64,000 nucleotides of DNA from Actinomycetota bacterium (GCA_009699245.1 WLOQ01000004.1:62001-126000); one strand, 5' to 3'; counted from the stretch's first letter, positions 1-64,000 are shown. Program-made: numbers and translations. The notes: generated by a model from the letters alone, not told the origin.

Positions 1-550
1 TGTGCACCCGTGTGGGGTCGGCGGCGAGCACGCGCAGGAGCGCGAACTCCTTCGCACTCAAGTCGAGTGGGCGGCCGGAGAGGTGGACGGCCCGGGCGGC
101 CGTGTCGATCTCGAGATCGCCCACGCGTAGGCGCCCGCCACCGGCGCGGTGTCCCGAGCGGCGCAGCAGCGCGTCGATGCGCAGCCGGAGCTCGCGGTAC
201 GAGAAGGGCCGCGTCAGCACGTCGTCTGCGCCGCGCTCGAGCGCGCGCACGCGGTCGAGCTCGCCGTCGTGCGGGACGAGTGCCAGGAGCGGCACCTGCG
301 GGTTGACGCGGCTCGCCACGCCGTCGGCCTCGCGCACGAGCGCGAGGAGCTCGAGACCGGACGCCTGCGGCAGGCCGGCATCGATCAGTGCGACGTCCGG
401 GAACTTCGACTCGAGCAGCCGCAGCCCATCGCGGGCGCTGTCGGCGACCAGGACGTCGAAGCCGTCGGCGGTCAAGTTGTCGGCGAGGAAGACGCGGGTG
501 GCGTCGTCCTCCTCGACGAGGAGGAGTGTGGAGCGGTCACGATTCGTCAT
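1..550 (-). CDS. OmpR/PhoB-family response regulator, partial
   Basis: This is a two-component response regulator whose C-terminal end lies beyond the left edge; about 183 residues are visible. The N-terminal receiver domain starts MTNRDRSTLLLVEEDD, with the acidic pocket at residues 13-16, and Asp57 in ALIDAGLP is the expected phosphoacceptor. A second part (from about residue 130, reading RVGDLEIDTAARAV) is the start of a winged-helix DNA-binding domain of the Trans_reg_C type. The ATG at 548-550 is the first start after the intergenic region shared with the divergent gene at 619. No sensor kinase is visible, so its signal and targets cannot be stated. The family assignment is secure; the exact role is not. 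Confidence 0.88.
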   Translation of the reverse strand, partial: MTNRDRSTLLLVEEDDATRVFLADNLTADGFDVLVADSARDGLRLLESKFPDVALIDAGLPQASGLELLALVREADGVASRVNPQVPLLALVPHDGELDRVRALERGADDVLTRPFSYRELRLRIDALLRRSGHRAGGGRLRVGDLEIDTAARAVHLSGRPLDLSAKEFALLRVLAADPTRVH

Positions 551-618
551 GTCCCTCGTAGGGACCTGCGGCGACATTCCTCCCCCTCCCTGCGTCGACG
601 GCGTGCCACCATGAGGTC

Positions 619-1749
619 ATGGCAGCGCGTCTCGTCTCGCTGATCCTCCTCTCACTGATCCTGCTCGCATGCGGGTCGGGCGATGGCGGCGCCGAGACGG
701 CGCGGCAGGCCGGGGGCCTGCGCCTCGTGCGCGTCGGGACGTTCGACCGCCCGCTGCTCGCGACGGCCCCGCGGGGTGACCGCCGCCGGCTGATGGTCGT
801 CCAGCAGGGCGGCGTGATCCGCACCGTGCGCGACGGGCGCACGCTCGCGGCGCCGTTCCTCGATCTGCGCACGCGCGTCGTCGCGGGCGGCGAGCAGGGC
901 CTGCTCGGCCTCGCCTTTGCGCCCGACTACGCGCGCAGCGGCGCGCAGGCCGTGTGGGAGTTCCGCCGCCGGACGCTCGACCGCGCCGACCCGGCCTCAG
1001 GCCGGCTCGTGCTGCGGATGGCAGATTCCGAGGGCAACCACAACGGCGGCAACCTCGCGTTCGGGCCCGACCGCCTGCTCTACATTGGGACCGGGGACGG
1101 CGGCGGGGGCGGCGACCGGCACGGAGCGCGCGGCAACGCCCAGAGCCTCAGCTCACTGCTCGGCAAGATCCTGCGCATCGACCCGCGCGCGTCGGGCGGC
1201 CGGGCGTACCGCGTCCCCGCATCCAATCCCTTCACCGGGCGCCCGGGCGCGCGCGGCGAGATCTATGCGTACGGCCTGCGCAACCCGTGGCGGTTCTCGT
1301 TCGACCGGCGCACCGGCGACCTTGCGATCGCTGACGTCGGCCAGGACGCCGTCGAGGAGCTCGACTTCGCGCATCGCGGTCGCGCACGCGGCGCGAACTT
1401 CGGCTGGGGCGTCTGGGAGGGGCGCAGCCGCTACACCGCGGGCGAGACCGCGCCGGGGGCGGTCGCCCCGGTGCTCACGAAGCGCCACGCCGACGGCTGG
1501 TGCTCGATCACCGGCGGGCACGTCCTACGCGACCCCGGGCTCCCCGCATCGCTGCGCGGGCGCTACGTCTACGGCGACTTCTGCCGTGGCCACCTGCGCA
1601 CCGTCGTCCTGCGCTCCGGCCGGGCACGGGGCGATCGCCCGCTCGCGCTGCCGCGCGTCGCCTCCCTCGCCTCATTTGGGGAGGACGCGCGCGGCAGGGT
1701 CTATGTCGTCTCGGTCGACGGGCCGGTCTACCGGCTCGCCCGCGGCTGA
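619..1749 (+). CDS. PQQ-dependent sugar dehydrogenase-like lipoprotein (GSDH family)
   Basis: A 376-residue exported beta-propeller protein of the glucose/sorbosone dehydrogenase family. The N-terminus is a lipoprotein signal peptide with lipobox LLAC near residue 17, so it is probably tethered outside the membrane. Family hallmarks are visible: GLLGLAFAPDY, the histidine region EGNHNGGNLAFGPD, YIGTGDGGGGGD, YAYGLRNPWRFSFD and WCSITGGHVLR. Known members oxidise sugars with PQQ, but many homologues have unknown substrates and may not bind PQQ. The first ATG fits the signal peptide. It stands alone, divergent from the response regulator and convergent with the EthD gene, whose stop lies 3 nt away. 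Confidence 0.85.
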   Translation: MAARLVSLILLSLILLACGSGDGGAETARQAGGLRLVRVGTFDRPLLATAPRGDRRRLMVVQQGGVIRTVRDGRTLAAPFLDLRTRVVAGGEQGLLGLAFAPDYARSGAQAVWEFRRRTLDRADPASGRLVLRMADSEGNHNGGNLAFGPDRLLYIGTGDGGGGGDRHGARGNAQSLSSLLGKILRIDPRASGGRAYRVPASNPFTGRPGARGEIYAYGLRNPWRFSFDRRTGDLAIADVGQDAVEELDFAHRGRARGANFGWGVWEGRSRYTAGETAPGAVAPVLTKRHADGWCSITGGHVLRDPGLPASLRGRYVYGDFCRGHLRTVVLRSGRARGDRPLALPRVASLASFGEDARGRVYVVSVDGPVYRLARG

Positions 1750-1751
1750 CG

Positions 1752-2141
1752 TCAGGCGCGCTCGTGCCCGAAGTCGAAGATCACCTTGTCATCGGCGAGG
1801 AACGCGATGCAGCGATCGACGTCGAGGAACCGCGCCTCATCTTCGACGAGGAGCTGTGCGGCCTTCGCGCCCTCCTCCCCGGAGAAGCCCGCGTACATGT
1901 CCTCGACCGAGTCCCACCAGACCTCGGCCATCCCGTCGGGCATGTCGTCGAGCGTCATGCCGCGCGCGGCGAGGAACTGGACGTTCGCGTCGCCCGGAAG
2001 CGGGTGCACCTGAACGTACTTACGCATGCGCGTGACGTCCTTCACCGTCATCACGAGTTCCGCGTGCACCTTGAGGCGCTCGACGTACTCCTCGTGCGTC
2101 ATGCCCTTCTTGCGGTAGGCGACGAAGACGAGCTTGACCAT
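1752..2141 (-). CDS. EthD-domain protein
   Basis: A 129-residue small protein of the EthD ferredoxin-like fold (dimeric alpha/beta barrel). The opening MVKLVFVAYRKKGMTHEEY, a central HPLPGDANV segment and the acidic C-terminal half fit the family. EthD proteins occur beside P450s, monooxygenases and polyketide genes and often act on small organic molecules or protect pathway enzymes. The gene follows a SnoaL-like gene by 33 nt on the same strand, so the two are probably co-transcribed. No catalytic residues can be named and the substrate is unknown. Confidence 0.75.
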   Translation of the reverse strand: MVKLVFVAYRKKGMTHEEYVERLKVHAELVMTVKDVTRMRKYVQVHPLPGDANVQFLAARGMTLDDMPDGMAEVWWDSVEDMYAGFSGEEGAKAAQLLVEDEARFLDVDRCIAFLADDKVIFDFGHERA

Positions 2142-2174
2142 GCGTGTTCCTCTCGTTGACGGCGTTGTGGACGT

Positions 2175-2753
2175 TCAGACGGGCGTGGCGGCGCCGCTGC
2201 CCGGACCGAAGGCGACGGCGTCTTCACGGTCGATGGTGAGCGGGCGCTGGTAGGACGCGTCGCTCGGGCCCTGCACGACGGGGAAGCCGAGCGGGTTGAC
2301 GGCGTCGGCGACGGCCGGATCGGCCCACCACTCCGACGTGCAGATGCGCGCGGCGATCGCCCAGCGTCCGTCGCGGCGCTCGAAGCGGTCGACGTAGCGG
2401 CCGCCCCCGAGGATCGCCTCGGACGTGCCCTGCTTCATCGCGGCCATGATGTAGTACGTCTCGACGTGCGCCTCGTCGCCGTCGAGGTCGATCACGGTGT
2501 TCGTGACGTAGTGCTGATGGCCGCTCATCGCCTCGTCGTGCACACCGTTCGCCCACTCCACGAGGTCGTGCCCGCGCCCGATGAACGGGCCGTGGTCATC
2601 ACGCGCATCGGCGTGGTAGGCCGACTGGGCGAGCTGCGTGTCGTGCCGGTCGATGCCGCGCGTGTACCGCAGCAGGGCATCCAGAATCTCCTGCCGGTCG
2701 AGCATCTCCATCAGCCGCGCCTGGAGCGTGTGGTCCATCGTCATCTCGGTCAT
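2175..2753 (-). CDS. SnoaL/NTF2-like protein
   Basis: A 192-residue NTF2-fold protein of the SnoaL_4 type, related to small subunits of aromatic-ring dioxygenases and to polyketide cyclases. It has the typical LDRQEILDALLRYTRGIDRHD helix, a central AHVETYYIMAAMKQG strand and a DRFERRDGRWAIAARICTSEW strand pair. I chose the ATG at 2751-2753 because GGAGG lies 8 nt upstream; a longer reading frame continues to 3248 but runs antisense to the membrane-protein gene on the other strand. It probably forms a two-gene unit with the EthD gene downstream. The substrate is unknown. Confidence 0.8.
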   Translation of the reverse strand: MTEMTMDHTLQARLMEMLDRQEILDALLRYTRGIDRHDTQLAQSAYHADARDDHGPFIGRGHDLVEWANGVHDEAMSGHQHYVTNTVIDLDGDEAHVETYYIMAAMKQGTSEAILGGGRYVDRFERRDGRWAIAARICTSEWWADPAVADAVNPLGFPVVQGPSDASYQRPLTIDREDAVAFGPGSGAATPV

Positions 2754-2841
2754 CGCGCGATCGTCCTCCAGGCGCCACGCGCGCGTCAAGGAGCCCGCCG
2801 ACCCAGCTCCCCGTCCGACGCGTAGATTGGAGGGAGTGCGC

Positions 2842-3303
2842 ATGCCGTCGCGACTCGGACCGCTGCTCGTCCTCATCGGAGGGCTCGGGCTCTTCGTCGT
2901 CTCGCTGCGCACGTGGTACGCCGTCGATCTCGCCAAGCTTCCGGGCGGCGTGCGGGTCGCCGAACAGGTCGCCCACATGCAGCACTTCGCAAGCACGGCG
3001 AACGGGTGGGAGCCGTGGGGCCTGCTCTCCGACGTCATCCTCTTCCTCGTGATCGCCATCGCGGTGGCCGCCGGCGTCGCCGGACTGACGACGCGCCGGG
3101 CCGACCCGCGCGTCGCCTTCGCGGCGGCGCTCGCCGGCCTCGTCGGCATCGTCCTCAACGCCCTGCACCTCATCGACGAGCCGCAGCCGAGCGCCCTCGT
3201 CACCGTGCGGCCGTCCGCCTGGCTGAGCGTCGCCGCTTGCGGACTCATCGTGCTCGGCGGGGGCCGTTGGTTCGATCGCCTCTCCGCCGCCCTGCGCGGC
3301 TGA
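2842..3303 (+). CDS. Small four-helix integral membrane protein
   Basis: A 153-residue protein with four predicted transmembrane segments, around residues 5-22, 60-80, 88-108 and 125-145. The first loop contains an aromatic segment (RTWYAVD) and a conserved-looking ANGWEPWGLLSD. It resembles small uncharacterised actinobacterial membrane proteins; I do not recognise a named family. The ATG at 2842 is preferred over the GTG at 2836 because GGAGGG at 2829-2834 leaves 7 nt to the ATG but only 1 nt to the GTG. A compact hairpin terminator follows the stop codon. Confidence 0.7.
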   Translation: MPSRLGPLLVLIGGLGLFVVSLRTWYAVDLAKLPGGVRVAEQVAHMQHFASTANGWEPWGLLSDVILFLVIAIAVAAGVAGLTTRRADPRVAFAAALAGLVGIVLNALHLIDEPQPSALVTVRPSAWLSVAACGLIVLGGGRWFDRLSAALRG

Positions 3304-3318
3304 CGCGCGAGCCGCGCG

Positions 3319-3343
3319 AAAACCCGCTCAGAGCGGGCGTTTG
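3319..3343 (+). terminator. Hairpin terminator after the membrane-protein gene
   Basis: CCCGCT at 3323-3328 pairs with AGCGGG at 3332-3337 around a CAG loop. It is flanked by AAAA upstream and CGTTTG downstream, a short intrinsic-terminator shape placed 20 nt after the stop at 3303. The same sequence argues against starting the next gene as early as 3341. Confidence 0.6.
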
Positions 3344-3412
3344 TGCAAGTTCCCGTTCAGACGCAGGCCTCAGGAGGGATGCGACATAGGATGCCGACGG
3401 CTCGGGCAGGCC

Positions 3413-3925
3413 ATGGTGGTCGCCGAGCTCATTCGACTTCTGGGACCGATGGAAACACCGACGCGCGGCAACTACGACTCCGGCGAGGACTTCGTCCTCG
3501 AATACGGCGAGCTTCGATTCACGTTCAACGAGCGAGACTTCGCCGAACGCTGTGAGCAGGCTGCGCGCAAGCTCGGCTTCCTCGGCACGACGCTCGAGGA
3601 CACCGAACTTGAGGATCTCGTGAACCTCGCGGTCAACGGCGAGATCGGCGACCCCGCCTCCGACCTCGGCGAGCACGTCAACGAGTGCTGGCCGGAGCTC
3701 GTCGGCCCTGCCGACCGCTCGCTCGTGCACTGGCTGCGTCGCCTGGTCTTCCGCTCCGCATGGCTCGACCAGCGGGTCAAAGAAGGCGAGCTCGACGTGC
3801 GCTTCGATGGGGAGCGCCAGACCTTCGACTACGTGCAGCCCGACCGAGGCGACGAGCCCGTCGAGCTGGCGCCCGAGCCCTCCTGGGATCGGGTCGCCTA
3901 CACCCCCCGCTCAGCGGCCTCCTGA
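3413..3925 (+). CDS. Hypothetical acidic cytoplasmic protein
   Basis: I do not recognise this 170-residue protein. It is acidic, soluble and lacks a signal peptide. Visible features are METPTRGNYDSGEDFVLEYG near the N-terminus, a cysteine at ERCEQAARKLGF, and DLGEHVNECWPEL in the middle. Codon third positions are strongly GC, as in neighbouring genes, which supports real coding. The reading frame is open back to 3341, but that region is a terminator, so I place the start at ATG 3413; the ATG at 3449 is also possible. It is convergent with the Rho-like gene, with 26 nt between the stop codons. Confidence 0.55.
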   Translation: MVVAELIRLLGPMETPTRGNYDSGEDFVLEYGELRFTFNERDFAERCEQAARKLGFLGTTLEDTELEDLVNLAVNGEIGDPASDLGEHVNECWPELVGPADRSLVHWLRRLVFRSAWLDQRVKEGELDVRFDGERQTFDYVQPDRGDEPVELAPEPSWDRVAYTPRSAAS

Positions 3926-3951
3926 TCGAGGCCGCCGGCGGGAGCCGGGCG

Positions 3952-5274
3952 TCAGGACTTCGGTGAGGCCGCCTTCGCGCGGGCCTTGGCGACGGCGGTG
4001 GCCTTGCGATCGCCGAGCAGCGCCTCGAGACGCAGCGTGTTGCTGCGAGCCGCGTCGAGGACCGGGTGGCGCTCCTGTGCCGCGCCGAGCGCGTCGAGGG
4101 CGATGACCGTCGTCTCGCCGCCGAAGGCCTCAGCGGCCGTGGCGATGATCGTCAGGCTGCCGCCGTCCGGCACGTTGCGCGCGGCGGCGAGGAGCCGGCG
4201 TGCAGCCTGCGGCGCGAGCTGATCGAGGCTGTCGATGATGACGGCCGCATGGCCGCCCTCGGCGACGGCGCGCTTTGCCGCGTCGATGACGCGCTCAGCG
4301 GCCTGGGCCTGTGCGTCGCCGGTCGAGGCGAGGCCGCAAATGGCGGCGGGCTCGAGCTCGGCGCCCGACCACTCTGCGCGCTCCTCGGGGCGCGCCCCGG
4401 CGAGCACGACGTGGACCTCGACGCCCTCAAGGGCGGCGAGCTCGACGGCGAGTGCGCGCAGCGTCGTCGTGCGACCGGAGCCGGCGGCCCCGGCGATCAC
4501 GACGCGCGAGCCGCGCCCGATCGGAGCGAGGTCGGCGATCTGCTTGAGGACCGGATCCTTCGCGCTGAACTCGATCACCTGCGTCGGGAACGCTGCGGCG
4601 AGGTCGTCCCACGAGGAGGACGGGCCGCGACCGGCGACCTCATCGGCGGACGCGCCGTTGATCGTGTCGACGCGCACGAGCGAGAAGTAGCGCTCGGAGC
4701 GGCGCGGCGGGCGCACGGGACCGCTTATGCGGTCACCGGAGACGAGCTCGCAGCGCTTGATCTGCGCGGCGGAGATGTACACGTCGTCGTCGCCCGGCGT
4801 GGTGCCGAGGCGCATGAAGCCGCTGCCGTTCTCGACGACGTCGACGGTGCCCTCGAGCACCTTCTCCTCCTGCGGCGTGCGCTCGGCGCGCTCGCCGCGG
4901 GCCGGACGCTCAGTGCGCTCGGCGCGCTCACCGCGGGCCGGGCGCTCGCTGCGCTCCGGACGCTCGGTGCGCTCGGCGCGCGCACGACGAGCGGGGCGCT
5001 CCTCACCGGAGTCGGCGTCCTCGTCACGCGCGGCGCGGCTGCGCGAGGCGCCGCCGCGGGTGCCACGGGTGCGCGGCGCGCGGGCGGGTGCGGCATCGGC
5101 GGCTGCTGCGCTGTCGCCGTCATCGGCGGCCTCGCCACCCTGACGCTCGATGATCGCGTCGATGAGGTCGGCCTTGCGCAGACGACGGAAGCCATCGAGC
5201 CCGAGCGCGGAAGCGATCGTGTGCAGATCGGAGAGCGGACTGTCCTCGAGGGACCGGCGCGAGAGAGCGGACAT
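3952..5274 (-). CDS. Rho-like transcription termination factor with degenerate ATPase site
   Basis: A 440-residue protein with the layout of Rho. Residues 13-43 form the Rho_N helical domain. Residues 60-135 are a low-complexity Arg/Glu/Ala linker with tandem RPARGERAERTE units. Residues 138-206 are the cold-shock-like RNA-binding domain, including SGPVRPPRRSERYFSLVRV. Residues 225-420 are the RecA-type core. The core is abnormal. The P-loop is GAAGSGRT with Arg268 where Rho has lysine, and the catalytic glutamate of the DERPEE motif is Ala294 (GARPEE). The region after Walker B (VIIDSLDQLA) lacks about 20 residues, including the Q-loop and GGVDANAL segment. RNA binding looks kept while ATP hydrolysis looks lost. 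AGGAG lies 6 nt before the ATG. It could be a Rho modulator rather than the housekeeping Rho. Confidence 0.85.
   Translation of the reverse strand: MSALSRRSLEDSPLSDLHTIASALGLDGFRRLRKADLIDAIIERQGGEAADDGDSAAAADAAPARAPRTRGTRGGASRSRAARDEDADSGEERPARRARAERTERPERSERPARGERAERTERPARGERAERTPQEEKVLEGTVDVVENGSGFMRLGTTPGDDDVYISAAQIKRCELVSGDRISGPVRPPRRSERYFSLVRVDTINGASADEVAGRGPSSSWDDLAAAFPTQVIEFSAKDPVLKQIADLAPIGRGSRVVIAGAAGSGRTTTLRALAVELAALEGVEVHVVLAGARPEERAEWSGAELEPAAICGLASTGDAQAQAAERVIDAAKRAVAEGGHAAVIIDSLDQLAPQAARRLLAAARNVPDGGSLTIIATAAEAFGGETTVIALDALGAAQERHPVLDAARSNTLRLEALLGDRKATAVAKARAKAASPKS
4878..4985 (-). repeat. Low-complexity tandem repeat encoding the Rho-like linker
   Basis: Within the Rho-like gene the DNA repeats an imperfect unit of about 36-45 bases, coding roughly for RPARGERAERTE twice and for shorter ERTERPERSE variants. 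It encodes an alternating Arg/Glu, intrinsically disordered linker between the Rho_N and RNA-binding domains. Such linkers are known in actinobacterial Rho proteins and can bind RNA. Confidence 0.7.
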
Positions 5275-5352
5275 ATGGAACTCCTATTCGTGTGGGTCGG
5301 TGGGCGTCCTGCGGCGTTGGACAGCCGCCGGCGACCAGTTGCACCCGGCAGG

Positions 5353-6111
5353 CTAGCGCGCGGAGCGGAGCGCGTAGTGGAGGAAGATGTGATCCTCCCC
5401 CCGCAGCACCGAGCGAAGCTCGAGCTCCGTGGGCGGTTCAAAGACCGGCCCGGTCAGAACCGTCGGCCCATCACCGCCGACGACGAGCGGCGCGATCGTG
5501 AGGACGAGGTCGTCCACGAGTCCATCGGCGATGAGCGCATGAAGGAGGGTCGGCCCGCCCTCCGTCACGGCGAGCCGCACGCCGTCCGAGACGAGCTCCT
5601 CAAGACACTGCGCGGGCGTCAGCGCGCCGGGTGCGAAACGCCGCACCTCGACCTCGGCGGCGGTCGGTCCCAGGTCGCGCTCGGACTCCGTGAAGACGCG
5701 CACGCGCGCGCCCTCACGCCCGAGCAACGGGACCCTCTCAAGTGCCGGGTCGAGGCTGCGGGAAATCGTCACGAGCAGCGGCTCCGGCGCGCGTCCCCGC
5801 TCGATGCGGCGCTCGGGCTGGCCCGGATCGAGGAGGTGCTCGTAGCGCTCCGTGATGAACGTCGTCGGCCCGACGATGAGCGCGTCGCAGACCGTGCGCA
5901 GCTCGCGCATCACGGAGCGGTCCGCAGGGCTGCTGAGGCCCCCGGCCCGCCCGTCGACGCTCGCGCGGCCGTCGGCCGAGCCGACCATCACGGCGATGAG
6001 TCGCGGACGTGAGCCCTTGCCCGGCTCGTCCCAGAGGCCGAGCGTCTCGATGAACTCGGCGGCCGAGACGGGCCCCGGAACGCCACCCAGCGCATGGATC
6101 GCGGTGCGCAT
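5353..6111 (-). CDS. RibD C-terminal / dihydrofolate-reductase-like reductase
   Basis: A 252-residue protein of the RibD_C family, which uses NADPH and includes pyrimidine reductases of riboflavin synthesis. Motifs visible are SADGRASVDGRAGGLSSPAD near residue 46 (typically substrate binding), a DALIVGPTTF strand, and AVTEGGPTLLHALIADGLVDDL toward the C-terminus, the standard EGGP nucleotide-binding signature. No deaminase domain is attached, so it is a stand-alone reductase. Such proteins also act outside riboflavin synthesis and the substrate is not clear. Its ATG overlaps the stop of the upstream gene by one base (TGATG), indicating translational coupling. Confidence 0.8.
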   Translation of the reverse strand: MRTAIHALGGVPGPVSAAEFIETLGLWDEPGKGSRPRLIAVMVGSADGRASVDGRAGGLSSPADRSVMRELRTVCDALIVGPTTFITERYEHLLDPGQPERRIERGRAPEPLLVTISRSLDPALERVPLLGREGARVRVFTESERDLGPTAAEVEVRRFAPGALTPAQCLEELVSDGVRLAVTEGGPTLLHALIADGLVDDLVLTIAPLVVGGDGPTVLTGPVFEPPTELELRSVLRGEDHIFLHYALRSAR

Positions 6112-8072
6112 CAGCGGATCGTAGCCCCGGTCGGCGTGCGCAGCGTGCGGCTGACCACGGTCGCATTGCCTGCCCCATCGCGCGCACTGACGCGCAGCCG
6201 GTGGCGCCCGGGACCGAAGACGTGCCGCACCGTCGCGCGCCCGCCTTCGACCACCAGCGGCGGCGATCCGTCGCCGAAGTCGACGCGCATCGTCGTGATC
6301 TTCGACCCTCCACGATCGAGCGCGCGCAGGCGCAGGACCGTCTCGGCCAACCGGCGACTCACCCGCACCGTGAGCTGCGGCGGGGTCGCATCGATGCGCA
6401 GGTTGCGCGTCGCCGAGCGCGTCGCCTGGCCGCGAATGTCGGTGGCGACGACCTGCCAGCGATGGAGGCCATCAGCGAGCGCGACGGACGGCGCGACGGA
6501 CGTTCCCGTGGTCGTGGCCGCCGGCACGCCGTCGATGAGCACCGTGTACGTGACGGCGCCCCAGAGCTCCGTCGACGGCTGCCAGGTGAGGAGCGGCCGG
6601 CGGCGCGGCCGCCAGAAGGTCGTCGTGGTCCCGGCGGGGACGCCCGGCGCGCGGTCGTAGGTGGCGAGCATCAGCGTGCGCCCCGCCGCCGATTCCTGGA
6701 CGAAGGCGACCACCGCGTCGCCCGTGCGGTCGGTGCGCACCTCAAGGCCGCCGAGCGGGTCCGGCGTGCCGAGCGAGATGCCGGCGAGCGGGTCATCGAA
6801 CGCGCCCGCGCGCCCGGACAGCAGCGCGGGCGCGCCGAAGGGCGGCGCCTGCGCGAGCGCCGGATCGTCCTGGAGGAGTCGCGCCTGGACCTCGGACTGC
6901 AGGCCCGGGCTGGGCGTCGTGAACCAGGCCGTCACCCCGTCGTAGTTCTCGGCGAAGCCGCCCGCGGGGAGCGCCCCGGCCCCACCGGCCGCGCCGATCG
7001 TCACGGCAGCGCCCGGAACGTCGTCGCGGATGATGCTCGCGAGGACCGCCCCGACCGCTCCTTCGGCCGTGACGAGTCCCTGGCCGCGCCCATTGAGGGC
7101 GAGGCGCAGCCCACCCGTCGCGCCGGCGTCGGGATCCCCATCCACAGCCACCGGGGCCTCGAACGCCGACCCGCGCAGGTGGCGCAGGAGCGCCCGCGGA
7201 ACGCTGTCGGGGCCAGCCACGCGCTGGACCTGTTGGCGCATGCCGACACAGGCGTAGGAGGAGTCGTCCTCGATGGCGACCTCCGGCAGCTCGGCGGCCC
7301 CCGCGGTGCGCCCCTGGACCGTCGCCGCGGTCGCATCGACCACGCGCGCCGACGGCGCGCCGCGCACCAGGCGCCGCGCAACGACCCGTGTCATTCCGCC
7401 GTCGAGCGCCTCCCCCCAGACGGCGAGGCCGATTCCGTCGGCCGACGTCGCGACGCGCGGGCGCAGTGCGGCCGCGCCGGCCTCGCGCGCAGGATCGGCG
7501 TCGAGCGGCGCCGGGTAGACGCTGAAGGCGGTCCCGGTGCGCGGAAGATACGCGCCGCGCACGTCCCCACCCTGCGCCCAGACGAGGTAGCCGACGCCGG
7601 CAGGTGAGAGGTCGATGGCCGGGGCGCCCGCACCCGGCGCGCCGACGCGTTGCGGCGCGCCGAAGACCGCGCCCTCGGCCGGCCGCAGCGCGGCGAACAC
7701 CCCGAGTGCGTTGGCCCACGCGACGACCATGCGGCCGCCGTTGCCGGCTGCGACCACGGGCCCAGCGGTCAGTGCCGGCTGCCCGGCGTCGATGCGAAAC
7801 ACCCCGCGCGACGCGCCGGCGCGCAGCAGCGCGACGGAGGCATGGTCCTCCCCGCCCTCGGTGCGCACCCAGGCGACGAGTCCATCGCCGTCGCGCGCGA
7901 GGTCGAGGCCCCCGAGGACGCCCACGTTGGCGGACGGTCCATCAACGCCGACGCCCTGACGGAAGGCCCCGGACGGGGCCTGCGCGCCGGCGCTCACGGC
8001 ACAGGCGGCGAGCGCAGCAGTCACGATGGCGGCAGCGCGGGCCGCGGTGCTCGGGATCGATCGCACGAACAC
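6111..8072 (-). CDS. Exported PKD/Ig-like repeat protein of unknown function
   Basis: A 653-residue secreted protein. An N-terminal signal peptide (about residues 1-30, ending SAGAQA) is followed by roughly 400 residues of weakly repeated beta-rich segments. These carry GLVAWVRTEGG, MVVAWANALG, YLVWAQGGD and LAVWGEALDG at intervals, suggesting a propeller-like fold. Two Ig/fibronectin-like modules follow. The last 80 residues contain VDFGDGSPPLVVEGG and VRHVFGPGRHRLRV, the signature of a PKD domain. Such proteins are usually cell-surface or extracellular. The gene is translationally coupled to the RibD-C reductase, but a functional link is not obvious. Confidence 0.65.
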   Translation of the reverse strand: MFVRSIPSTAARAAAIVTAALAACAVSAGAQAPSGAFRQGVGVDGPSANVGVLGGLDLARDGDGLVAWVRTEGGEDHASVALLRAGASRGVFRIDAGQPALTAGPVVAAGNGGRMVVAWANALGVFAALRPAEGAVFGAPQRVGAPGAGAPAIDLSPAGVGYLVWAQGGDVRGAYLPRTGTAFSVYPAPLDADPAREAGAAALRPRVATSADGIGLAVWGEALDGGMTRVVARRLVRGAPSARVVDATAATVQGRTAGAAELPEVAIEDDSSYACVGMRQQVQRVAGPDSVPRALLRHLRGSAFEAPVAVDGDPDAGATGGLRLALNGRGQGLVTAEGAVGAVLASIIRDDVPGAAVTIGAAGGAGALPAGGFAENYDGVTAWFTTPSPGLQSEVQARLLQDDPALAQAPPFGAPALLSGRAGAFDDPLAGISLGTPDPLGGLEVRTDRTGDAVVAFVQESAAGRTLMLATYDRAPGVPAGTTTTFWRPRRRPLLTWQPSTELWGAVTYTVLIDGVPAATTTGTSVAPSVALADGLHRWQVVATDIRGQATRSATRNLRIDATPPQLTVRVSRRLAETVLRLRALDRGGSKITTMRVDFGDGSPPLVVEGGRATVRHVFGPGRHRLRVSARDGAGNATVVSRTLRTPTGATIR

Positions 8073-8126
8073 GGCAGGGTACGGAGCCGTCGCCGCGCCC
8101 GCGGCGGTCCGTGCTGCGCGCGCCGC

Positions 8127-8540
8127 TCAGCCGATCGGCGCGCGCACACGGTCGGGGGTCCAGCGCTCGCGCGCGCGGTCGAACGCCTCCCAGTCCACCG
8201 CCTGGCCGCCGGGGCCGCGATTGGGCCGCGGGAGATCGGGGGCGCTGCCACCGCCGCCGCCCCCGTCGCTGTCCTCCTCGGGGTCCTCGTCGGGGCCGCT
8301 CGCAGGCAGGAGCAACACCGCCAGGGCGATGACGGCGAGTCCCGTCACAACGGCGAGGAGCCCGGCCGCCGGGTGCATGAACACCCCGAGCATGACGCTC
8401 GCCGGCAGCAGCGCGAGCCCGGCGGCCATGAGCATGCGCGGGGCGAGCGTCCCGCTGCGCCGCGCGGGCGGGCGGGCCTCACCACGGGCGACGGCCCAGA
8501 GGACGACGACAAGCGAGAAAAGGACGGCGGACGCGAGCAT
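8127..8540 (-). CDS. Small membrane protein with acidic glycine-rich linker
   Basis: A 137-residue protein with three hydrophobic segments near residues 1-18, 37-57 and 58-80. A disordered stretch (DEDPEEDSDGGGGGG) and a conserved-looking tail, VDWEAFDRARERWTPDR, follow. I do not recognise a family. GC-rich third positions support coding. The start is uncertain: the reading frame extends about 20 codons upstream without a good start codon, so ATG 8540 is used. It lies just downstream of pntB and may be the last gene of that operon, 66 nt away. Confidence 0.5.
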   Translation of the reverse strand: MLASAVLFSLVVVLWAVARGEARPPARRSGTLAPRMLMAAGLALLPASVMLGVFMHPAAGLLAVVTGLAVIALAVLLLPASGPDEDPEEDSDGGGGGGSAPDLPRPNRGPGGQAVDWEAFDRARERWTPDRVRAPIG

Positions 8541-8606
8541 GAGGTCGTTCGGGAGGTTCGCCGAGGCGATGCCCGTGGGACATCGCTGCGAAACGCCCGA
8601 CGACCG

Positions 8607-10037
8607 CTAGAGCGCTGCCAGTTCCTGCGTGATCTCGCCGACCGACGACTTCGCGTCGCCGAAGAGCATCGAGGTCATCGGCTCGTAGTACAGCTCGTTC
8701 TCGATGCCGGCGAAGCCGGGGTTCATCGAGCGCTTGAGGACGATCACGGACTTCGCGTGATTGACGTTGAGGATCGGCATCCCATAGATCGGCGACTCGG
8801 GGTTCGTGTTCGCCGCCGGGTTGGTCACGTCGTTCGCGCCGATCACGATCGCCACGTCGGTGCGCGTGAACTCCGGGTTGATCTCGTCCATCTCCTTGAG
8901 CTGCTCGTACGGCACGTCGGCCTCGGCGAGCAGGACGTTCATGTGGCCCGGCATACGGCCGGCGACCGGATGAATCGCGTACTTCACCTCGACGCCGCGC
9001 TTCTCGAGCTCGGCGGCCATCTCGCGCACGGCGTGCTGCGCCTGCGCGACGGCCATGCCGTAGCCCGGCACGACGACGACGAGGCGCGCGTACGCCATCT
9101 GGATCGCCGCATCGGCAGCCGAGGTGGCGCGCACGCTTCCGGCATGCTCGCCGGCGCCCGCAGCCCCCGCGACGGCCCCGCCGCCACCGAAGCCGCCCGC
9201 GATGATCGACGGGATCGAGCGGTTCATGGCGTCGGCCATGAGACGCGTGAGGATCGTGCCGGACGCGCCGACGATCATGCCCGCGACGATCAGCGCGGTG
9301 TTCTCGAGCGCGAGGCCGGCGGCCGCAGCGGAGAGGCCGGTGAACGCGTTGAGCAGCGAGATGACGACCGGCATGTCCGCGCCGCCGATCGGCAGCACGA
9401 CGAAGAGTCCGAGCAGCGCGGCCGCGACGAGTAGGACGACCATGAGCCAGTCGTCGGTGCCACCGGCGGCGATCGCCACGGCGCAGCCGACAGCGACGAT
9501 GAGGAGCAGCAGGTTGAGCACCTGCTGACCCGCGCCCTTGAGCCCGATCGGGCGGCCCGGCAGGACCTCCTGGAGCTTGCCGAACGCGATCAGCGATCCC
9601 CAGAAGCTGATCGAACCGATGATCGCGGCGAAGAGCGACGGGATGACGAAGGTCAGCTCGTAACCGTCGAAGCCGGAGCTGTCGATGAACTCGGCCCAGG
9701 CGATGAGCGCCACGGCGCCGCCGCCGACGCCGTTGAAGAGCGCGACCATCTGCGGCATCGCCGTCATCTTCACCTGGCGCGCCGAGGGGACGCCGACGAT
9801 GGTGCCGAGCACGAGGCCGACGATGATGAGGACCCAGTTGTGGCCCATGCGCGGCAGCAGGAATGTCGCGACGACGGCGATGACCATGCCGACGGCGGCG
9901 ATCCGGTTGCCGCGCACCGCGGTGCGCGGGCCGGTGAGACCCATGAGGCCGTAGATGAAGAGGCTGAAGGCGATGATGTAGAGGACGTTGATGAAGTCCT
10001 GTTCACGCACGAACGACGAGGCGAGCGGGAGCGTCAT
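8607..10037 (-). CDS. pntB: NAD(P) transhydrogenase subunit beta
   Basis: A 476-residue membrane subunit of the proton-pumping transhydrogenase, which transfers hydride between NADH and NADP+ using the proton gradient. The N-terminal two thirds hold multiple transmembrane helices, with the conserved MPQMVALFNGVGGGAVALIA segment. The C-terminal domain III binds NADP(H), with VVVPGYGMAVAQAQHAV, HPVAGRMPGHMNVLLAEA and IGANDVTNPAA. Length matches the usual 460-480. The ATG at 10035-10037 overlaps the stop of the preceding subunit gene (ATGA), giving translational coupling. The reading frame is open further upstream, but that is antisense noise over pntAB. Confidence 0.96.
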   Translation of the reverse strand: MTLPLASSFVREQDFINVLYIIAFSLFIYGLMGLTGPRTAVRGNRIAAVGMVIAVVATFLLPRMGHNWVLIIVGLVLGTIVGVPSARQVKMTAMPQMVALFNGVGGGAVALIAWAEFIDSSGFDGYELTFVIPSLFAAIIGSISFWGSLIAFGKLQEVLPGRPIGLKGAGQQVLNLLLLIVAVGCAVAIAAGGTDDWLMVVLLVAAALLGLFVVLPIGGADMPVVISLLNAFTGLSAAAAGLALENTALIVAGMIVGASGTILTRLMADAMNRSIPSIIAGGFGGGGAVAGAAGAGEHAGSVRATSAADAAIQMAYARLVVVVPGYGMAVAQAQHAVREMAAELEKRGVEVKYAIHPVAGRMPGHMNVLLAEADVPYEQLKEMDEINPEFTRTDVAIVIGANDVTNPAANTNPESPIYGMPILNVNHAKSVIVLKRSMNPGFAGIENELYYEPMTSMLFGDAKSSVGEITQELAAL

Positions 10038-10348
10038 GACCGCTCCTCCTGCTCGTCCCGCTTGGGCGCGGGCTTCGTCTTGAACATCTCGAGCATGCGG
10101 TCGGTGACGAGGAAGCCGCCGATCACGTTGATCGTCCCGAAGATGATCGCGATCACGAGGATCGCCTTCGCGAAGGCGCCGAGATGCGGCGCGGTGCCCA
10201 GGACGATGATGCCGCCGAGCACGACGATGCCGTGGATGGCGTTGGTGCCCGACATCAGCGGCGTGTGCAGCGTGTTGGGGACCTTGGAGATGACGGCGTA
10301 TCCGACAAAGCCGGAGACGACGAGGATCGCGAGATTCGTGACGAACAT
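10034..10348 (-). CDS. pntAB: NAD(P) transhydrogenase alpha subunit, membrane part
   Basis: A 104-residue protein corresponding to the C-terminal membrane segment of PntA, encoded separately as in many alphaproteobacteria and actinobacteria. Three or four helices are visible, with the conserved SKVPNTLHTPLMSGTNAIHG motif and GFLVTDRMLEMF at the end. With PntB it forms the proton channel. It sits 9 nt after pntAA and overlaps pntB by 4 nt, so the three genes form one operon and should be made in fixed ratio. Confidence 0.95.
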   Translation of the reverse strand: MFVTNLAILVVSGFVGYAVISKVPNTLHTPLMSGTNAIHGIVVLGGIIVLGTAPHLGAFAKAILVIAIIFGTINVIGGFLVTDRMLEMFKTKPAPKRDEQEERS

Positions 10349-10357
10349 GAGGGTCTC

Positions 10358-11500
10358 CTACGCCGCGTCGAGCGCGGCCTTGGCACCGGGATGCAGGACC
10401 TCGCCGCCGCGCGTGATGCACGAACCGGCGACGACCTCGTCCTCGAAGTCGAGTTCCAGCGACGCGGGCGCGCCGTCCTCCCCGTCCTTGATGACGAGCC
10501 CGAGCAGCTCCTGGATGTTGCGCGCGTAGAGCTGGCTCGCGTGCTCGGCCATCTGGGCCGGGAGATTCAGCGGCGAGCGGATCGTGACGCCGTGGCGCAC
10601 GACCGTCTCACCGGGTTCGGTGAGCTCGCAGTTGCCGCCCGTCTCCCCCGCCAGGTCGATGATGACGCTGCCAGCACGCATGCCCTCGACCGCCTCGGCG
10701 CTGACGAGCTTCGGGGCCGGACGACCGGGAACGAGCGCGGTCGTGATGACGACGTCGAAGCCCTTGATGGCGTCGGTGAGCGCCTGCTGCTGGGCGGCGC
10801 GCTCCTCGGCGGTGAGCTCGCGCGCGTACCCGCCCTCGCCTGCGGCCTCGATGCCGAGGTCGAGGAAGGATGCGCCGAGCGACTGCACCTGCTCGGCGAC
10901 CTCGGGTCGCACGTCGTAGCCGGTTGTGACGGCGCCCAGGCGGCGCGCGGTGGCGAGTGCCTGGAGGCCTGCGACGCCCGCGCCCAGGACGAGGACCTTG
11001 GCTGGCGGGATCGTGCCCGCTGCGGTCATGAGCATCGGGAAGAAGCGACCGAGGCTCTCCGCAGCGAGGATCACGGACTCGTAGCCCGCGACGTTCGACT
11101 GGCTGGAGAGCGCGTCCATCGACTGGGCGCGCGAGATGCGCGGCACGGCCTCCATCGCCAGCGCGGTGACCTTCGCGTCACGCGCAGCGGCGGTCGTCAC
11201 GGTGCTCGAGAGCGGCGCGAGGAAGCCGAGCAGCAGCGCGCCTTCACGCATGCGCGCGATGTCGGCGGCCGCAGGCGGCGCGATCGTCACGACCGCGTCG
11301 GCGCCCCAGATGGCCGCGCCATCGTCGGTGATCGTTGCCCCGGCCTCGGCGTACGCCTCATCGGGGATGAGGGCTCCGGACCCGGCGCCACGCTCGACCA
11401 GGATCTCGACGCCGCGCGCGCTGAGCTTGCGCACGACCTCGGGAACGAGGGCGACACGGTGTTCTCCGGGGGCTGTCTCCTGCGGGACGGCGAGTCGCAT
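10358..11500 (-). CDS. pntAA: NAD(P) transhydrogenase alpha subunit, NAD-binding part
   Basis: A 380-residue soluble domain I of transhydrogenase, which binds NAD(H) at the membrane face. It begins MRLAVPQETAPGEHRVALVP, the family signature shared with alanine dehydrogenase. It contains the Rossmann motif VLVLGAGVAGLQALATARRLGA and the mobile-loop region around YARELTAEE. I chose ATG 11500 because the family N-terminus starts there; an upstream in-frame ATG at 11524 adds eight unusual residues. The ECF transporter gene ends 51 nt upstream, so read-through from the B12 operon is possible. Confidence 0.94.
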   Translation of the reverse strand: MRLAVPQETAPGEHRVALVPEVVRKLSARGVEILVERGAGSGALIPDEAYAEAGATITDDGAAIWGADAVVTIAPPAAADIARMREGALLLGFLAPLSSTVTTAAARDAKVTALAMEAVPRISRAQSMDALSSQSNVAGYESVILAAESLGRFFPMLMTAAGTIPPAKVLVLGAGVAGLQALATARRLGAVTTGYDVRPEVAEQVQSLGASFLDLGIEAAGEGGYARELTAEERAAQQQALTDAIKGFDVVITTALVPGRPAPKLVSAEAVEGMRAGSVIIDLAGETGGNCELTEPGETVVRHGVTIRSPLNLPAQMAEHASQLYARNIQELLGLVIKDGEDGAPASLELDFEDEVVAGSCITRGGEVLHPGAKAALDAA

Positions 11501-11551
11501 CAGGCGGTCACGGTAGCGAACCACCCGGGGGCAGCCGGATCGACTCGCAAG

Positions 11552-13108
11552 TCACCCGCGCCCGAGCCGGATCGGCAGCGTGCGGCGTGCCAGCGCGGGG
11601 AGCGCCTGCGCGGTCACCCAGACCGGCGTCTGCGTGCTCGTGCGGGAGTACCGCACGCGCCCGTCCGCACCCTGGAGCGAGCGCAGGAAGGCGAGCGGTG
11701 AACGGCTCATGCCCGGCAGGCGCCGCGCAGGATCGAGCCCGACGGCGAGCAGCGCCTGGATCGCGAGCGCCGTGGACTGGGCGTTCGAGGTGCCGGGCGG
11801 CTGGAGCGCCCATCCGCCGTCGAGCGACTGATGCCCGACGAGCCACGAGCCGCCGCGCGCAGCGGCGCGGCGGAAGTGCGCTGCGGCGAGGGCCTGGACG
11901 GCGGCCGCGGTGTCGTCCGACCCGCTCGGACCGCGCCCGGAGTACGAGAACCCGCCGTCACGATTCTGGTGCGTGCTGATCCAGGCGGCAGCGCGCCGGA
12001 CCCGGGCGGAGCGCGGGCCGTACCCCGCCGCGCGCAGCGCGAGCAGTCCGTAGGACGTCAGGCTGACGAGGCCGTCGAACGACCCGTTGCGGTCCTGCGC
12101 GGCGCGCAGCCGCGCGAGCAGTCCGCCGGTGTGCGGCTCGATGCCCGCCGCGGCCACGGCGAGCATCGTGCGTTCAAGGTCGGCCGTGGTGCGCGAGCGT
12201 CGCGCGTAGCGCAGGAGCAGCGCCTCGGGCGCGAGTGCGCTGCGCCCGACGGCGCAGAGCCCGACGACCGCCCACGACGTCTGCACCGCATTGGACGGGG
12301 TCGCGCGTGCGACGCCCCAGCCCCCGTCGGCGTTCTGCGCCCGCGCAAGCCACTGCGCTGCGCGCGAGGCGGGCGACGCCGCGGCGGCCGGCTCGGCACG
12401 CCCCGCGACGCTGAGCCCCGTGGCGGCGATCGTGGCGATGAGCAGCAGCGCCGTGGGCCGGGCGAGACGCGCCGCGGTGGAGACCGGCGCCGCCGGCGCC
12501 GCCTCCCAGCGCACGTCGAGACGCGCGCGAAAGCGCAGCAGGGCGCGCACGAGCATCGGCCCGAAGGCGAGCGCGAAGGCGACGTTGCCGACGGCGTGCG
12601 CGATGTTGAACGGGAGCGACGTCACGCTGATCGCCAGATACTGCCCGACCGTCTGATTCCCGGCGTAGGTCACGAAGACCGAGAGGTCCATGATCGTCCC
12701 GAAGGCGAGTCCTGCGGCGCCGCAGGCGATCGCCAGCGGCACGCGCCCGATCTCGCGCCCGGCGAGGCGCCCCAGGCCCGCGCCGAGGAGCCCACACAGC
12801 CCCCACGCGACCATCTGCCATGGCGTCCATGGGCCCTGGCCGAAGATGAGGTTCGACGAGAGCGCGGCGACCGCACCGACGACGAACCCCGGCGCGCCGC
12901 CGAGCACGAGGCCGGCGATGAGGACGATGTCGGTCGTCGGCTTGACGTTCGGGATCGGCGCGAACGCGATCCGGCCGATCGCCGCGAGCGCGGCGAGTGT
13001 GGCGACCAGGGCGATCGTGCGCGAGTCGGCCTGCGTACGCTCGTACCACGCGAATCCGGCGAGCAGCGTGAGGCCGAGCAGCAGCAGTGCGGCGAGCTCC
13101 CAGCTCAT
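11552..13108 (-). CDS. ECF transporter S component fused to transcobalamin-like alpha/alpha barrel
   Basis: A 518-residue fusion. Residues 1-200 are a six-helix membrane protein with the look of an energy-coupling-factor substrate-binding (S) component, including NVKPTTDIVLIAGLVLGGAP and FGQGPWTPWQMVAWGL. A seventh helix at about residues 213-232 follows a basic cytoplasmic loop and should carry the rest outside. Residues 245-510 are prenyltransferase/squalene-cyclase-type repeats: QNADGGWGVA, QDRNGSFDG, HQNRDGGFSYSG, HQSLDGGWALQP, then STALAIQALLAVG and TPVWVTAQALPALA. This alpha/alpha barrel is the fold of the N-terminal domain of intrinsic factor and transcobalamin. With the upstream cobalamin riboswitch, the likely substrate is cobalamin or a corrinoid precursor. 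Its ATG overlaps the ATPase stop (ATGA). Confidence 0.85.
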   Translation of the reverse strand: MSWELAALLLLGLTLLAGFAWYERTQADSRTIALVATLAALAAIGRIAFAPIPNVKPTTDIVLIAGLVLGGAPGFVVGAVAALSSNLIFGQGPWTPWQMVAWGLCGLLGAGLGRLAGREIGRVPLAIACGAAGLAFGTIMDLSVFVTYAGNQTVGQYLAISVTSLPFNIAHAVGNVAFALAFGPMLVRALLRFRARLDVRWEAAPAAPVSTAARLARPTALLLIATIAATGLSVAGRAEPAAAASPASRAAQWLARAQNADGGWGVARATPSNAVQTSWAVVGLCAVGRSALAPEALLLRYARRSRTTADLERTMLAVAAAGIEPHTGGLLARLRAAQDRNGSFDGLVSLTSYGLLALRAAGYGPRSARVRRAAAWISTHQNRDGGFSYSGRGPSGSDDTAAAVQALAAAHFRRAAARGGSWLVGHQSLDGGWALQPPGTSNAQSTALAIQALLAVGLDPARRLPGMSRSPLAFLRSLQGADGRVRYSRTSTQTPVWVTAQALPALARRTLPIRLGRG

Positions 13109-14733
13109 GGTGTCACCTCGAAGGTCATGCGGTCGATGAGCAGGTCGCCGCCCTCCTCGGGGCGCAGCACGGGCGGATCCTCACCGGCGAGCACGCGCGC
13201 CGTCTCGGTCGCGAAGTGCCAGCCGCCCGCGAGCACCTCGTGCGCCGACGCGTCGGCGATGACGCGCCCGTCGGCGAGGAGGACGACGCGGTCGGCGAGC
13301 GCGGCCGCGAACTCGGCGTCGTGCGTCGCGACGAGGACGCCCGTGCCGGCCTGCCCGAGTGTGCGCATCCGCTCGATCAGGTCGCCCTTGGCCGCGCGGT
13401 CCATGCCGCGAGTCGGCTCATCGAGCAGCAGCGCGGCGGGCGGCGGCCCATCGCCGAGAACGATCGCAAGCGCGAGCCGCTGGCGCTCCCCGCCGGAGAG
13501 GTCGCGGGGATGCCGATCGACGAGCTCCGCGAGGCCGAATCCGGCGAGCGCGACCGCCGACGCCTCGTCCCCGACGCGCTCGTGGAGGAAGTAATCCCCG
13601 GGGCTCTGCAGCAGGAGCGCGACGCGGCCCTGGGCCTCCACGCTGCCGCGCGTCGGCTTCTGCATCGCTGCGAGGTGCCGCAGCAGCGTCGACTTGCCCG
13701 AGCCGTTGCGGCCCATCAGGGCGACGAGCTCGCCGGGCTGGAGCTCGAGGTCGATGCCGCGCAGGACGCTGCGCCCGTCGGGCACCTCGTGCCAGAGGCC
13801 GTGAGCGCGAACCGCGGCGGGGGCGCCCGTGGCGCGCGTGCGGCGCAGGGAGCGCCGGCGCGCCGGCGCGCCCTGCGCCTGATTCGTGGCCGCGGGTCCC
13901 TCGCGCAGCAACCCGTGGGCGCGCAGCGTCGCGCGCGCATCCTTGACGCCCGCCGGCGCTGGACGCAGCCCGGCCCGCGCGAAAAGCCGCGCTGCCGGCG
14001 TCTGGAGTGCCGGAATCCGGTCGGCGGCCCACGCGAGCATCTCGCTCGGCGGCGCGTCGCAGGCCACGCGGCCGTCCTCGAGCACGATCACGCGGTCGGC
14101 GTGCGCGAGGCAGCGCTCGAGCCGGTGCTCGGCGAGCAGCACCGCCGTCCCCTGCTCCTCGTTGAGCCGGCGCAGCAGCCAGATGAGCTCGTCCCCGGCG
14201 ACCGGATCGAGCTGAGATGTCGGCTCGTCGAGCACCACCAGTTGCGGGCGCCCCGCGAGCGCTGCGCCGAGTGCCACGCGCTGGAGCTCGCCGCCGGAGA
14301 GTTCGTGCGTCGGCCGGTCGAGCAGCCCGGCGACGCCGAGCGCGAGCGCCGCCTCCTCCACGCCGCGCGCGACGGCCGCAGGCGCCGCGCCGCGATTCTC
14401 GAGGGGGAACGCGAGCTCGGAGCGCACGGTCCCCATGACGATCTGCGTCTCGGGGTCCTGGAGCAGCGTGCCACAGACGGCGGCAAGGTCCCCGGGGCCG
14501 TGGTCGCGGACGTCGAGGCCGCCGGTGACCGCCGTTCCGGATGCCGTGCCGCCGTGGAAGTGCGGCACAAGGCCGCTCGCCGCGCGCAGCAGCGTCGACT
14601 TGCCGCATGCGGAGAGCCCCGCGACGACGACGAACTCGCCGGGCTCGACGCTCAAAGTGACGTCCTTGAGCGCGGGCGTGACCGCGCCCGGGTACGTGTA
14701 CGAGAAGTGCTCGAGACGCAGGACCGGGCTCAC
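13105..14733 (-). CDS. ECF transporter ATPase, two ATPase domains in one chain
   Basis: A 542-residue protein carrying two ABC ATPase domains, equivalent to EcfA and EcfA' fused. Domain 1 has Walker A GLSACGKST, signature LSGGELQR and Walker B VVLDEPTSQLDP. Domain 2 has GRNGSGKST, LSGGERQR and LLLDEPTRGMDR. The roughly 70-residue connector is Ala/Arg rich. It should power uptake through the T and S proteins encoded on either side. The start is GTG at 14733, overlapping the T-protein stop by four bases (GTGA); an extension to 14934 would be antisense noise. All key catalytic residues appear present in both halves. Confidence 0.92.
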   Translation of the reverse strand: MSPVLRLEHFSYTYPGAVTPALKDVTLSVEPGEFVVVAGLSACGKSTLLRAASGLVPHFHGGTASGTAVTGGLDVRDHGPGDLAAVCGTLLQDPETQIVMGTVRSELAFPLENRGAAPAAVARGVEEAALALGVAGLLDRPTHELSGGELQRVALGAALAGRPQLVVLDEPTSQLDPVAGDELIWLLRRLNEEQGTAVLLAEHRLERCLAHADRVIVLEDGRVACDAPPSEMLAWAADRIPALQTPAARLFARAGLRPAPAGVKDARATLRAHGLLREGPAATNQAQGAPARRRSLRRTRATGAPAAVRAHGLWHEVPDGRSVLRGIDLELQPGELVALMGRNGSGKSTLLRHLAAMQKPTRGSVEAQGRVALLLQSPGDYFLHERVGDEASAVALAGFGLAELVDRHPRDLSGGERQRLALAIVLGDGPPPAALLLDEPTRGMDRAAKGDLIERMRTLGQAGTGVLVATHDAEFAAALADRVVLLADGRVIADASAHEVLAGGWHFATETARVLAGEDPPVLRPEEGGDLLIDRMTFEVTP

Positions 14734-15608
14734 AGTTCGGTCCCCCGCCGGTCGCAGAACGGCAGCAGCGCGACGAGCACGATCAGGACGCCGATCACGA
14801 GCGCCCCGAGGCCGTCTGCCGCGTGCAGGCGCGGGTAGGCGTCGAGGTCCGCCGCCCCGGTGATCGCGGTGACGACTGCGATCAGGCAGAGCGCGACTGC
14901 GGCCGCGAGGACCGACAGGTCGTGGCGCGACCACGGCTCGCGCGCGCCGCGCACGCCGCTCGGGCGTGCGGCGTACCCGCGCAGTTCGAGCGTCGCCGCG
15001 ACGTCCACAGCCCGGTCGAGCGCCCCGGAGGCGACGGCACGCACCACGGCGGCGCGCCCGCGGGTCGTGCCCATTCCAGCCGCGTCGGGTCGGCAGCGCA
15101 GCGCCTCGTCCATGCGCCGCGCATCGCGAGCGAGGACGGGCACCATGCGCGTGGCGAGCGTCGCAGTCAGCGCGGACCGCAGTGACCGGCGCCCGAAGGC
15201 CCGCAGCACCGCATCCGGATCGACGCAGGCGGTGAGCAGCGCGAAGGCGAGCACGATGACGACGACCCGCATCCCGAGCAGCAGGCCGTAGACGAGGGCC
15301 TCGAGCGTGACGTCGACCTGACCGAGCGGCGGGAGCTCCCCGAAGCGCCAGAGCACCGTGAGGCCCTCACGCACGACGAGTGCGTTGACGATCGCGAGCG
15401 TCCCCGCGAGAACGAACGAGAAGCGCCCGGCGCGCAGGAGGTCAGGGCCGACGCCGGCGAGGTGCCCAGCAAGGAGTGTCGCGACGGCGACCGCGGCGAG
15501 GACGACCGGATGTGTGAAGGAGAGCGCGAGCGCAACCAGCGCGAGGCCGTAGAGCGCCGTGACGCCCGCACGTGCAGCGTGCAGCGGGCTCGCCCGCCGG
15601 CGGTACAT
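14730..15608 (-). CDS. ECF transporter transmembrane (T) protein, CbiQ-like
   Basis: A 292-residue membrane protein of the CbiQ/EcfT family that couples the ATPases to the S component. It has hydrophobic helices at the N-terminus, the characteristic cytoplasmic region with LATRMVPVLARDARRMDEALRC and VAATLELRGYAARP (the ELRG/xRx type coupling motif), and a C-terminal hydrophobic pair. The ATG at 15606-15608 shares one base with the stop of the upstream DUF4430 gene (TGATG). Position inside the riboswitch-led operon assigns it to the predicted cobalamin importer. Confidence 0.88.
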   Translation of the reverse strand: MYRRRASPLHAARAGVTALYGLALVALALSFTHPVVLAAVAVATLLAGHLAGVGPDLLRAGRFSFVLAGTLAIVNALVVREGLTVLWRFGELPPLGQVDVTLEALVYGLLLGMRVVVIVLAFALLTACVDPDAVLRAFGRRSLRSALTATLATRMVPVLARDARRMDEALRCRPDAAGMGTTRGRAAVVRAVASGALDRAVDVAATLELRGYAARPSGVRGAREPWSRHDLSVLAAAVALCLIAVVTAITGAADLDAYPRLHAADGLGALVIGVLIVLVALLPFCDRRGTEL

Positions 15609-16558
15609 CAGCGGCCGGCTCCGACCGGCACGGGGATCGGCCCGCCGCCATCGACCGCGACGGCGTAGTGACCTCGAAGGATCTGCGTGCGGAATGCCCG
15701 CGCCGCCGCGAGTACCCCGGCAGCGTCGGTGCCGGTCACGACCCACACGGGCGGATCCTCGCCGACCCGCGTCGCCGCGATGAGGCCCGCGCCCGCGCCG
15801 AGCCGGCGCACCGTGCGACCGCCCGCGTCGAGCAGGGCGATCGTGCGGCCGCCGTTCTGCATGCGCGCGTAGACACCGCTGGCTGCGGGGCCGTCCTCGA
15901 TCTGCACCAGCGCGCTCTCGGCCCGCACCTGCGCCCAGGGGCCGACGACGATGCGCAGGGTCTCCATCGCCGCGGTGGTGCGCAGCGCAGCGATGCCCCC
16001 GACGACGTCCTCTTGGCCGAGGCCGTCCTGAACGGCGCGACAGGCGTCGCTCTTCACGTCAGCGCAGTCGACGCGCGTCGGCAGGCGATCCGCGCCGCCC
16101 GGGCCGTGCCGGAACGGCTCGGGGAATTGCCCGACGACGGCGGGCACGCGGTCGGTCGCGCTCCAGTCGCGCAGGTCCCACCAGATCGACTGGTTCTCCC
16201 GCACGCGGGTCGCCGCGGCGCCCTTCGAGGCCTCAACCCCGTTGACGAAGTAGAACCAGTCGTACGGCCTCCCACCGGTGCGCCCGCCACAGAGGTCCTT
16301 CACGCACTGGACGAAGCCGCCGCCGTAGCGCGTTGTCACCGGTGCCTCGCGCTCGAGCAGCCGCATCGCCGTCTCGGACGACGGCACCTTCGGCACGGTC
16401 ACCTGCGCGACCGGGACGGAGCCGAAGTCCCGCGTCACCCGCAGCTCGACCGCACCAGTGTCCTTCCCCGCCCCCGGACCACACCCCTTCGCGCTGATGA
16501 GGACGACGATCGTCCCCACGAGGATCAGGACGATCGAGAAGCGGCCGACGGTGATCAT
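15608..16558 (-). CDS. Membrane-anchored DUF4430 protein (transcobalamin beta-domain-like)
   Basis: A 316-residue protein with an N-terminal hydrophobic anchor (residues 5-23, VGRFSIVLILVGTIVVLIS); CGPGAG just after it could allow lipidation, though no clean lipobox is present. A DUF4430 domain follows at about 40-135: YGGGFVQCVKDLC, then RPYDWFYFVNGVEASKGAA and RENQSIWWDLRDW, the typical W-x-Y-x-VNG and GD/WW pattern. In intrinsic factor and transcobalamin this beta domain caps cobalamin. The C-terminal 170 residues are an unrecognised alpha/beta region. It starts 3 nt after the stop of the other DUF4430 gene. I infer an extracellular corrinoid-binding role beside the barrel of the S-component fusion. 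Confidence 0.75.
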   Translation of the reverse strand: MITVGRFSIVLILVGTIVVLISAKGCGPGAGKDTGAVELRVTRDFGSVPVAQVTVPKVPSSETAMRLLEREAPVTTRYGGGFVQCVKDLCGGRTGGRPYDWFYFVNGVEASKGAAATRVRENQSIWWDLRDWSATDRVPAVVGQFPEPFRHGPGGADRLPTRVDCADVKSDACRAVQDGLGQEDVVGGIAALRTTAAMETLRIVVGPWAQVRAESALVQIEDGPAASGVYARMQNGGRTIALLDAGGRTVRRLGAGAGLIAATRVGEDPPVWVVTGTDAAGVLAAARAFRTQILRGHYAVAVDGGGPIPVPVGAGR

Positions 16559-16561
16559 CGG

Positions 16562-17719
16562 TCAGCCGACCAGGAAGATGACGCGATTGCGGGCCGTGCG
16601 GGCATTCGTGGCCCGACTCAGGCCGCGGCTCACGTTGCCGGCCCCGTCCGTGAGGCGCACGTCGAGGACATAGCGACCGGTCGCGAGCGCCTCGGGCAGG
16701 AGGTAGGACCACGCCACCCGGTCGCCGACCGTGAACCACTGTCCGCGGGTCGCACCGCAGCGCCACATGCCGAGCCAGCGCTCCTGCGCGGCGTCGTAGG
16801 TCTGGCAGGAGCGGCGACCGCCCGCTGTCGCAGGCACGCGGCGCGTGAGGCGCAGCTGGACGCGGCGCAGGCCGGACGGATCGGCTGCCACGCGGCCCTG
16901 GAGCATGCGCGGCGCGCGACCGAGCGCGTAGCGATGGCCGTCGCGCAGCGTGGCGATCTGCCCGCGCGGGGCGCGGCGGTCCGCGGCTGTGCCGCAGCGG
17001 CCGTCGAAGCCCGTCGTCATGCAGGCGGCGACCGTCGCGCTCGGGATCGATCCATCGCGCGTCGCGCGCAGGTCGGCGCCCGCAAGGGTGCTGAGCGTGA
17101 TGTCCGCCGTGCCGTCAGCGCCGGTCGTCACCGATCGGCCACCCGGGAGCACGATCGTCGCGCCTGCCGCCGGGCCGCGCCGCACGCTGCCGGCCGGCGC
17201 ATAGCCGACCCAGTCGTTGACCACCTGAGTGACCGTCGCGGTGAACGACACGCCGGGACGGATCGCGGCCGGCACCGCCAGATCGAGCAGCGTCACGGAG
17301 AAGTCGCTCTGATTCGGAATCGGCGCGAAGACGAGGTCGTCGCCGTCCTGGACCGCCTGCTGACAGACCCCGACGGACACCGAGACGCCGTTGGCGAAGA
17401 AGCCCCAGAAGGTCGGATCGGTGAACGTCAGCGTCTGGGTCTTGATGCGGTCCATCGTGAATCCCAGGCCGTCATACCACGTTCCCGCCCAGTCGCCGGA
17501 CGTCGCGCGCTCGAGGGCGCCCGCGGCGGTCGTGCCGGGGCATGTACCGCCGGGCTTGGCGACGTCGGCACCGCCGGCCGTGACGGTCGTGCGCGGCACC
17601 AGGGTCGAGGTGACCCCCTCGATGCGCACCGTCATCGATGCGACGGCGGAGGACGAGAAGAGCGCCAGCGATGCCAGCAGGATTCCGGTCAGAAGACCGG
17701 TTGAGCGCAGTGTGCGCAT
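16562..17719 (-). CDS. Secreted DUF4430-like protein, first gene of the B12 operon
   Basis: A 385-residue secreted protein. The signal peptide MRTLRSTGLLTGILLASLAL ends near SSAVAS at residue 28. Residues 30-135 resemble DUF4430, with the DPTFWGFFANGVSVSVGVC and VQDGDDLVFAP elements matching the NG and GD positions. An Ig-like carboxypeptidase-regulatory-type module follows (about 150-230), then a C-terminal beta-sandwich with ADPSGLRRVQLRL and LTDGAGNVSRG. Four cysteines in the C-terminal half could form disulfides. GGAAAGGGGTGG before the ATG is the ribosome binding site and lies about 35 nt after the cobalamin riboswitch, so the gene is expected to be repressed by B12. Confidence 0.72.
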   Translation of the reverse strand: MRTLRSTGLLTGILLASLALFSSSAVASMTVRIEGVTSTLVPRTTVTAGGADVAKPGGTCPGTTAAGALERATSGDWAGTWYDGLGFTMDRIKTQTLTFTDPTFWGFFANGVSVSVGVCQQAVQDGDDLVFAPIPNQSDFSVTLLDLAVPAAIRPGVSFTATVTQVVNDWVGYAPAGSVRRGPAAGATIVLPGGRSVTTGADGTADITLSTLAGADLRATRDGSIPSATVAACMTTGFDGRCGTAADRRAPRGQIATLRDGHRYALGRAPRMLQGRVAADPSGLRRVQLRLTRRVPATAGGRRSCQTYDAAQERWLGMWRCGATRGQWFTVGDRVAWSYLLPEALATGRYVLDVRLTDGAGNVSRGLSRATNARTARNRVIFLVG

Positions 17720-17756
17720 GAACGAGCCACCCCTTTCCGCGAGGGCGTATGTGTTT

Positions 17757-17921
17757 TGCGGCCGGAGGGAGGTCTCCTGGCTCCCGGGCACCATCCCCGC
17801 ACCTTCCCGGGGCCTTCTCGGCTCCAGTGGCTGCTCGCGCATGCGGGGTGGCGTCACGCCCGGTCACAGTGGCGGGTCCGCGCCGGATTCACACCGGACT
17901 TCCCTTGACCACCGACCTTGA
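17757..17921 (-). ncRNA. Cobalamin riboswitch
   Basis: Read on the minus strand, the leader holds the conserved cobalamin riboswitch elements in order: GGGAAGTCCGGTGTGAATCC, then GCGGACCCGCCACTGTGA, the B12 box AGCCACTGGAGCC, CGGGAAGGTGCGGGGATG, and GGGAGCCAGGAGACCTCCC. These are the classical P3-P6 core and the 3' receptor segment. It ends about 38 nt before the ATG of the first DUF4430 gene and reads in the same direction. No U-rich terminator is obvious after it, so translational control is more likely, but this is inference. Confidence 0.95.
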
Positions 17922-17929
17922 ACACTACG

Positions 17930-17935
17930 AGCATA
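17930..17935 (-). promoter_or_regulatory. -10 box for the riboswitch operon
   Basis: TATGCT on the minus strand lies about 9 nt before the first recognisable riboswitch nucleotide. No clear -35 hexamer is visible. It lies only 10-15 bases from the -10 of the divergent adenosyltransferase gene. Confidence 0.45.
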
Positions 17936-17944
17936 CCCCCTCGC

Positions 17945-17950
17945 TAGGCT
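17945..17950 (+). promoter_or_regulatory. -10 box, leaderless start of the adenosyltransferase gene
   Basis: TAGGCT is followed by 7 nt and then the GTG start at 17958. No Shine-Dalgarno sequence is present, so transcription probably begins at or next to the start codon. Confidence 0.5.
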
Positions 17951-17957
17951 CGACCCT

Positions 17958-18527
17958 GTGACCGTCAATCTCACTCGGATCTACACGCGACTCGGCGACG
18001 ACGGACAGACCCACCTCGGTGATATGAGCCGCGTCCCGAAGACCGACGCGCGCATCGAGGCGTATGGCACGGTCGACGAGCTCAACAGCCAGATCGGTGT
18101 GACGCTCACCGTCGACGGGCTCCCCGCGGGGTACGCCGACTGGCTGCGCCGCATCCAGAACGACCTCTTCGATGTGGGCGCCGACCTCTCGGTGCCGCAG
18201 GGTGCCGGCGACGGTGGCGACGAGCGCGGACGCCTGCGCGTGCGCCCCGAGCAGGTCACCTGGCTCGAGCAGCGCTGCGACGAGGTCAACGCGACGCTCA
18301 CGCCGCTGAAGTCGTTCGTCCTGCCGGGCGGGACGCAGGCCGCCGCGCACCTGCACGTGTGCCGCACCGTCTGTCGCCGCGCCGAGCGACGCGTGATCCT
18401 CGTCGAGGACGCGAACGCCGAGGTCCTGCGCTACCTCAACCGGCTCTCGGACCTGCTCTTCATCCTCAGTCGCGGCGCCAACGCCGGCGACGAGCCGCTC
18501 TGGCAGCCGGGCCTCTCGCAGGCCTAA
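17958..18527 (+). CDS. ATP:cob(I)alamin adenosyltransferase, PduO type
   Basis: A 189-residue PduO-family adenosyltransferase that converts cob(I)alamin and ATP to adenosylcobalamin, the cofactor needed by acyl-CoA mutases. The N-terminus IYTRLGDDGQTHLGDMSRVP is the ATP-binding signature. AYGTVDELNSQIG, the FVLPGG motif and RRAERRVILV followed by LNRLSDLLFILSRGAN complete the family pattern. It diverges from the B12-riboswitch operon across a 238-nt region, so uptake and activation of B12 are encoded side by side. It lies outside the riboswitch itself. Translation probably starts leaderless at GTG 17958. Confidence 0.93.
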   Translation: MTVNLTRIYTRLGDDGQTHLGDMSRVPKTDARIEAYGTVDELNSQIGVTLTVDGLPAGYADWLRRIQNDLFDVGADLSVPQGAGDGGDERGRLRVRPEQVTWLEQRCDEVNATLTPLKSFVLPGGTQAAAHLHVCRTVCRRAERRVILVEDANAEVLRYLNRLSDLLFILSRGANAGDEPLWQPGLSQA

Positions 18528-18703
18528 CGCGCGCGACGTCCGCGGCCCGCACGCTCCAGCGGCTCGTAGCGCGCGTGGCGGCGGGCGGCGAAGAGGCCGG
18601 CGACGAAGCCGGCGAGTGCGAGGACGGCGGTCGGCATCTGCCGGATGCTGACATGCGGCGCGGCGGGGGTGCGCAGGCAGGGCGTAGCGGGCGTCGCGAC
18701 CAT
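18524..18703 (-). CDS. Possible small single-helix membrane protein
   Basis: A reading frame of 59 residues, with MPTAVLALAGFVAGLFAARR as one transmembrane helix and a short basic tail ending GRGRRAR. Its TAG overlaps the TAA of the convergent adenosyltransferase gene (shared CTAA). The true start could be ATG 18703 or the later ATG giving 38 residues. No family is recognised and it could be a chance frame; the hydrophobic, basic-tailed shape is the only support. Confidence 0.3.
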   Translation of the reverse strand: MVATPATPCLRTPAAPHVSIRQMPTAVLALAGFVAGLFAARRHARYEPLERAGRGRRAR

Positions 18704-18807
18704 GGGTGACGGCGGTTGCGCCGCGGAGCGGCAGCACGGCCGCGCCCGCTGCGGACGCCCATGCCGGTGACGTCGCTCACAGCCGCCGGTCTCAAAGCGG
18801 CGCCGCA

Positions 18808-19140
18808 TCAGCCGACCCGCGTCACCGTGACAATCATGGACGGGATCTCCGGACGTGTCGGCCCCGTGGCCGCCGCGATGTCGAGGACTTGGAACGTGCC
18901 GTCGCTCGATGCCATGACGAGCTCGATGGTGCCGTTGCGGATCTTTGGGCCGGTCACCGCGCCATCGCGGATGCGTGGGCGGGTCACCGCGTCGAGCTTG
19001 AGTTCGCCGGGGCCGACGCTCTCCTTCGGGATCGTGACGAGCGCGTAGCTCGTCCCGCCGAGCGCCGCGAGCAGCAGGACGCCTGCGGCGATCGCGACCG
19101 ACCGGGGAAGCGCCGAGAACCGATCGACGATGCGCTTCAT
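18808..19140 (-). CDS. Small exported/anchored protein with short repeats
   Basis: A 110-residue protein with an N-terminal hydrophobic segment (residues 15-33, SVAIAAGVLLLAALGGTSYA), then LKLDAVTRPRIRDGAVTGPK and KIRNGTIELV. This is a short repeat of the type IRDGAV/IRNGTI seen in many actinobacterial surface proteins. The tail ends in a beta-like segment, MIVTVTRVG. Start ATG 19140 is natural for the signal anchor. Function unknown. The next gene upstream on this strand ends 5 nt before it. Confidence 0.6.
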   Translation of the reverse strand: MKRIVDRFSALPRSVAIAAGVLLLAALGGTSYALVTIPKESVGPGELKLDAVTRPRIRDGAVTGPKIRNGTIELVMASSDGTFQVLDIAAATGPTRPEIPSMIVTVTRVG

Positions 19141-19145
19141 GACCG

Positions 19146-19328
19146 TCAGGTCCGCACGTGATCGCGCCCTGCGACAGATCGCCCAAGTGCCGTGAGCGCC
19201 CTGGACTCGGCCGCCGGAATGCCTACGCGGAGCCTCTTCGCCACCGGCGCATCAGGTGCGCGCTCGGCGAGATAATCGGCCAGGAGGCGCCAGGCCACGA
19301 CGTCATTTTCGTCATGAAGCTCGCTCAT
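19146..19328 (-). CDS. Hypothetical small protein
   Basis: A 60-residue soluble frame starting MSELHDENDVVAWRLLADYL and ending GRSVAGRDHVRT. The reading frame can be extended to an ATG at 19409 (87 residues), but the added part is rich in Gly/Ala and lies next to the divergent gene start, so the shorter form is preferred. No family recognised. Codon third positions are moderately GC-rich. It is 5 nt upstream of the small exported-protein gene on the same strand, which suggests co-transcription. Confidence 0.4.
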   Translation of the reverse strand: MSELHDENDVVAWRLLADYLAERAPDAPVAKRLRVGIPAAESRALTALGRSVAGRDHVRT

Positions 19329-19420
19329 GACGACGGTTTGGCCGACGAATATGACGGGCAAACCTCCCGGCCAGGCAGCGTTGCACCCGCCGCCTCGGGC
19401 CCGAGCCATAGCATTGACGC

Positions 19421-20815
19421 ATGCGCATCGCTCCCGCGGCCCTCGCCGCTCTCCTCACGCTCGCCATCGCCCCCGTCGCCGAGGCGTCGTGGACGAACGG
19501 CACCGCCACCTGCGAGCGATCCGGTGAGACGATGACCTGCACGTACGCGTCCGTCGGAGAGAGCAGCTTCGCGGTCCCGGCCGGCGTGACGTCGATCGAC
19601 GTCGTCGCCAAGGGCGGCGGCGGCGGCTCCGGCAATCCATTTGATTTTCCGGCCGGATCCGCAGGTGGGAAGGGCGCGGTCGTCACCGTGACCGGCCTCG
19701 CCGTCAGCGCGGGAGGCACGATCGCACTCACTATCGGGGCGAAGGGCACTCCCGTGGACGGGAACACCGGCGGAGGAGGAGGCGGAGCCACGAGGTTCTG
19801 GATCTCCAGCGACGCGGGCTTCACCATCGCGGGCGGCGGCGGCGGCTCATCGTCGGCCGCGGGCGGCAGGTCGTATGCAGGCGGCGACGCGGGAGTCCCC
19901 AACGGCTCCGCGGGTGGCGGCGGAACGTACGGCAACGGCGGCGCGGGCGGCGGCGGCGGGGTCGGAGGCGCTGGTGGCGCGAGCGCCTGGGGCAGTCCTG
20001 GCGCGGGCGGAGACTGACGCGCCGGCCTCGGCGGCAGTCCATACGATTACGCCGGCACCGGTGGCGGCGGCTGGGGCGGCGGAGGCGGAGGCGGCATGTC
20101 GTTCACGCCTGGCGATTTCGCGAACGACGGCAGCGGCGGTGGCGGCGGCGGCGGCTCGCGCGGCCCCGACGGGATCACGGCGTATTCGCTCGCCGCGGGG
20201 CCCGACCTCGACGGTTCGCTCGTCATCACCTATACGCGGCCGCAGCGCGTGATCGCGTTCTCCTCCGCGAAGCCTTCACCCCTCGTCGGCGACACGTACA
20301 CGCCCGCCTTCACGAAGTCCGGCACTGCGGCGCTGGTGACGTCGATCCCCGCCGCATCGGCCGCCGTCTGCTCGCTGAGCGGTGGCACGGTGACATTCCT
20401 GAGCCCCGGCATCTGCACGCTGCGCGCCGAGCAGTCAGGCGATGATCAGGTCGCTGCCGCGACGATCGAACAGCTGATCACCGTGCGCGCCGTCCCGGCG
20501 ATCACGCCGCGGGCGACGCGCAGGGGCACGACGATCACGACGCGGCTGGCGGCCCCGAAGGCGGGGGTGATCTCCGTCACCGCGACGGCGCTGGTCCGCA
20601 CGAACCGCGGGAAGACGAAGACCGTCGCCGCGTGCACGAGGGCGACCGCTACCGTCACCTCAGCGCGCACTGTCGCACTGACCTGCAGGCTCAGTTCGGC
20701 GGTGAAGGCGGCGCGCTCCTACGGCAAGGCCACCGTCCGCCTCGTCGTCACCTTCTCGCCCGTCGGCGCGCAGAAGCAGTCGAAGCGCCTGACGGTGACG
20801 GTGCCGAAGGGCTGA
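19421..20815 (+). pseudogene. Glycine-rich surface protein interrupted by an in-frame TGA
   Basis: Reading from ATG 19421 gives a secreted protein with a signal peptide ending around PVAEAS, a beta-rich segment and then glycine-rich repeats (GGGGGGATRF, GGGGTYGNGGAGGGGG). At 20015-20017 a TGA interrupts the frame. The same frame continues immediately with RAGLGGSPYDYAGTGGGGWG, more Gly repeats, an Ig-like module (FSSAKPSPLVGDTYTP to CSLSGGTVTFLSPGICTLRA) and a C-terminal domain to 20815, so the whole would be 464 residues. The downstream half has no obvious start signal of its own except ATG 20096. A single G-to-T change (GGA to TGA) would explain the stop. It is either a recent pseudogene or a sequencing error; UGA readthrough is less likely. 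Confidence 0.75.
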
Positions 20816-20952
20816 CCCTCGAAACGGCGCCCACGTGGCGCGTGAGCCGGACGGGTCTGGAGCGCCGCCTTCGCGCGCACGGTTGCCTGAACGCGAACCT
20901 ACGATCCCCGCCCCGGCGTGAGATCGCCCGTTTCCGCCAGTGCCGCAAGGCG

Positions 20953-21789
20953 CTACCCGAGCTCGAGGCTGCCGATGCCGTAGATGCGCTCGAGCGGCAG
21001 GGTGAACGGCGCGCCGCGGACGACGCGCACGCTCTGAAATCCCTGGCGCATGCCCAGCTCCTCGACGAGCGCACCCCCTCCGGCGTTGGGCAGCGGCAGA
21101 TCGACGGCGACCGGGCCGTCCAGGCCGTCGGCGAGGGCGAGCATCAGCTCGCGCGCATCGGCGGGACGCTCGGCGACGAGCGGACCGATCCTGTGGCCGG
21201 CAGAGGTCCGCCGCGCAGCGCCGAAGCCCGTGATCCGAGCGCCGTCGGTCGTCACCAGCGCACGACGTCCCGGGCCAGCGATCCACGGACCTAGGAGGGC
21301 CGGACGCGGGCCGGGCGCATGCGCCGCGTCGAACGCCACGAGCGCATCGAAGTCGACTTCGACGGCCGCGACGCAGCGGCCTTCGGGCGCCGGCAACGGG
21401 CCGTCGGCGATGAAGCGGGTGTTCCACCAGGCGACCTCGAAGCCGATCCGCGCGTAGGTCTCGACCTGCTCGGGGACGGCGTCGCCGAGCAGCGTGCGGC
21501 CCGCCAGCGCCTCGAGTACGCCGTCGACGAGCCGCTTGCCCAGCCCGGTGCCGCGATGCCCCGGCGCGACGATGTAGAAGCCCATGAAGACGGGGCCATC
21601 GCCGTACCGCACGGCCGAGAGGCAGGCGACCATCTCGCCGTCGAGCTCCTCGACCCAGTACCCGCCGGGATCGGCCGCCCAGAACGGCTCGGCATCGGTC
21701 AGCCCGGGCTCCCAGCCTTCCTCATCGGCCCACCGCAGCGCCTGTTCGAGCTCCTCGCGGCGCATCGGCCGGATTGTCGCGTCTCCCAT
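20953..21789 (-). CDS. GNAT-family N-acetyltransferase with second domain
   Basis: A 278-residue acetyltransferase. Residues 1-130 form a GNAT domain with the acetyl-CoA loop FYIVAPGHRGTGLGKRLVDG (R-G-x-G-x-G/A). Residues 150-278 resemble the second, GNAT-like half seen in YitH-type proteins (DFDALVAFDAAHAPGPR, ARRTSAGHRIGPLVAE). The substrate is unknown. ATG 21789 is chosen; the frame is open to 21864, but that segment is the tRNA-Glu terminator. The gene ends 137 nt from the stop of the glycine-rich gene; nothing recognisable lies in that convergent gap. Confidence 0.82.
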   Translation of the reverse strand: MGDATIRPMRREELEQALRWADEEGWEPGLTDAEPFWAADPGGYWVEELDGEMVACLSAVRYGDGPVFMGFYIVAPGHRGTGLGKRLVDGVLEALAGRTLLGDAVPEQVETYARIGFEVAWWNTRFIADGPLPAPEGRCVAAVEVDFDALVAFDAAHAPGPRPALLGPWIAGPGRRALVTTDGARITGFGAARRTSAGHRIGPLVAERPADARELMLALADGLDGPVAVDLPLPNAGGGALVEELGMRQGFQSVRVVRGAPFTLPLERIYGIGSLELG

Positions 21790-21823
21790 CGCACGCGGAC
21801 GATACCGAGAGCCCCGAAACGGC

Positions 21824-21850
21824 AGAAGCCCCGATGGTCTCGGGGCTTCT
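21824..21850 (-). terminator. Terminator of tRNA-Glu
   Basis: AGAAGCCCCGA and TCGGGGCTTCT form a perfect 11-bp stem around TGGTC, six bases beyond the 3' end of tRNA-Glu. TGCCGTTTC follows on the minus strand, a weak U-tract. Confidence 0.7.
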
Positions 21851-21855
21851 CGCAG

Positions 21856-21928
21856 TACCGCCACGGGGATTCGAACCCCGGTTTCCGCCGTGAGAGGGCG
21901 GCGTCCTAGTCCCCTAGACGATGGCGGC
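21856..21928 (-). tRNA. tRNA-Glu (CUC)
   Basis: The 73-nt cloverleaf on the minus strand begins GCCGCCATCGTCTAGGGGAC and ends TTCGAATCCCCGTGGCGGTA. The anticodon arm CCGCC-CTCTCAC-GGCGG gives anticodon CUC (codon GAG). The acceptor stem closes with a G-U pair at position 1-72. CCA is not encoded. Confidence 0.95.
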
Positions 21929-22002
21929 AGGACTCGGGCAGACTAGCAAGGGGGCGCCGCGCGGCAGGCCACGGCCCACTGCTACGCTGCGCCACCCGGC
22001 CA

Positions 22003-22086
22003 GCGGATGTGGCGGAATTGGTAGACGCGCAGGCTTCAGGTGCCTGTGTCCCTCGGGACGTGGAGGTTCGAGTCCTCTCATCCGCA
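22003..22086 (+). tRNA. tRNA-Leu (CAG)
   Basis: An 84-nt class II tRNA beginning GCGGATGTGGCGGAATTGGT and ending TCGAGTCCTCTCATCCGCA. The anticodon arm CAGGC-TTCAGGT-GCCTG gives CAG (codon CUG). The long variable arm TGTCCCTCGGGACGT fits leucine. It diverges from tRNA-Glu with 74 nt between them. Confidence 0.95.
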
Positions 22087-22123
22087 TGTCGTGCTCGGCG
22101 CGAGCTGTGTTTAGGAGCGGCGC

Positions 22124-23113
22124 GTGTCTCGCATCCGATTCGCCCTCGCCCTCGCCTGCATCGCAGGTCTCGCCGCGTCGCTCGCGCCCGCCGCCAGCGC
22201 CGCGACCAACCTGTGGCGCAAGGCGCGCCCGCTGAACATCGCGCACCAGGGCGGCGAGGACGAGTTCCCGTCGAACACGATGTACGCCTTCAAGCGCGCG
22301 GTGCGCGCCGGCGCGGACATGCTCGAGCTCGACGTCGGCGTGACAAAGGACGGCCAGGTCGTGATCCGTCACGACACGACGCTCGACGCGACGACCAACG
22401 GCACGGGGACGATCGCCTCGCACACGCTGCGCCAGATCAAGCTGCTCGACGCTGCCTATTGGTTCTCCCCCACGGGCGCGCACTACGCGCACGACCACCC
22501 GGTTTCCGCCTACCGCTTCCGCGGCGTCGCGACCGGCAAGCGCGAGGCGCCGCGCGGCTTCAAGGCCGCGGACTTCAAGGTCGCGACGCTCAAGGAGGTG
22601 CTGAAGGCCTTCCCCCGCACCCCGATCAACATCGAGATCAAGGGCCGCACGACTGCCGAGGGCCTCTCCGAGTACCTCACCAACGCCCGGGCTCTCGCGC
22701 GTGCCCTGCGCGGGGTGAAGCGCACCGACCTCATCGTCGTGTCGTTCAAGCAGCCCGCCGTCGAGCTCTTCCACACGCTCGCGCCGCGCTTCGCGCTCGC
22801 CCCGGGCGTCGACGGCGTGAGCGGCTTCCTTCTCGGCGGCGCCTCACCCGGCGCCGGTGTGACATCACTTCAGGTCCCGATCACCTACCGGATCGGCGGC
22901 AACCTCATCACCGTCTCGAGCGAGCCCTTCATCACGAAGGCGCACGACGCCGGGTATGCGTGGCACGTGTGGTTCTCCAACGACGACGTCGACGGGCCCA
23001 CGAGCTGGGCGACGCTCATCGGGCGCTGCGTCGACGGCGTGATGACCTCGCGCCCTGTCGCCTTCGAGCGCACGCTGCGTGCGACGCCGTCTCCGTCGGC
23101 CTGCCGCGCGTAG
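22124..23113 (+). CDS. Secreted glycerophosphodiester phosphodiesterase
   Basis: A 329-residue exported GDPD enzyme that hydrolyses glycerophosphodiesters to glycerol-3-phosphate and an alcohol. The signal peptide is residues 1-27 (ending PAASAA). The catalytic pattern is present: IAHQGGEDEFPSNTMYAFKR with the family histidine, ADMLELDVGVTKDGQ with metal-binding glutamate and aspartate, and VVIRHDTTLDATTNG with the second catalytic histidine. HQGG replaces the more usual HRG, as in some actinobacterial members. GTG 22124 is preceded by TTAGGAG, a good ribosome binding site. It ends 4 nt from the convergent IMPase-like gene. Confidence 0.9.
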   Translation: MSRIRFALALACIAGLAASLAPAASAATNLWRKARPLNIAHQGGEDEFPSNTMYAFKRAVRAGADMLELDVGVTKDGQVVIRHDTTLDATTNGTGTIASHTLRQIKLLDAAYWFSPTGAHYAHDHPVSAYRFRGVATGKREAPRGFKAADFKVATLKEVLKAFPRTPINIEIKGRTTAEGLSEYLTNARALARALRGVKRTDLIVVSFKQPAVELFHTLAPRFALAPGVDGVSGFLLGGASPGAGVTSLQVPITYRIGGNLITVSSEPFITKAHDAGYAWHVWFSNDDVDGPTSWATLIGRCVDGVMTSRPVAFERTLRATPSPSACRA

Positions 23114-23117
23114 TCCG

Positions 23118-23873
23118 TCAGGAGCGACCGAGCTCGAGCCGGTCCCACCAGCTCTGCGGCATCAGCGCGTAGAGCTCGGCGTCCGGCTCGTGGTGCACGG
23201 CGAGCCCCTGCTCCAGGCCCATCACTGCGCCGGCCCAGACGTCCCAGGGCGACGCATCGCAGGTGTAGGCCATCGCCCCAAGGCGGCCGGCTGCGGTCCA
23301 TGCGAGGTCGAGCGCCAGGCTGCCGCTGATGCGCACCGGCCCGAGCCGCCCCCGCAGGCGCTGCCAGCGCGGCTCGGCGAACGCGGCGCCGAGCGAGAGC
23401 GCCCAGGTGACGCCGTGCGGGTCATCGAGCGTCGGCCGCCGCGGCACGGGCTCGCCGTTGAGCAGCATCCCGTCGCCGCGCATCGCCGTCCACGTCTCCC
23501 CGCGCATCGGGTCCGCGATGACGCCGAGCGCCGGCCCCTGCGCGTCGGCGCAGGCGATCACGACGCACCAGTGCGGGATGCCGTTGGCGAAGTTCCACGT
23601 CCCGTCGATCGGGTCGATCGCCCACGTGTAGCCGGTGCGGCTCGGGCGGTCGCTCGTGCCCTCCTCGCCGATCAGCCCGTCATCGGGATGGGCGAAGAGC
23701 AGGTCTGCCGCGGCGAGGCGCTCGACCGCCTCGTCGGTGTCCGTCACGAGGTTGTGGCGCTCGCCCTTCGTGCGCACGGCCCCGATGTCCTCGAGGAACG
23801 CGGTCTGCACCATGCGCGCTGCCGCCTGTGCAGCGTGCTGCGCGCTCGCGAGTCGGGTGCGCAGGTCGTCCAT
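23118..23873 (-). CDS. Inositol monophosphatase family protein
   Basis: A 251-residue Mg-dependent sugar phosphatase of the IMPase family. The motif GLIGEEGTSDRPSRTGYTWA carries the metal-binding glutamates. AIDPIDGTWNFANGIPHW is the DPxDGT signature. CDASPWDVWAGAVM is the C-terminal WD motif, in which the usual GxAxWDxA is slightly altered. Known substrates include inositol phosphates, histidinol phosphate and fructose bisphosphate; which applies here is unclear. ATG 23873 is preferred over the adjacent GTG because a TACGAT -10 box lies 6 nt upstream, matching the leaderless pattern. Confidence 0.88.
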   Translation of the reverse strand: MDDLRTRLASAQHAAQAAARMVQTAFLEDIGAVRTKGERHNLVTDTDEAVERLAAADLLFAHPDDGLIGEEGTSDRPSRTGYTWAIDPIDGTWNFANGIPHWCVVIACADAQGPALGVIADPMRGETWTAMRGDGMLLNGEPVPRRPTLDDPHGVTWALSLGAAFAEPRWQRLRGRLGPVRISGSLALDLAWTAAGRLGAMAYTCDASPWDVWAGAVMGLEQGLAVHHEPDAELYALMPQSWWDRLELGRS

Positions 23874-23879
23874 CACCGA

Positions 23880-23885
23880 ATCGTA
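23880..23885 (-). promoter_or_regulatory. -10 box of the IMPase-like gene, leaderless
   Basis: TACGAT on the minus strand lies exactly 6 nt before ATG 23873, with no Shine-Dalgarno sequence. Confidence 0.45.
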
Positions 23886-23930
23886 CGCACCGGCTCGCGA
23901 TCCGGGCAGCCGTAACCTGCCGCAGAATTA

Positions 23931-23958
23931 GCGAAGGCCCGCCGGAGCGGGCCTTCGC
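23931..23958 (-). terminator. Terminator of the cold-shock gene
   Basis: GCGAAGGCCCGC and GCGGGCCTTCGC form a perfect 12-bp stem with CGGA loop, 26 nt past the cspA stop. TAATTC follows on the minus strand. Confidence 0.75.
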
Positions 23959-23983
23959 ACAAGGCGTGTGGCCTCGTCGTCGC

Positions 23984-24187
23984 CTAGATGGGCGAGACGT
24001 TGACGGCCTTCGGGCCCTTGTCGCCGGGCTCGGAGTCGAAGGAGACCTTCGCGCCCTCAGCCAGGGTGCGGAACCCGTTGGTGTTGATCGCCGTGTGATG
24101 CACGAAGAGGTCCTTGCCCCCCTCGTCGGGCGTGATGAAGCCAAAGCCCTTGTCGTCGTTGAACCACTTGACGGTTCCTGTAGCCAT
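23984..24187 (-). CDS. CspA-family cold-shock protein
   Basis: A 67-residue cold-shock-domain RNA chaperone. It starts [20 protein letters not shown], with RNP1 (KGFGFI) and RNP2 (DLFVHHTAI) both present, and ends [18 protein letters not shown] is the ribosome binding site, 9 nt before ATG 24187. The 130-nt upstream stretch to 24317 holds no gene and is probably a long leader, as is usual for cspA-type genes, where it controls mRNA stability. The strong terminator follows. Confidence 0.95.
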
Positions 24188-24317
24188 TTGAACTGATCCT
24201 CCGTGTGATGTGTGTGCTGCGTACGCGGAGGTGCTGTTAAGGCGACGACCTGCGGGCGCTGAACACTGCGATGTCAAACTCTTCGTCTGACCTGACTAGC
24301 ACACCGTAGCGGGTCCG

Positions 24318-26396
24318 TCAGGCAATTGCGACGTCTGGGCGCGGCTGACCAGATGCGGCCAAGAGCAGGTCACGGACGGCCGCGACGAGATCGGCGTCTG
24401 CAGCTGTGCCATCGGCGAGGCGCGCGGCTCCCGCCAGACGCACCCCGGAGGTGAGGATCACGCCGTCGGCTCGGGCGAGGCGTTCGAACGTCAGTGGCTC
24501 CTCGCGCACCGCCATCCCGCAGACCTCCCCGGCGGCAAGGAGCACCGCCCGGCACACGCCGGGAAGGATGCGTCCGTCGGCGGGCGGCGTCACGAGCGCG
24601 TCGCCCTCCACGGCGAAGACACTCGCCCATGCCGCCTCAAGAACGCTCCCGTCGAGGTCGATCAGCAGCGGCACGCGGCCGAGCTGCGCGGAGAGGTCGT
24701 CGACGAGTCGCCGGTCGCACCACTTGTGCGCGCCGAGCCCGCCGGGGAGCGTCACGGGGACGAGCGTGTGTACGACGACGGGGGCCGCCGGCTCGGCGAC
24801 CGCTTCGCCGCTGACCGCCGGGCCGCCCGGCTGCGGGACGACCCGCAGCCGCAGCCGATGCGAGCCGTGCCCGGCATCCTGAGCGAGTCCTGCGAGGAGC
24901 GCCTCGAGGCGCTCGCTGATCTCGACGCCCCAAAGCGCGCGGGCGTGCGCGGCCAGCCGGTCGAGGTGCTGCTGCGCGAATGCCGGATGGCCGTCATCGC
25001 AGCGCAGCGTGGTGAGGACGCCGAGCTGCGGGTCGGGCCGCGCGGCGCGCACGAGCATCGCCGCAGGGACGTCCGGCGCACGGTCCTGCGCGTCAGATGC
25101 CACGCGGCTGCCGGCGGCCTGCGCCACCGGGCGCGCCTTCACGAGGCACTCCTCGACCTCCCCCCACGGGTCGGACGGCCAGGTCACCGCGCCCCCGGCG
25201 CCCATCCAGGCGCGGCCGCCCGCGAGCTCGAGCGTGCGGATCGTGACAGCGAGCTCGAGGCCCGCGAGCGGACTCGCGATGCCGATCGCGCCGGTGTACG
25301 CCTCGCGCGCGGCACCCTCAAGCTCGTGGATCGTGCGCATCGCCTGGATCTTGGGCGCGCCGGTCACCGAGCCGGGCGGGAACGCCGCGCGCACGAGCTC
25401 GCCGTCGCCGACGCCCGGGCGCAGGCGCCCCTCGACGCGCGAAACGAGGCTCCAGACGCCCGCGGTCGCCTGCGGCGCGCAGAGGTCGCGCACCGTCACC
25501 GAGCCGTAGTCGCAGACGCGTCCGAGGTCGTTGCGCATGAGGTCGACGATCATCACGTTCTCCGCGCGGTCCTTCCCCGAGGCGGCGAGCGCCTCGGCGG
25601 GAGTCCCGCCCGGGGCGGTGCCCTTGATCGGCTCGGTCGCGACCGCCCGGCCCTCGCGGCGCAGGAACAGTTCGGGCGAGGCACTCACGAGGGCGCCCCA
25701 CGGCCCGCCGAGGTGCGCCCCGTGCGACGGACGCAGCTCGCGCAGGACCTGCGCGGCGAGCGCGGCGTCGTCACCGTCGAATGACGCCTCAAGCAGCAGG
25801 CAGATGTTGGCCTCGAAGAGGTCGCCCTCGGCGATCCGGCGGCGGCACTGCGCCACGGCGGCGGCGTGCCCCGCCAGTCCCGCGCCTGTCGACCGCAGCG
25901 TCCCGAGCGCGAAGGTGCCCGCGGCCGGTGGACATTCGACGCGCGCGCGCAGGAGCGCGAGGCGCTCCTCGAGCGCCGCGGCGCGCGGCGCCGTCCACAG
26001 CGCCTCGAACCACCAGGCGCCATCGGCGTCGCAGCGCAGCACGTGGTCGTAGTAGGCGAGCGCGTGGTCCGGCAGCGCATGTGGGCGTGGTGGAGCCGGC
26101 GGGACGCTCGGCTCAAGGGTGCGCCCGAGCCCATAGCCGAGGAAGCCGATCCAGCCGCCGCCGACTGCGCCGGGGACGGCGTCGTCGACCTCCGGGACCG
26201 CGTCGAGCGCGGCGAACGGATCCTCTTCTGCGAAGGCGACGGGTTCAGAGGTGCAGATCGCCTGCGAGCCGGCCCACGTGCCGACGAGCGCGACGGGGTG
26301 CGCGTCGGCTGCGACGAGCAGCGGCGCGTCGTGTGGCGCCACGGCGCCGGCGAGCGGAATGCGCACGAGGCGCGCGCGATCGGGAGGCTGCGTCAC
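24318..26396 (-). CDS. Aminodeoxychorismate synthase component I / 4-amino-4-deoxychorismate lyase fusion
   Basis: A 692-residue PabB-PabC fusion for p-aminobenzoate (folate) synthesis. Residues 1-440 are the chorismate-binding PabB part, with FLGYGLGRTLEP, EGDLFEANICLLLEA, ATEPIKGTAPGG, KDRAENVMIVDLMRNDLGRV, FPPGSVTGAPKIQAM and EAYTGAIG. Residues 460-692 are the fold-type IV PLP lyase PabC, with the PLP lysine in HKWCDRRLVDD, LIDLDGSVLEAAWASVFAVE and ILPGVCRAVLL. The glutamine amidotransferase PabA is not in the window. GTG 26396 is chosen because TACGAT lies 9 nt upstream; GTG 26402 is also possible. A much longer frame upstream is antisense noise over yaaA. Confidence 0.93.
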   Translation of the reverse strand: MTQPPDRARLVRIPLAGAVAPHDAPLLVAADAHPVALVGTWAGSQAICTSEPVAFAEEDPFAALDAVPEVDDAVPGAVGGGWIGFLGYGLGRTLEPSVPPAPPRPHALPDHALAYYDHVLRCDADGAWWFEALWTAPRAAALEERLALLRARVECPPAAGTFALGTLRSTGAGLAGHAAAVAQCRRRIAEGDLFEANICLLLEASFDGDDAALAAQVLRELRPSHGAHLGGPWGALVSASPELFLRREGRAVATEPIKGTAPGGTPAEALAASGKDRAENVMIVDLMRNDLGRVCDYGSVTVRDLCAPQATAGVWSLVSRVEGRLRPGVGDGELVRAAFPPGSVTGAPKIQAMRTIHELEGAAREAYTGAIGIASPLAGLELAVTIRTLELAGGRAWMGAGGAVTWPSDPWGEVEECLVKARPVAQAAGSRVASDAQDRAPDVPAAMLVRAARPDPQLGVLTTLRCDDGHPAFAQQHLDRLAAHARALWGVEISERLEALLAGLAQDAGHGSHRLRLRVVPQPGGPAVSGEAVAEPAAPVVVHTLVPVTLPGGLGAHKWCDRRLVDDLSAQLGRVPLLIDLDGSVLEAAWASVFAVEGDALVTPPADGRILPGVCRAVLLAAGEVCGMAVREEPLTFERLARADGVILTSGVRLAGAARLADGTAADADLVAAVRDLLLAASGQPRPDVAIA

Positions 26397-26427
26397 GGAC
26401 ACCGGATCGTACGCCCGGGCGCGCCCA

Positions 26428-26433
26428 TAGGCT
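26428..26433 (+). promoter_or_regulatory. -10 box of yaaA, leaderless
   Basis: TAGGCT followed by 8 nt and GTG 26442; identical in sequence to the -10 of the adenosyltransferase gene. Confidence 0.4.
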
Positions 26434-26441
26434 CCGGCGCC

Positions 26442-27190
26442 GTGCTGATCCTGCTCGCTCCCTCCGAAGGCAAGGCCGCCCCGCCCGCGGGCAGCGCCGC
26501 CGTGGATCTCGGGGCGCTGAGCCATCCCGGCCTCACGGCGCAGCGGCTCGAGCTGATCAAGCGCCTGACGAAGCTCACCGCCGGGCCGCAGGCCGCGGCG
26601 CTCGCAGCGCTCAAGCTCAGCGCCGGGCAGGCCGCCGAGCTCGAGCGCAATCGCAACCTCCTCGCCGCGCCCGCGGCGCCGGCCGCGCAGGTGTACACCG
26701 GCGTCCTCTACCAGCACCTCGATCTCGCCTCGCTCTCCGCCGAGGTCCGCCGCCGCGCCGCACAGCGCGTGCTGATCGCGAGCGCCCTCTGGGGCGTCGT
26801 GGCGCCGGACGACGCGATCCCCGCCTACCGGCTGAGCATGGGCGCCAGGCTCCCGGGGATGAAGGGGCTCGCCGCCTGGTGGCGCACGGCACTCGAGGCC
26901 GCCCTCCCCCCTGACGGTCTCGTCGTGGACCTGCGCTCCGGGGCCTACGCCGCCGCCTGGCGCCCCGCAGGCATCGAGCTCGTCGAAGTCGGCGCACGCA
27001 CGCCCCAGGGCAAGGTGATCAGCCACATGGCGAAGGCCACCCGCGGCGCGGTCGCGCGCCTGCTGCTCCAGGCCGGGCGCACACCGCGCAGCGCGCAGGA
27101 CGTCGCGGCATGCGTCGAGGCCGCGGGGCACACCGCCGACCTGCGGCCGCTGCCGAACGACCGCGGCTGGGCGCTCGACGTGATCGCCGG

Positions 27191-27194
<4 letters not shown>
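26442..27194 (+). CDS. yaaA: YaaA-family (UPF0246) protein
   Basis: A 250-residue YaaA/DUF328 protein. In E. coli, YaaA lowers free iron during peroxide stress, and the family binds DNA. Markers visible are LILLAPSEGKAAPP at the start (the family PSEGK motif), YTGVLYQHLDL, SALWGVVAPDDAIPAYRLSMG and VISHMAKATRG. GTG 26442 follows the -10 at a leaderless distance. Its stop codon shares the palindrome CTAG (27191-27194) with the stop of the convergent mutase gene. Confidence 0.88.
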
Positions 27195-28852
<1,658 letters not shown>

Positions 28853-28856
28853 GGCG

Positions 28857-28888
28857 GTCCGGGGCCACCGCGCGGCGGCGCCCCGGAC
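28857..28888 (-). terminator. GC hairpin between the SnoaL operon and the mutase start
   Basis: GTCCGGGGC and GCCCCGGAC form a perfect 9-bp stem with a 14-nt loop, 5 nt before the mutase ATG and 14 nt after the SnoaL stop. It could terminate the upstream catabolic operon or mask translation of the mutase. No U-tract follows, so the role is open. Confidence 0.4.
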
Positions 28889-28901
28889 TCTACCTGCGGC
28901 C

Positions 28902-29285
28902 CTAAAAGAGCCCCATCGGCGCCATCGCCGCCGAGTCGGCGTACTCCTCGAGCACGGCGACGCGCCCGTCGACGACCTTCGCCACGGCGCAGACCTCGAA
29001 GGAGAACGGCTGCCCCGTGAGGCCCGTGCCGGTCACGAGGTGCTGCTCGACGAAGCCGTCATCGGTGGTGACCCGGCGGATGTCCGAGTAGGTGAAGTCC
29101 GGGATCTTCTCCGAGACCATCTGCACCATACCCGCGATATCCGCCGGCCCCATGTCCCCCGGCGCGACGTTGATCCGCATCACGGCATCGTCGCTGTAAC
29201 ACGCCAGCACCGTGTCGATGTCGCCCGCCATGATCGCGCCGAACATGCGCTCGGCGAGTGCGTCGTGCTCCTCGTGCTTGCCCAT
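28902..29285 (-). CDS. SnoaL/NTF2-like protein, last gene of catabolic operon
   Basis: A 127-residue NTF2-fold protein with the SnoaL-like pattern DALAERMFGAIMAGDIDTVL, CYSDDAVMRINVAPGD and a C-terminal AVLEEYADS. Such proteins are isomerases, cyclases or accessory subunits in aromatic degradation and polyketide pathways. It starts 12 nt after the stop of the FAD hydroxylase gene, so it is in the same transcript as the hydroxylase, ligase and dioxygenase genes. The exact reaction is unknown. Confidence 0.75.
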   Translation of the reverse strand: MGKHEEHDALAERMFGAIMAGDIDTVLACYSDDAVMRINVAPGDMGPADIAGMVQMVSEKIPDFTYSDIRRVTTDDGFVEQHLVTGTGLTGQPFSFEVCAVAKVVDGRVAVLEEYADSAAMAPMGLF

Positions 29286-29297
29286 CGGTACTCCTCT

Positions 29298-31085
29298 CTA
29301 GCGGCCGCCGAGGGCGACCGACATCGCATGATCAAGCTCGGCCTGCGGGTCCGCCGCGGCGCTTGCGGCGCGCATCGCGACGTGACCGTCGGGGCGCACG
29401 AGCACCGCGCCCGCGTCGTCGTGGCCGCGCAGCTGCGCCCACCCCCCATCGACGGGGACGAGGTCGGCGCCCGCGCCGGTGCGCAGCGCCTCGATCTGCA
29501 CGCCGAGCTGCGCGGAGAGCGCGCTGGCCGCATCGATCCACCCCTGCCCGTCAGGGCCGGCCAGCAGGAGGAAGCCGCCAGGCCGCAGCAGCCCGTGCGG
29601 GTGGACCTCCTCGCCATCGCGCGTGAACAGCGCGTGCGGCACGCGGTGGCCAGGACGCGCGACCTGGATGTACTCGTGACCGGTCGGGTCGGCGGGCGGC
29701 GCCTCTGTCCCATCGGGGATGACCGCCGGGCTGTCCGCGTACGTGAAGCCGAGCTCGATGTCGGCGCACTCGAACTCCCAGCGCAGCGTGTGGAAGTACT
29801 CCTCCAGCCGCTTGCGGCGCATGCGGCCCTCCTCCGTGTCGGAGGCGAGCGCGCCGAGCACCCAGGCGTTGAACTCCGGCGGCGCGCCCGGGAAGAGCCC
29901 GAAGCCCGAGGTCGCGCCGTGGTGGTTGAAGAACGCGGTCGTCGAGAAGTCGACGTTGCGCTGCGCCACCGGGCGGCGCTCGGCGTCGAACGACTCGAGC
30001 AGCGCCGGATCTGCCGTACCGCGCAGGACGTGCGCGAGCTTCCACGTGAGGTTGTGCGCGTCCTGAATCCCCGAGTTGAGCCCCAGCCCGCCCATCGGCG
30101 AGTGGCGGTGCGCGGCGTCGCCGATGAGGAAGACCCGCCCGTCGCAGAAGCGCTCAGCCACCGCGGACTCGATGAGCCAGCGGTTGGCGGAGAGGATCTC
30201 CACCTCGAGCTCCGGCAGCTTGAGCATGTCGCGCGTGATCTTCAGGAGATAGTCGTGGTCGAGGCCCGACTCCTCGCCGCCGTCGGGCTCGGGCGGCAGC
30301 ATGATCGAGAGGATCCACTCGCTCGCGTGGCGGTCCCAGCGGTCCGGGCCCATGTTGAGGAAGCCGGCGGTGAACCACTCGCCGCTGACATCGGGCCGCG
30401 TGACGAGCGTGACGACGCTGTCCTCGGTCTGCAGCCACTCCGACACGTCGAGGCGCATGTGGATGTTGATCGCGTCGGCGAACGGCATCCGCGGCCCCAT
30501 CCCGATGCCCAGCGACGGACCGACGGTCTTGCCGCCGTCGGCGCCGATCATGTACTTCGCGCGCGCCGTCCACGTGGTGTCCGTGTCGCGGTCGCGCACG
30601 GTGGCCCAGACGCCGCCTGAGTCCTGGCCGAACTCGAGCACCTCGTGGTGGAAGAGCGCCCGCCCGGGCGTGCGCGCGTCGACGTACTCGCGGACCTTGG
30701 GCTCGAGCAGGTTCTGCTGGAAGTTCCCGTGCCGGTAGGCGGACAGCGGCGCGTAGTGCTCGACGAGCCGCCCGCAGCCCCAGGCGTCGTGCTCGGCGAA
30801 GTTCCAACGGTCGATCGGGCCGTCGCCGCCGAGCGATGTGATCCAGCGAACCTTCGCGTTGTTCTCGTGCGGCGAGCCGCTCGCGTAGATCTCGTGGTCA
30901 AAACCGAAGGGCGCGTACGCCTCGACGGTGCGCGGGTTGATGATGTGCGCCTTCGGGCCGATCGCGGTCCCGACGTGGCGCTCGAGCAGGAGAAAGTCCA
31001 CCCCGAGATCGCCGAGCATCAGCGCCGCCGAGAGTCCTGCCCCGCCACCACCGACGATGAGGACGTCCGTCTCCCGATCCGTCAT
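29298..31085 (-). CDS. FAD-dependent aromatic hydroxylase
   Basis: A 595-residue class A flavoprotein monooxygenase resembling 2,4-dichlorophenol or phenol hydroxylases. The N-terminal dinucleotide motif is VLIVGGGGAGLSAALML. A central GADGGKTVGPSLGI gives the DG motif, and the FAD GD motif is RVFLIGDAAHRHSPMGGLGL with NSGIQDAHNLTWKLA. The C-terminal thioredoxin-like part is typical of the phenol hydroxylase group. Its ATG overlaps the stop of the upstream ligase gene (ATGA). With the extradiol dioxygenase in the same operon it could hydroxylate an aromatic ring before cleavage; the substrate is not deducible. Confidence 0.88.
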   Translation of the reverse strand: MTDRETDVLIVGGGGAGLSAALMLGDLGVDFLLLERHVGTAIGPKAHIINPRTVEAYAPFGFDHEIYASGSPHENNAKVRWITSLGGDGPIDRWNFAEHDAWGCGRLVEHYAPLSAYRHGNFQQNLLEPKVREYVDARTPGRALFHHEVLEFGQDSGGVWATVRDRDTDTTWTARAKYMIGADGGKTVGPSLGIGMGPRMPFADAINIHMRLDVSEWLQTEDSVVTLVTRPDVSGEWFTAGFLNMGPDRWDRHASEWILSIMLPPEPDGGEESGLDHDYLLKITRDMLKLPELEVEILSANRWLIESAVAERFCDGRVFLIGDAAHRHSPMGGLGLNSGIQDAHNLTWKLAHVLRGTADPALLESFDAERRPVAQRNVDFSTTAFFNHHGATSGFGLFPGAPPEFNAWVLGALASDTEEGRMRRKRLEEYFHTLRWEFECADIELGFTYADSPAVIPDGTEAPPADPTGHEYIQVARPGHRVPHALFTRDGEEVHPHGLLRPGGFLLLAGPDGQGWIDAASALSAQLGVQIEALRTGAGADLVPVDGGWAQLRGHDDAGAVLVRPDGHVAMRAASAAADPQAELDHAMSVALGGR

Positions 31086-33058
31086 GCCGCAACCTCCGCT
31101 CGTTCCTGGGCCAGCCCGACGAACGCGTCGAGCGCCGCCGGGTTCTCCATCGCGCCCGCACTCGTCACCGAGGCGGCGCTGGCGCCGGTCAGGATGCGCT
31201 TGACCGGGACCTCCTGCTTCTTGCCGGTGAGGGTCCGCGGAATCAGCGGCACCTCGACGATCGTGTCGGGCACATGGCGCGGCGAGAGGCGCCCGCGCAG
31301 CTCGCCGGCGATGCGCGCCCGCAGCTCCTCGCCGAGCTGCGCGCCGGGCGCGAGCCGCACGAAGAGCAGCAGCTCGCCCATGCCGCCGTGCGTGTCCTCA
31401 AGGTGGACGACGAGGCTGTCGAGCACCTCGGGGAGCGCCTCGACGACGCCGTAGAACTCGGTCGTCCCCAGGCGCACGCCGCCGCGGTTGAGCGTCGCGT
31501 CGGAGCGCCCGGTGATGGTGCTGCCGCCGTGCGACCCGAAGCGGATCCAGTCGCCGTGGCGCCACACGCCCGGGTACTGCTCGAAGTACGCGGCGCGCAG
31601 GCGCTCACGGCCCGGGTCGTTCCAGAAGCTCACCGGCATCGAGGGGAGCGGCTCGGTGACGACGAGCTCCCCCAGCTCGCCGACGACCGACTCGCCCTGC
31701 TCGTCGAAGGCGTAGACGGCGACGCCGAGGTTGGGGACGGCCATCTCGCCGATCCGCGTCGGCTCGAGCAGGCAGCCGCTCACGAGGCCCGAGCAGATGT
31801 CGGTCCCCCCGCTCCCGGCATGCATGAAGGTGCCAGGCGGCAGCTCGGCGGCGAGCCAGCGGTAGCCGTCGTCGGGCAGCGGCGAGCCGGACGAGAGCAC
31901 GCTGCGCAGGTGGTGCAGGTCGTACTCCTGCGCCGGGTGACGCCCGGAGCGCGCGCAGGCCGTGTGGTAGGCCGCGCCGGAGCCGAAGTGGGTGACCTGC
32001 GCCTCGGAGGCGATCCGCCACTGCTCGAGCAGGTCGGGGTGGACCGGGTCGCCGTCGATCATCACGAACGACGCGCCGACGAGCAGCGTCATCACGGCCC
32101 AGTTCCACATCATCCAGCCGGTCGTGGAGAAGAACTGAAAGCGGTCCCCGGGGCCAAGATCGTGGTGCAGCGCGGCGCCCTTGAGGCCCTCGAGGATGAT
32201 GCCGCCGTGGCCGTGCACGATCGCCTTCGGCAGGCCGGTCGTGCCGGACGAGAAGAGGATCCAGAGCGGATGGTCGAACGGCACCGGGTCGCACTTGAGG
32301 GAGCCCGGCTGGGCGACGAGCGCATCCCACGTGATCGCGTCCGCGAGCGTCGCGTCCGGGTCGAGGTACGAGATGAGGACGGTGTGCTCGAGCGACGGCA
32401 GCCCGGCGCGGATCGCCGCGACCGTCTCGGAGCGGTCCACGTCCTTGGCGCCGTAGCGGTAGCCGTCGATGACGAAGAGCACCTTCGGGTCGACCTGGCC
32501 GAGGCGGTCGAGCACGCTGCTCTCGCCGAACTCCGGCGGGCAGGACGACCAAATCGCGCCGATGCTCGCGGTGGCGAGGAAGGCGATCAGCGCCTCCGGC
32601 GCGTTGGGGAGATAGCCGGCGACGCGGTCGCCGCGCTCCACCCCGAGGTCGAGCAGCCCGCGCCGCGCGCGCGCCACCTGCTCGCGCAGCGCGCCGCGGG
32701 TGAGCGTCGCCGACAGCCGCGTCTGCGAGAAGGCCATCGCGGCGACCTCGCCGTCGTCGCCGTGGCGCAGCGCGTAGTGGGCGAAGTTCAGCTCGACGCC
32801 GGGGAACCACTGCGCGCCCGGCATGCTCCGCGATCCGAGCACCGCGGGCGCGCCCCTCGCCTCCGCGACGTCGAAGTAGTCGACGATCGAGCGCCAGAAC
32901 CCGTCGAGGTCGTCGACCGACCAGCGCCAGAGGTCCATGTAGGTCGGCATCGGCGCGCCGCGGCGCTCCGCCACCCAGTCGAGGTACTGCCCGATGCGGC
33001 TCGTCCGGCGCGCGTCGGCGGGCGGCTCCCAGATCACCTCGGGGAGCGGGTCGCTCAC
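31082..33058 (-). CDS. Acetoacetyl-CoA synthetase-like ligase
   Basis: A 658-residue AMP-forming ligase of the acetoacetate-CoA ligase type. Visible motifs are YMDLWRWSVDDLDGFWRSIV near the N-terminus, WILFSSGTTGLPKAIVHGHG (AMP-binding), a GSGGTDICSGLVSG segment, GVWRHGDWIRFGSHGGSTIT with GRSDATLNRGGVRLGTTEFY, and the C-terminal TGKKQEVPVKRIL catalytic lysine region. Family members activate acetoacetate or related short beta-keto acids. Length is right for AacS (about 650). GTG 33058 overlaps the dioxygenase stop by four bases. Some related ligases activate other acyl or terpene acids, so the substrate is a best guess. Confidence 0.85.
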   Translation of the reverse strand: MSDPLPEVIWEPPADARRTSRIGQYLDWVAERRGAPMPTYMDLWRWSVDDLDGFWRSIVDYFDVAEARGAPAVLGSRSMPGAQWFPGVELNFAHYALRHGDDGEVAAMAFSQTRLSATLTRGALREQVARARRGLLDLGVERGDRVAGYLPNAPEALIAFLATASIGAIWSSCPPEFGESSVLDRLGQVDPKVLFVIDGYRYGAKDVDRSETVAAIRAGLPSLEHTVLISYLDPDATLADAITWDALVAQPGSLKCDPVPFDHPLWILFSSGTTGLPKAIVHGHGGIILEGLKGAALHHDLGPGDRFQFFSTTGWMMWNWAVMTLLVGASFVMIDGDPVHPDLLEQWRIASEAQVTHFGSGAAYHTACARSGRHPAQEYDLHHLRSVLSSGSPLPDDGYRWLAAELPPGTFMHAGSGGTDICSGLVSGCLLEPTRIGEMAVPNLGVAVYAFDEQGESVVGELGELVVTEPLPSMPVSFWNDPGRERLRAAYFEQYPGVWRHGDWIRFGSHGGSTITGRSDATLNRGGVRLGTTEFYGVVEALPEVLDSLVVHLEDTHGGMGELLLFVRLAPGAQLGEELRARIAGELRGRLSPRHVPDTIVEVPLIPRTLTGKKQEVPVKRILTGASAASVTSAGAMENPAALDAFVGLAQERAEVAA

Positions 33059-33948
33059 GCGGCCACCCCGTCGCGGCGCACGGGCGGCACGCCGCGCTCG
33101 ATGAACCCGCCGGGGAAGTCGGGAGACCAGAGGCTGAACCACTTGTGGTCCGCCTCATCCCACGAGCGCACCGGCTGGTCCTCGTCGCTGTAGAAGCGCT
33201 CCATGTCGCTGTAGTACTCGACGACCGCGCCGCTCGGGTCCTGGAAGTACGTCGCAATGTTGCGCCCACACCCGTGACGCACCGGACCCCAGAGGACGCT
33301 GCGGCCGGACTCGTCGATGCGGTCGGCGAGCAGCCCGACCTCGACGGTGGACTGCACCTCCCACGCGTGGTGGTGGAGGACTGCGCGCTCCCCCCGCGCG
33401 ACGGCGATCCCGTGGTGGTCCACGTTGCAGCGCAGCCAGGCGCCCATCGTCACGCGGTCGGAGATCCTGAAGTCGAGGACCCCCGTGAGGACATCGAGCA
33501 TCCCGTCGAGGTCGGTGACCGTGATGTTCACGTGGCCGAACCGGTTCGGCCGCACCCCGGTCGGACGGTGGTCGAGCGGGACGTGCGGCATGTCGCGGTA
33601 GACCTCGAAGACGAACCCCTCCGGTCCCACGAAGGCGAAGCCGTCACCGGCGCCGGGGTCGAGCGGTGCGTCGCTGAGCACGGCGAGCCCGGCGGCATCG
33701 ACACGGCGGCGCACCTCGGCGAGCGCCTGCGCGTCGGGGGCCTCAAGTCCGATGTGGTCGAGCGCGTCCTCGTCCGCGGCGATGTACTCGAGCGAGTGGT
33801 CGGGCGCGCCGTGGGTGAGGAAGACGCTGCTGCCGGAGCGGCGGCGCTCGGCGAGCCCCATGATCGTCGTCGCGACGTCGACCGACGCATCGAGATCGCG
33901 CACGCGCAGTGCGACGTGCCCGACGGCGCGGATGACCGGCTGCCCCAT
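33055..33948 (-). CDS. Extradiol ring-cleavage dioxygenase-like (VOC) protein
   Basis: A 297-residue two-domain vicinal-oxygen-chelate protein like catechol 2,3-dioxygenase. The metal triad appears as the histidine in FGHVNITVTDLDGM, the second in AVLHHHAWEVQS, and the glutamate in GAVVEYYSDMERFY. Domain 1 (residues 7-120) lacks the full metal set, as is usual. The C-terminal tail has aromatic residues, ADHKWFSLWSPDFPGG. In the operon it would cleave a catecholic ring made by the FAD hydroxylase. Confidence 0.86.
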   Translation of the reverse strand: MGQPVIRAVGHVALRVRDLDASVDVATTIMGLAERRRSGSSVFLTHGAPDHSLEYIAADEDALDHIGLEAPDAQALAEVRRRVDAAGLAVLSDAPLDPGAGDGFAFVGPEGFVFEVYRDMPHVPLDHRPTGVRPNRFGHVNITVTDLDGMLDVLTGVLDFRISDRVTMGAWLRCNVDHHGIAVARGERAVLHHHAWEVQSTVEVGLLADRIDESGRSVLWGPVRHGCGRNIATYFQDPSGAVVEYYSDMERFYSDEDQPVRSWDEADHKWFSLWSPDFPGGFIERGVPPVRRDGVAA

Positions 33949-33950
33949 CG

Positions 33951-34397
33951 TCAGAGGACCCCGCCGAGCGGGGCGGTGTTGCCCGTGATCGGCGCGTCGT
34001 CGTGCAGCAGGTAGCGGTAGTGCCGACGAGCGAAGCGCCAGCCCTCGTCGGTGCGCACGAGGTCGTCGAGGTACTGCCCGTGGTTGCGGTAGCCGAAGTC
34101 GCCCTCGCGCGGCACGGCGATCTCCGTGAGATATGAGCGCGCGTGCGCATGGTCGCCGTGGATGTCGACGACGGTGCCGTGGACGAGCTGGAGGAAGCTC
34201 GCCCAGTTTGCGGTCATCGCGTCGCCGAAGATCGTCGCGATCTCTGCGCGCGGGAGCTGCAGCTCGAAGTCGGTCGGCGGATCGATGATCCAGTGCCCCT
34301 CGGGCGCCCAGACGTGCTCGAACTGCTCGACGTCGAGGCGGTTGACGGCGTCCGCAAAGCGGACGACGAGCTCGACGATCTCTGCGTGGTCAGACAC
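33951..34397 (-). CDS. SnoaL/NTF2-like protein, first gene of catabolic operon
   Basis: A 148-residue SnoaL-like protein with IVELVVRFADAVNRLDVEQF, HVWAPEGHWIIDPPT and RSYLTEIAVPREG followed by WRFARRHYRYLL. It resembles small subunits of ring-hydroxylating enzymes and ketosteroid-isomerase folds. It begins the five-gene operon and is 2 nt from the dioxygenase start. A 102-nt gap separates it from the divergent gene at 34500; both promoters must lie there. I see no clear operator. Confidence 0.75.
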   Translation of the reverse strand: MSDHAEIVELVVRFADAVNRLDVEQFEHVWAPEGHWIIDPPTDFELQLPRAEIATIFGDAMTANWASFLQLVHGTVVDIHGDHAHARSYLTEIAVPREGDFGYRNHGQYLDDLVRTDEGWRFARRHYRYLLHDDAPITGNTAPLGGVL

Positions 34398-34499
34398 TGC
34401 GTGACCTTCTCTCCGTTGGTGATGCGGCGATCAGGAAGTGCGACGGTGTGTCTAGCACCTGCGTGCCTGCGCACGCAAGCGCCGTGGTATAGATCCGGC

Positions 34500-35471
34500 A
34501 TGGAGAGAGACTTCAGCTCAGGCCTCGACGTGTCGCGCGAGTTCCTGGCCCCGATCGTCGACGAGCCCCTGTACAGCGAGACGGGCGCGTATTCCGCGTA
34601 CGACCCGACGCAGAACATCGGCTTCTGGATGCACCTTGGGCGCTTCTCGTACGACCCGACGGTCTGGCACGAGGCGCTGATGATCTACCTGCCCGACGGC
34701 ACGCGCCTCGCGTTCAAGAACTACGGCCGCAGCGACGCGACGCGCGGCCCGGCCGGCTCGCTGATGTCGTTTCAGTGCATCGAGCCGTTCAAGCGCTGGC
34801 AGTTCAAGTACGACGGGCCCGCGCAGCGCGTGGACAACGACATCCTCTTCGCAGGTGGCCTGCGTCAAGGGCGCGAGGAGCGCCTGATCGTCGACCTCAC
34901 GATCGACAGCGTCAAGCCGATCTGGGACATGGGCGGCCACGGCGATGACACGCCCGGCGGCAAGAGCCACGACGAGCAGCTCTCCGAGGCCCACGGCAGC
35001 ATCGTCTCCGACGACGGCACGCTCGAGTTCCACGGCGCCGGCTGGCGCGACCACGGCCGCGGCCCGCGTGACATCGGCAGCATCAAGGGCCACACGATCC
35101 TCGGCGGCTGGTTCCCCGACGAGGACTGCGGCTTCGTCGCGATCCACGTCGAGGACGACCGCGGCACGGCGAGCAACGGCCAGGTGTTCATCGGCGACGA
35201 GCGCGAGCCGCTCTCCCCCGTCCTGCCGACGTGGGGCGACCCGCGGTCGATGCCCATGAGCTTTGACGCCGTGCTCCCCGCCCCGTCCGGCGACCATCAC
35301 GTCCACGTCGAGATCCAGCAGGTCGCCCCGATCACGATGCTGCCGCCGAACCACCTCGCGCTCGGCATGATCGACGAGCCTGGGGCCTTCGTCATCCTCG
35401 AGAGCCAGGCGCGCTTCGAGTGGGACGGGCGCGTCGGCTACGGGTATGTGGAGCGCTCACATCGGATGTGA
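34500..35471 (+). CDS. DUF7064/7065-type uncharacterised protein
   Basis: A 323-residue soluble protein of the beta-sandwich class often annotated AttH-like or DUF7064/7065. Features: NIGFWMHLGRFSYDPTVWHE, WQFKYDGPAQRV, a long acidic DDTPGGKSHDEQLSEAHGS stretch, GAGWRDHGRGPRDIGSIKGH, and C-terminal FEWDGRVGYGYVERSHRM. No catalytic motif can be named. Family members often accompany steroid, terpene or aromatic catabolism genes, which fits the divergent operon. ATG 34500 follows TATAGAT by 5 nt, consistent with a leaderless or near-leaderless transcript. Confidence 0.75.
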   Translation: MERDFSSGLDVSREFLAPIVDEPLYSETGAYSAYDPTQNIGFWMHLGRFSYDPTVWHEALMIYLPDGTRLAFKNYGRSDATRGPAGSLMSFQCIEPFKRWQFKYDGPAQRVDNDILFAGGLRQGREERLIVDLTIDSVKPIWDMGGHGDDTPGGKSHDEQLSEAHGSIVSDDGTLEFHGAGWRDHGRGPRDIGSIKGHTILGGWFPDEDCGFVAIHVEDDRGTASNGQVFIGDEREPLSPVLPTWGDPRSMPMSFDAVLPAPSGDHHVHVEIQQVAPITMLPPNHLALGMIDEPGAFVILESQARFEWDGRVGYGYVERSHRM

Positions 35472-35567
35472 GGGACCAAGTCGCCGGGGGTGCCATCAGT
35501 AGGCGGATCCACCAGCCGTCGCGAGGCGGTCATCCCAGAAAAGATCGGCCCCCCGGCTCCCTAGGAG

Positions 35568-35720
35568 TCACCGCCGCACCACCTCACAGTCCGCGGCAAC
35601 CACGTCCACCACATCCGCGAACACCATGTCCAGGCCCGGCCCACAGGCCACCCGGTCCACACCGCCGCCGACGACCTGGATGCGGTCGTCGCCGTCGCCG
35701 CCCTGGATGACGTCGGGGTC
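35568..35720 (-). pseudogene. Remnant of an RTX/hemolysin-type calcium-binding repeat protein
   Basis: The minus-strand reading ends with DPDVIQGGDGDDRIQVVGGG, VDRVACGPGLDMVFADVVDV and a terminal DCEVVRR before TGA at 35568. This is the recognisable last turn of a calcium-binding RTX repeat protein, with all codons GC-ending. No start, signal peptide or further repeats exist upstream, where the sequence changes character at about 35720. It is the 3' tail of a lost gene. The stretch 35472-35567 upstream on the plus strand holds nothing recognisable. Confidence 0.6.
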
Positions 35721-35786
35721 GAGGGCGACGAGGCGTGCATCCTGCTCGACTTCGGCGGCCTGAAGGGCTACGCCCAGTCGTACTGA
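35721..35786 (+). pseudogene. Possible 3' remnant of an unidentified gene
   Basis: In the plus frame ending at TGA 35784, the last 21 codons read EGDEACILLDFGGLKGYAQSY, with almost every third position G or C. No start or upstream coding context exists. It abuts the RTX remnant tail to tail, which suggests a deletion scar. Too short to identify a family. Confidence 0.25.
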
Positions 35787-35805
35787 GCCGCGCGACCGCG
35801 CGACG

Positions 35806-36621
35806 CTACATCGGGGGGACGCGCGGGCGACCCGGTCGCCGCGGCACCACCGCGCTCGTACGCGCCTGATACTCCGCGTACTCCGGGTACTTCGAGCGCG
35901 TGATCTCCTCGGTGAAGCGGGTCGAGCCGACGAAGAGGATCGTGAGCAGCGCGGCACCGGAGATCGTCCACTGCGCGAGCGAGCCGGCCGCGGCGGCGCC
36001 GAAGAGGAAGACGACCCACCACTGCGCGATCTCGCAGAAGTAGTTGGGGTGGCGCGAGCAGCGGAAGAGCCCGCGCTGCAGGAAGCGCGGGTCGGGCACG
36101 CGCCCTGCGGCCGCCTCGGCCGCCTTCCAGCGGTGGAAGTTCCACTGCTGCTGGTCGGCGAGCGTCTCCCCCGCGAGCAGCGCGAGGAAGAGCGCGGCGA
36201 GCACGAGGTCGAGCGCGCCGAAATCGCCCTGGTGGTCGAGCGCCGTCTGCGCGGGCAGCGTGATGAGGAGGAGGAGCGCGCTCTGGAAGCCGACGATGAA
36301 GAAGAGGTTGAAGAGCTGGAACTGCCACGGCGTCATGCGCTCGCGCAGGACCGGCCAGCGGTAGTCCTCCACCCCGCTGTAGCCGCCCTTCCGCGCGAAG
36401 TTGAACGTCAGCCGCGCGCCCCAGAGGGTGACAAGCCCCGCCACGAGAGTGAGGCGCGCATCGTCGAACCCCGCGAACCCGGCGAAGATCCACACGTAGA
36501 TCACCGGCACGATCGACCAGAGCCGATCGATCCACGAGTGTTCGCCGGTGACGAGCGAGGCGATCCAGGCGAGCGCCGCGAAGGCGCCTGCGACGACAGT
36601 GACGGTCAAGAGTGCCGACAT
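35806..36621 (-). CDS. DUF1295 / steroid 5-alpha-reductase-like membrane protein
   Basis: A 271-residue integral membrane protein with six or seven helices. Family landmarks are SWIDRLWSIVPVIYVW near the N-terminus, LTLWGARLTFNFARKGGYSG, WQFQLFNLFFIV and the C-terminal FRCSRHPNYFCEIAQWW followed by EITRSKYPEYAEYQ, which match the NADPH-binding end of the steroid 5-alpha-reductase/ICMT superfamily. The substrate is unknown; DUF1295 members act on lipids or steroids. The stop is at 35806 and the next gene's stop on the same strand lies 3 nt upstream of its ATG, so the two are probably one transcript. Confidence 0.82.
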   Translation of the reverse strand: MSALLTVTVVAGAFAALAWIASLVTGEHSWIDRLWSIVPVIYVWIFAGFAGFDDARLTLVAGLVTLWGARLTFNFARKGGYSGVEDYRWPVLRERMTPWQFQLFNLFFIVGFQSALLLLITLPAQTALDHQGDFGALDLVLAALFLALLAGETLADQQQWNFHRWKAAEAAAGRVPDPRFLQRGLFRCSRHPNYFCEIAQWWVVFLFGAAAAGSLAQWTISGAALLTILFVGSTRFTEEITRSKYPEYAEYQARTSAVVPRRPGRPRVPPM

Positions 36622-36624
36622 CGC

Positions 36625-37104
36625 TCAGCCGCTGAAGCTGAAGCGCTGCTCGTATGTGCCGTCGCTGCGGAGCGTGGTGACGAGCTCGCCGCGGGCGCCC
36701 GCATATGCGCCGGTGCCGCCGAGGATCGCGCGGCGGACCGGCTTCTGCGCGGTGAGCCTCCAGTCGGTGCCGGAGTACTCGGCGATGCCGGTCGCGAAGA
36801 GGTCCCCGTCCTTGAGTCGGAACACGAGATCGCTCTCGTCGACCCGCGCGGTCCCGCCCGCGTCCGGGACGTCGCGGACCGTGAGCTGCCCGAGGAGCTT
36901 GCCGACCGGCTCGCCGTCGCGCGTGACTGCCGCCTCGAAGTGCTTCTCATCACCCTTGCTGGTGCCGGTGGCGCCGAGGTCGACCCCCTGGAGCTCGGGC
37001 TTCGCCTGGATCAGCGTGAAATCGTCGGGCCCGGAAACGCCGCAGCCCGTGAAGGCCGCGGCCGCGGCGAGGCAGACGATGCTGATGGTGCGCCTGACAA
37101 TCAT
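36625..37104 (-). CDS. Lipoprotein with allene-oxide-cyclase-like barrel
   Basis: A 159-residue exported lipoprotein. MIVRRTISIVCLAAAAAFTG ends at a cysteine (FTGC lipobox-like), then GPDDFTLIQAKPELQGVDLG. The C-terminal region IAEYSGTDWRLTAQKPVRRA and AILGGTGAYAGARGELVTTL is the GGTGxYxGARG pattern of the allene-oxide-cyclase/dirigent-like barrel found in actinobacteria. Enzymatic activity is not established for these proteins. ATG 37104 lies 7 nt after TAGGGT, so it is probably leaderless; the open frame to 37206 is ignored. Confidence 0.75.
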   Translation of the reverse strand: MIVRRTISIVCLAAAAAFTGCGVSGPDDFTLIQAKPELQGVDLGATGTSKGDEKHFEAAVTRDGEPVGKLLGQLTVRDVPDAGGTARVDESDLVFRLKDGDLFATGIAEYSGTDWRLTAQKPVRRAILGGTGAYAGARGELVTTLRSDGTYEQRFSFSG

Positions 37105-37111
37105 GCGCGCG

Positions 37112-37117
37112 ACCCTA
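37112..37117 (-). promoter_or_regulatory. -10 box of the lipoprotein gene, leaderless
   Basis: TAGGGT on the minus strand, 7 nt before ATG 37104. Confidence 0.4.
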
Positions 37118-37162
37118 CTCAAGCGGGTCGCGCGACTGTCCTCCCGTGGTGCAGCGCGCCGG

Positions 37163-37474
37163 TCAGTAGCTGAAGATCGAGGCGTCGCGACCGTCCAGCC
37201 ACTCATGCAGCGGGGTGGCGCCGGACAGGCGCGCGTTCGGGACGAAGGCCTCGGCGTCCAGTCCGCGGGCCGTCACGCAGATCGGGCAGACGAGCAGCTC
37301 GCCGCCACCATCGGCGAACTGGGCGAAGAGCCGCTCGAGCGGCGGACAGCCGTCGCACGCCGTCCCCTCCGCATGTCCGGGAACCGCGAGCCGCACCGCA
37401 TCCTTCGTGCACCAGATCGCCGCCTGCTGACCGCGATCGAGCGCGGCGACAGCGACGAGGAACGCCACGGTCAC
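37163..37474 (-). CDS. DsrE/DsrF-family protein, probably frameshifted at the 5' end
   Basis: A 103-residue DsrE-like protein (small sulfur-relay fold). The coding region reads VAFLVAVAALDRGQQAAIWC and CTKDAVRLAVPGHAEGTACD, then CPPLERLFAQFADGGGELLV and CPICVTARGLDAEAFVPNAR, ending GRDASIFSY. The cysteine pair and CPIC site are kept. The listed start is GTG 37474, but the usual family N-terminus (LVNLATGLEDPERVTV) is encoded in the same frame just upstream without a start codon. ATG 37527 has a perfect GGAG 4 nt before it, but it is out of frame by one base. The gene therefore looks truncated by a one-base deletion, or the assembly lost a base. Confidence 0.75.
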   Translation of the reverse strand: MTVAFLVAVAALDRGQQAAIWCTKDAVRLAVPGHAEGTACDGCPPLERLFAQFADGGGELLVCPICVTARGLDAEAFVPNARLSGATPLHEWLDGRDASIFSY

Positions 37475-37625
37475 GCGCTCGGGGTCCTCGAGGCCGGTGG
37501 CGAGATTGACCAGCGTGGTGCCGGCATGAGGCTCCTATCCGGGGGCTCTCGACTATCCATCGCAGCCCGGGGCTGTCAACTCGGCGCCGCCGCAGGACTG
37601 GAAGACCACATCCGACGTGCGTCTA

Positions 37626-37699
37626 TCGGGGAGACAGGATTTGAACCTGCGACCGCCCGGCCCCCAGCCGGGTGCGCTACCAGACTGCGCCACTCCCCG
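37626..37699 (-). tRNA. tRNA-Pro (GGG)
   Basis: A 74-nt cloverleaf beginning CGGGGAGTGGCGCAGTCTGG. The anticodon arm CCCGG-CTGGGGG-CCGGG gives GGG (codon CCC), and the T arm carries GGTTCAAATCC. The acceptor stem CGGGGAG pairs with CTCCCCG; CCA is not encoded. Confidence 0.95.
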
Positions 37700-37740
37700 T
37701 GACGGCACGGAGTCTACGCAATACGTCGCGCAGGGTCCGA

Positions 37741-37811
37741 AGCGGGCGACCGGACTCGAACCGGCACTGAGAGCTTGGAAGGCTCTTGTGCAGCCGTTAC
37801 ACCACGCCCGC
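37741..37811 (-). tRNA. tRNA-Gly (UCC)
   Basis: A 71-nt cloverleaf beginning GCGGGCGTGGTGTAACGGC. The anticodon arm AGAGC-CTTCCAA-GCTCT gives UCC (codon GGA). The T arm is CCGGTTCGAGTCCGG and the discriminator is T. It lies 41 nt upstream of tRNA-Pro on the same strand and may be co-transcribed. Confidence 0.95.
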
Positions 37812-37849
37812 GTGGGTCGCCGAGTATAGGTCGCGTGGCCCGTCGGGCC

Positions 37850-38623
37850 CTATGCGGCGCCGATGTCCGGGATGCCTGTGCGGTCGACGCCGTCGGGCAG
37901 GCGGCCCTCGTCCTCGAGCTTGTCGAGGTGCGCCGCGAGCGTCACCGCGGCGGCGCGATGGAGGATCTGCGGGACGTCCGGCCAGGCCCGGTGCAGGATC
38001 CCCTCGACGGTCCGCTCGCCGGCGTCGAGCGCCGCGATCAGGCGCCGCTCGCGATCGAGCCGGTGGTCGCGGTACTCCTCGAGCTTGGCGGCCGCGTCCA
38101 GGACGAGCGGCCCATGCCCGGGGCAGATCACCTCGGGGCGCAGGGCGATCATGCGGTCGAGCGCCGCGAGGTACGCGGCCATCGCGCCGGGGTCGGGCGC
38201 GACGTAGACGCTGCCGTGGCCGAGCACCGCATCGCCGGTGAAGAGCGCCGTGCCGGCGAGGAAGGCGAGGTGATCGGGCGCGTGGCCGGGCGTCGCCACG
38301 GCGGTCAGCGGACCGAATCCGTCCCCGTCCGCGAGCCGCACGGTCGCGCCATCCCACGCCGCCGCGCCGACCGGGACGCTGCCGATGCGCTCGAGCAGCC
38401 CAGCGACGCCGCCGGTGTGGTCCGGATGGCCGTGTGTGACGGCGATGCCGCCCACGCCGCCTCGCGCCGCCGCGTCGGCCGCCACCCGGTCGAGGTGCGC
38501 GTCCTGCGCCGGCCCGGGATCGACGACCCAGCATGGGCCACGGCCGACGAGCCACGTATTCGTCCCCTCAAGGGTGAACGGACCGGGGTTGTCGGCGCGG
38601 ATCTGAGCGAGGTCCGCCTCCAT
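37850..38623 (-). CDS. MBL-fold metallo-hydrolase (LACTB2/glyoxalase-II-like)
   Basis: A 257-residue metallo-beta-lactamase-fold hydrolase. The zinc motif is VTHGHPDHTGGVAGLLE (HxHxDH). TPGHAPDHLAFL and FTGDAVLGHGSVYV supply the further ligands, and VICPGHGPLVLDA the last histidine. A C-terminal helical segment (EEYRDHRLDRERRLIAALDA) matches LACTB2-type nucleases. The substrate could be a thioester or RNA. ATG 38623 follows TAGCCT by 6 nt, a leaderless arrangement. Confidence 0.88.
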   Translation of the reverse strand: MEADLAQIRADNPGPFTLEGTNTWLVGRGPCWVVDPGPAQDAHLDRVAADAAARGGVGGIAVTHGHPDHTGGVAGLLERIGSVPVGAAAWDGATVRLADGDGFGPLTAVATPGHAPDHLAFLAGTALFTGDAVLGHGSVYVAPDPGAMAAYLAALDRMIALRPEVICPGHGPLVLDAAAKLEEYRDHRLDRERRLIAALDAGERTVEGILHRAWPDVPQILHRAAAVTLAAHLDKLEDEGRLPDGVDRTGIPDIGAA

Positions 38624-38629
38624 CCCCAG

Positions 38630-38635
38630 AGGCTA
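38630..38635 (-). promoter_or_regulatory. -10 box of the MBL-fold gene, leaderless
   Basis: TAGCCT on the minus strand, 6 nt before ATG 38623. Confidence 0.45.
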
Positions 38636-38687
38636 CCCCGCGGGGCCGCGTGTTTCGCCCCGCGGCCCGGCGTGGGAGAATGAGGTC

Positions 38688-40100
38688 GTGGACCGGCTCA
38701 GCGCCCTCGATGCGGCGTTCCTCGACCTCGACACTGCGCGCTCGCCGATGCACGTCGGCTGGGTCATGCGTTTTGCCGGTGAGGCGCCGCCGCTCACCGA
38801 GCTGCGCGGCCATGTGGAGTCACGTCTCGCGGCGATGCCGCGGTTCCGCCGCCACGCGATCGTGCCGCCGCTCGGCATCGCTGATCCCTGGTGGACCGAC
38901 GACGTCGGCTTCGACATCGCGCGCCACGTCGACGCGGTCGAGTTCCCCGGACCCGTCGACGAGGACACGCTGCGCGACATCGCCGCGGCGCTGCTCGCCA
39001 TCCCGCTCGACGGGCGCCGCCCGCTCTGGCGCCTGACGCTCATCGCGGACACCGGCGCGGACGGCCCGGCGCGCGGGTTCGCGATCGTCGGGCAGGCGCA
39101 CCACGCGCTGCTGGACGGGATCGCCGCGGTCGAGCTCGGCGTCCTGCTGCTCGACGCCCAGGGCGCCCCGCCGCGCCCAGAGGCTGAGCCCTGGACGCCG
39201 GAGCGCCCGATCGGACTGCCGGAGGCGATCGCCGCCACCGCACTGGCCCGCACCGCCGCCGCCGCGCGCCTGCTGCGCAGCGTCGCGGACGGCACCCTGC
39301 GCGATGCGGCCGCGCTGCTCGGCGCCCTCGCGGGCGGTGGCCCGGCCGGGCCGCTCGCGCAGATGGAGACGCACGAGCGCACCGTCGCGCACGCCTCGAC
39401 CGGCCTTGAGGCGCTGCGCGCGAGCACCCGCCGCCACGACGCGACGATCAACGACGCACTGCTCACCGCGAGCACGCTCGCCCTCGCTGCCGCGTTCGAC
39501 CGCCGCGCGGCGGCGCACACCCACCTGCGCGCGATCGTCCCGGTCAGCGTGCGCACCGACGGCGAGACCGGCGCCGGCCACGCGAACCGCATCACGCTGC
39601 TGCCGCTCACCCTGCCGCTCGGCGAGCGCGACCCCGTGCGCCTGCTGCGCGCCGTGCGCGCCCGCACCGCGGCCGCCAAGCGCTCCGGCCTGCCGCAGGC
39701 GGGCGCCGCGCTGCTCGACGCCGCCGACGCCCTCCCGCGGCCGCTGCGCCCCGCGCTCACGCGCCGCGCCGTGAAGGCCGGTGCGCCGGACGTCGTCATC
39801 TCCAACGTCCCCGGTCCCACCGAGCCGCTCGAGCTCCTCGGGCGCCCGATGCTCGCCGCGTGGCCGTCGGTGCCGCTGGTCGAGGGCCAGGGGATCACGA
39901 TCGGCGCGCTCTCCTACGCCGGGCGGCTCTTCGTCGGCGTCACCGCCGACCCGCTCGTCGTCCCCGACGCGGAGCTCATCGCGCGCGACCTTGAGCAGGC
40001 GCTCGTGGCGATCGCGACCGCGCAGGAGCCCGTCGCCGAGACGCCGACGCCCTGGCGCGCGCGGGCGCTTGAGCGCCGCCGGGCGCGCGGCGGCGCCTAA
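38688..40100 (+). CDS. Wax ester synthase / diacylglycerol acyltransferase (WS/DGAT)
   Basis: A 470-residue enzyme of the WS/DGAT family that makes triacylglycerol or wax esters from acyl-CoA, giving storage lipids. MDRLSALDAAFLDLDTARSP at the start and the catalytic HHxxxDG motif (H138, H139, D143 in QAHHALLDGIAAVE) are present. DATINDALLTASTLAL, SNVPGPTEPLELLG and GALSYAGRLFVGVTAD complete the C-terminal half. GTG 38688 is preceded at 6 nt by GAGAAT, an imperfect -10. No other lipid-storage gene is adjacent; it diverges from the MBL-fold gene. Confidence 0.93.
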   Translation: MDRLSALDAAFLDLDTARSPMHVGWVMRFAGEAPPLTELRGHVESRLAAMPRFRRHAIVPPLGIADPWWTDDVGFDIARHVDAVEFPGPVDEDTLRDIAAALLAIPLDGRRPLWRLTLIADTGADGPARGFAIVGQAHHALLDGIAAVELGVLLLDAQGAPPRPEAEPWTPERPIGLPEAIAATALARTAAAARLLRSVADGTLRDAAALLGALAGGGPAGPLAQMETHERTVAHASTGLEALRASTRRHDATINDALLTASTLALAAAFDRRAAAHTHLRAIVPVSVRTDGETGAGHANRITLLPLTLPLGERDPVRLLRAVRARTAAAKRSGLPQAGAALLDAADALPRPLRPALTRRAVKAGAPDVVISNVPGPTEPLELLGRPMLAAWPSVPLVEGQGITIGALSYAGRLFVGVTADPLVVPDAELIARDLEQALVAIATAQEPVAETPTPWRARALERRRARGGA

Positions 40101-40134
40101 CGGCTGTGCCGCAGGAGCCCGGCGCGCACGCCGA

Positions 40135-40224
40135 GACGCGGTTGAGCGCCATCCGCAGCAACGGGTTGCGCCCGGCGATGAGGACCGTGACGTCCGCGGC
40201 GGTGGGCTCGGTGGCGGGTCCCAT
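40135..40224 (-). pseudogene. Possible receiver-domain remnant
   Basis: On the minus strand the frame MGPATEPTAADVTVLIAGRN continues PLLRMALNRV, which looks like the first strand and helix of a response regulator, with the acidic residues replaced. It then runs into antisense of the WS/DGAT gene. It may be the start of a truncated gene, or chance. The 40101-40327 gap contains nothing else recognisable except the -10 of the next gene. Confidence 0.25.
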
Positions 40225-40315
40225 GCTCTCCGGCACGCTATGGACGCGGCGGGCCCCATCCATCGGTACGCCGCCGCCACCACGCTGCGGACGAGTACGG
40301 ACTGGCCGGGCCGCG

Positions 40316-40321
40316 TAGGGT
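40316..40321 (+). promoter_or_regulatory. -10 box of the NarL-type regulator, leaderless
   Basis: TAGGGT followed by 6 nt and ATG 40328. Confidence 0.45.
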
Positions 40322-40327
40322 TGCGCC

Positions 40328-40987
40328 ATGCCCGATGCCCAAGCCTCCTCCGGCGCCGCGCGCACGGTGCGCCTCGTGCTCGCCGACGATCACGAGGTCG
40401 TGCGGGCCGGGCTGCGCCTGCTGCTCGACGCCGAGCCGGGCTTTGAAGTCGTCGCCGAGGCGGGCGACGTCGAAGGCGCCGTGCGCTACACCCGCGGCCA
40501 CAAGCCGGACGTCCTCGTGCTCGACCTGAACATGCCGGGGTCGCTCACGTCGATCGACGCGATCCCGCAGATCGCGGAGGCGTCCCCCGCCACGCGCGTC
40601 GTGATCCTCACGATGCAGGACGACCCGGCCTTCGCCCGCAGCGCGCTGCAGGCGGGCGCGATCGGCTACGTCCTCAAGGAGGCGGCCGACGACGAGCTGA
40701 TCGCCGCGATCCACCGCGCCGCCGACGGTGAGCCGTACCTCAACCCCCGCCTCGGCGCAGCGCTCGCCTCGCTGGGCGCCGACACGCACGCCGACATGCT
40801 CAGCGAGCGCGAGGTCGAGGTGCTGCGCCTCATCGCGCTGGGCCACACGAACGCGGAGATCGCCGGCCAGCTCCACCTCTCGGTGCGCACGGTCGAGGCG
40901 CATCGCGCGCACATCCAGCGCAAGCTCGGTCGCACCACACGCGCGGAACTCGTGCGCTACGCCCTCGACCGCGGCCTCGTCGACTGA
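40328..40987 (+). CDS. NarL/FixJ-family response regulator
   Basis: A 219-residue response regulator. The receiver domain spans residues 14-130, with D20/D21 in LADDHEVVRAGLR, phosphoacceptor Asp66 in DVLVLDLNMPG, and the lysine in GYVLKEAADDE. A LuxR-type helix-turn-helix at residues 157-215 reads LSEREVEVLRLIALGHTNAE and LHLSVRTVEAHRAHIQRKLG. No partner kinase is adjacent, so the signal is unknown. The start is leaderless, 6 nt after TAGGGT. It converges on bioA, with 7 nt between the stops. Confidence 0.93.
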   Translation: MPDAQASSGAARTVRLVLADDHEVVRAGLRLLLDAEPGFEVVAEAGDVEGAVRYTRGHKPDVLVLDLNMPGSLTSIDAIPQIAEASPATRVVILTMQDDPAFARSALQAGAIGYVLKEAADDELIAAIHRAADGEPYLNPRLGAALASLGADTHADMLSEREVEVLRLIALGHTNAEIAGQLHLSVRTVEAHRAHIQRKLGRTTRAELVRYALDRGLVD

Positions 40988-40994
40988 CGCGCGC

Positions 40995-42284
40995 TCAGGC
41001 GGCCGCGGCGGCGAGCGTCATCGCGGCGGTGATGCGAGCGAGGTCGTCGTCGCCGGTGACGTACGGCGGCATCGTGTAGATCAGGTCGCGGAACGGCCGC
41101 AGCCACACGCCGTGCGCCGCGGCGGCCGCGCTCGCGGCGGGGACGTCGACGGCGTGGTCGAGCTGGATCACGCCGATGGCACCGACGACGCGCACGTCGG
41201 CGACCCCGGGCAGCACCCGCGCGCCATCGAGCCCGTCGGTGAGGCCGCGCTCGATGCGCGGCACATCGTCGCGCCAGTCCCCGCGCTCGAGCAGCGCGGT
41301 CGAGGCAAGCGCCGCCGCGCAGGCGAGCGGGTTGGCCATGAAGGTCGGCCCGTGCATCAGCGCGCCGGACGGGCTCGCGGCGATCGACTCCGCCACCGCC
41401 GGCGTGCACAGCGTCGCGGCGAGCGTCATCGTGCCGCCCGTCAGCGCCTTGCCGACGCAGAGGATGTCCGGCGTGACGCCCGCGCCGCCCGTCGCGAAGA
41501 GCGGGCCGGTGCGCCCGAACCCGGTCGCGATCTCATCGGCGATGAGTAGCAGCCCGTGCCGGTCGCAGAGCTCGCGCAGCGCCACGACATACGCCGGGGC
41601 GTACGGCCGCATGCCGCCGGCACCCTGCAGCGTCGGCTCGATGATCACCGCGGCGAGCTCGTCGGCATGGGCGCTGAGCTCGCGCTCCACGAGCGCGACC
41701 CACGCTGGGTCGGCTGGCCCCTCGGTGCTCATCGGCGGCGCATCGACGAAGACCTGCGCGGGCAGCGCACCCGCGAACATCGCGTGCATCCCGGAGACGG
41801 GGTCGGTGACGGACATCGCGCCGAACGTGTCGCCGTGGTAGGCGCCGCGCAGCGCGAGGACGCGCGTGCGCCCCGGCTCCCCGCGCCCCGCAGCGACCTG
41901 GATCGCCATCTTCAGCGCCACCTCGACGCTCACCGAGCCGGAGTCTGCGAAGAAGACGTGTTCGAGGCCGTCCGGTGCCATCGCCACGAGGCGCTGCGCG
42001 AGCGTGATCGCCGGCTCGTGCGTGAGCCCACCGAACATCACGTGCGGCAGCGTGTGGAGCTGCGCCTCGACCGCGGCGACGATCTCCGGGTGGCGATGCC
42101 CGTGGATGACGCTCCACCACGAGGACATCGCATCGATCAGCTCGCGCCCGTCAGCGAGCGTCAGGCGCACGCCCTGCGCCGCGACGACCGGGAGCGGCGC
42201 GGCGAGGCCGGGCATCGGCCCGTACGGGTGCCAGACGTGCCGCCGGTCGGCGGCGAGCAGGGCATCCCAATCCGGTGCGCTCAC
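40995..42284 (-). CDS. bioA: Adenosylmethionine-8-amino-7-oxononanoate aminotransferase
   Basis: A 429-residue PLP-dependent class III aminotransferase that makes 7,8-diaminopelargonate in biotin synthesis. Typical BioA features: [41 protein letters not shown] (the D-S-G-S-V pattern), [30 protein letters not shown] and the PLP lysine in [17 protein letters not shown]. Biotin is needed by the acyl-CoA carboxylase in this window. Other bio genes are not here. GTG 42284 lies 7 nt after TAGGCT and lacks a Shine-Dalgarno sequence. Confidence 0.93.
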
Positions 42285-42291
42285 GCGCTGG

Positions 42292-42297
42292 AGCCTA
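42292..42297 (-). promoter_or_regulatory. -10 box of bioA, leaderless
   Basis: TAGGCT on the minus strand, 7 nt before GTG 42284; same hexamer as at 17945 and 26428. Confidence 0.45.
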
Positions 42298-42306
42298 CGC
42301 CCGGCG

Positions 42307-43428
42307 TCAGCCTGCGCGCCGGGCGATCGGCACGAACTTGCCGCCCTTCACCTGCTGCACGACGACCGGGTAGCGCGCCTCGCCGCTGCGGAACGTGATC
42401 TTCCCCAGCACCGTCGGCACGCGCCGCAGGCGCCCGAGCCCTCGCTGGATGGCGGCGGCCGAGGTTCCTTTGCCGGCCCGCGCGGCGGCGGCGGCGAGTT
42501 CGACGGATGCGAATCCCTGCGCGGCGAAGGTGTCCGGAGCGAGCTTGAACGCGCGGCGGTACGAGCGCACGAAGCGCTTCGAAGCTGCGTTGGCACCGAT
42601 CGCATTCCACGAGGCGCCGACGACCGTTCCGGCCGCACCGGGTGTGCCGGGCAGGTCGGGCGCATTGAAGCCGTTGCCACCGACGAGCAGTTGGGTGAGC
42701 CCGAGCGTCTTGCGCGCCGTGACCACCGCCTGCGGATCGCTGCCGATCGCGCCCGAGAAGATCGCCTGGGCGCCCGTCTCGGCGGCGGCCTGCAGCGCCG
42801 CAGTCGGGTCGCTGCCCGTCGCGCACGGGATCACCGCGAGGATCGTCACGCCGGAGCGTGCCGCGGCGCGTTCGAACGACTGCTCGGCGCCCGCCGAGTA
42901 GCCGTTGTTGGGATCGGCGACGATCACGGCGGTGCGAATGCCGAGCTCGTCGTGCGCGACATCGACCGAGGCGCGGATCATGCGGTCCTCCGCCGCGCTC
43001 ACCCGCCAGACGTAGGGCCGAAGGCCCGTGAGCGAGAGCGTGGCGTTCGTCACGCCGATCGAAGGAATTTTCGCTGCGACCGCCGGCGGCAGCGCAGCGG
43101 CTGCCTGCGAGGAGAGCGTCGGACCGAGGATCGCCTGCGCGCCGCTGCTGATCATGCTCGCTACTGCCGCGATCGCGCTGTCGCTGCTGGAGTCGATCGC
43201 GGCGCTGTCCATTTTCACGGTCAGCCCGCTGCGACGCGCAGCGGCATTGATCTGCCGAACGGCGAGGCGCTCTCCGTTGATCTGGCCGACTCCGTATGGC
43301 GCGCCGGTGCCGCTGTAGGCGTAGACGCTGCCGAGGTGGAGCTGCGGCTGGCGGGCCGCGGCGGCGCCAGCGCCGATGGCGAGGCTCGCGAGCGCCGCGA
43401 CGAGGGCGATGATGATCCGCCGGTTCAT
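42307..43428 (-). CDS. Branched-chain-amino-acid-type ABC solute-binding protein
   Basis: A 373-residue periplasmic-binding-protein of the Leu/Ile/Val (peripla_BP_6) family. The signal peptide [20 protein letters not shown] is followed by [32 protein letters not shown], the middle [37 protein letters not shown], and C-terminal [20 protein letters not shown]. No permease or ATPase is adjacent, so its partners are elsewhere or it is a sensor-type binding protein. It is translationally coupled to a cupin gene (ATGA). Its signal-peptide DNA is a near-copy of that of the cupin gene. Confidence 0.87.
43386..43416. repeat. 31-bp repeat, copy 1 (signal-peptide coding)
   Basis: A 31-bp stretch identical to 43880-43910, inside the signal-peptide codons of the solute-binding protein. 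Identity continues with a few mismatches through the start codon. Confidence 0.9.
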
Positions 43429-43922
43429 GGCATGCGCTCCAGCGCCTTCGCCTCCTCGTTGATCGAGAGCGGCTGGCCCTTCTCGGTCAGCGACGAGAGC
43501 ACGATCACGATCGGCTTCTTGGTGTTGTTGGCCGCGCGATGGATGTCGGTTGGCTGCTCGATGATCCATTGGCCCGCGCTGATCAGGCCGGTCCGACCGC
43601 CCGAGATGGTGCGCACCACCTTCGCGCCGGTCGTCGGATCGCCGCGGCGCACCGTGACCGAACCCTGCTCGACGGTGTAGCTCAGCGTGCCGCGCTCGAT
43701 GTACGCGATCTGCGTTCCCGGATGATGGTGCAGCGGCAGCTGGACCCCGGCCGGGATCGTGACGCGATAGAGGTTGAGCGTGCGCCCTGCCGCGCCGACC
43801 GGGTCCTGAGACTGCGCGAGGACCTTGCGCTCGGCGGTGAGGGTCTTCGCTGCGGCGGCGATCGCGACCGGTGCGGTGATCGCGAGCGCCGCGACGAGGG
43901 CGATGATGATTCGTCGGCTCAT
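43425..43922 (-). CDS. Secreted cupin-domain protein
   Basis: A 165-residue exported single-domain cupin. The signal peptide is [20 protein letters not shown]. The cupin core has [19 protein letters not shown] (HHH-x-E/H-type metal site) and [19 protein letters not shown], then [15 protein letters not shown]. It likely binds a metal and may sense or act on a small molecule outside the cell. It precedes the solute-binding protein gene, with a four-base overlap. TACAACT lies 6 nt before the ATG. Confidence 0.82.
43880..43910. repeat. 31-bp repeat, copy 2 (signal-peptide coding)
   Basis: A direct repeat of 43386-43416, spaced 494 bp, inside the signal-peptide codons of the cupin gene and in the same reading frame. 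Confidence 0.9.
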
Positions 43923-44053
43923 GGCCGCAGTTGTACCCGTTCGCGAGCGTTCAGGCGCCGCCGCTCCAGCGGTTCGCGATCCCGCAAGGGACGCCGTCCC
44001 GTATGGTCCGCTGTAGGCAAGTACCGCCAGAACCCTCGTTCAAGGAGTCCCAC

Positions 44054-47460
<3,407 letters not shown>

Positions 47461-47474
47461 CCCTTCGGATGATG

Positions 47475-47500
47475 GTCCCGCCTGCTGCGGCGGGCGGGAC
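47475..47500. terminator. Bidirectional terminator
   Basis: GTCCCGCC (47475-47482) pairs with GGCGGGAC (47493-47500) between two convergent stops, which ends the beta-oxidation operon and the carboxylase operon. No U-tract is obvious. Confidence 0.55.
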
Positions 47501-49014
47501 TACATCCGGAAGACGCCGTAACCGACCGGCTCGAGCGGCGCGTTGCGGCAGGCGGCGAGCGCCTCCGCGACGACCTCGCGGGTGCGCCGCGGATCGATGA
47601 CGCCGTCGTCCCACAGCCGCGCCGTGGAGTACCACGGGCGCCCCTGCTCCTCGTACTGCTCGCGCAGCTCGGTGCCGAGGTCCGGGCGCCCGACCTCGGC
47701 CATGACGGTCGCGGCCTGCTCGCCGCCCATCACGCTGATGCGTGCGTTGGGCCACATGAAGAGGAACCGCGGTGAGAACGCTCGGCCGCACATCCCGTAG
47801 TTGCCGGCCCCGAACGAGCCGCCGACAATCACGGTGATCTTCGGCACGCGCGCGCAGCTGACGGCGGTGACGAGCTTCGCCCCGTCCTTGGCGATGCCGC
47901 CCGCCTCGTAGTCGCGGCCGACCATGAAGCCGGAGATGTTCTGGACGAAGAGCAGCGGGATGCCGCGCCGGTCGCAGAGCTCGATGAAGTGCGCGCCCTT
48001 GAGCGCTGACTCGCCGAAGAGGATCCCGTTGTTCGCGAGGATCCCGACCGGGTGCCCGTCGATGTGCGCGAAGGCGCAGACGAGGGTCTCGCCATAGAGC
48101 TCCTTGAACTCCTGGAATTCCGAGCCGTCGACGATGCGCCGGAGCACCTCGCGCACGTCATACGGGGTGCGCAGGTCGGCGGGGACGACGTCGAGCAGCG
48201 TCTCGGGATCGAGCTGCGGCGCGCGCGGCGCCAGGCGCTCCCAGGCGGGCGACCCGGCGGGCAGCGTCGAGGCGATGCCTCGGACGATCTCGAGCGCATG
48301 CTCGTCGTCCTCGGCGAGGTGGTCGACGACGCCGCTGGTGCGCGCGTGCAGCTCGCCGCCGCCGAGCTCCTCGGCCGTCACGACCTCGCCGGTCGCGGCC
48401 TTCACGAGCGGCGGGCCGCCGAGGAAGATCGTCCCCTGATCGCGCACGATGACCGTCTCGTCGCTCATCGCCGGGACGTACGCCCCGCCCGCGGTGCAGG
48501 AGCCCATGACGCAGGCGAGCTGCGGGATCGAGCGCTGCGACATCGTCGCCTGGTTGAAGAAGATCCGGCCGAAGTGCTCGCGGTCCGGGAAGACGTCGTC
48601 CTGCCTGGGCAGGAACGCCCCGCCGGAGTCGACGAGGTAGATGCACGGCAGGTGGTTCTGGAGTGCCACCTCCTGCGCACGCAGGTGCTTCTTGACCGTC
48701 ATCGGGTAGTACGTGCCGCCCTTGACGGTCGCGTCGTTGGCGACGATCACGACGCGGCGACCTTCGACGATGCCGACACCGGTGACGACGCCGGCGCCCG
48801 GGGCGTCGTTGTCGTAGAGGTCCTCTGCGGCGAGCGGGCTGAGCTCGAGGAACGGGGCGCCCGGGTCGCAGAGGCGCTCGACGCGCTCACGGGCGAGGAG
48901 CTTGCCGCGGGCCGTGTGCTTCTCGGTCGCCTTCGGGCCGCCGCCGGCGCGCACGCGCGCGAGCCGCTGCTCGAGGTCGGCGATCAGCTCCAGGTGTGCC
49001 TGTCGGTCGCTCAT
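47500..49014 (-). CDS. Acyl-CoA carboxylase carboxyltransferase (beta) subunit, MCC-like
   Basis: A 504-residue carboxyltransferase of the methylcrotonyl-/propionyl-CoA carboxylase beta type. Motifs include [78 protein letters not shown], and [20 protein letters not shown] with [16 protein letters not shown]. The order acyl-CoA dehydrogenase, biotin carboxylase, carboxyltransferase resembles the leucine/isovalerate (liu) pathway. Substrate residues cannot decide between methylcrotonyl, geranyl or other branched acyl-CoAs. Its ATG overlaps the biotin carboxylase stop (ATGA). Confidence 0.92.
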
Positions 49015-50978
49015 GCGTCCTCCTCGTCGGACTCCACCACGGCCAGGCGCTCGCCACGCGCGACCTTGTCGCCCACCGCGTGCGTGAGCTCGCCGACGAC
49101 GCCGTCGCGCGGCGCGGTGATCTGCAGTTCCATCTTCATCGACTCGAGCACCATCAGGACGTCGCCGCGCACGACGGCGTCGCCCGTGGCGGCGCTGACG
49201 ATCAGCACCGTGCCGGGCATCGGCGCCTCGACGACGCCGTGGCCGGCGCTCGCGTCGCGCGTGCCGCGCGGGGCCGGGCGCACCTCGATCTGGTGTCCGC
49301 CGCGGCCGATCCAGAGGACGTCGCCGTCAAGCGCGACCGCGTAGCCGCGGGTGAGCCCATCGAGCGTCGCGGAGATCGCGCCCGGGCCGACGCGGCGCGC
49401 CGCACCGGTCCAGTGGTCCTCACCGGCGTGCACCGCTCCGGGCTCGCCCGGGCGGCCCTCGACGACGAGGTCGCCGCGGTCGGTGCGCCGCCGCCAGCTC
49501 CCCCACGTGCCGTCGACGCGCCAGCCGAGCGGCACCGTCGTGTGCGCGGCCTGCGCCTCGGCGGCGAGGAGCTGCTCGGCGAGCGCGGCGGCCGGGAGGA
49601 GGTCGGCGGGCGGCTCGAGGTCGAGGTCGCCCGCGATGCGCTCAAGGAGGTTCGTGTCGAGGTCACCGGCGCGCACCTCGGGCCGGGCGAGCAGGGCGCG
49701 TGTCGCACCGGCGTTCGTCGTCAGCCCGAGCAGGACGAGGTCGGCGAGCGCCTCGTCGAGCCGCTCGAGCGCCGTGGCGCGGTCGGGGCCGCTCGCGATG
49801 ACCTTGGCGAGCATCGGGTCGTAGTGCGTCTCGACGACCGAGCCCTCGCGCACGCCGCTGTCGACGCGCACGCCCAGGCCCGTCGGCGGGCGCCAGGCGC
49901 GGATCGTTCCCGTCGACGGCAGGTTGCCCGCAGCCGGGTCCTCGGCGTAGAGCCGTGCCTCGATCGCATGGCCGACCGGCTCAAGGTCCTGCTGCACGAG
50001 CGTGAGCGGCTCACCGGCGGCGGCGCGCAGCTGGAGCTCGACGAGATCGACGCCGTAGACGAGCTCCGTCACGGGATGCTCGACCTGTAGGCGCGTGTTC
50101 ATCTCGAGGAAGAAGAACTCCTCACCGGCGACGAGGAACTCGACGGTGCCGGCGCCCGCGTAGGCGCAGGCGTGCGCAAGCCGCACGGCCGCCTCGCCGA
50201 GCCGCGCGCGCAGCTCGGGCCCGACGGCTGGCGACGGGCACTCCTCGACGACCTTCTGGTGGCGACGCTGGAGCGAGCACTCGCGCTCGCCCAGATGGAC
50301 GCAGGCACCGTGGGCGTCCGCGAGCAGCTGGACCTCGATGTGGCGCGGCTGCTCGAGGTAGCGCTCGAGGAACACGCGGCCGTCGCCGAAGGCGGCCTGC
50401 GCCTCGCGCGCCGCAGCGGCGAGGGCGTCCGCGAGATCCGCTTCAGCGCGCACGACGCGCATCCCCTTGCCGCCGCCGCCGGCGACCGCCTTGACGACGA
50501 TCGGCAGCCCATGCTCGGCGACAAACGCCTGCGCCGCCGCGGCGCTCGGCGCGTCCTCCTCAAGGCCCGGGAGGACCGGCACACCGGCCTCACGGGCGAG
50601 CTCGCGTGCGCGCGCCTTGTCGCCCATGAGCTCGATCGCGGCGGGCGGCGGCCCGATCCAGACGAGCCCGGCGTCGATCACGGCCTGCGCGAAGGCGGCG
50701 TTCTCCGAGAGGAAGCCATACCCCGGATGGACGGCGCGGGCCCCGCTGGCCGCGGCGGCCTCTAGCAGCGCCGGGATGTTCAGATACGACTGCGCGGCCT
50801 CGGCGGGGCCGATGCGCACCGCGAGGTCGCAGGCGTCGACGTGCAGCGCGTCACGGTCGGCGTCGCTGTAGACCGCGACCGACCGCAGCCCGAGTTCGCG
50901 CAGCGAGCGCGCGACACGGACGGCGATCTCACCGCGGTTGGCGATCAGGACCGGTGAGAGTCCTGCGAGCGAGCTCAC
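49011..50978 (-). CDS. Acyl-CoA carboxylase biotin carboxylase/BCCP (alpha) subunit
   Basis: A 655-residue alpha chain. The biotin carboxylase domain (residues 8-450) has [23 protein letters not shown]-grasp [60 protein letters not shown] and [20 protein letters not shown] linker BT-like domain follows. The C-terminal biotinyl domain ends with [20 protein letters not shown], where the central lysine receives biotin. GTG 50978 overlaps the acyl-CoA dehydrogenase stop by four bases; a longer frame to 51668 is antisense-type noise over that gene. Confidence 0.93.
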
Positions 50979-52108
50979 GCCCCCAGCGCGCGGGCGATGA
51001 CCATCTGCTGGATCTCGTCCGTGCCCTCGCCGATCGTCAGGATCTTCGCGTCGCGGTAGAAGCGCGCGACGGGGTACTCCTCGATGAAGCCGTAGCCGCC
51101 GTGGATCTGGACGGCCTCCTCGGCGCAGCGCACGGCCAGGCGGCCGGTCTTGAGCTTCGCCTGGGCGGCCGTCAGCGTGAAGTTGCGTCCGAGGTCCTTC
51201 TCCCACGCCGCCTTGTAGGTCAGCAGGCGCGCGGCCTCGATCTCGGTCGCCATGTCGGCGAGCTTCGCCTGGATCGACTGGAACTTCGAGATCGACTGGC
51301 CGAAGGCCTGGCGCTCCTTCGCGTAGGCGAGCGCCTGGTCGAGCGCGCCCTGCGCGAGACCAACGCCCATCGCGGCGACGCCGATGCGGCCGATGTCGAG
51401 GATGTGCAGGAACTGCTTGAAGCCGGCGCCGCGCGGGCCGAGGAGGTTCTCCTCGGGGACGCGGCAGTCGGTGAAGGTCAGCGGGCGGGTGTCCGAGGCG
51501 TTCCACCCCATCTTGCGGTACGGCGCGCCCTGCTCGTAGCCGGCGGTGCCGTTCTCGATGATGATGTTCGAGATCTCCTTCTCGCCCGTGCGCGCGGTGA
51601 TCGCGACGTGGCCGGAGATGTCGGTGCCCGAGTTGGTGATGAACTGCTTGGCGCCGTTGATGACCCACTCGCCGCCCTCAAGCGTCGCCCGGGTGCGCAC
51701 GTTGCCGGCGTCGCTGCCGGCCTCCGGCTCGGTGAGGCCGAAGGCGCCGAGCTTGCGGCCCGCGCACAGGTCGGGCATCAGATGCTCGCGCTGATCGTCG
51801 GTGCCGTAAAGGTAGATCGGCTGGACGCCGAGCGACGTGTGCGCGCAGAGCGTGATCGCGACGCTCGAGTCGACGCGCGTGAGCTCCTCGACCGCGATCG
51901 CGTACTGGAGGGCGTTGCCGCCCGCGCCGCCATGCTCCTCAGGGAAAGGGATGCCCATCCAGCCGAGCTCGCCCATCTGGGCCACGATCTCGTAGGGGAA
52001 GCGCTTCTCGTAGTCGAGCTCCTCGGCCACGGGCGCGATCTCACCCTCGGCGAACTCGCGCACGGTGCGGCGCAGCAGCTCGGTCTCGTCGTCCAGATCA
52101 AAGAACAT
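50975..52108 (-). CDS. Acyl-CoA dehydrogenase, branched-chain (isovaleryl-CoA-like)
   Basis: A 377-residue flavoenzyme. MFFDLDDETELLRRTVREFA begins the N-terminal helical domain. FGLTEPEAGSDAGNVRTRAT is the FAD/substrate region. The family signature LQGALDQALAYAKERQAFGQ appears here as LAQGALDQALAYAKERQAFG, followed by IHGGYGFIEEYPVARFYRDA and ILTIGEGTDEIQQMVIARAL with the glutamate base near the C-terminus. Its start is leaderless (TAGACT, 6 nt before ATG 52108) and faces the TetR regulator across 35 nt. It should be controlled by that regulator. Confidence 0.93.
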   Translation of the reverse strand: MFFDLDDETELLRRTVREFAEGEIAPVAEELDYEKRFPYEIVAQMGELGWMGIPFPEEHGGAGGNALQYAIAVEELTRVDSSVAITLCAHTSLGVQPIYLYGTDDQREHLMPDLCAGRKLGAFGLTEPEAGSDAGNVRTRATLEGGEWVINGAKQFITNSGTDISGHVAITARTGEKEISNIIIENGTAGYEQGAPYRKMGWNASDTRPLTFTDCRVPEENLLGPRGAGFKQFLHILDIGRIGVAAMGVGLAQGALDQALAYAKERQAFGQSISKFQSIQAKLADMATEIEAARLLTYKAAWEKDLGRNFTLTAAQAKLKTGRLAVRCAEEAVQIHGGYGFIEEYPVARFYRDAKILTIGEGTDEIQQMVIARALGA

Positions 52109-52114
52109 GTCGCG

Positions 52115-52120
52115 AGTCTA
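52115..52120 (-). promoter_or_regulatory. -10 box of the acyl-CoA dehydrogenase operon
   Basis: TAGACT on the minus strand, 6 nt before ATG 52108. It lies back to back with TAGAAT (52121-52126), the -10 candidate for the TetR gene. Confidence 0.5.
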
Positions 52121-52122
52121 TA

Positions 52123-52153
52123 GAATGATCGTTCGAAGTTCGAATGGCCATTC
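52123..52153. promoter_or_regulatory. Probable TetR operator (31-bp imperfect palindrome)
   Basis: The element runs from GAATGATCGTTC (52123) through two TTCGAA blocks to GAATGGCCATTC, ending at 52153. It is an imperfect palindrome centred at 52138, with 12 of 15 half-positions paired. It covers the TetR gene's -10 and start codon and the upstream promoter region of the acyl-CoA dehydrogenase operon. GAATGA/TCATTC half sites are typical of fatty-acid-responsive TetR regulators. Confidence 0.65.
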
Positions 52154-52761
52154 CAACACCCACAGATCGCGGTCCTTCGCGTCCTGCCCTGCGCGCCCGC
52201 TACGACGGGCGCCGCGACGAGGTCGTCGCCGTCGCCGCACAGCTCTTCGCCGAGCGCGGCTACCACGGCACCTCGATGGCCGATCTCACCGCCGCGACGG
52301 GCCTCGCCCCCGGCGGCCTCTACCACTACATCGGCAGCAAGGAATCGCTGCTCGTGCGCATCTGCGACGAGCTCATGGACCCGCTGCTCGCGGAGGCGCA
52401 GCCGATCGCCACCGACGGCGCCGCACCGGAGGACCGGCTGCGCCGGCTCCTGCGCACGTGGATGATCCACGTCGACGAGCACCACGACCACATGCTCGTC
52501 TTCCAGCAGGAGCGCACGCTCCTCGCCGAGGGCGCGCAGTGGCGCGACGTGCGCCACAAGCGCAAGACCTTCGAGGAGCTGCTTGACGCCGTTCTGCGCG
52601 ACTGTGAGGCGGCCGGACTCCTGCGCCTCGGCGATCGCCGCCTGACGCTCTCCGCGCTGCTCGGGATGGTCAACTACTCGCCACAGTGGCTGCGCCCCGG
52701 CGGGCGCCTCACGCCCGAGGAGATCGCCAACGGCTACGGCGACCTCGTCCTCGCCGGCTGA
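52144..52761 (+). CDS. TetR-family transcriptional regulator
   Basis: A 205-residue repressor. The N-terminal helix-turn-helix spans residues 25-75: VVAVAAQLFAERGYHGTSMA, DLTAATGLAPGGLYHYIGSK. The C-terminal ligand-binding domain is typical of acyl-CoA-responsive members (residues 90-200). It diverges from the acyl-CoA dehydrogenase/carboxylase operon and starts inside a 31-bp palindrome, so autorepression and repression of that operon are likely. The inducer is probably an acyl-CoA of the pathway (inference). ATG 52144 is read; no Shine-Dalgarno sequence is clear. Confidence 0.9.
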   Translation: MAIPTPTDRGPSRPALRARYDGRRDEVVAVAAQLFAERGYHGTSMADLTAATGLAPGGLYHYIGSKESLLVRICDELMDPLLAEAQPIATDGAAPEDRLRRLLRTWMIHVDEHHDHMLVFQQERTLLAEGAQWRDVRHKRKTFEELLDAVLRDCEAAGLLRLGDRRLTLSALLGMVNYSPQWLRPGGRLTPEEIANGYGDLVLAG

Positions 52762-52776
52762 GCCGTCCACGGCCTC

Positions 52777-52782
52777 TAGCCT
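52777..52782 (+). promoter_or_regulatory. -10 box of the Ddn-like gene, leaderless
   Basis: TAGCCT followed by 6 nt and ATG 52789. Confidence 0.45.
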
Positions 52783-52788
52783 CTGGGC

Positions 52789-53205
52789 ATGGCCGAAACC
52801 CAGGCAGAGATCGACCGCCGCACCATCGAAGAGTTCCGTGCGAACGGCGGCGTCATCAGCGCCTTCCCCGACCAGCCCTTCCTCGTCCTGACGACGACCG
52901 GCGCGCGCAGCGGGGTGCGCCGCACCACCCCGCTCGTCTGCCTGCCCGACGACGAGGGCACGCTGCACATCTTCGCCTCCAAGGCTGGCGCCGACACGCA
53001 CCCGGCCTGGCTGCACAACCTGCGCGCGAACCCCCAGGCGACCGTCGAGTTCGGCACCGAGACGTTTGAAGCGACCGCCGAGGAGGTCGAGGGACCGCTG
53101 CGCGACGAGCTTTACGCCCGCCAGGTGGAGGCGATGCCGGTCTTCGCGGGCTACCAGGCGGGGACCGACCGGCGGATCCCCGTCGTCGCGCTGCGGCGCT
53201 CCTGA
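52789..53205 (+). CDS. Deazaflavin (F420)-dependent nitroreductase-family protein
   Basis: A 138-residue protein of the Ddn/F420H2-dependent reductase family (DUF385 split-barrel). Hallmarks: FLVLTTTGARSGVRRTTPLV, LHIFASKAGADTHPAWLHNL and NPQATVEFGTETFEATAEE. It should bind F420 and reduce quinones or similar compounds. Its presence implies F420 use in this organism, as is common in Actinobacteria. Its leaderless start separates it from the TetR gene (28 nt). The stop is 2 nt from that of the convergent E2 gene. Confidence 0.92.
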   Translation: MAETQAEIDRRTIEEFRANGGVISAFPDQPFLVLTTTGARSGVRRTTPLVCLPDDEGTLHIFASKAGADTHPAWLHNLRANPQATVEFGTETFEATAEEVEGPLRDELYARQVEAMPVFAGYQAGTDRRIPVVALRRS

Positions 53206-53206
53206 C

Positions 53207-54535
53207 CTAGAGCAGGAAGCGCCGCACGTCCGCGAGGTCGTGCGCGAGACGCACCATGAAGCGCGCGGCCGCAGCCCCGTCGATGACGCGGTGGTCGTAG
53301 GAGAGCGAGAGCGGCAGCACGAGCCGCGGGACGAACTCCGACCCGTCCCAGAGCGGGCGCATGACCGAGCGGGTGACGCCGAGGATCGCGACCTCGGGGG
53401 CGTTGATGATCGGCGTGAACGACGTGCCGCCGATCCCGCCGAGCGAGGAGATCGTGAACGTCCCGCCCTGCATCTCGCCCGCGCTGAGCTTGCCCTCACG
53501 CGCACGCCCGGAGAGCTCGCGCAGCTCCTCGGCAAGCTCGAGCAGGCCCTTGCGATCGACGTCGCGGATCACCGGCACGACGAGTCCATTGGGCGTGTCC
53601 GCCGCGAATCCGAGGTGGTAGTGGTGCTTGACGACGAGCTCGTCGCCGTCGAGTGACGAGTTGAACTGCGGGAACGCGCGCAGGGCGCCGACGCAGGCCT
53701 TGAGGAGGAGCGCGACCATCGTGACCTTCGTGTCGGGATGGTCGGCGTTCACCTCCTTGCGGAAGCCCTCGAGGTCGGTGATGTCCGCCTCTTCGTTGTG
53801 CGTCACATGCGGGATGACGACCCAGTTGCGCGCAAGGTTCGGCCCGGCGATCCGCTGGATGCGCGTTAGCGGGACGCGCTCGACCTCGCCGAACGCCTCG
53901 AAGTCGACCTGCGGCCAGGGCGGAAGCCCGGCCAGCGGGCCGCCTTCGGCCACCGCAGCGGCGGCGGGCTTTGGCGGCTGCGGGCCGGTGGGCGCCTCGC
54001 GCACGCCGGCGGCGACCTCGACGTCGGACCGCGTGATGCGACCGCCGCGGCCGGTGCCCGCGAGCGTGCTCACATCGACGCCGAGCTGGCGCGCGACGCG
54101 GCGCGCGGTCGGGCTGGCATACGGGGCGCGCCCCTCCTCGCCGTCGGCCGGTGCCGGAGCGACGTCCTGCGCAGGGCGCTGCGGCTCGGCCTCCTGCTCG
54201 ACGGCCGCCTGCGCCGAATCGGCGGGCACCGGCGCCGCGGGAGCCGCGTCGCTGGGCGCCGTCTCGGGAGCTGCGGGCGCGGCGTCGCCGCCGCCCTCGC
54301 CCTCGAGCGTGAGGATCGGCGAGCCCATCGACACGTTGTCGCCGATCTTCACGAGGATCTCGGCGACCGTGCCGGCGACCGGCGACGGGATCTCCATCGT
54401 CGCCTTGTCGGACTCGAGCGCGACGAGCGGATCGTCGACGGCGACGACGCTCCCCGGCTCGACGAGGATCTCGATCACCGGAATGTCGGTGAAATCCCCG
54501 ATATCCGGTACGACGACCTGCGTCACCTCTGCCAT
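53207..54535 (-). CDS. aceF: Pyruvate dehydrogenase E2 (dihydrolipoamide acetyltransferase)
   Basis: A 442-residue E2 with one lipoyl domain (lysine 44 in ESDKATMEIPSPVAG) and a Pro/Ala-rich linker. A peripheral-subunit-binding domain reads ASPTARRVARQLGVDVSTLA and AGTGRGGRITRSDV. The catalytic core is SSLGGIGGTSFTPIINAPEV and LSLSYDHRVIDGAAAARFMV, which carries the active-site histidine and aspartate. The core transfers acetyl groups to CoA. It starts 13 bases inside the end of aceE, so translation is coupled. E3 (lpd) is not in the window. Confidence 0.94.
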   Translation of the reverse strand: MAEVTQVVVPDIGDFTDIPVIEILVEPGSVVAVDDPLVALESDKATMEIPSPVAGTVAEILVKIGDNVSMGSPILTLEGEGGGDAAPAAPETAPSDAAPAAPVPADSAQAAVEQEAEPQRPAQDVAPAPADGEEGRAPYASPTARRVARQLGVDVSTLAGTGRGGRITRSDVEVAAGVREAPTGPQPPKPAAAAVAEGGPLAGLPPWPQVDFEAFGEVERVPLTRIQRIAGPNLARNWVVIPHVTHNEEADITDLEGFRKEVNADHPDTKVTMVALLLKACVGALRAFPQFNSSLDGDELVVKHHYHLGFAADTPNGLVVPVIRDVDRKGLLELAEELRELSGRAREGKLSAGEMQGGTFTISSLGGIGGTSFTPIINAPEVAILGVTRSVMRPLWDGSEFVPRLVLPLSLSYDHRVIDGAAAARFMVRLAHDLADVRRFLL

Positions 54536-57165
54536 GGCGGAGCCTCCTCGGACTCGATCCCATACCGCTCGATCGCCGCGCTCGCGGCCTCCCGCTCACC
54601 GAGAGCGGTCAGCGTGGCGAGGACGACGTGGTGGCGATCCACCTCGAAGAAGCTGCGCAGCGTGCGGCGCCAGTCGCTGCGGCCGAATCCATCGGTGCCG
54701 AGCGCGGTGAAGCTGCGCTCACCGACGAAGGGCTGGATCTGCTCGGGGAACGACCGCACGTAGTCGGTCGCTGCGACGACCGGCCCGGCCGCGCGCGCGT
54801 CGAGGACGCTGCGCACGTAGGACTCGCGCTCGGTCTCGCCCGGATGCAGGCGGCTCCAGCGCTCGGCCTCCAGGCCGTCGCGCCGCAGCTCCGTGAACGA
54901 CGTGGCGCTCCACACGTCCGCGATGATCCCGAAGTCCTCGGCCAGCAAGTCCGCGCCGGCCTCGACCTCGCGCAGAATCGCCCCGGATCCCATGAGCTGG
55001 ACGCGTGCCTGGGGCCCACCGTCGCGCAGGAGGTACATCCCGCGCAGGATCCCCTCCTCCGAGCCCTCGGCCATCCCGGGATGCGGGTAATTCTCGTTGA
55101 GCAGCGTGAGGTAGTAGAAGACATCCTCCTGCTCGAACACCATCCGCCGCAGGCCGTCGCGGATGATCACGGCGACCTCGTGGGCGTACGTCGGGTCATA
55201 GGAGACGCAGTTCGGGATCAGCCCGGACTGGATGTGGCTGTGGCCGTCCTCGTGCTGGAGGCCCTCGCCGTTGAGCGTCGTGCGCCCAGACGTGCCGCCG
55301 AGCAGGAAGCCGCGCGCGCGCGAGTCCCCGGCCGCCCACGCGAGGTCGCCGATGCGCTGAAACCCGAACATCGAGTAGTAGATGTAGAACGGGATCATCT
55401 GGATCGCGTGGTTCGTGTAGGCCGTGCCGGCCGCGATCCACGACGACATGGCACCGGCCTCGTTGATCCCCTCCTGGAGGATCTGGCCCGCCTTGTCCTC
55501 GCGGTAGAACATCAGCTGGTCGGCGTCCTCGGGGCGGTAGAGCTGCCCCACCTGGCTGAAAATGCCGAGCTGGCGGAACATGCCCTCCATGCCGAAGGTG
55601 CGCGACTCATCGGCGACGATCGGCACGATCCGCGGTCCGAGGTCCTTGTCGCGCAGCAGTGCGGCGAGGACCCGGACGAAGGCCATCGTCGTGGAGAGCT
55701 CGCGCTCACCGCTCGACTCGAGCTGGCCCTTGAAGGTCTCGAGCGGCGGGACGGGCAGCGGCTGCGCCTTGCAGCGACGCGCGGGGAGCGGGCCGCCGAG
55801 CGCGGCGCGGCGCTCGCGCATGTACTCCATCTCGGGGCTGTCGGGCGCCGGGCGGTAGTACTCGGCATTCTCGATCTGCTCCTCGGAGAGGTCGAGGTCG
55901 AACCGCTTGCCGAAGCTGCGCAGCGCCTCGACATTCATCTTCTTCTGCTGATGGGTGGAGTTCTGGCCTTCGCCGGCCTCCCCCATGCCGTAGCCCTTGA
56001 TCGTCTTGGCGAGGATCACGGTCGGCTTGCCGAGCGTCCGTGACGCCTCGGCGTAGGCCGCGTAGACCTTGTACGGGTCGTGCCCGCCGCGGTTGAGCGC
56101 CCAGATGTCGTCGTCGCTCATGTGCGCGACGCGCTCGAGCAGCTCGGGGTACTTCCCGAAGAAGTGCTCGCGCACGAACGCGCCGCTGCGCGCCTTGTAC
56201 GTCTGGTAGTCGCCGTCGACGGCTTCTTCCATCCTGCGTCGCAGGAGCCCGTCCTGATCGGCCTCGATGAGCGGATCCCAGCGCCGACCCCAGACGACCT
56301 TGATGACGTTCCAGCCGGACCCGCGGAATTCGGATTCGAGCTCCTGGATGATCTTGCCGTTGCCGCGCACCGGGCCATCGAGCCGCTGGAGGTTGCAGTT
56401 GACGACGAAGACGAGGTTGTCGAGGTGCTCGCGGCCGGCGAGCGAGATCGCGCCGAGGGATTCCGGCTCGTCCATCTCGCCGTCGCCCATGAAGGCCCAG
56501 ACCTTGCGACCGGCGGTGTCGGCGAGGTTGCGCCCCTGGAGGTACTTCATGAAACGCGCCTGGTAGATCGCCATCATCGGCCCGAGACCCATCGAGACGG
56601 TGGGGAACTGCCAGAAGTCCGGCATCAGCCAGGGGTGCGGATACGAGCTCAGGCCGCCGGGGACCGAGACTTCGCGGCGGAAGCCGTCGAGCTGCTCGGC
56701 CGTGATGCGGCCCTCGAGGAACGCGCGGGCGTAGACGCCGGGGGCCGAATGGCCTTGGAGGTAGACGAGGTCGCCGCCGTGATCTTCCGACGGGGCGTGC
56801 CAGAAGTGGTTGAAGCCTGTCTCGTACAGCGTGGCGATCGACTGGTAGCTCGCGATGTGGCCGCCGAGTTCCGACGACTCCTTGTTCGCGCGGATGACCA
56901 TGGCGATTGCGTTCCAGCGCAGTGCCGAGCGGAGCTTGCGCTCGAGCGCCGGGTCGCCCCCGAGCGGATCCTCAGCTCCGACCGGGATCGAGTTGACGTA
57001 CGGGGTATTGAACCCCGACTCGACGGGCGCGCCGGCGTGGCGGGCCTGCGCGATGAGCCCGTCGAGGAGCTGGGCGGCGCGCTCGGGGCCATCCTGGAGC
57101 AGGACGGCTTCGAGGGCCTCGACCCACTCAGCGGTCTCCTGCGGATCGATGTCGATGTCAGCCAT
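54523..57165 (-). CDS. aceE: Pyruvate dehydrogenase E1, homodimeric type
   Basis: An 880-residue thiamine-diphosphate enzyme that decarboxylates pyruvate and acetylates lipoyl-E2. Landmarks include ETAEWVEALEAVLLQDGPER at the N-terminus, FNHFWHAPSEDHGGDLVYLQ, the TPP motif VWAFMGDGEMDEPESLGAIS with NLVFVVNCNLQRLDGPVRGN, and KTIKGYGMGEAGEGQNSTHQ. PIVADESRTFGMEGMFRQLG is in the middle. C-terminal parts GTDGFGRSDWRRTLRSFFEV match the AceE family. Length agrees with the usual 890. The ATG overlaps the end of the GntR regulator gene by 8 bases, indicating the order gntR-aceE-aceF. Confidence 0.95.
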   Translation of the reverse strand: MADIDIDPQETAEWVEALEAVLLQDGPERAAQLLDGLIAQARHAGAPVESGFNTPYVNSIPVGAEDPLGGDPALERKLRSALRWNAIAMVIRANKESSELGGHIASYQSIATLYETGFNHFWHAPSEDHGGDLVYLQGHSAPGVYARAFLEGRITAEQLDGFRREVSVPGGLSSYPHPWLMPDFWQFPTVSMGLGPMMAIYQARFMKYLQGRNLADTAGRKVWAFMGDGEMDEPESLGAISLAGREHLDNLVFVVNCNLQRLDGPVRGNGKIIQELESEFRGSGWNVIKVVWGRRWDPLIEADQDGLLRRRMEEAVDGDYQTYKARSGAFVREHFFGKYPELLERVAHMSDDDIWALNRGGHDPYKVYAAYAEASRTLGKPTVILAKTIKGYGMGEAGEGQNSTHQQKKMNVEALRSFGKRFDLDLSEEQIENAEYYRPAPDSPEMEYMRERRAALGGPLPARRCKAQPLPVPPLETFKGQLESSGERELSTTMAFVRVLAALLRDKDLGPRIVPIVADESRTFGMEGMFRQLGIFSQVGQLYRPEDADQLMFYREDKAGQILQEGINEAGAMSSWIAAGTAYTNHAIQMIPFYIYYSMFGFQRIGDLAWAAGDSRARGFLLGGTSGRTTLNGEGLQHEDGHSHIQSGLIPNCVSYDPTYAHEVAVIIRDGLRRMVFEQEDVFYYLTLLNENYPHPGMAEGSEEGILRGMYLLRDGGPQARVQLMGSGAILREVEAGADLLAEDFGIIADVWSATSFTELRRDGLEAERWSRLHPGETERESYVRSVLDARAAGPVVAATDYVRSFPEQIQPFVGERSFTALGTDGFGRSDWRRTLRSFFEVDRHHVVLATLTALGEREAASAAIERYGIESEEAPPWQR

Positions 57166-57850
57166 GGTCTTCGAAGTACCCGGGGCGGTCGTGGCGGATC
57201 CCCGGCAGCTCGGAGAGGACCATCCGCAGGTGATGGCGGAGGGCCGCCTCCGCGGCGTCGGGGTTGGATGCGGCGATGGCGTCGACGACCTGCTCGTGCT
57301 CGTCGATCATCTGCGGGAGGTAGCGCGGCTGCGGCAGGCTCAGCCGGCGGATGCGATCAAGGTGGCCGTTGGCGCGCAGGGTGATCGTCCAGGCGACGCC
57401 GTGGCCGCTGAGCGCGCACAGCTCGGCATGGAGCTCGTCGTCGAGCTTGAGGAAGGCCTCCGGCGAGTCCACGGCGCGCTGACGCGCGATGATCGCGCGC
57501 AGACGGGCGACATCGGCCGCGTCCGCACGCTGGGCGGCGAGACGCACAGCGGCGCACTCGAGCGCCTCGCGGACGAACTGCGCGTCCATCACGGCGGCGA
57601 CGCTGATCGGCGTGACGAAGGTGCCGAGCTGGGGGACGATGTCGACGAGACGGTCATCGCGCAGACGCGCGAGGGCCTCGCGCACCGGGGTGCGGCTCAC
57701 CCCGAGCTGCGCGGCGAGTTCGTTCTCGGAAAGCCGCTGTCCCGGCTCGAACTCCGCGGCGACGATCGCGGCGCGCAGCGCGGCGTACACCTGCGACGGC
57801 GCAGACTCGGCGCGGGCACGGCGGACGCGAAGGAGAGGGGTGGTGGCCAC
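57158..57850 (-). CDS. GntR-family (FCD) regulator of the pyruvate dehydrogenase operon
   Basis: A 230-residue GntR regulator. The winged helix is residues 20-75: ALRAAIVAAEFEPGQRLSEN and ELAAQLGVSRTPVREALARL. The C-terminal FCD domain is a metal-binding all-helical domain that senses organic acids; LDDELHAELCALSGHG and EALRHHLRMVLSEL hold candidate histidine/aspartate ligands. It is first in the operon with aceE and aceF, like pdhR in E. coli, and pyruvate or lactate may be the signal (inference). GTG 57850 is preferred because the coding pattern begins there; an in-frame extension to 58045 is noise. Confidence 0.9.
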   Translation of the reverse strand: MATTPLLRVRRARAESAPSQVYAALRAAIVAAEFEPGQRLSENELAAQLGVSRTPVREALARLRDDRLVDIVPQLGTFVTPISVAAVMDAQFVREALECAAVRLAAQRADAADVARLRAIIARQRAVDSPEAFLKLDDELHAELCALSGHGVAWTITLRANGHLDRIRRLSLPQPRYLPQMIDEHEQVVDAIAASNPDAAEAALRHHLRMVLSELPGIRHDRPGYFEDHG

Positions 57851-57862
57851 GGCACTCGGATA

Positions 57863-57889
57863 CTTGCATACAAGCGGGTCTGATGCAAG
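57863..57889. promoter_or_regulatory. Candidate GntR operator
   Basis: CTTGCATACAAG at 57863-57874 has complementary CTTG/CAAG arms, and the CTTGCAT half recurs inverted as ATGCAAG at 57883-57889. It lies between the divergent regulator and oxidoreductase genes and resembles the TTGTATACAA type of FCD-GntR sites. Confidence 0.45.
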
Positions 57890-57898
57890 GCCCACACC

Positions 57899-57904
57899 TA
57901 CACT
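57899..57904 (+). promoter_or_regulatory. -10 box of the luciferase-like gene, leaderless
   Basis: TACACT followed by 6 nt and ATG 57911. Confidence 0.45.
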
Positions 57905-57910
57905 TGCCGC

Positions 57911-58957
57911 ATGGAGTTCGGCCTCGCGACATTCGGCGACGTCCACCCCGGGGTCAGCCCCGAGCAGCGGATGCGCAATCTGCTCGAAGAGATCGAGCTC
58001 GCCGACGAGCTCGGCCTCGATGTGTTCGCCATCGGCGAGCATCACCGCGAGGACTACCTCGTCTCCGCGCCGGCCGTCGTCCTCGGCGCTGCGGCGGTGC
58101 GCACGCAGCGCATCCGGCTGTCGAGCGCCGTCACCGTCCTCTCCTCCGACGACCCGGTGCGCGTCTTCCAGCAGTTCGCGACCGTCGACCTGCTCTCCGG
58201 CGGCCGCGCCGAGATCATGGCCGGGCGCGGCTCATTCACCGAATCGTTCCCGCTCTTCGGCTTCGATCTCGCCGACTACGACGCCCTCTACGCCGAGAAG
58301 CTCGATCTGCTGCTGCAGCTCCGCGACCAGGTCGAGGTCACCTGGTCCGGTCGCCTGCGCGCGCCGCTCGACCACGCCCCGATCCATCCGCGTCCGGTCC
58401 AGCATCCCCTCCCCGTCTGGGTGGCCGTCGGCGGCGCACCCGCCTCGGTCGAGCGGGCGGGCACGCTCGGCCTGCCGTTGACCATCGCGATCATCGGCGG
58501 CCAGCCGGAGCGTTTCGCGCCGCTGATCCGCCTCTACCGCGAGGCAGGTGCCGCCGCTGGCCACGATCCGGCGAACCTCAAGGTGGCGATCAACACCCAC
58601 ACCTTCGTCGCGCCGACGCTGTCCGATGCCCACCAGGCATTCGCGCGGCCCTACCTCGAGATGATGAACCGCATCGGCGCTGAGCGCGGCTGGCCGCCTG
58701 CGGGCGTGCGGGAGTACCAGGAGCTCGCCTCGCCGCGCGGCGCACTGACGATCGGCTCCCCTGAGCAGGTCGCGGAGAACATCCTCTTCCACCATCGGCT
58801 CTTCGGCCACGACCGCTACCTCGGCCACATGAGCCTCGGCGCCGTTGAGCATCGCGACGTGCTGCGCTCCATGGAGCTCTTCGGGACGCAGGTCGTCCCG
58901 CTCGTGCGCGCGGAACTCGCGCGCGAGGTCACCACGTCGGGCAGACCTCCGGCGTGA
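57911..58957 (+). CDS. LLM-class flavin-dependent oxidoreductase
   Basis: A 348-residue luciferase-like (TIM-barrel) oxidoreductase using FMN or F420. Visible: [20 protein letters not shown], the conserved [40 protein letters not shown], and [20 protein letters not shown] in the C-terminal half. Members oxidise or monooxygenate varied substrates. It diverges from the GntR/PDH operon and shares the candidate operator region. Its end overlaps the tail of the convergent hydrolase gene by 29 bases. Confidence 0.9.
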
Positions 58958-59531
58958 GCTTTCGGCGGCTCGGCGAGGCGAGCCGCGCAAGGATCGAGGC
59001 TGTGTGGGCCTGCGCCCAGAGGAAGGTCGCCCCGTCCAGCGTGTGCCCGCCCGGGCCGCTGCAGAGCACCGCCCGCGGCCAGCGAGCGACGAGCCGGCGG
59101 CTCTGGGCGTCGGCGCCGACCAGGTCGCTGCGCCCGTGCAGGATCATCAGGGGCGACGATCGCCCTCGGGCCCAGGTGATCGGAGAGAGGCGGCGCAGCG
59201 TCGGAGCGAATGGCACGCGGTAGTCGCGGAAGAACAGCCAGGCGCCGGGCCAGCCGAGAAGATCGCTCACCGGCGCCCAGGCGACGGCGCCTGCCACCAT
59301 GCCGCGCGCGGCGAGGAGCGGGTACTCCACATTGACCACCGCAAATCCCCGACGAGCGAGGGTGCGGGCGACCGAGCGGGTCGCCTGGGGGGACCCGAGG
59401 ACGAATCCGCCGCCATGGAAGACGAGCACGGTCGCGGACGCTCGCCGTGGACCGCTGTGCTCGTCGGCGCGACGCGCCGAGGAGACGGCGACGAGGAGCA
59501 CCATGCAGGTTGCGGCGAGGAGGCGAAGCAC
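58929..59531 (-). pseudogene. Alpha/beta hydrolase lacking the nucleophile region
   Basis: A 200-residue exported protein similar to acetyl-xylan-esterase/lipase-type alpha/beta hydrolases. A signal peptide (residues 1-19) is followed by the oxyanion motif VLVFHGGGFVLGSP, RRGFAVVNVEYPL, then directly LAARGMVAGAVAWAPVSDLL. Normal family members have about 35 residues between EYPL and LAARG that contain the GxSxG nucleophile; these are missing. The acid (MILHGRSDLVGAD) and histidine (GPGGHTLDGATF) are kept. The gene probably suffered an in-frame deletion and is inactive, though it may still fold. The 3' end overlaps the luciferase-like gene by 29 bases. Confidence 0.7.
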
Positions 59532-59610
59532 CGTGTGGCAGCGGTACCCAGCTCAGCACCTCACCACCCACCAAGACCGTCCGCACCACCGTCAAGTAGC
59601 CGCTGGAACG

Positions 59611-59651
59611 ACGATGGCCCGCCCGCAGCGCATGCGGACGGGCCATCGTTA
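59611..59651 (-). terminator. Terminator of tRNA-Pro (CGG)
   Basis: ACGATGGCCCG and CGGGCCATCGT form an 11-bp stem around a 19-nt loop containing CGCATGCG, directly after the tRNA 3' end. Confidence 0.65.
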
Positions 59652-59725
59652 TCGGGGCGCTCGGATTCGAACCGAGGACCTCACCGACCCGAACGGTGCG
59701 CGCTACCAGGCTGCGCCACGCCCCG
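59652..59725 (-). tRNA. tRNA-Pro (CGG)
   Basis: A 74-nt cloverleaf beginning CGGGGCGTGGCGCAGCCTGG. The anticodon arm CACCG-TTCGGGT-CGGTG gives CGG (codon CCG), and the T arm has GGTTCGAATCC. A terminator follows the 3' end. The remaining gap between the hydrolase and Nif3-like genes (59532-59795) holds no other gene. Confidence 0.95.
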
Positions 59726-59782
59726 AGGTCGGCGTCAGTATGGCACGGCGCGGCGTGACGACCCATCGCCGCGGCCGTGCGG

Positions 59783-59788
59783 TAGCGT
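59783..59788 (+). promoter_or_regulatory. -10 box of the Nif3-like gene, leaderless
   Basis: TAGCGT followed by 7 nt and GTG 59796. Confidence 0.45.
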
Positions 59789-59795
59789 CGCCGAC

Positions 59796-60548
59796 GTGGC
59801 CCAGCTGACCGAGATGATCTCCGAGCTCGACCGCCTGCTCGAGCCCGAGCGCTTCGAGGACTATGCGCCCAACGGGCTGCAGGTACCCGGGCGCGAGGAG
59901 GTCGCGACCGTCGTCACCGGCGTGTCGGCCAGCGCTGAGCTCTTCGAGCGCGCGCTCGCGGAGGGCGCCGACCTCATCCTCGTCCACCACGGGCTCTTCT
60001 GGCGCGGGGCGCCGCAGGCGCTCGATCGTCCCGCCGCGCGGCGCCTGCGTCTCCTGCTCGAGGCCGACTGTTCGCTCGCCGCCTACCACCTGCCCCTCGA
60101 CGGCGACCAGGAACTCGGCAACAACGCCCTGCTCGCGCAGGCCCTTGGCGCCACGTCGTGGGAGCCGTTCGCGGGCGGGATCGGCGTCGCCGCCACGTTC
60201 CCCGATCAGGGCATCACGCCGCAGGAGCTGATCGACCGAACCCGTGCGGCCACCGGCGGCCGAGAGCCGCTCGCGTTCACCGTCGGTCCTGAGCATGTGC
60301 GCAGGATCGGCATCGTCTCCGGCGCTGCTGCGGGCCACCTCGGCGAGGCGATCGAGGCCGGCCTCGACGCCTTCCTCACCGGCGAGCCGGCCGAGCGCGT
60401 GATGCACCAGGCGCGGGAGGCCGGCATCCACTTCCTCGCTGCGGGCCACTATGCGACCGAGACCCTCGGCGTTCAGGCGCTCGGCAACCACCTGGCCGCG
60501 CACTTCGGGATAGAGCACCGCTTCATCGACGTGCCGAATCCCATCTAG
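59796..60548 (+). CDS. Nif3-like dinuclear metal-centre protein (GTP cyclohydrolase I type 2 family)
   Basis: A 250-residue Nif3/YbgI family protein. The pattern includes LVHHGLFWRGAP (metal-binding histidines), LDGDQELGNNALLAQALGA, IGIVSGAAAGHLGEAIEAGL, DAFLTGEPAERVMHQAREAG and LAAGHYATETLGVQALGNHL with the later histidines and glutamate. The molecular function of the family is uncertain despite its name. GTG 59796 starts the protein; a much longer frame upstream is antisense noise. A short form of the family (no PII-like insert) is indicated by the length. Confidence 0.9.
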   Translation: MAQLTEMISELDRLLEPERFEDYAPNGLQVPGREEVATVVTGVSASAELFERALAEGADLILVHHGLFWRGAPQALDRPAARRLRLLLEADCSLAAYHLPLDGDQELGNNALLAQALGATSWEPFAGGIGVAATFPDQGITPQELIDRTRAATGGREPLAFTVGPEHVRRIGIVSGAAAGHLGEAIEAGLDAFLTGEPAERVMHQAREAGIHFLAAGHYATETLGVQALGNHLAAHFGIEHRFIDVPNPI

Positions 60549-60638
60549 CACTGGCACCTTGCTCGTACCCCGAAAAACCCACTCGACCCAGGCGCGCTCA
60601 TAGACTCGCGCGGCCCGCGACGGATGAGAGAGGACTTC

Positions 60639-62462
60639 ATGGAAGCCAGCATCACCCCGACCACCGGATCACAGACCATCGCCGACCTCATGGCGATCGC
60701 GGCCGAGCGCTACGGCGACACGGCGCTCGTGCGACGCAAGTCTGGTGACGACTGGGTGGACGTGACCTTCCGCGAGGCGGGCACCATCGTCTCGGAGATC
60801 GCTCGCGGCCTGATCGACCTCGGCCTCGAGCCCGGTGAGCGTGTCTCGCTGCTCGCCGACACGCGGCCCGAGTGGACGTTCTGCTCGTTCGCCATCAGTG
60901 GGGCCGGCGGCGTCGTCGTCCCGATCTACCCGACGAACTCACCGAAGGAGTGCGAGTGGGTCGCCGGCGACTCGGGGTCGGTCGGCATCGTCGTCGAGAA
61001 CGCCGATCAACTCGCAAAGATCGAGGCGGTGCGGGCGTCGCTCCCGCAGCTGCGCTTCATCGTCGTCATGGAGGGCACCGCATCCGGCGAGGGGATCGTC
61101 CTCCTCGACGACCTGCGTGCCGCGGGGCGCGCGCGTGACGAGCGCGAGTACCGGGAGCGTCACGAAGCGGTCTCCGGCGACGATCCCTACACGTTCATCT
61201 ACACCTCCGGCACGACAGGGCCGCCGAAGGGCTGCGTCCTGCTGCACCGCAACTACCGCGCCGTCATCGACATGGTCGGCAAGCGCCAGATGCTCATGGG
61301 CGGCGGTGACGCCGTCTACCTCTTCCTGCCGCTCGCTCACGCCTTCGCGCTGCTCATCCAGCTCACCTCGGTGGACACCGGCACGACGATCGCCTACTAC
61401 GGCGGCGACACCAAGCAGATCATCCCCGAGGTGATGGCCGTCAAGCCGACGTACCTGCCGTCGGTGCCACGCATCTTCGAGAAGCTCTACACGCTCGCTC
61501 AGGGCCAGATCCCCCCGCCGGTGATCGCCGCGATCTCCGAGCTCGGCGGCCGCATTCATGACCTCCAGACCGCGGGCGAGCCGGTTCCGGACGATCTGAT
61601 GGAGCGCTGGAACACTCCGATCGAAGGTGATGAACAGGGCCGGTCGCTGGCCGCGATCGCGCACTTCGTGCAGAGCCTCTTCGGCGGCCGACTCGAGCAG
61701 GCCGTCACCGGCGCTGCGCCGATCGCATCGGAGATCCTGCGCTTTTTCTGGGGTGCAGGCATCCCCGTCATGGAGGGCTACGGCATGACGGAGACCGCGA
61801 CGGTCGCGACGACATCGAGCCCCGAGTTCCACAAGTTCGGCACCGTCGGGCGCCCGCTCCCGGGCGTCGAGGTGAAGAGCGCCGCTGATGGCGAGCTCCT
61901 CATCAAGGGGGCGAACATCTTCAGCGGGTATCACAACAACGCAGATGCGAGCTTCGGCGCGGTGGTCGATGGCTGGCTGCACACCGGCGACCTCGGCTCG
62001 GTCGACGCGGACGGCTTCGTCTCGATCACCGGCCGCAAGAAGGACATCATCATCACCGCGGGGGGCAAGAACATCACGCCCGCCAACCTTGAGAACGACC
62101 TCAAGCAGACGCGCTACATCAGCCAGGCGGTCCTCTACGGCGATCGTCGGCCCTACCCGGTGCTGCTCATCACGCTCGACGAGGAAGAGATCGTCCCCTG
62201 GGCGACGACCGCCGCCGACCCGCCGATCGAGGACACGTCGATCGCGACGCTCAGCACGCACCCGCAGGTCATCGCGCTGATCCAGGACGAGGTCGATCGC
62301 GCCAACGCGCACTACGCCCAGGTGGAGCAGGCGAAGCGCTTCTTCCTGCTCGATCACGACCTCAGCCAAGAGACCGGAGAGCTGACCCCGACGCTCAAGG
62401 TCAAGCGCAACGTCGTCAACGAGAAGTACGCGCAGCTCTTCAACGCGCTCTACGAGGACTGA
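60639..62462 (+). CDS. AMP-dependent long-chain acyl-CoA ligase
   Basis: A 607-residue ligase of the FadD/long-chain acyl-CoA synthetase group that activates fatty acids. Features: YTFIYTSGTTGPPKGCVLLH (AMP-binding), MEGYGMTETATVATTSSPEF, GELLIKGANIFSGYHNNADA, WLHTGDLGSVDADGFVSITG and GRKKDIIITAGGKNITPANL, with the C-terminal TPTLKVKRNVV catalytic lysine. ATG 60639 follows GAGAGGA by 5 nt; ATG 60624 is an alternative adding five residues. The beta-oxidation and carboxylase operons nearby give metabolic context. TAGACT at 60601-60606 is a candidate -10. Confidence 0.93.
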   Translation: MEASITPTTGSQTIADLMAIAAERYGDTALVRRKSGDDWVDVTFREAGTIVSEIARGLIDLGLEPGERVSLLADTRPEWTFCSFAISGAGGVVVPIYPTNSPKECEWVAGDSGSVGIVVENADQLAKIEAVRASLPQLRFIVVMEGTASGEGIVLLDDLRAAGRARDEREYRERHEAVSGDDPYTFIYTSGTTGPPKGCVLLHRNYRAVIDMVGKRQMLMGGGDAVYLFLPLAHAFALLIQLTSVDTGTTIAYYGGDTKQIIPEVMAVKPTYLPSVPRIFEKLYTLAQGQIPPPVIAAISELGGRIHDLQTAGEPVPDDLMERWNTPIEGDEQGRSLAAIAHFVQSLFGGRLEQAVTGAAPIASEILRFFWGAGIPVMEGYGMTETATVATTSSPEFHKFGTVGRPLPGVEVKSAADGELLIKGANIFSGYHNNADASFGAVVDGWLHTGDLGSVDADGFVSITGRKKDIIITAGGKNITPANLENDLKQTRYISQAVLYGDRRPYPVLLITLDEEEIVPWATTAADPPIEDTSIATLSTHPQVIALIQDEVDRANAHYAQVEQAKRFFLLDHDLSQETGELTPTLKVKRNVVNEKYAQLFNALYED

Positions 62463-62471
62463 CCGGACGCG

Positions 62472-62477
62472 TACCCT
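62472..62477 (+). promoter_or_regulatory. -10 box of the membrane-protein gene, leaderless
   Basis: TACCCT followed by 7 nt and GTG 62485. Confidence 0.4.
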
Positions 62478-62484
62478 GCGGGGT

Positions 62485-62961
62485 GTGCGGACGGATCCCA
62501 CCGACAACGGGGGCCTCTTCGTCGGCCGGCGGCCGGGGACCGGCCCGCTGCGGCTGCGCGAGGACCCGGGCGAGCGTGACCCGCGCAGTCTCCGCCGCGA
62601 CGCCCTGTTTGCGTACGTCCTGCTCGCCCTGATGGTGGTCGTGAATCTGCTCTTCTGGGGGCCGATCCCGCTCGGTTGGCTGTGGATCGTCGCGCACATC
62701 GGATTCCTCGCCGAGCGGACATTCCTTGCGGTCATTGTCGCGTTCGCGGCCATCCTCATGACGCTCGTCGTCGCCCTGTCTGTGCTCAAGCGCCTCGATC
62801 ACGCCTGGATCCTCGTGCGCCGCGCCGCCGGCATCGACCAGCGCCAGGGCGCAATCGGGCGCATCTTCGCGTACACCGCGCTGGTCGGCGTCAGCCTCTT
62901 CGGACTCTGGATGATTCTCGGCGGCGGCCTCGCCGACTCGCTCAACCCCAGCTCCCCCTGA
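62485..62961 (+). CDS. Hypothetical three-helix membrane protein
   Basis: A 158-residue protein. The N-terminal 40 residues are polar (GGLFVGRRPGTGPLRLREDP). Hydrophobic segments then lie at about 41-60 (ALFAYVLLALMVVVNLLFW), 65-100 and 128-148 (FAYTALVGVSLFGLWMILGG). I do not recognise a family. It is 22 nt past the acyl-CoA ligase and 3 nt before the aminotransferase, so it may share a transcript with the latter. The leaderless start at GTG 62485 fits the local promoter pattern. Confidence 0.6.
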   Translation: MRTDPTDNGGLFVGRRPGTGPLRLREDPGERDPRSLRRDALFAYVLLALMVVVNLLFWGPIPLGWLWIVAHIGFLAERTFLAVIVAFAAILMTLVVALSVLKRLDHAWILVRRAAGIDQRQGAIGRIFAYTALVGVSLFGLWMILGGGLADSLNPSSP

Positions 62962-62964
62962 CGG

Positions 62965-64000
62965 ATGGGCCTGCGCGACCGTTACCGGCGCTACGAGGCG
63001 CTCACGCCGCAGGAGCTCTCCGCACAGCTGCGCGACGAGGCCGACACGCGCCGCCGCACCGCGCTCGACACGGTCCCGCCGCTCGACCTGCGCAGCACCA
63101 CGTGGCATGAAGTTCCGCCGTCGGTCGTCGTCGACGCGGTGACCTTCGCCGCGCGCGCGGGCCTCCATCGCTATCCGCACAGCGACGCGCCCGATCTGCG
63201 CAATGCCATCGCCCGCATGCACGACCTCCGCGCCGAGCGGATCGCCGTCGGCGAAGGCGCATCGCAGCTGCTCGGCGCGGCCGCGCGCGAGCTCCTCTCC
63301 CCCGGTGACGAACTCCTCACACCCTGGCCCTCGTACCCGCTCTACCCGACGCTCGCGCGGCGCTGCGGGGCAACCGTCGTCCCCGTGCCGGGGTTCGATC
63401 CGGCGGCGCTTCTGGCAGGCGTGACCGACCGCACGCGTCTCCTCCTCCTCTGCAACCCGAACGACCCGACCGGCGACTTCCTGCGCGCCGGCGAGCTCAG
63501 CGCCCTCCTCGATGCGCTGCCGGAGCGCGTTGTGGTGCTGCTCGACGAGGCGCTGCGCGACTTCGTCGATGCCGAGGACGCTGACGCGGCACTGCGCCTC
63601 GTCGATCAGCACCCGCGGATGCTCGTCTTCCGCACCTTCTCGAAGGCCTGGGGCCTCGCCGGCCTGCGCTGCGGCTACGTGGTCGGCGGCCCGCAGAGCG
63701 AGCCGCTGCTCGAGCAGCTCAGCCCGCCGCTCGGCGTTGGGGAGCTCACCCAGGCGGGGATTCTCGAGGCACTCCGGCAGGGACGGGGTCTCGTGGCGCG
63801 GCGCGCCGCACAGGTGACCGTCGAGCGAGAGCGTCTGCGCGAGGCGCTGCGCGGGCTCCCGGTTGAGGTGACTCCGAGCCAGGCACATGTGGTCTGGCTC
63901 GCTGCTCCGGCGCTCGACGGCGCACAGCTCGCCGGGCGCCTCGCCCAGTCGAAGGTGCTCGTCCTCCCGGGCGGCCCGCTGGGTGATCCGCGGCATGTGC
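62965..64000 (+). CDS. Class I/II aminotransferase (histidinol-phosphate aminotransferase-like), partial
   Basis: A PLP-dependent aminotransferase cut by the right edge after about 345 residues. Features: HRYPHSDAPDLRNAIARMHD, AVGEGASQLLGAAARELLSP, the NPNDPTGDFL substrate motif, a VVLLDEALRDFVD strand and FRTFSKAWGLAGLRCGYVVG with the Schiff-base lysine. It resembles HisC and CobD-like enzymes; the CobD (threonine-phosphate decarboxylase) possibility is worth checking because B12 genes occur in the window, but nothing here decides it. ATG 62965 starts 3 nt after the previous stop. Confidence 0.85.
   Translation, partial: MGLRDRYRRYEALTPQELSAQLRDEADTRRRTALDTVPPLDLRSTTWHEVPPSVVVDAVTFAARAGLHRYPHSDAPDLRNAIARMHDLRAERIAVGEGASQLLGAAARELLSPGDELLTPWPSYPLYPTLARRCGATVVPVPGFDPAALLAGVTDRTRLLLLCNPNDPTGDFLRAGELSALLDALPERVVVLLDEALRDFVDAEDADAALRLVDQHPRMLVFRTFSKAWGLAGLRCGYVVGGPQSEPLLEQLSPPLGVGELTQAGILEALRQGRGLVARRAAQVTVERERLREALRGLPVEVTPSQAHVVWLAAPALDGAQLAGRLAQSKVLVLPGGPLGDPRHV

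Follow-up and report, generated by a model that had tools for sequence, protein, structure and literature searches.

By what means does the operon between positions 17928 and 11552 of an actinobacterial genome fragment capture and import its substrate, and is that substrate B12? The fragment is a 64,000-nucleotide stretch from an Actinomycetota bacterium (GCA_009699245.1 WLOQ01000004.1:62001-126000), referred to here as the window, and positions are counted from its first letter. The B12 carriers intrinsic factor and transcobalamin have been described mainly in animals, and to our knowledge B12 capture ahead of an ECF S component is largely undescribed in bacteria without an outer membrane. 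An earlier note on this DNA had proposed that a single transcript carries a cobalamin riboswitch, two exported DUF4430-type proteins, an ECF T protein, a double ATPase and a fusion of an S component with an alpha/alpha barrel. We found all of these parts at or close to where it had placed them:

17928 to 11552, minus strand: whole operon, an RF00174 riboswitch followed by five genes
17958..18527, plus strand: PduO-type cob(I)alamin adenosyltransferase, divergent neighbour (TIGR00636, 184 bits, cut-off 108)
17750..17928, minus strand: RF00174 cobalamin riboswitch, operon leader (70.2 bits, E 2.8e-15)
16562..17719, minus strand: P0001, DUF4430-like secreted protein whose signal peptide ends in SSSAVAS and whose C-terminal region is Ig-like
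15608..16558, minus strand: P0002, membrane-anchored DUF4430 protein (PF14478, 37.1 bits, cut-off 23.8)
14730..15608, minus strand: ECF T protein of the CbiQ/EcfT family (PF02361, 50.7 bits, cut-off 25)
13105..14733, minus strand: double ECF ATPase, a single chain with two ABC domains (PF00005 in two stretches, 147 bits)
11552..13108, minus strand: P0005, CbrT-type S component and alpha6/alpha6 barrel in one open frame

Operon architecture and genome context

The riboswitch match spans the full length of the covariance model, well above its gathering score of 31.5 bits, and is the sole RF00174 in the genome; folding of the leader gave no informative signal (z -0.88). On its 3' side follow P0001, P0002, the T protein, the double ATPase and P0005, separated in order by a 3 nt gap, a 1 nt overlap and two 4 nt overlaps, the first of which joins the T protein stop to the GTG start of the double ATPase. 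The tight spacing described earlier, with genes overlapping by 1-4 bases or lying within 3 nt, agrees with the coordinates. The T protein falls below the cut-off of TIGR02454, and the best matches of the double ATPase are ECF ATPase models at 259-276 bits, below their equivalog cut-offs. Chance or mis-annotation as the origin of the operon was rejected on the strength of the riboswitch and Pfam matches and because the same gene order was found again in other genera.

The genome is 1.95 Mb in size and 99.4% complete, and its close relatives are Solirubrobacterales MAGs. It contains three genes with B12-binding domains; by our reading of their sequences, one appears to be large and MetH-like, while two seem to resemble the C-terminal part of B12-dependent mutases. 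CbiC, CobS and FecCD had no match anywhere in the genome, while the same searches in 14 control genomes found CbiC in 7, CobS in 10 and FecCD in 13. A BtuCD importer elsewhere in the genome was rejected from the lack of a FecCD match. The bacterium is apparently without B12 synthesis of its own, and the presence of B12-binding domains beside these unmatched families suggests that whole cobamide should come from outside. Judged from gene content, the organism very probably needs external cobamide, with this operon as the obvious candidate importer. A distance of 29 nt separates the riboswitch from the start of the PduO gene, which lies on the opposite strand.

The S component and the imported substrate

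P0005 consists of an S component (residues ~30-197), an extra membrane helix (~217-234) and an extracellular barrel (~242-518), with a pLDDT of 88.9 for the predicted model. The charge distribution places a segment with six K/R residues after the S domain inside the cell, from where one more helix leads to the barrel on the outside. The S domain matches chain A of 6FNP with E 3.6e-27 using a 13-member profile and E 2.5e-15 using the single sequence, with shared motifs. This structure is the ECF-CbrT complex of Lactobacillus delbrueckii, shown experimentally to import cobalamin and cobinamide (PMC5997447). The S component therefore belongs to the CbrT family, as expected from the earlier reading of the locus as a B12 ECF importer, a reading for which the case is now strong. 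A cobalt importer of the CbiMNQO type was ruled out by the same match and by the lack of any match to CbiM.

A substrate other than B12 is unlikely. Cobalamin riboswitches also control transporters of cobalt and of precursors (PMC3766115), cobinamide is itself imported by ECF-CbrT (PMC5997447), and the named Pfam S families nearest to P0005 are riboflavin and general ECF. These observations would suit an importer of cobinamide, dimethylbenzimidazole, cobalt or an unrelated vitamin instead of complete cobalamin. However, CbrT is the closest solved S component by a wide margin, the next PDB match having an E of 0.027, CbiM is not matched, and CbiC and CobS, which imported precursors would need, have no match in the genome. 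We regard this class of alternatives as very unlikely.

The DUF4430-type proteins and the barrel

The clearest structural link to the animal B12 carriers is found in P0002. Its residues 31-133 form a transcobalamin-type beta domain, followed by a conserved C-terminal alpha/beta domain (144-304), and the AlphaFold2 model has a pLDDT of 91.4. The predicted fold of residues 31-133 best matches haptocorrin (Z 13.7), transcobalamin (13.1) and intrinsic factor (12.6), and a DUF4430-sized protein from R. gnavus also matches (Z 12.9). All of the best 15 fold matches are haptocorrin, transcobalamin, intrinsic-factor or DUF4430-type proteins, and the matches include 5NP4, the isolated beta domain of human transcobalamin with cyanocobalamin. 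The proposed transcobalamin-like beta half was thus borne out in predicted structure. The relation is visible from structure only, as a profile of the P0002 family found no transcobalamin match among PDB sequences. The C-terminal domain resembles the GH67 N-terminal domain and BcsB (Z ~10, predicted structure). P0002 is the one DUF4430 gene in the genome that scores over the cut-off.

P0001 is more divergent. It scores 17.4 bits against Pfam DUF4430, below the cut-off of 23.8, and 22.4 bits against Big_13, also below cut-off. We assign it to the DUF4430 type because its orthologues from neighbouring families exceed the Pfam DUF4430 cut-off, with 41-47 bits in two genomes and about 25 bits in two others, and because its family profile matches that of P0002 (hhalign probability 95%, E 2.9e-8).

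The barrel of P0005 is harder to interpret. It matches PF13243 (SQHop_cyclase_C) with 49 bits and does not match PF01122 (Cobalamin_bind); one Bacillota relative that combines barrel and DUF4430 has a weak PF01122 match of 16.9 bits, below the cut-off of 25. In predicted structure, residues 242-518 superpose on intrinsic factor with Z 21.3 and rmsd 2.9 over 228 residues, but squalene-hopene and drimenyl cyclases match better (Z 26), and several unrelated glycosidases and epimerases score level with intrinsic factor. A profile of the Bacillota barrels likewise found terpene cyclases and prenyltransferases among PDB sequences, not transcobalamin. By itself, the predicted barrel fold does not mark a protein as a B12 binder. 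The earlier claim of a transcobalamin-like barrel stands as far as the match to intrinsic factor goes, but not as a specific resemblance: since cyclases, glycosidases and epimerases match it too, the beta half is the specific evidence, and the barrel is only compatible with it.

With class II terpene cyclases as its closest folds, the barrel could be an enzyme, either terpene-cyclase-like or corrinoid-modifying, that stands in the operon by happenstance. A DxDD-like motif, kept in most of its relatives, could mean catalysis. However, in the window barrel GSDD stands where class II cyclases have DxDD, several relatives are without the motif, and elsewhere in the family a lone D precedes G, A, S or T. 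P0005 also lacks the second domain found in squalene-hopene cyclases, and its barrel is an exported domain attached to a transporter component whose operon has a B12 riboswitch. An enzymatic barrel is, on this evidence, most improbable.

The strongest sequence argument for joint function of the two domains is that homologous barrels are joined to DUF4430. The barrel family of the window is homologous to the barrels of Bacillota barrel-DUF4430 proteins (hhalign 99.9%, E 4.5e-31), and of two Neobacillus species, one has the pair in a single chain and the other on separate chains. Three layouts were found among the relatives. In 31 named loci, nearly all from Solirubrobacterales/Thermoleophilia, the barrel is fused to the S component. 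In other Actinomycetota and part of the Bacillota, a gene of its own next to S encodes an exported barrel, which often has a signal peptide and a C-terminal membrane helix. In many Bacillota, barrel and DUF4430 form one surface protein, some with S-layer or LPXTG anchors; the linkers of these natural fusions are long. The picture of split halves with the barrel welded to the transporter, as first drawn, therefore holds for the window, but outside Solirubrobacterales the barrel is separate or joined to DUF4430.

Relatives of the operon and a proposed capture mechanism

We sampled 296 genomes of the phylum and detected relatives of P0005 in 86. Among 72 actinobacterial S loci, 41 have RF00174 on the strand of the S gene no more than 12 kb upstream (31 over cut-off), 38 have DUF4430 and 27 have both; several of the misses for riboswitch or DUF4430 are due to contig ends. 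A scan of GTDB genomes gave 80 named loci, and the 58 with at least 5.5 kb upstream of S were counted. T and A components are present in 58/58 of these, DUF4430 in 57/58 and the barrel in 48/58; a few of the ten in which no barrel was found are cut by a contig end. Some genomes have a gene set of riboswitch, A and S only. Riboswitches in the relatives were called by Rfam scans, as a regex search for the core had missed most true sites. By these scans, a riboswitch heads the operon in 10 of 11 Solirubrobacterales loci and in most Bacillota loci checked, and none was found in three archaeal loci. DUF4430 genes not linked to S also tend to follow the riboswitch: 10 of 22 have RF00174 within 5 kb upstream, against a chance expectation of about 0.1%, and three of the 22 probably belong to the same operon severed by a contig end. 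The capture module accompanies CbrT importers in Actinomycetota, in Bacillota and in a few archaeal bins, mostly with a B12 riboswitch in control, and the earlier expectation that relatives would be controlled in this way was confirmed for most loci checked.

Several known systems resemble this one in part. ECF-CbrT of L. delbrueckii shares an S component homologous over its whole length and the ECF T protein and ATPases, and it comes from a B12 auxotroph with pduO nearby, in the gene cluster nrdJ-cbrS-cbrT-pduO (PMC5997447). It uses a shared ECF module and has no described surface capture proteins, whereas the T protein and double ATPase of the window are dedicated and encoded in the same operon, and the S component carries the barrel. 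Animal transcobalamin, intrinsic factor and haptocorrin also combine an alpha6/alpha6 barrel with a DUF4430-type beta domain (Z 12-13.7). They are single soluble chains taken up by receptors, whereas in the window the halves are on separate, membrane-anchored chains beside a primary transporter, and the barrel has no match to PF01122. The SCO2321-SCO2325-type operon of Streptomyces has a barrel (SCO2321 family), an SCO2322-family protein, T, double A and S, with a weak RF00174 upstream in several genomes. It differs in having a free-standing barrel protein with a C-terminal membrane helix, and SCO2322 is unmatched by Pfam DUF4430.

Functional parallels are found in capture systems of other folds. 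In BtuB-BtuG of Bacteroides, a surface B12-binding lipoprotein passes B12 to a transporter, but capture is by a propeller and transport by a TonB-dependent outer-membrane channel. A beta-propeller protein, as in BtuB-BtuG, also occurs in some related actinobacterial operons. In BtuFCD, a high-affinity extracytoplasmic capture protein feeds an ATP-driven B12 importer, but capture fold and permease are unrelated to those described here, and the window's genome has no FecCD match.

Work on the human protein makes a naturally split clamp plausible. The alpha and beta halves of human transcobalamin, made apart, join only with cyanocobalamin present (PMC5599065), and both isolated alpha and isolated beta domains bind cobalamin (PMC11107200). 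In the operon studied here, the beta half is membrane-anchored and the barrel is tethered to S, so closure of the two would put B12 just above the CbrT pocket. We consider it likely that the locus is a B12-regulated, dedicated CbrT-type ECF importer with a transcobalamin/intrinsic-factor-like surface capture module divided between polypeptides. Upon adenosylcobalamin scarcity, the riboswitch would permit expression of the operon. Outside the cell, a corrinoid would be bound by the DUF4430 domain that P0002 carries on its membrane anchor, and probably by P0001 too. The barrel, which the extra membrane helix links to the S component, could then close over the other face of the corrin, much like the alpha domain of transcobalamin. 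Cobalamin held by this clamp would be handed to the CbrT-like S domain directly below, which would topple in the membrane with the T protein and double ATPase and release cobalamin inside, where the divergent PduO enzyme may adenosylate it.

A simpler possibility is an ECF-CbrT importer without a two-sided clamp, in which DUF4430 lipoproteins bind B12 alone and the barrel is otherwise employed, for example as a docking site for the capture protein, as a cell-wall anchor of the transporter or as a gate of the S component. In some related loci DUF4430 and the transporter were found but no barrel, barrels of this fold are widespread and also occur in proteins that do not bind B12, and the beta domain of transcobalamin by itself binds cyanocobalamin (PMC5599065). 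However, many Bacillota operons encode barrel and DUF4430 as a single polypeptide, and a barrel gene accompanies the operon in the large majority of the loci counted above, making this possibility unlikely in our view.

The divided clamp on a CbrT importer may have a wider bearing. Prokaryotes might load ECF-CbrT importers by a two-part clamp whose closure in Solirubrobacterales is the loading step, and the animal carriers might descend from this module or have a common origin with it; we offer this extension tentatively, as having somewhat less than an even chance of being correct. Both ECF-CbrT and control by cobalamin riboswitches are already known, whereas the transcobalamin-type module on ECF-CbrT and its fusion to S appear to be new. 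The arrangement had been suspected to be undescribed, and among open-licence papers we found no account of DUF4430 or transcobalamin-like proteins with bacterial ECF importers or of SCO2321-25. The findings provide a testable function for DUF4430 and for many prenyltransferase-like exported proteins, as well as for the orphan SCO2321-2325 operon of Streptomyces. Bacteria may catch B12 by the same kind of clamp as animals, and the survey suggests a possible source of the animal B12 carriers.

Neighbours of the B12 operon and the P0002 C-terminal domain

The gene for the S component fused to an alpha/alpha barrel is followed after 27 nt on the (-) strand of the window by NAD(P) transhydrogenase genes, which may be transcribed by read-through from the B12 operon. 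The corresponding operon of two Neobacillus genomes (L163, L164; L-numbers are related loci from a scan of GTDB genomes) is preceded, at a distance of a few kb, by FMN riboswitches. Residues 144-304 of P0002, the membrane-anchored DUF4430 protein, form a C-terminal domain without a Pfam name, which is kept across the P0002 family; with Z about 10, it is similar in fold to a BcsB domain and to the GH67 glucuronidase N-terminal domain.

Window 8607-11524 (-), NAD(P) transhydrogenase genes
Window 15608-16130 (-), P0002 C-terminal domain

Variant and reduced operons

The beta-propeller gene of one Actinomycetota group (L039, L040) sits between riboswitch and DUF4430 gene, and its product may be an additional, BtuG-like B12 binder. 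DUF4430-repeat proteins of 1500-1900 aa adjoin the operon in one actinobacterial family (L068, L072, L081), where the riboswitch match is weak or absent.

L039 4549-7251, exported PQQ/BamB-type beta-propeller protein
L040 7752-10358, exported PQQ/BamB-type beta-propeller protein
L068 2514-8171, large DUF4430-repeat protein
L072 2833-7446, large DUF4430-repeat protein

Archaeal genome bins (L145, L161, L165) have DUF4430-T-ATPase-S operons without a cobalamin riboswitch. Only riboswitch, ATPase and S component are left at L052, L055 and L061, and in these genomes a DUF4430 gene lies at another site, directly downstream of its own cobalamin riboswitch.

The Streptomyces SCO2321-2325 operon

Streptomyces-type genomes (L084-L087) combine an SCO2321-family barrel, an SCO2322-family protein, T protein, double ATPase and S component in a single operon, and several have cobalamin riboswitch (RF00174) matches of 29-41 bits 5' of it. 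SCO2321-2325 is probably a B12 importer of the same kind as the window operon.
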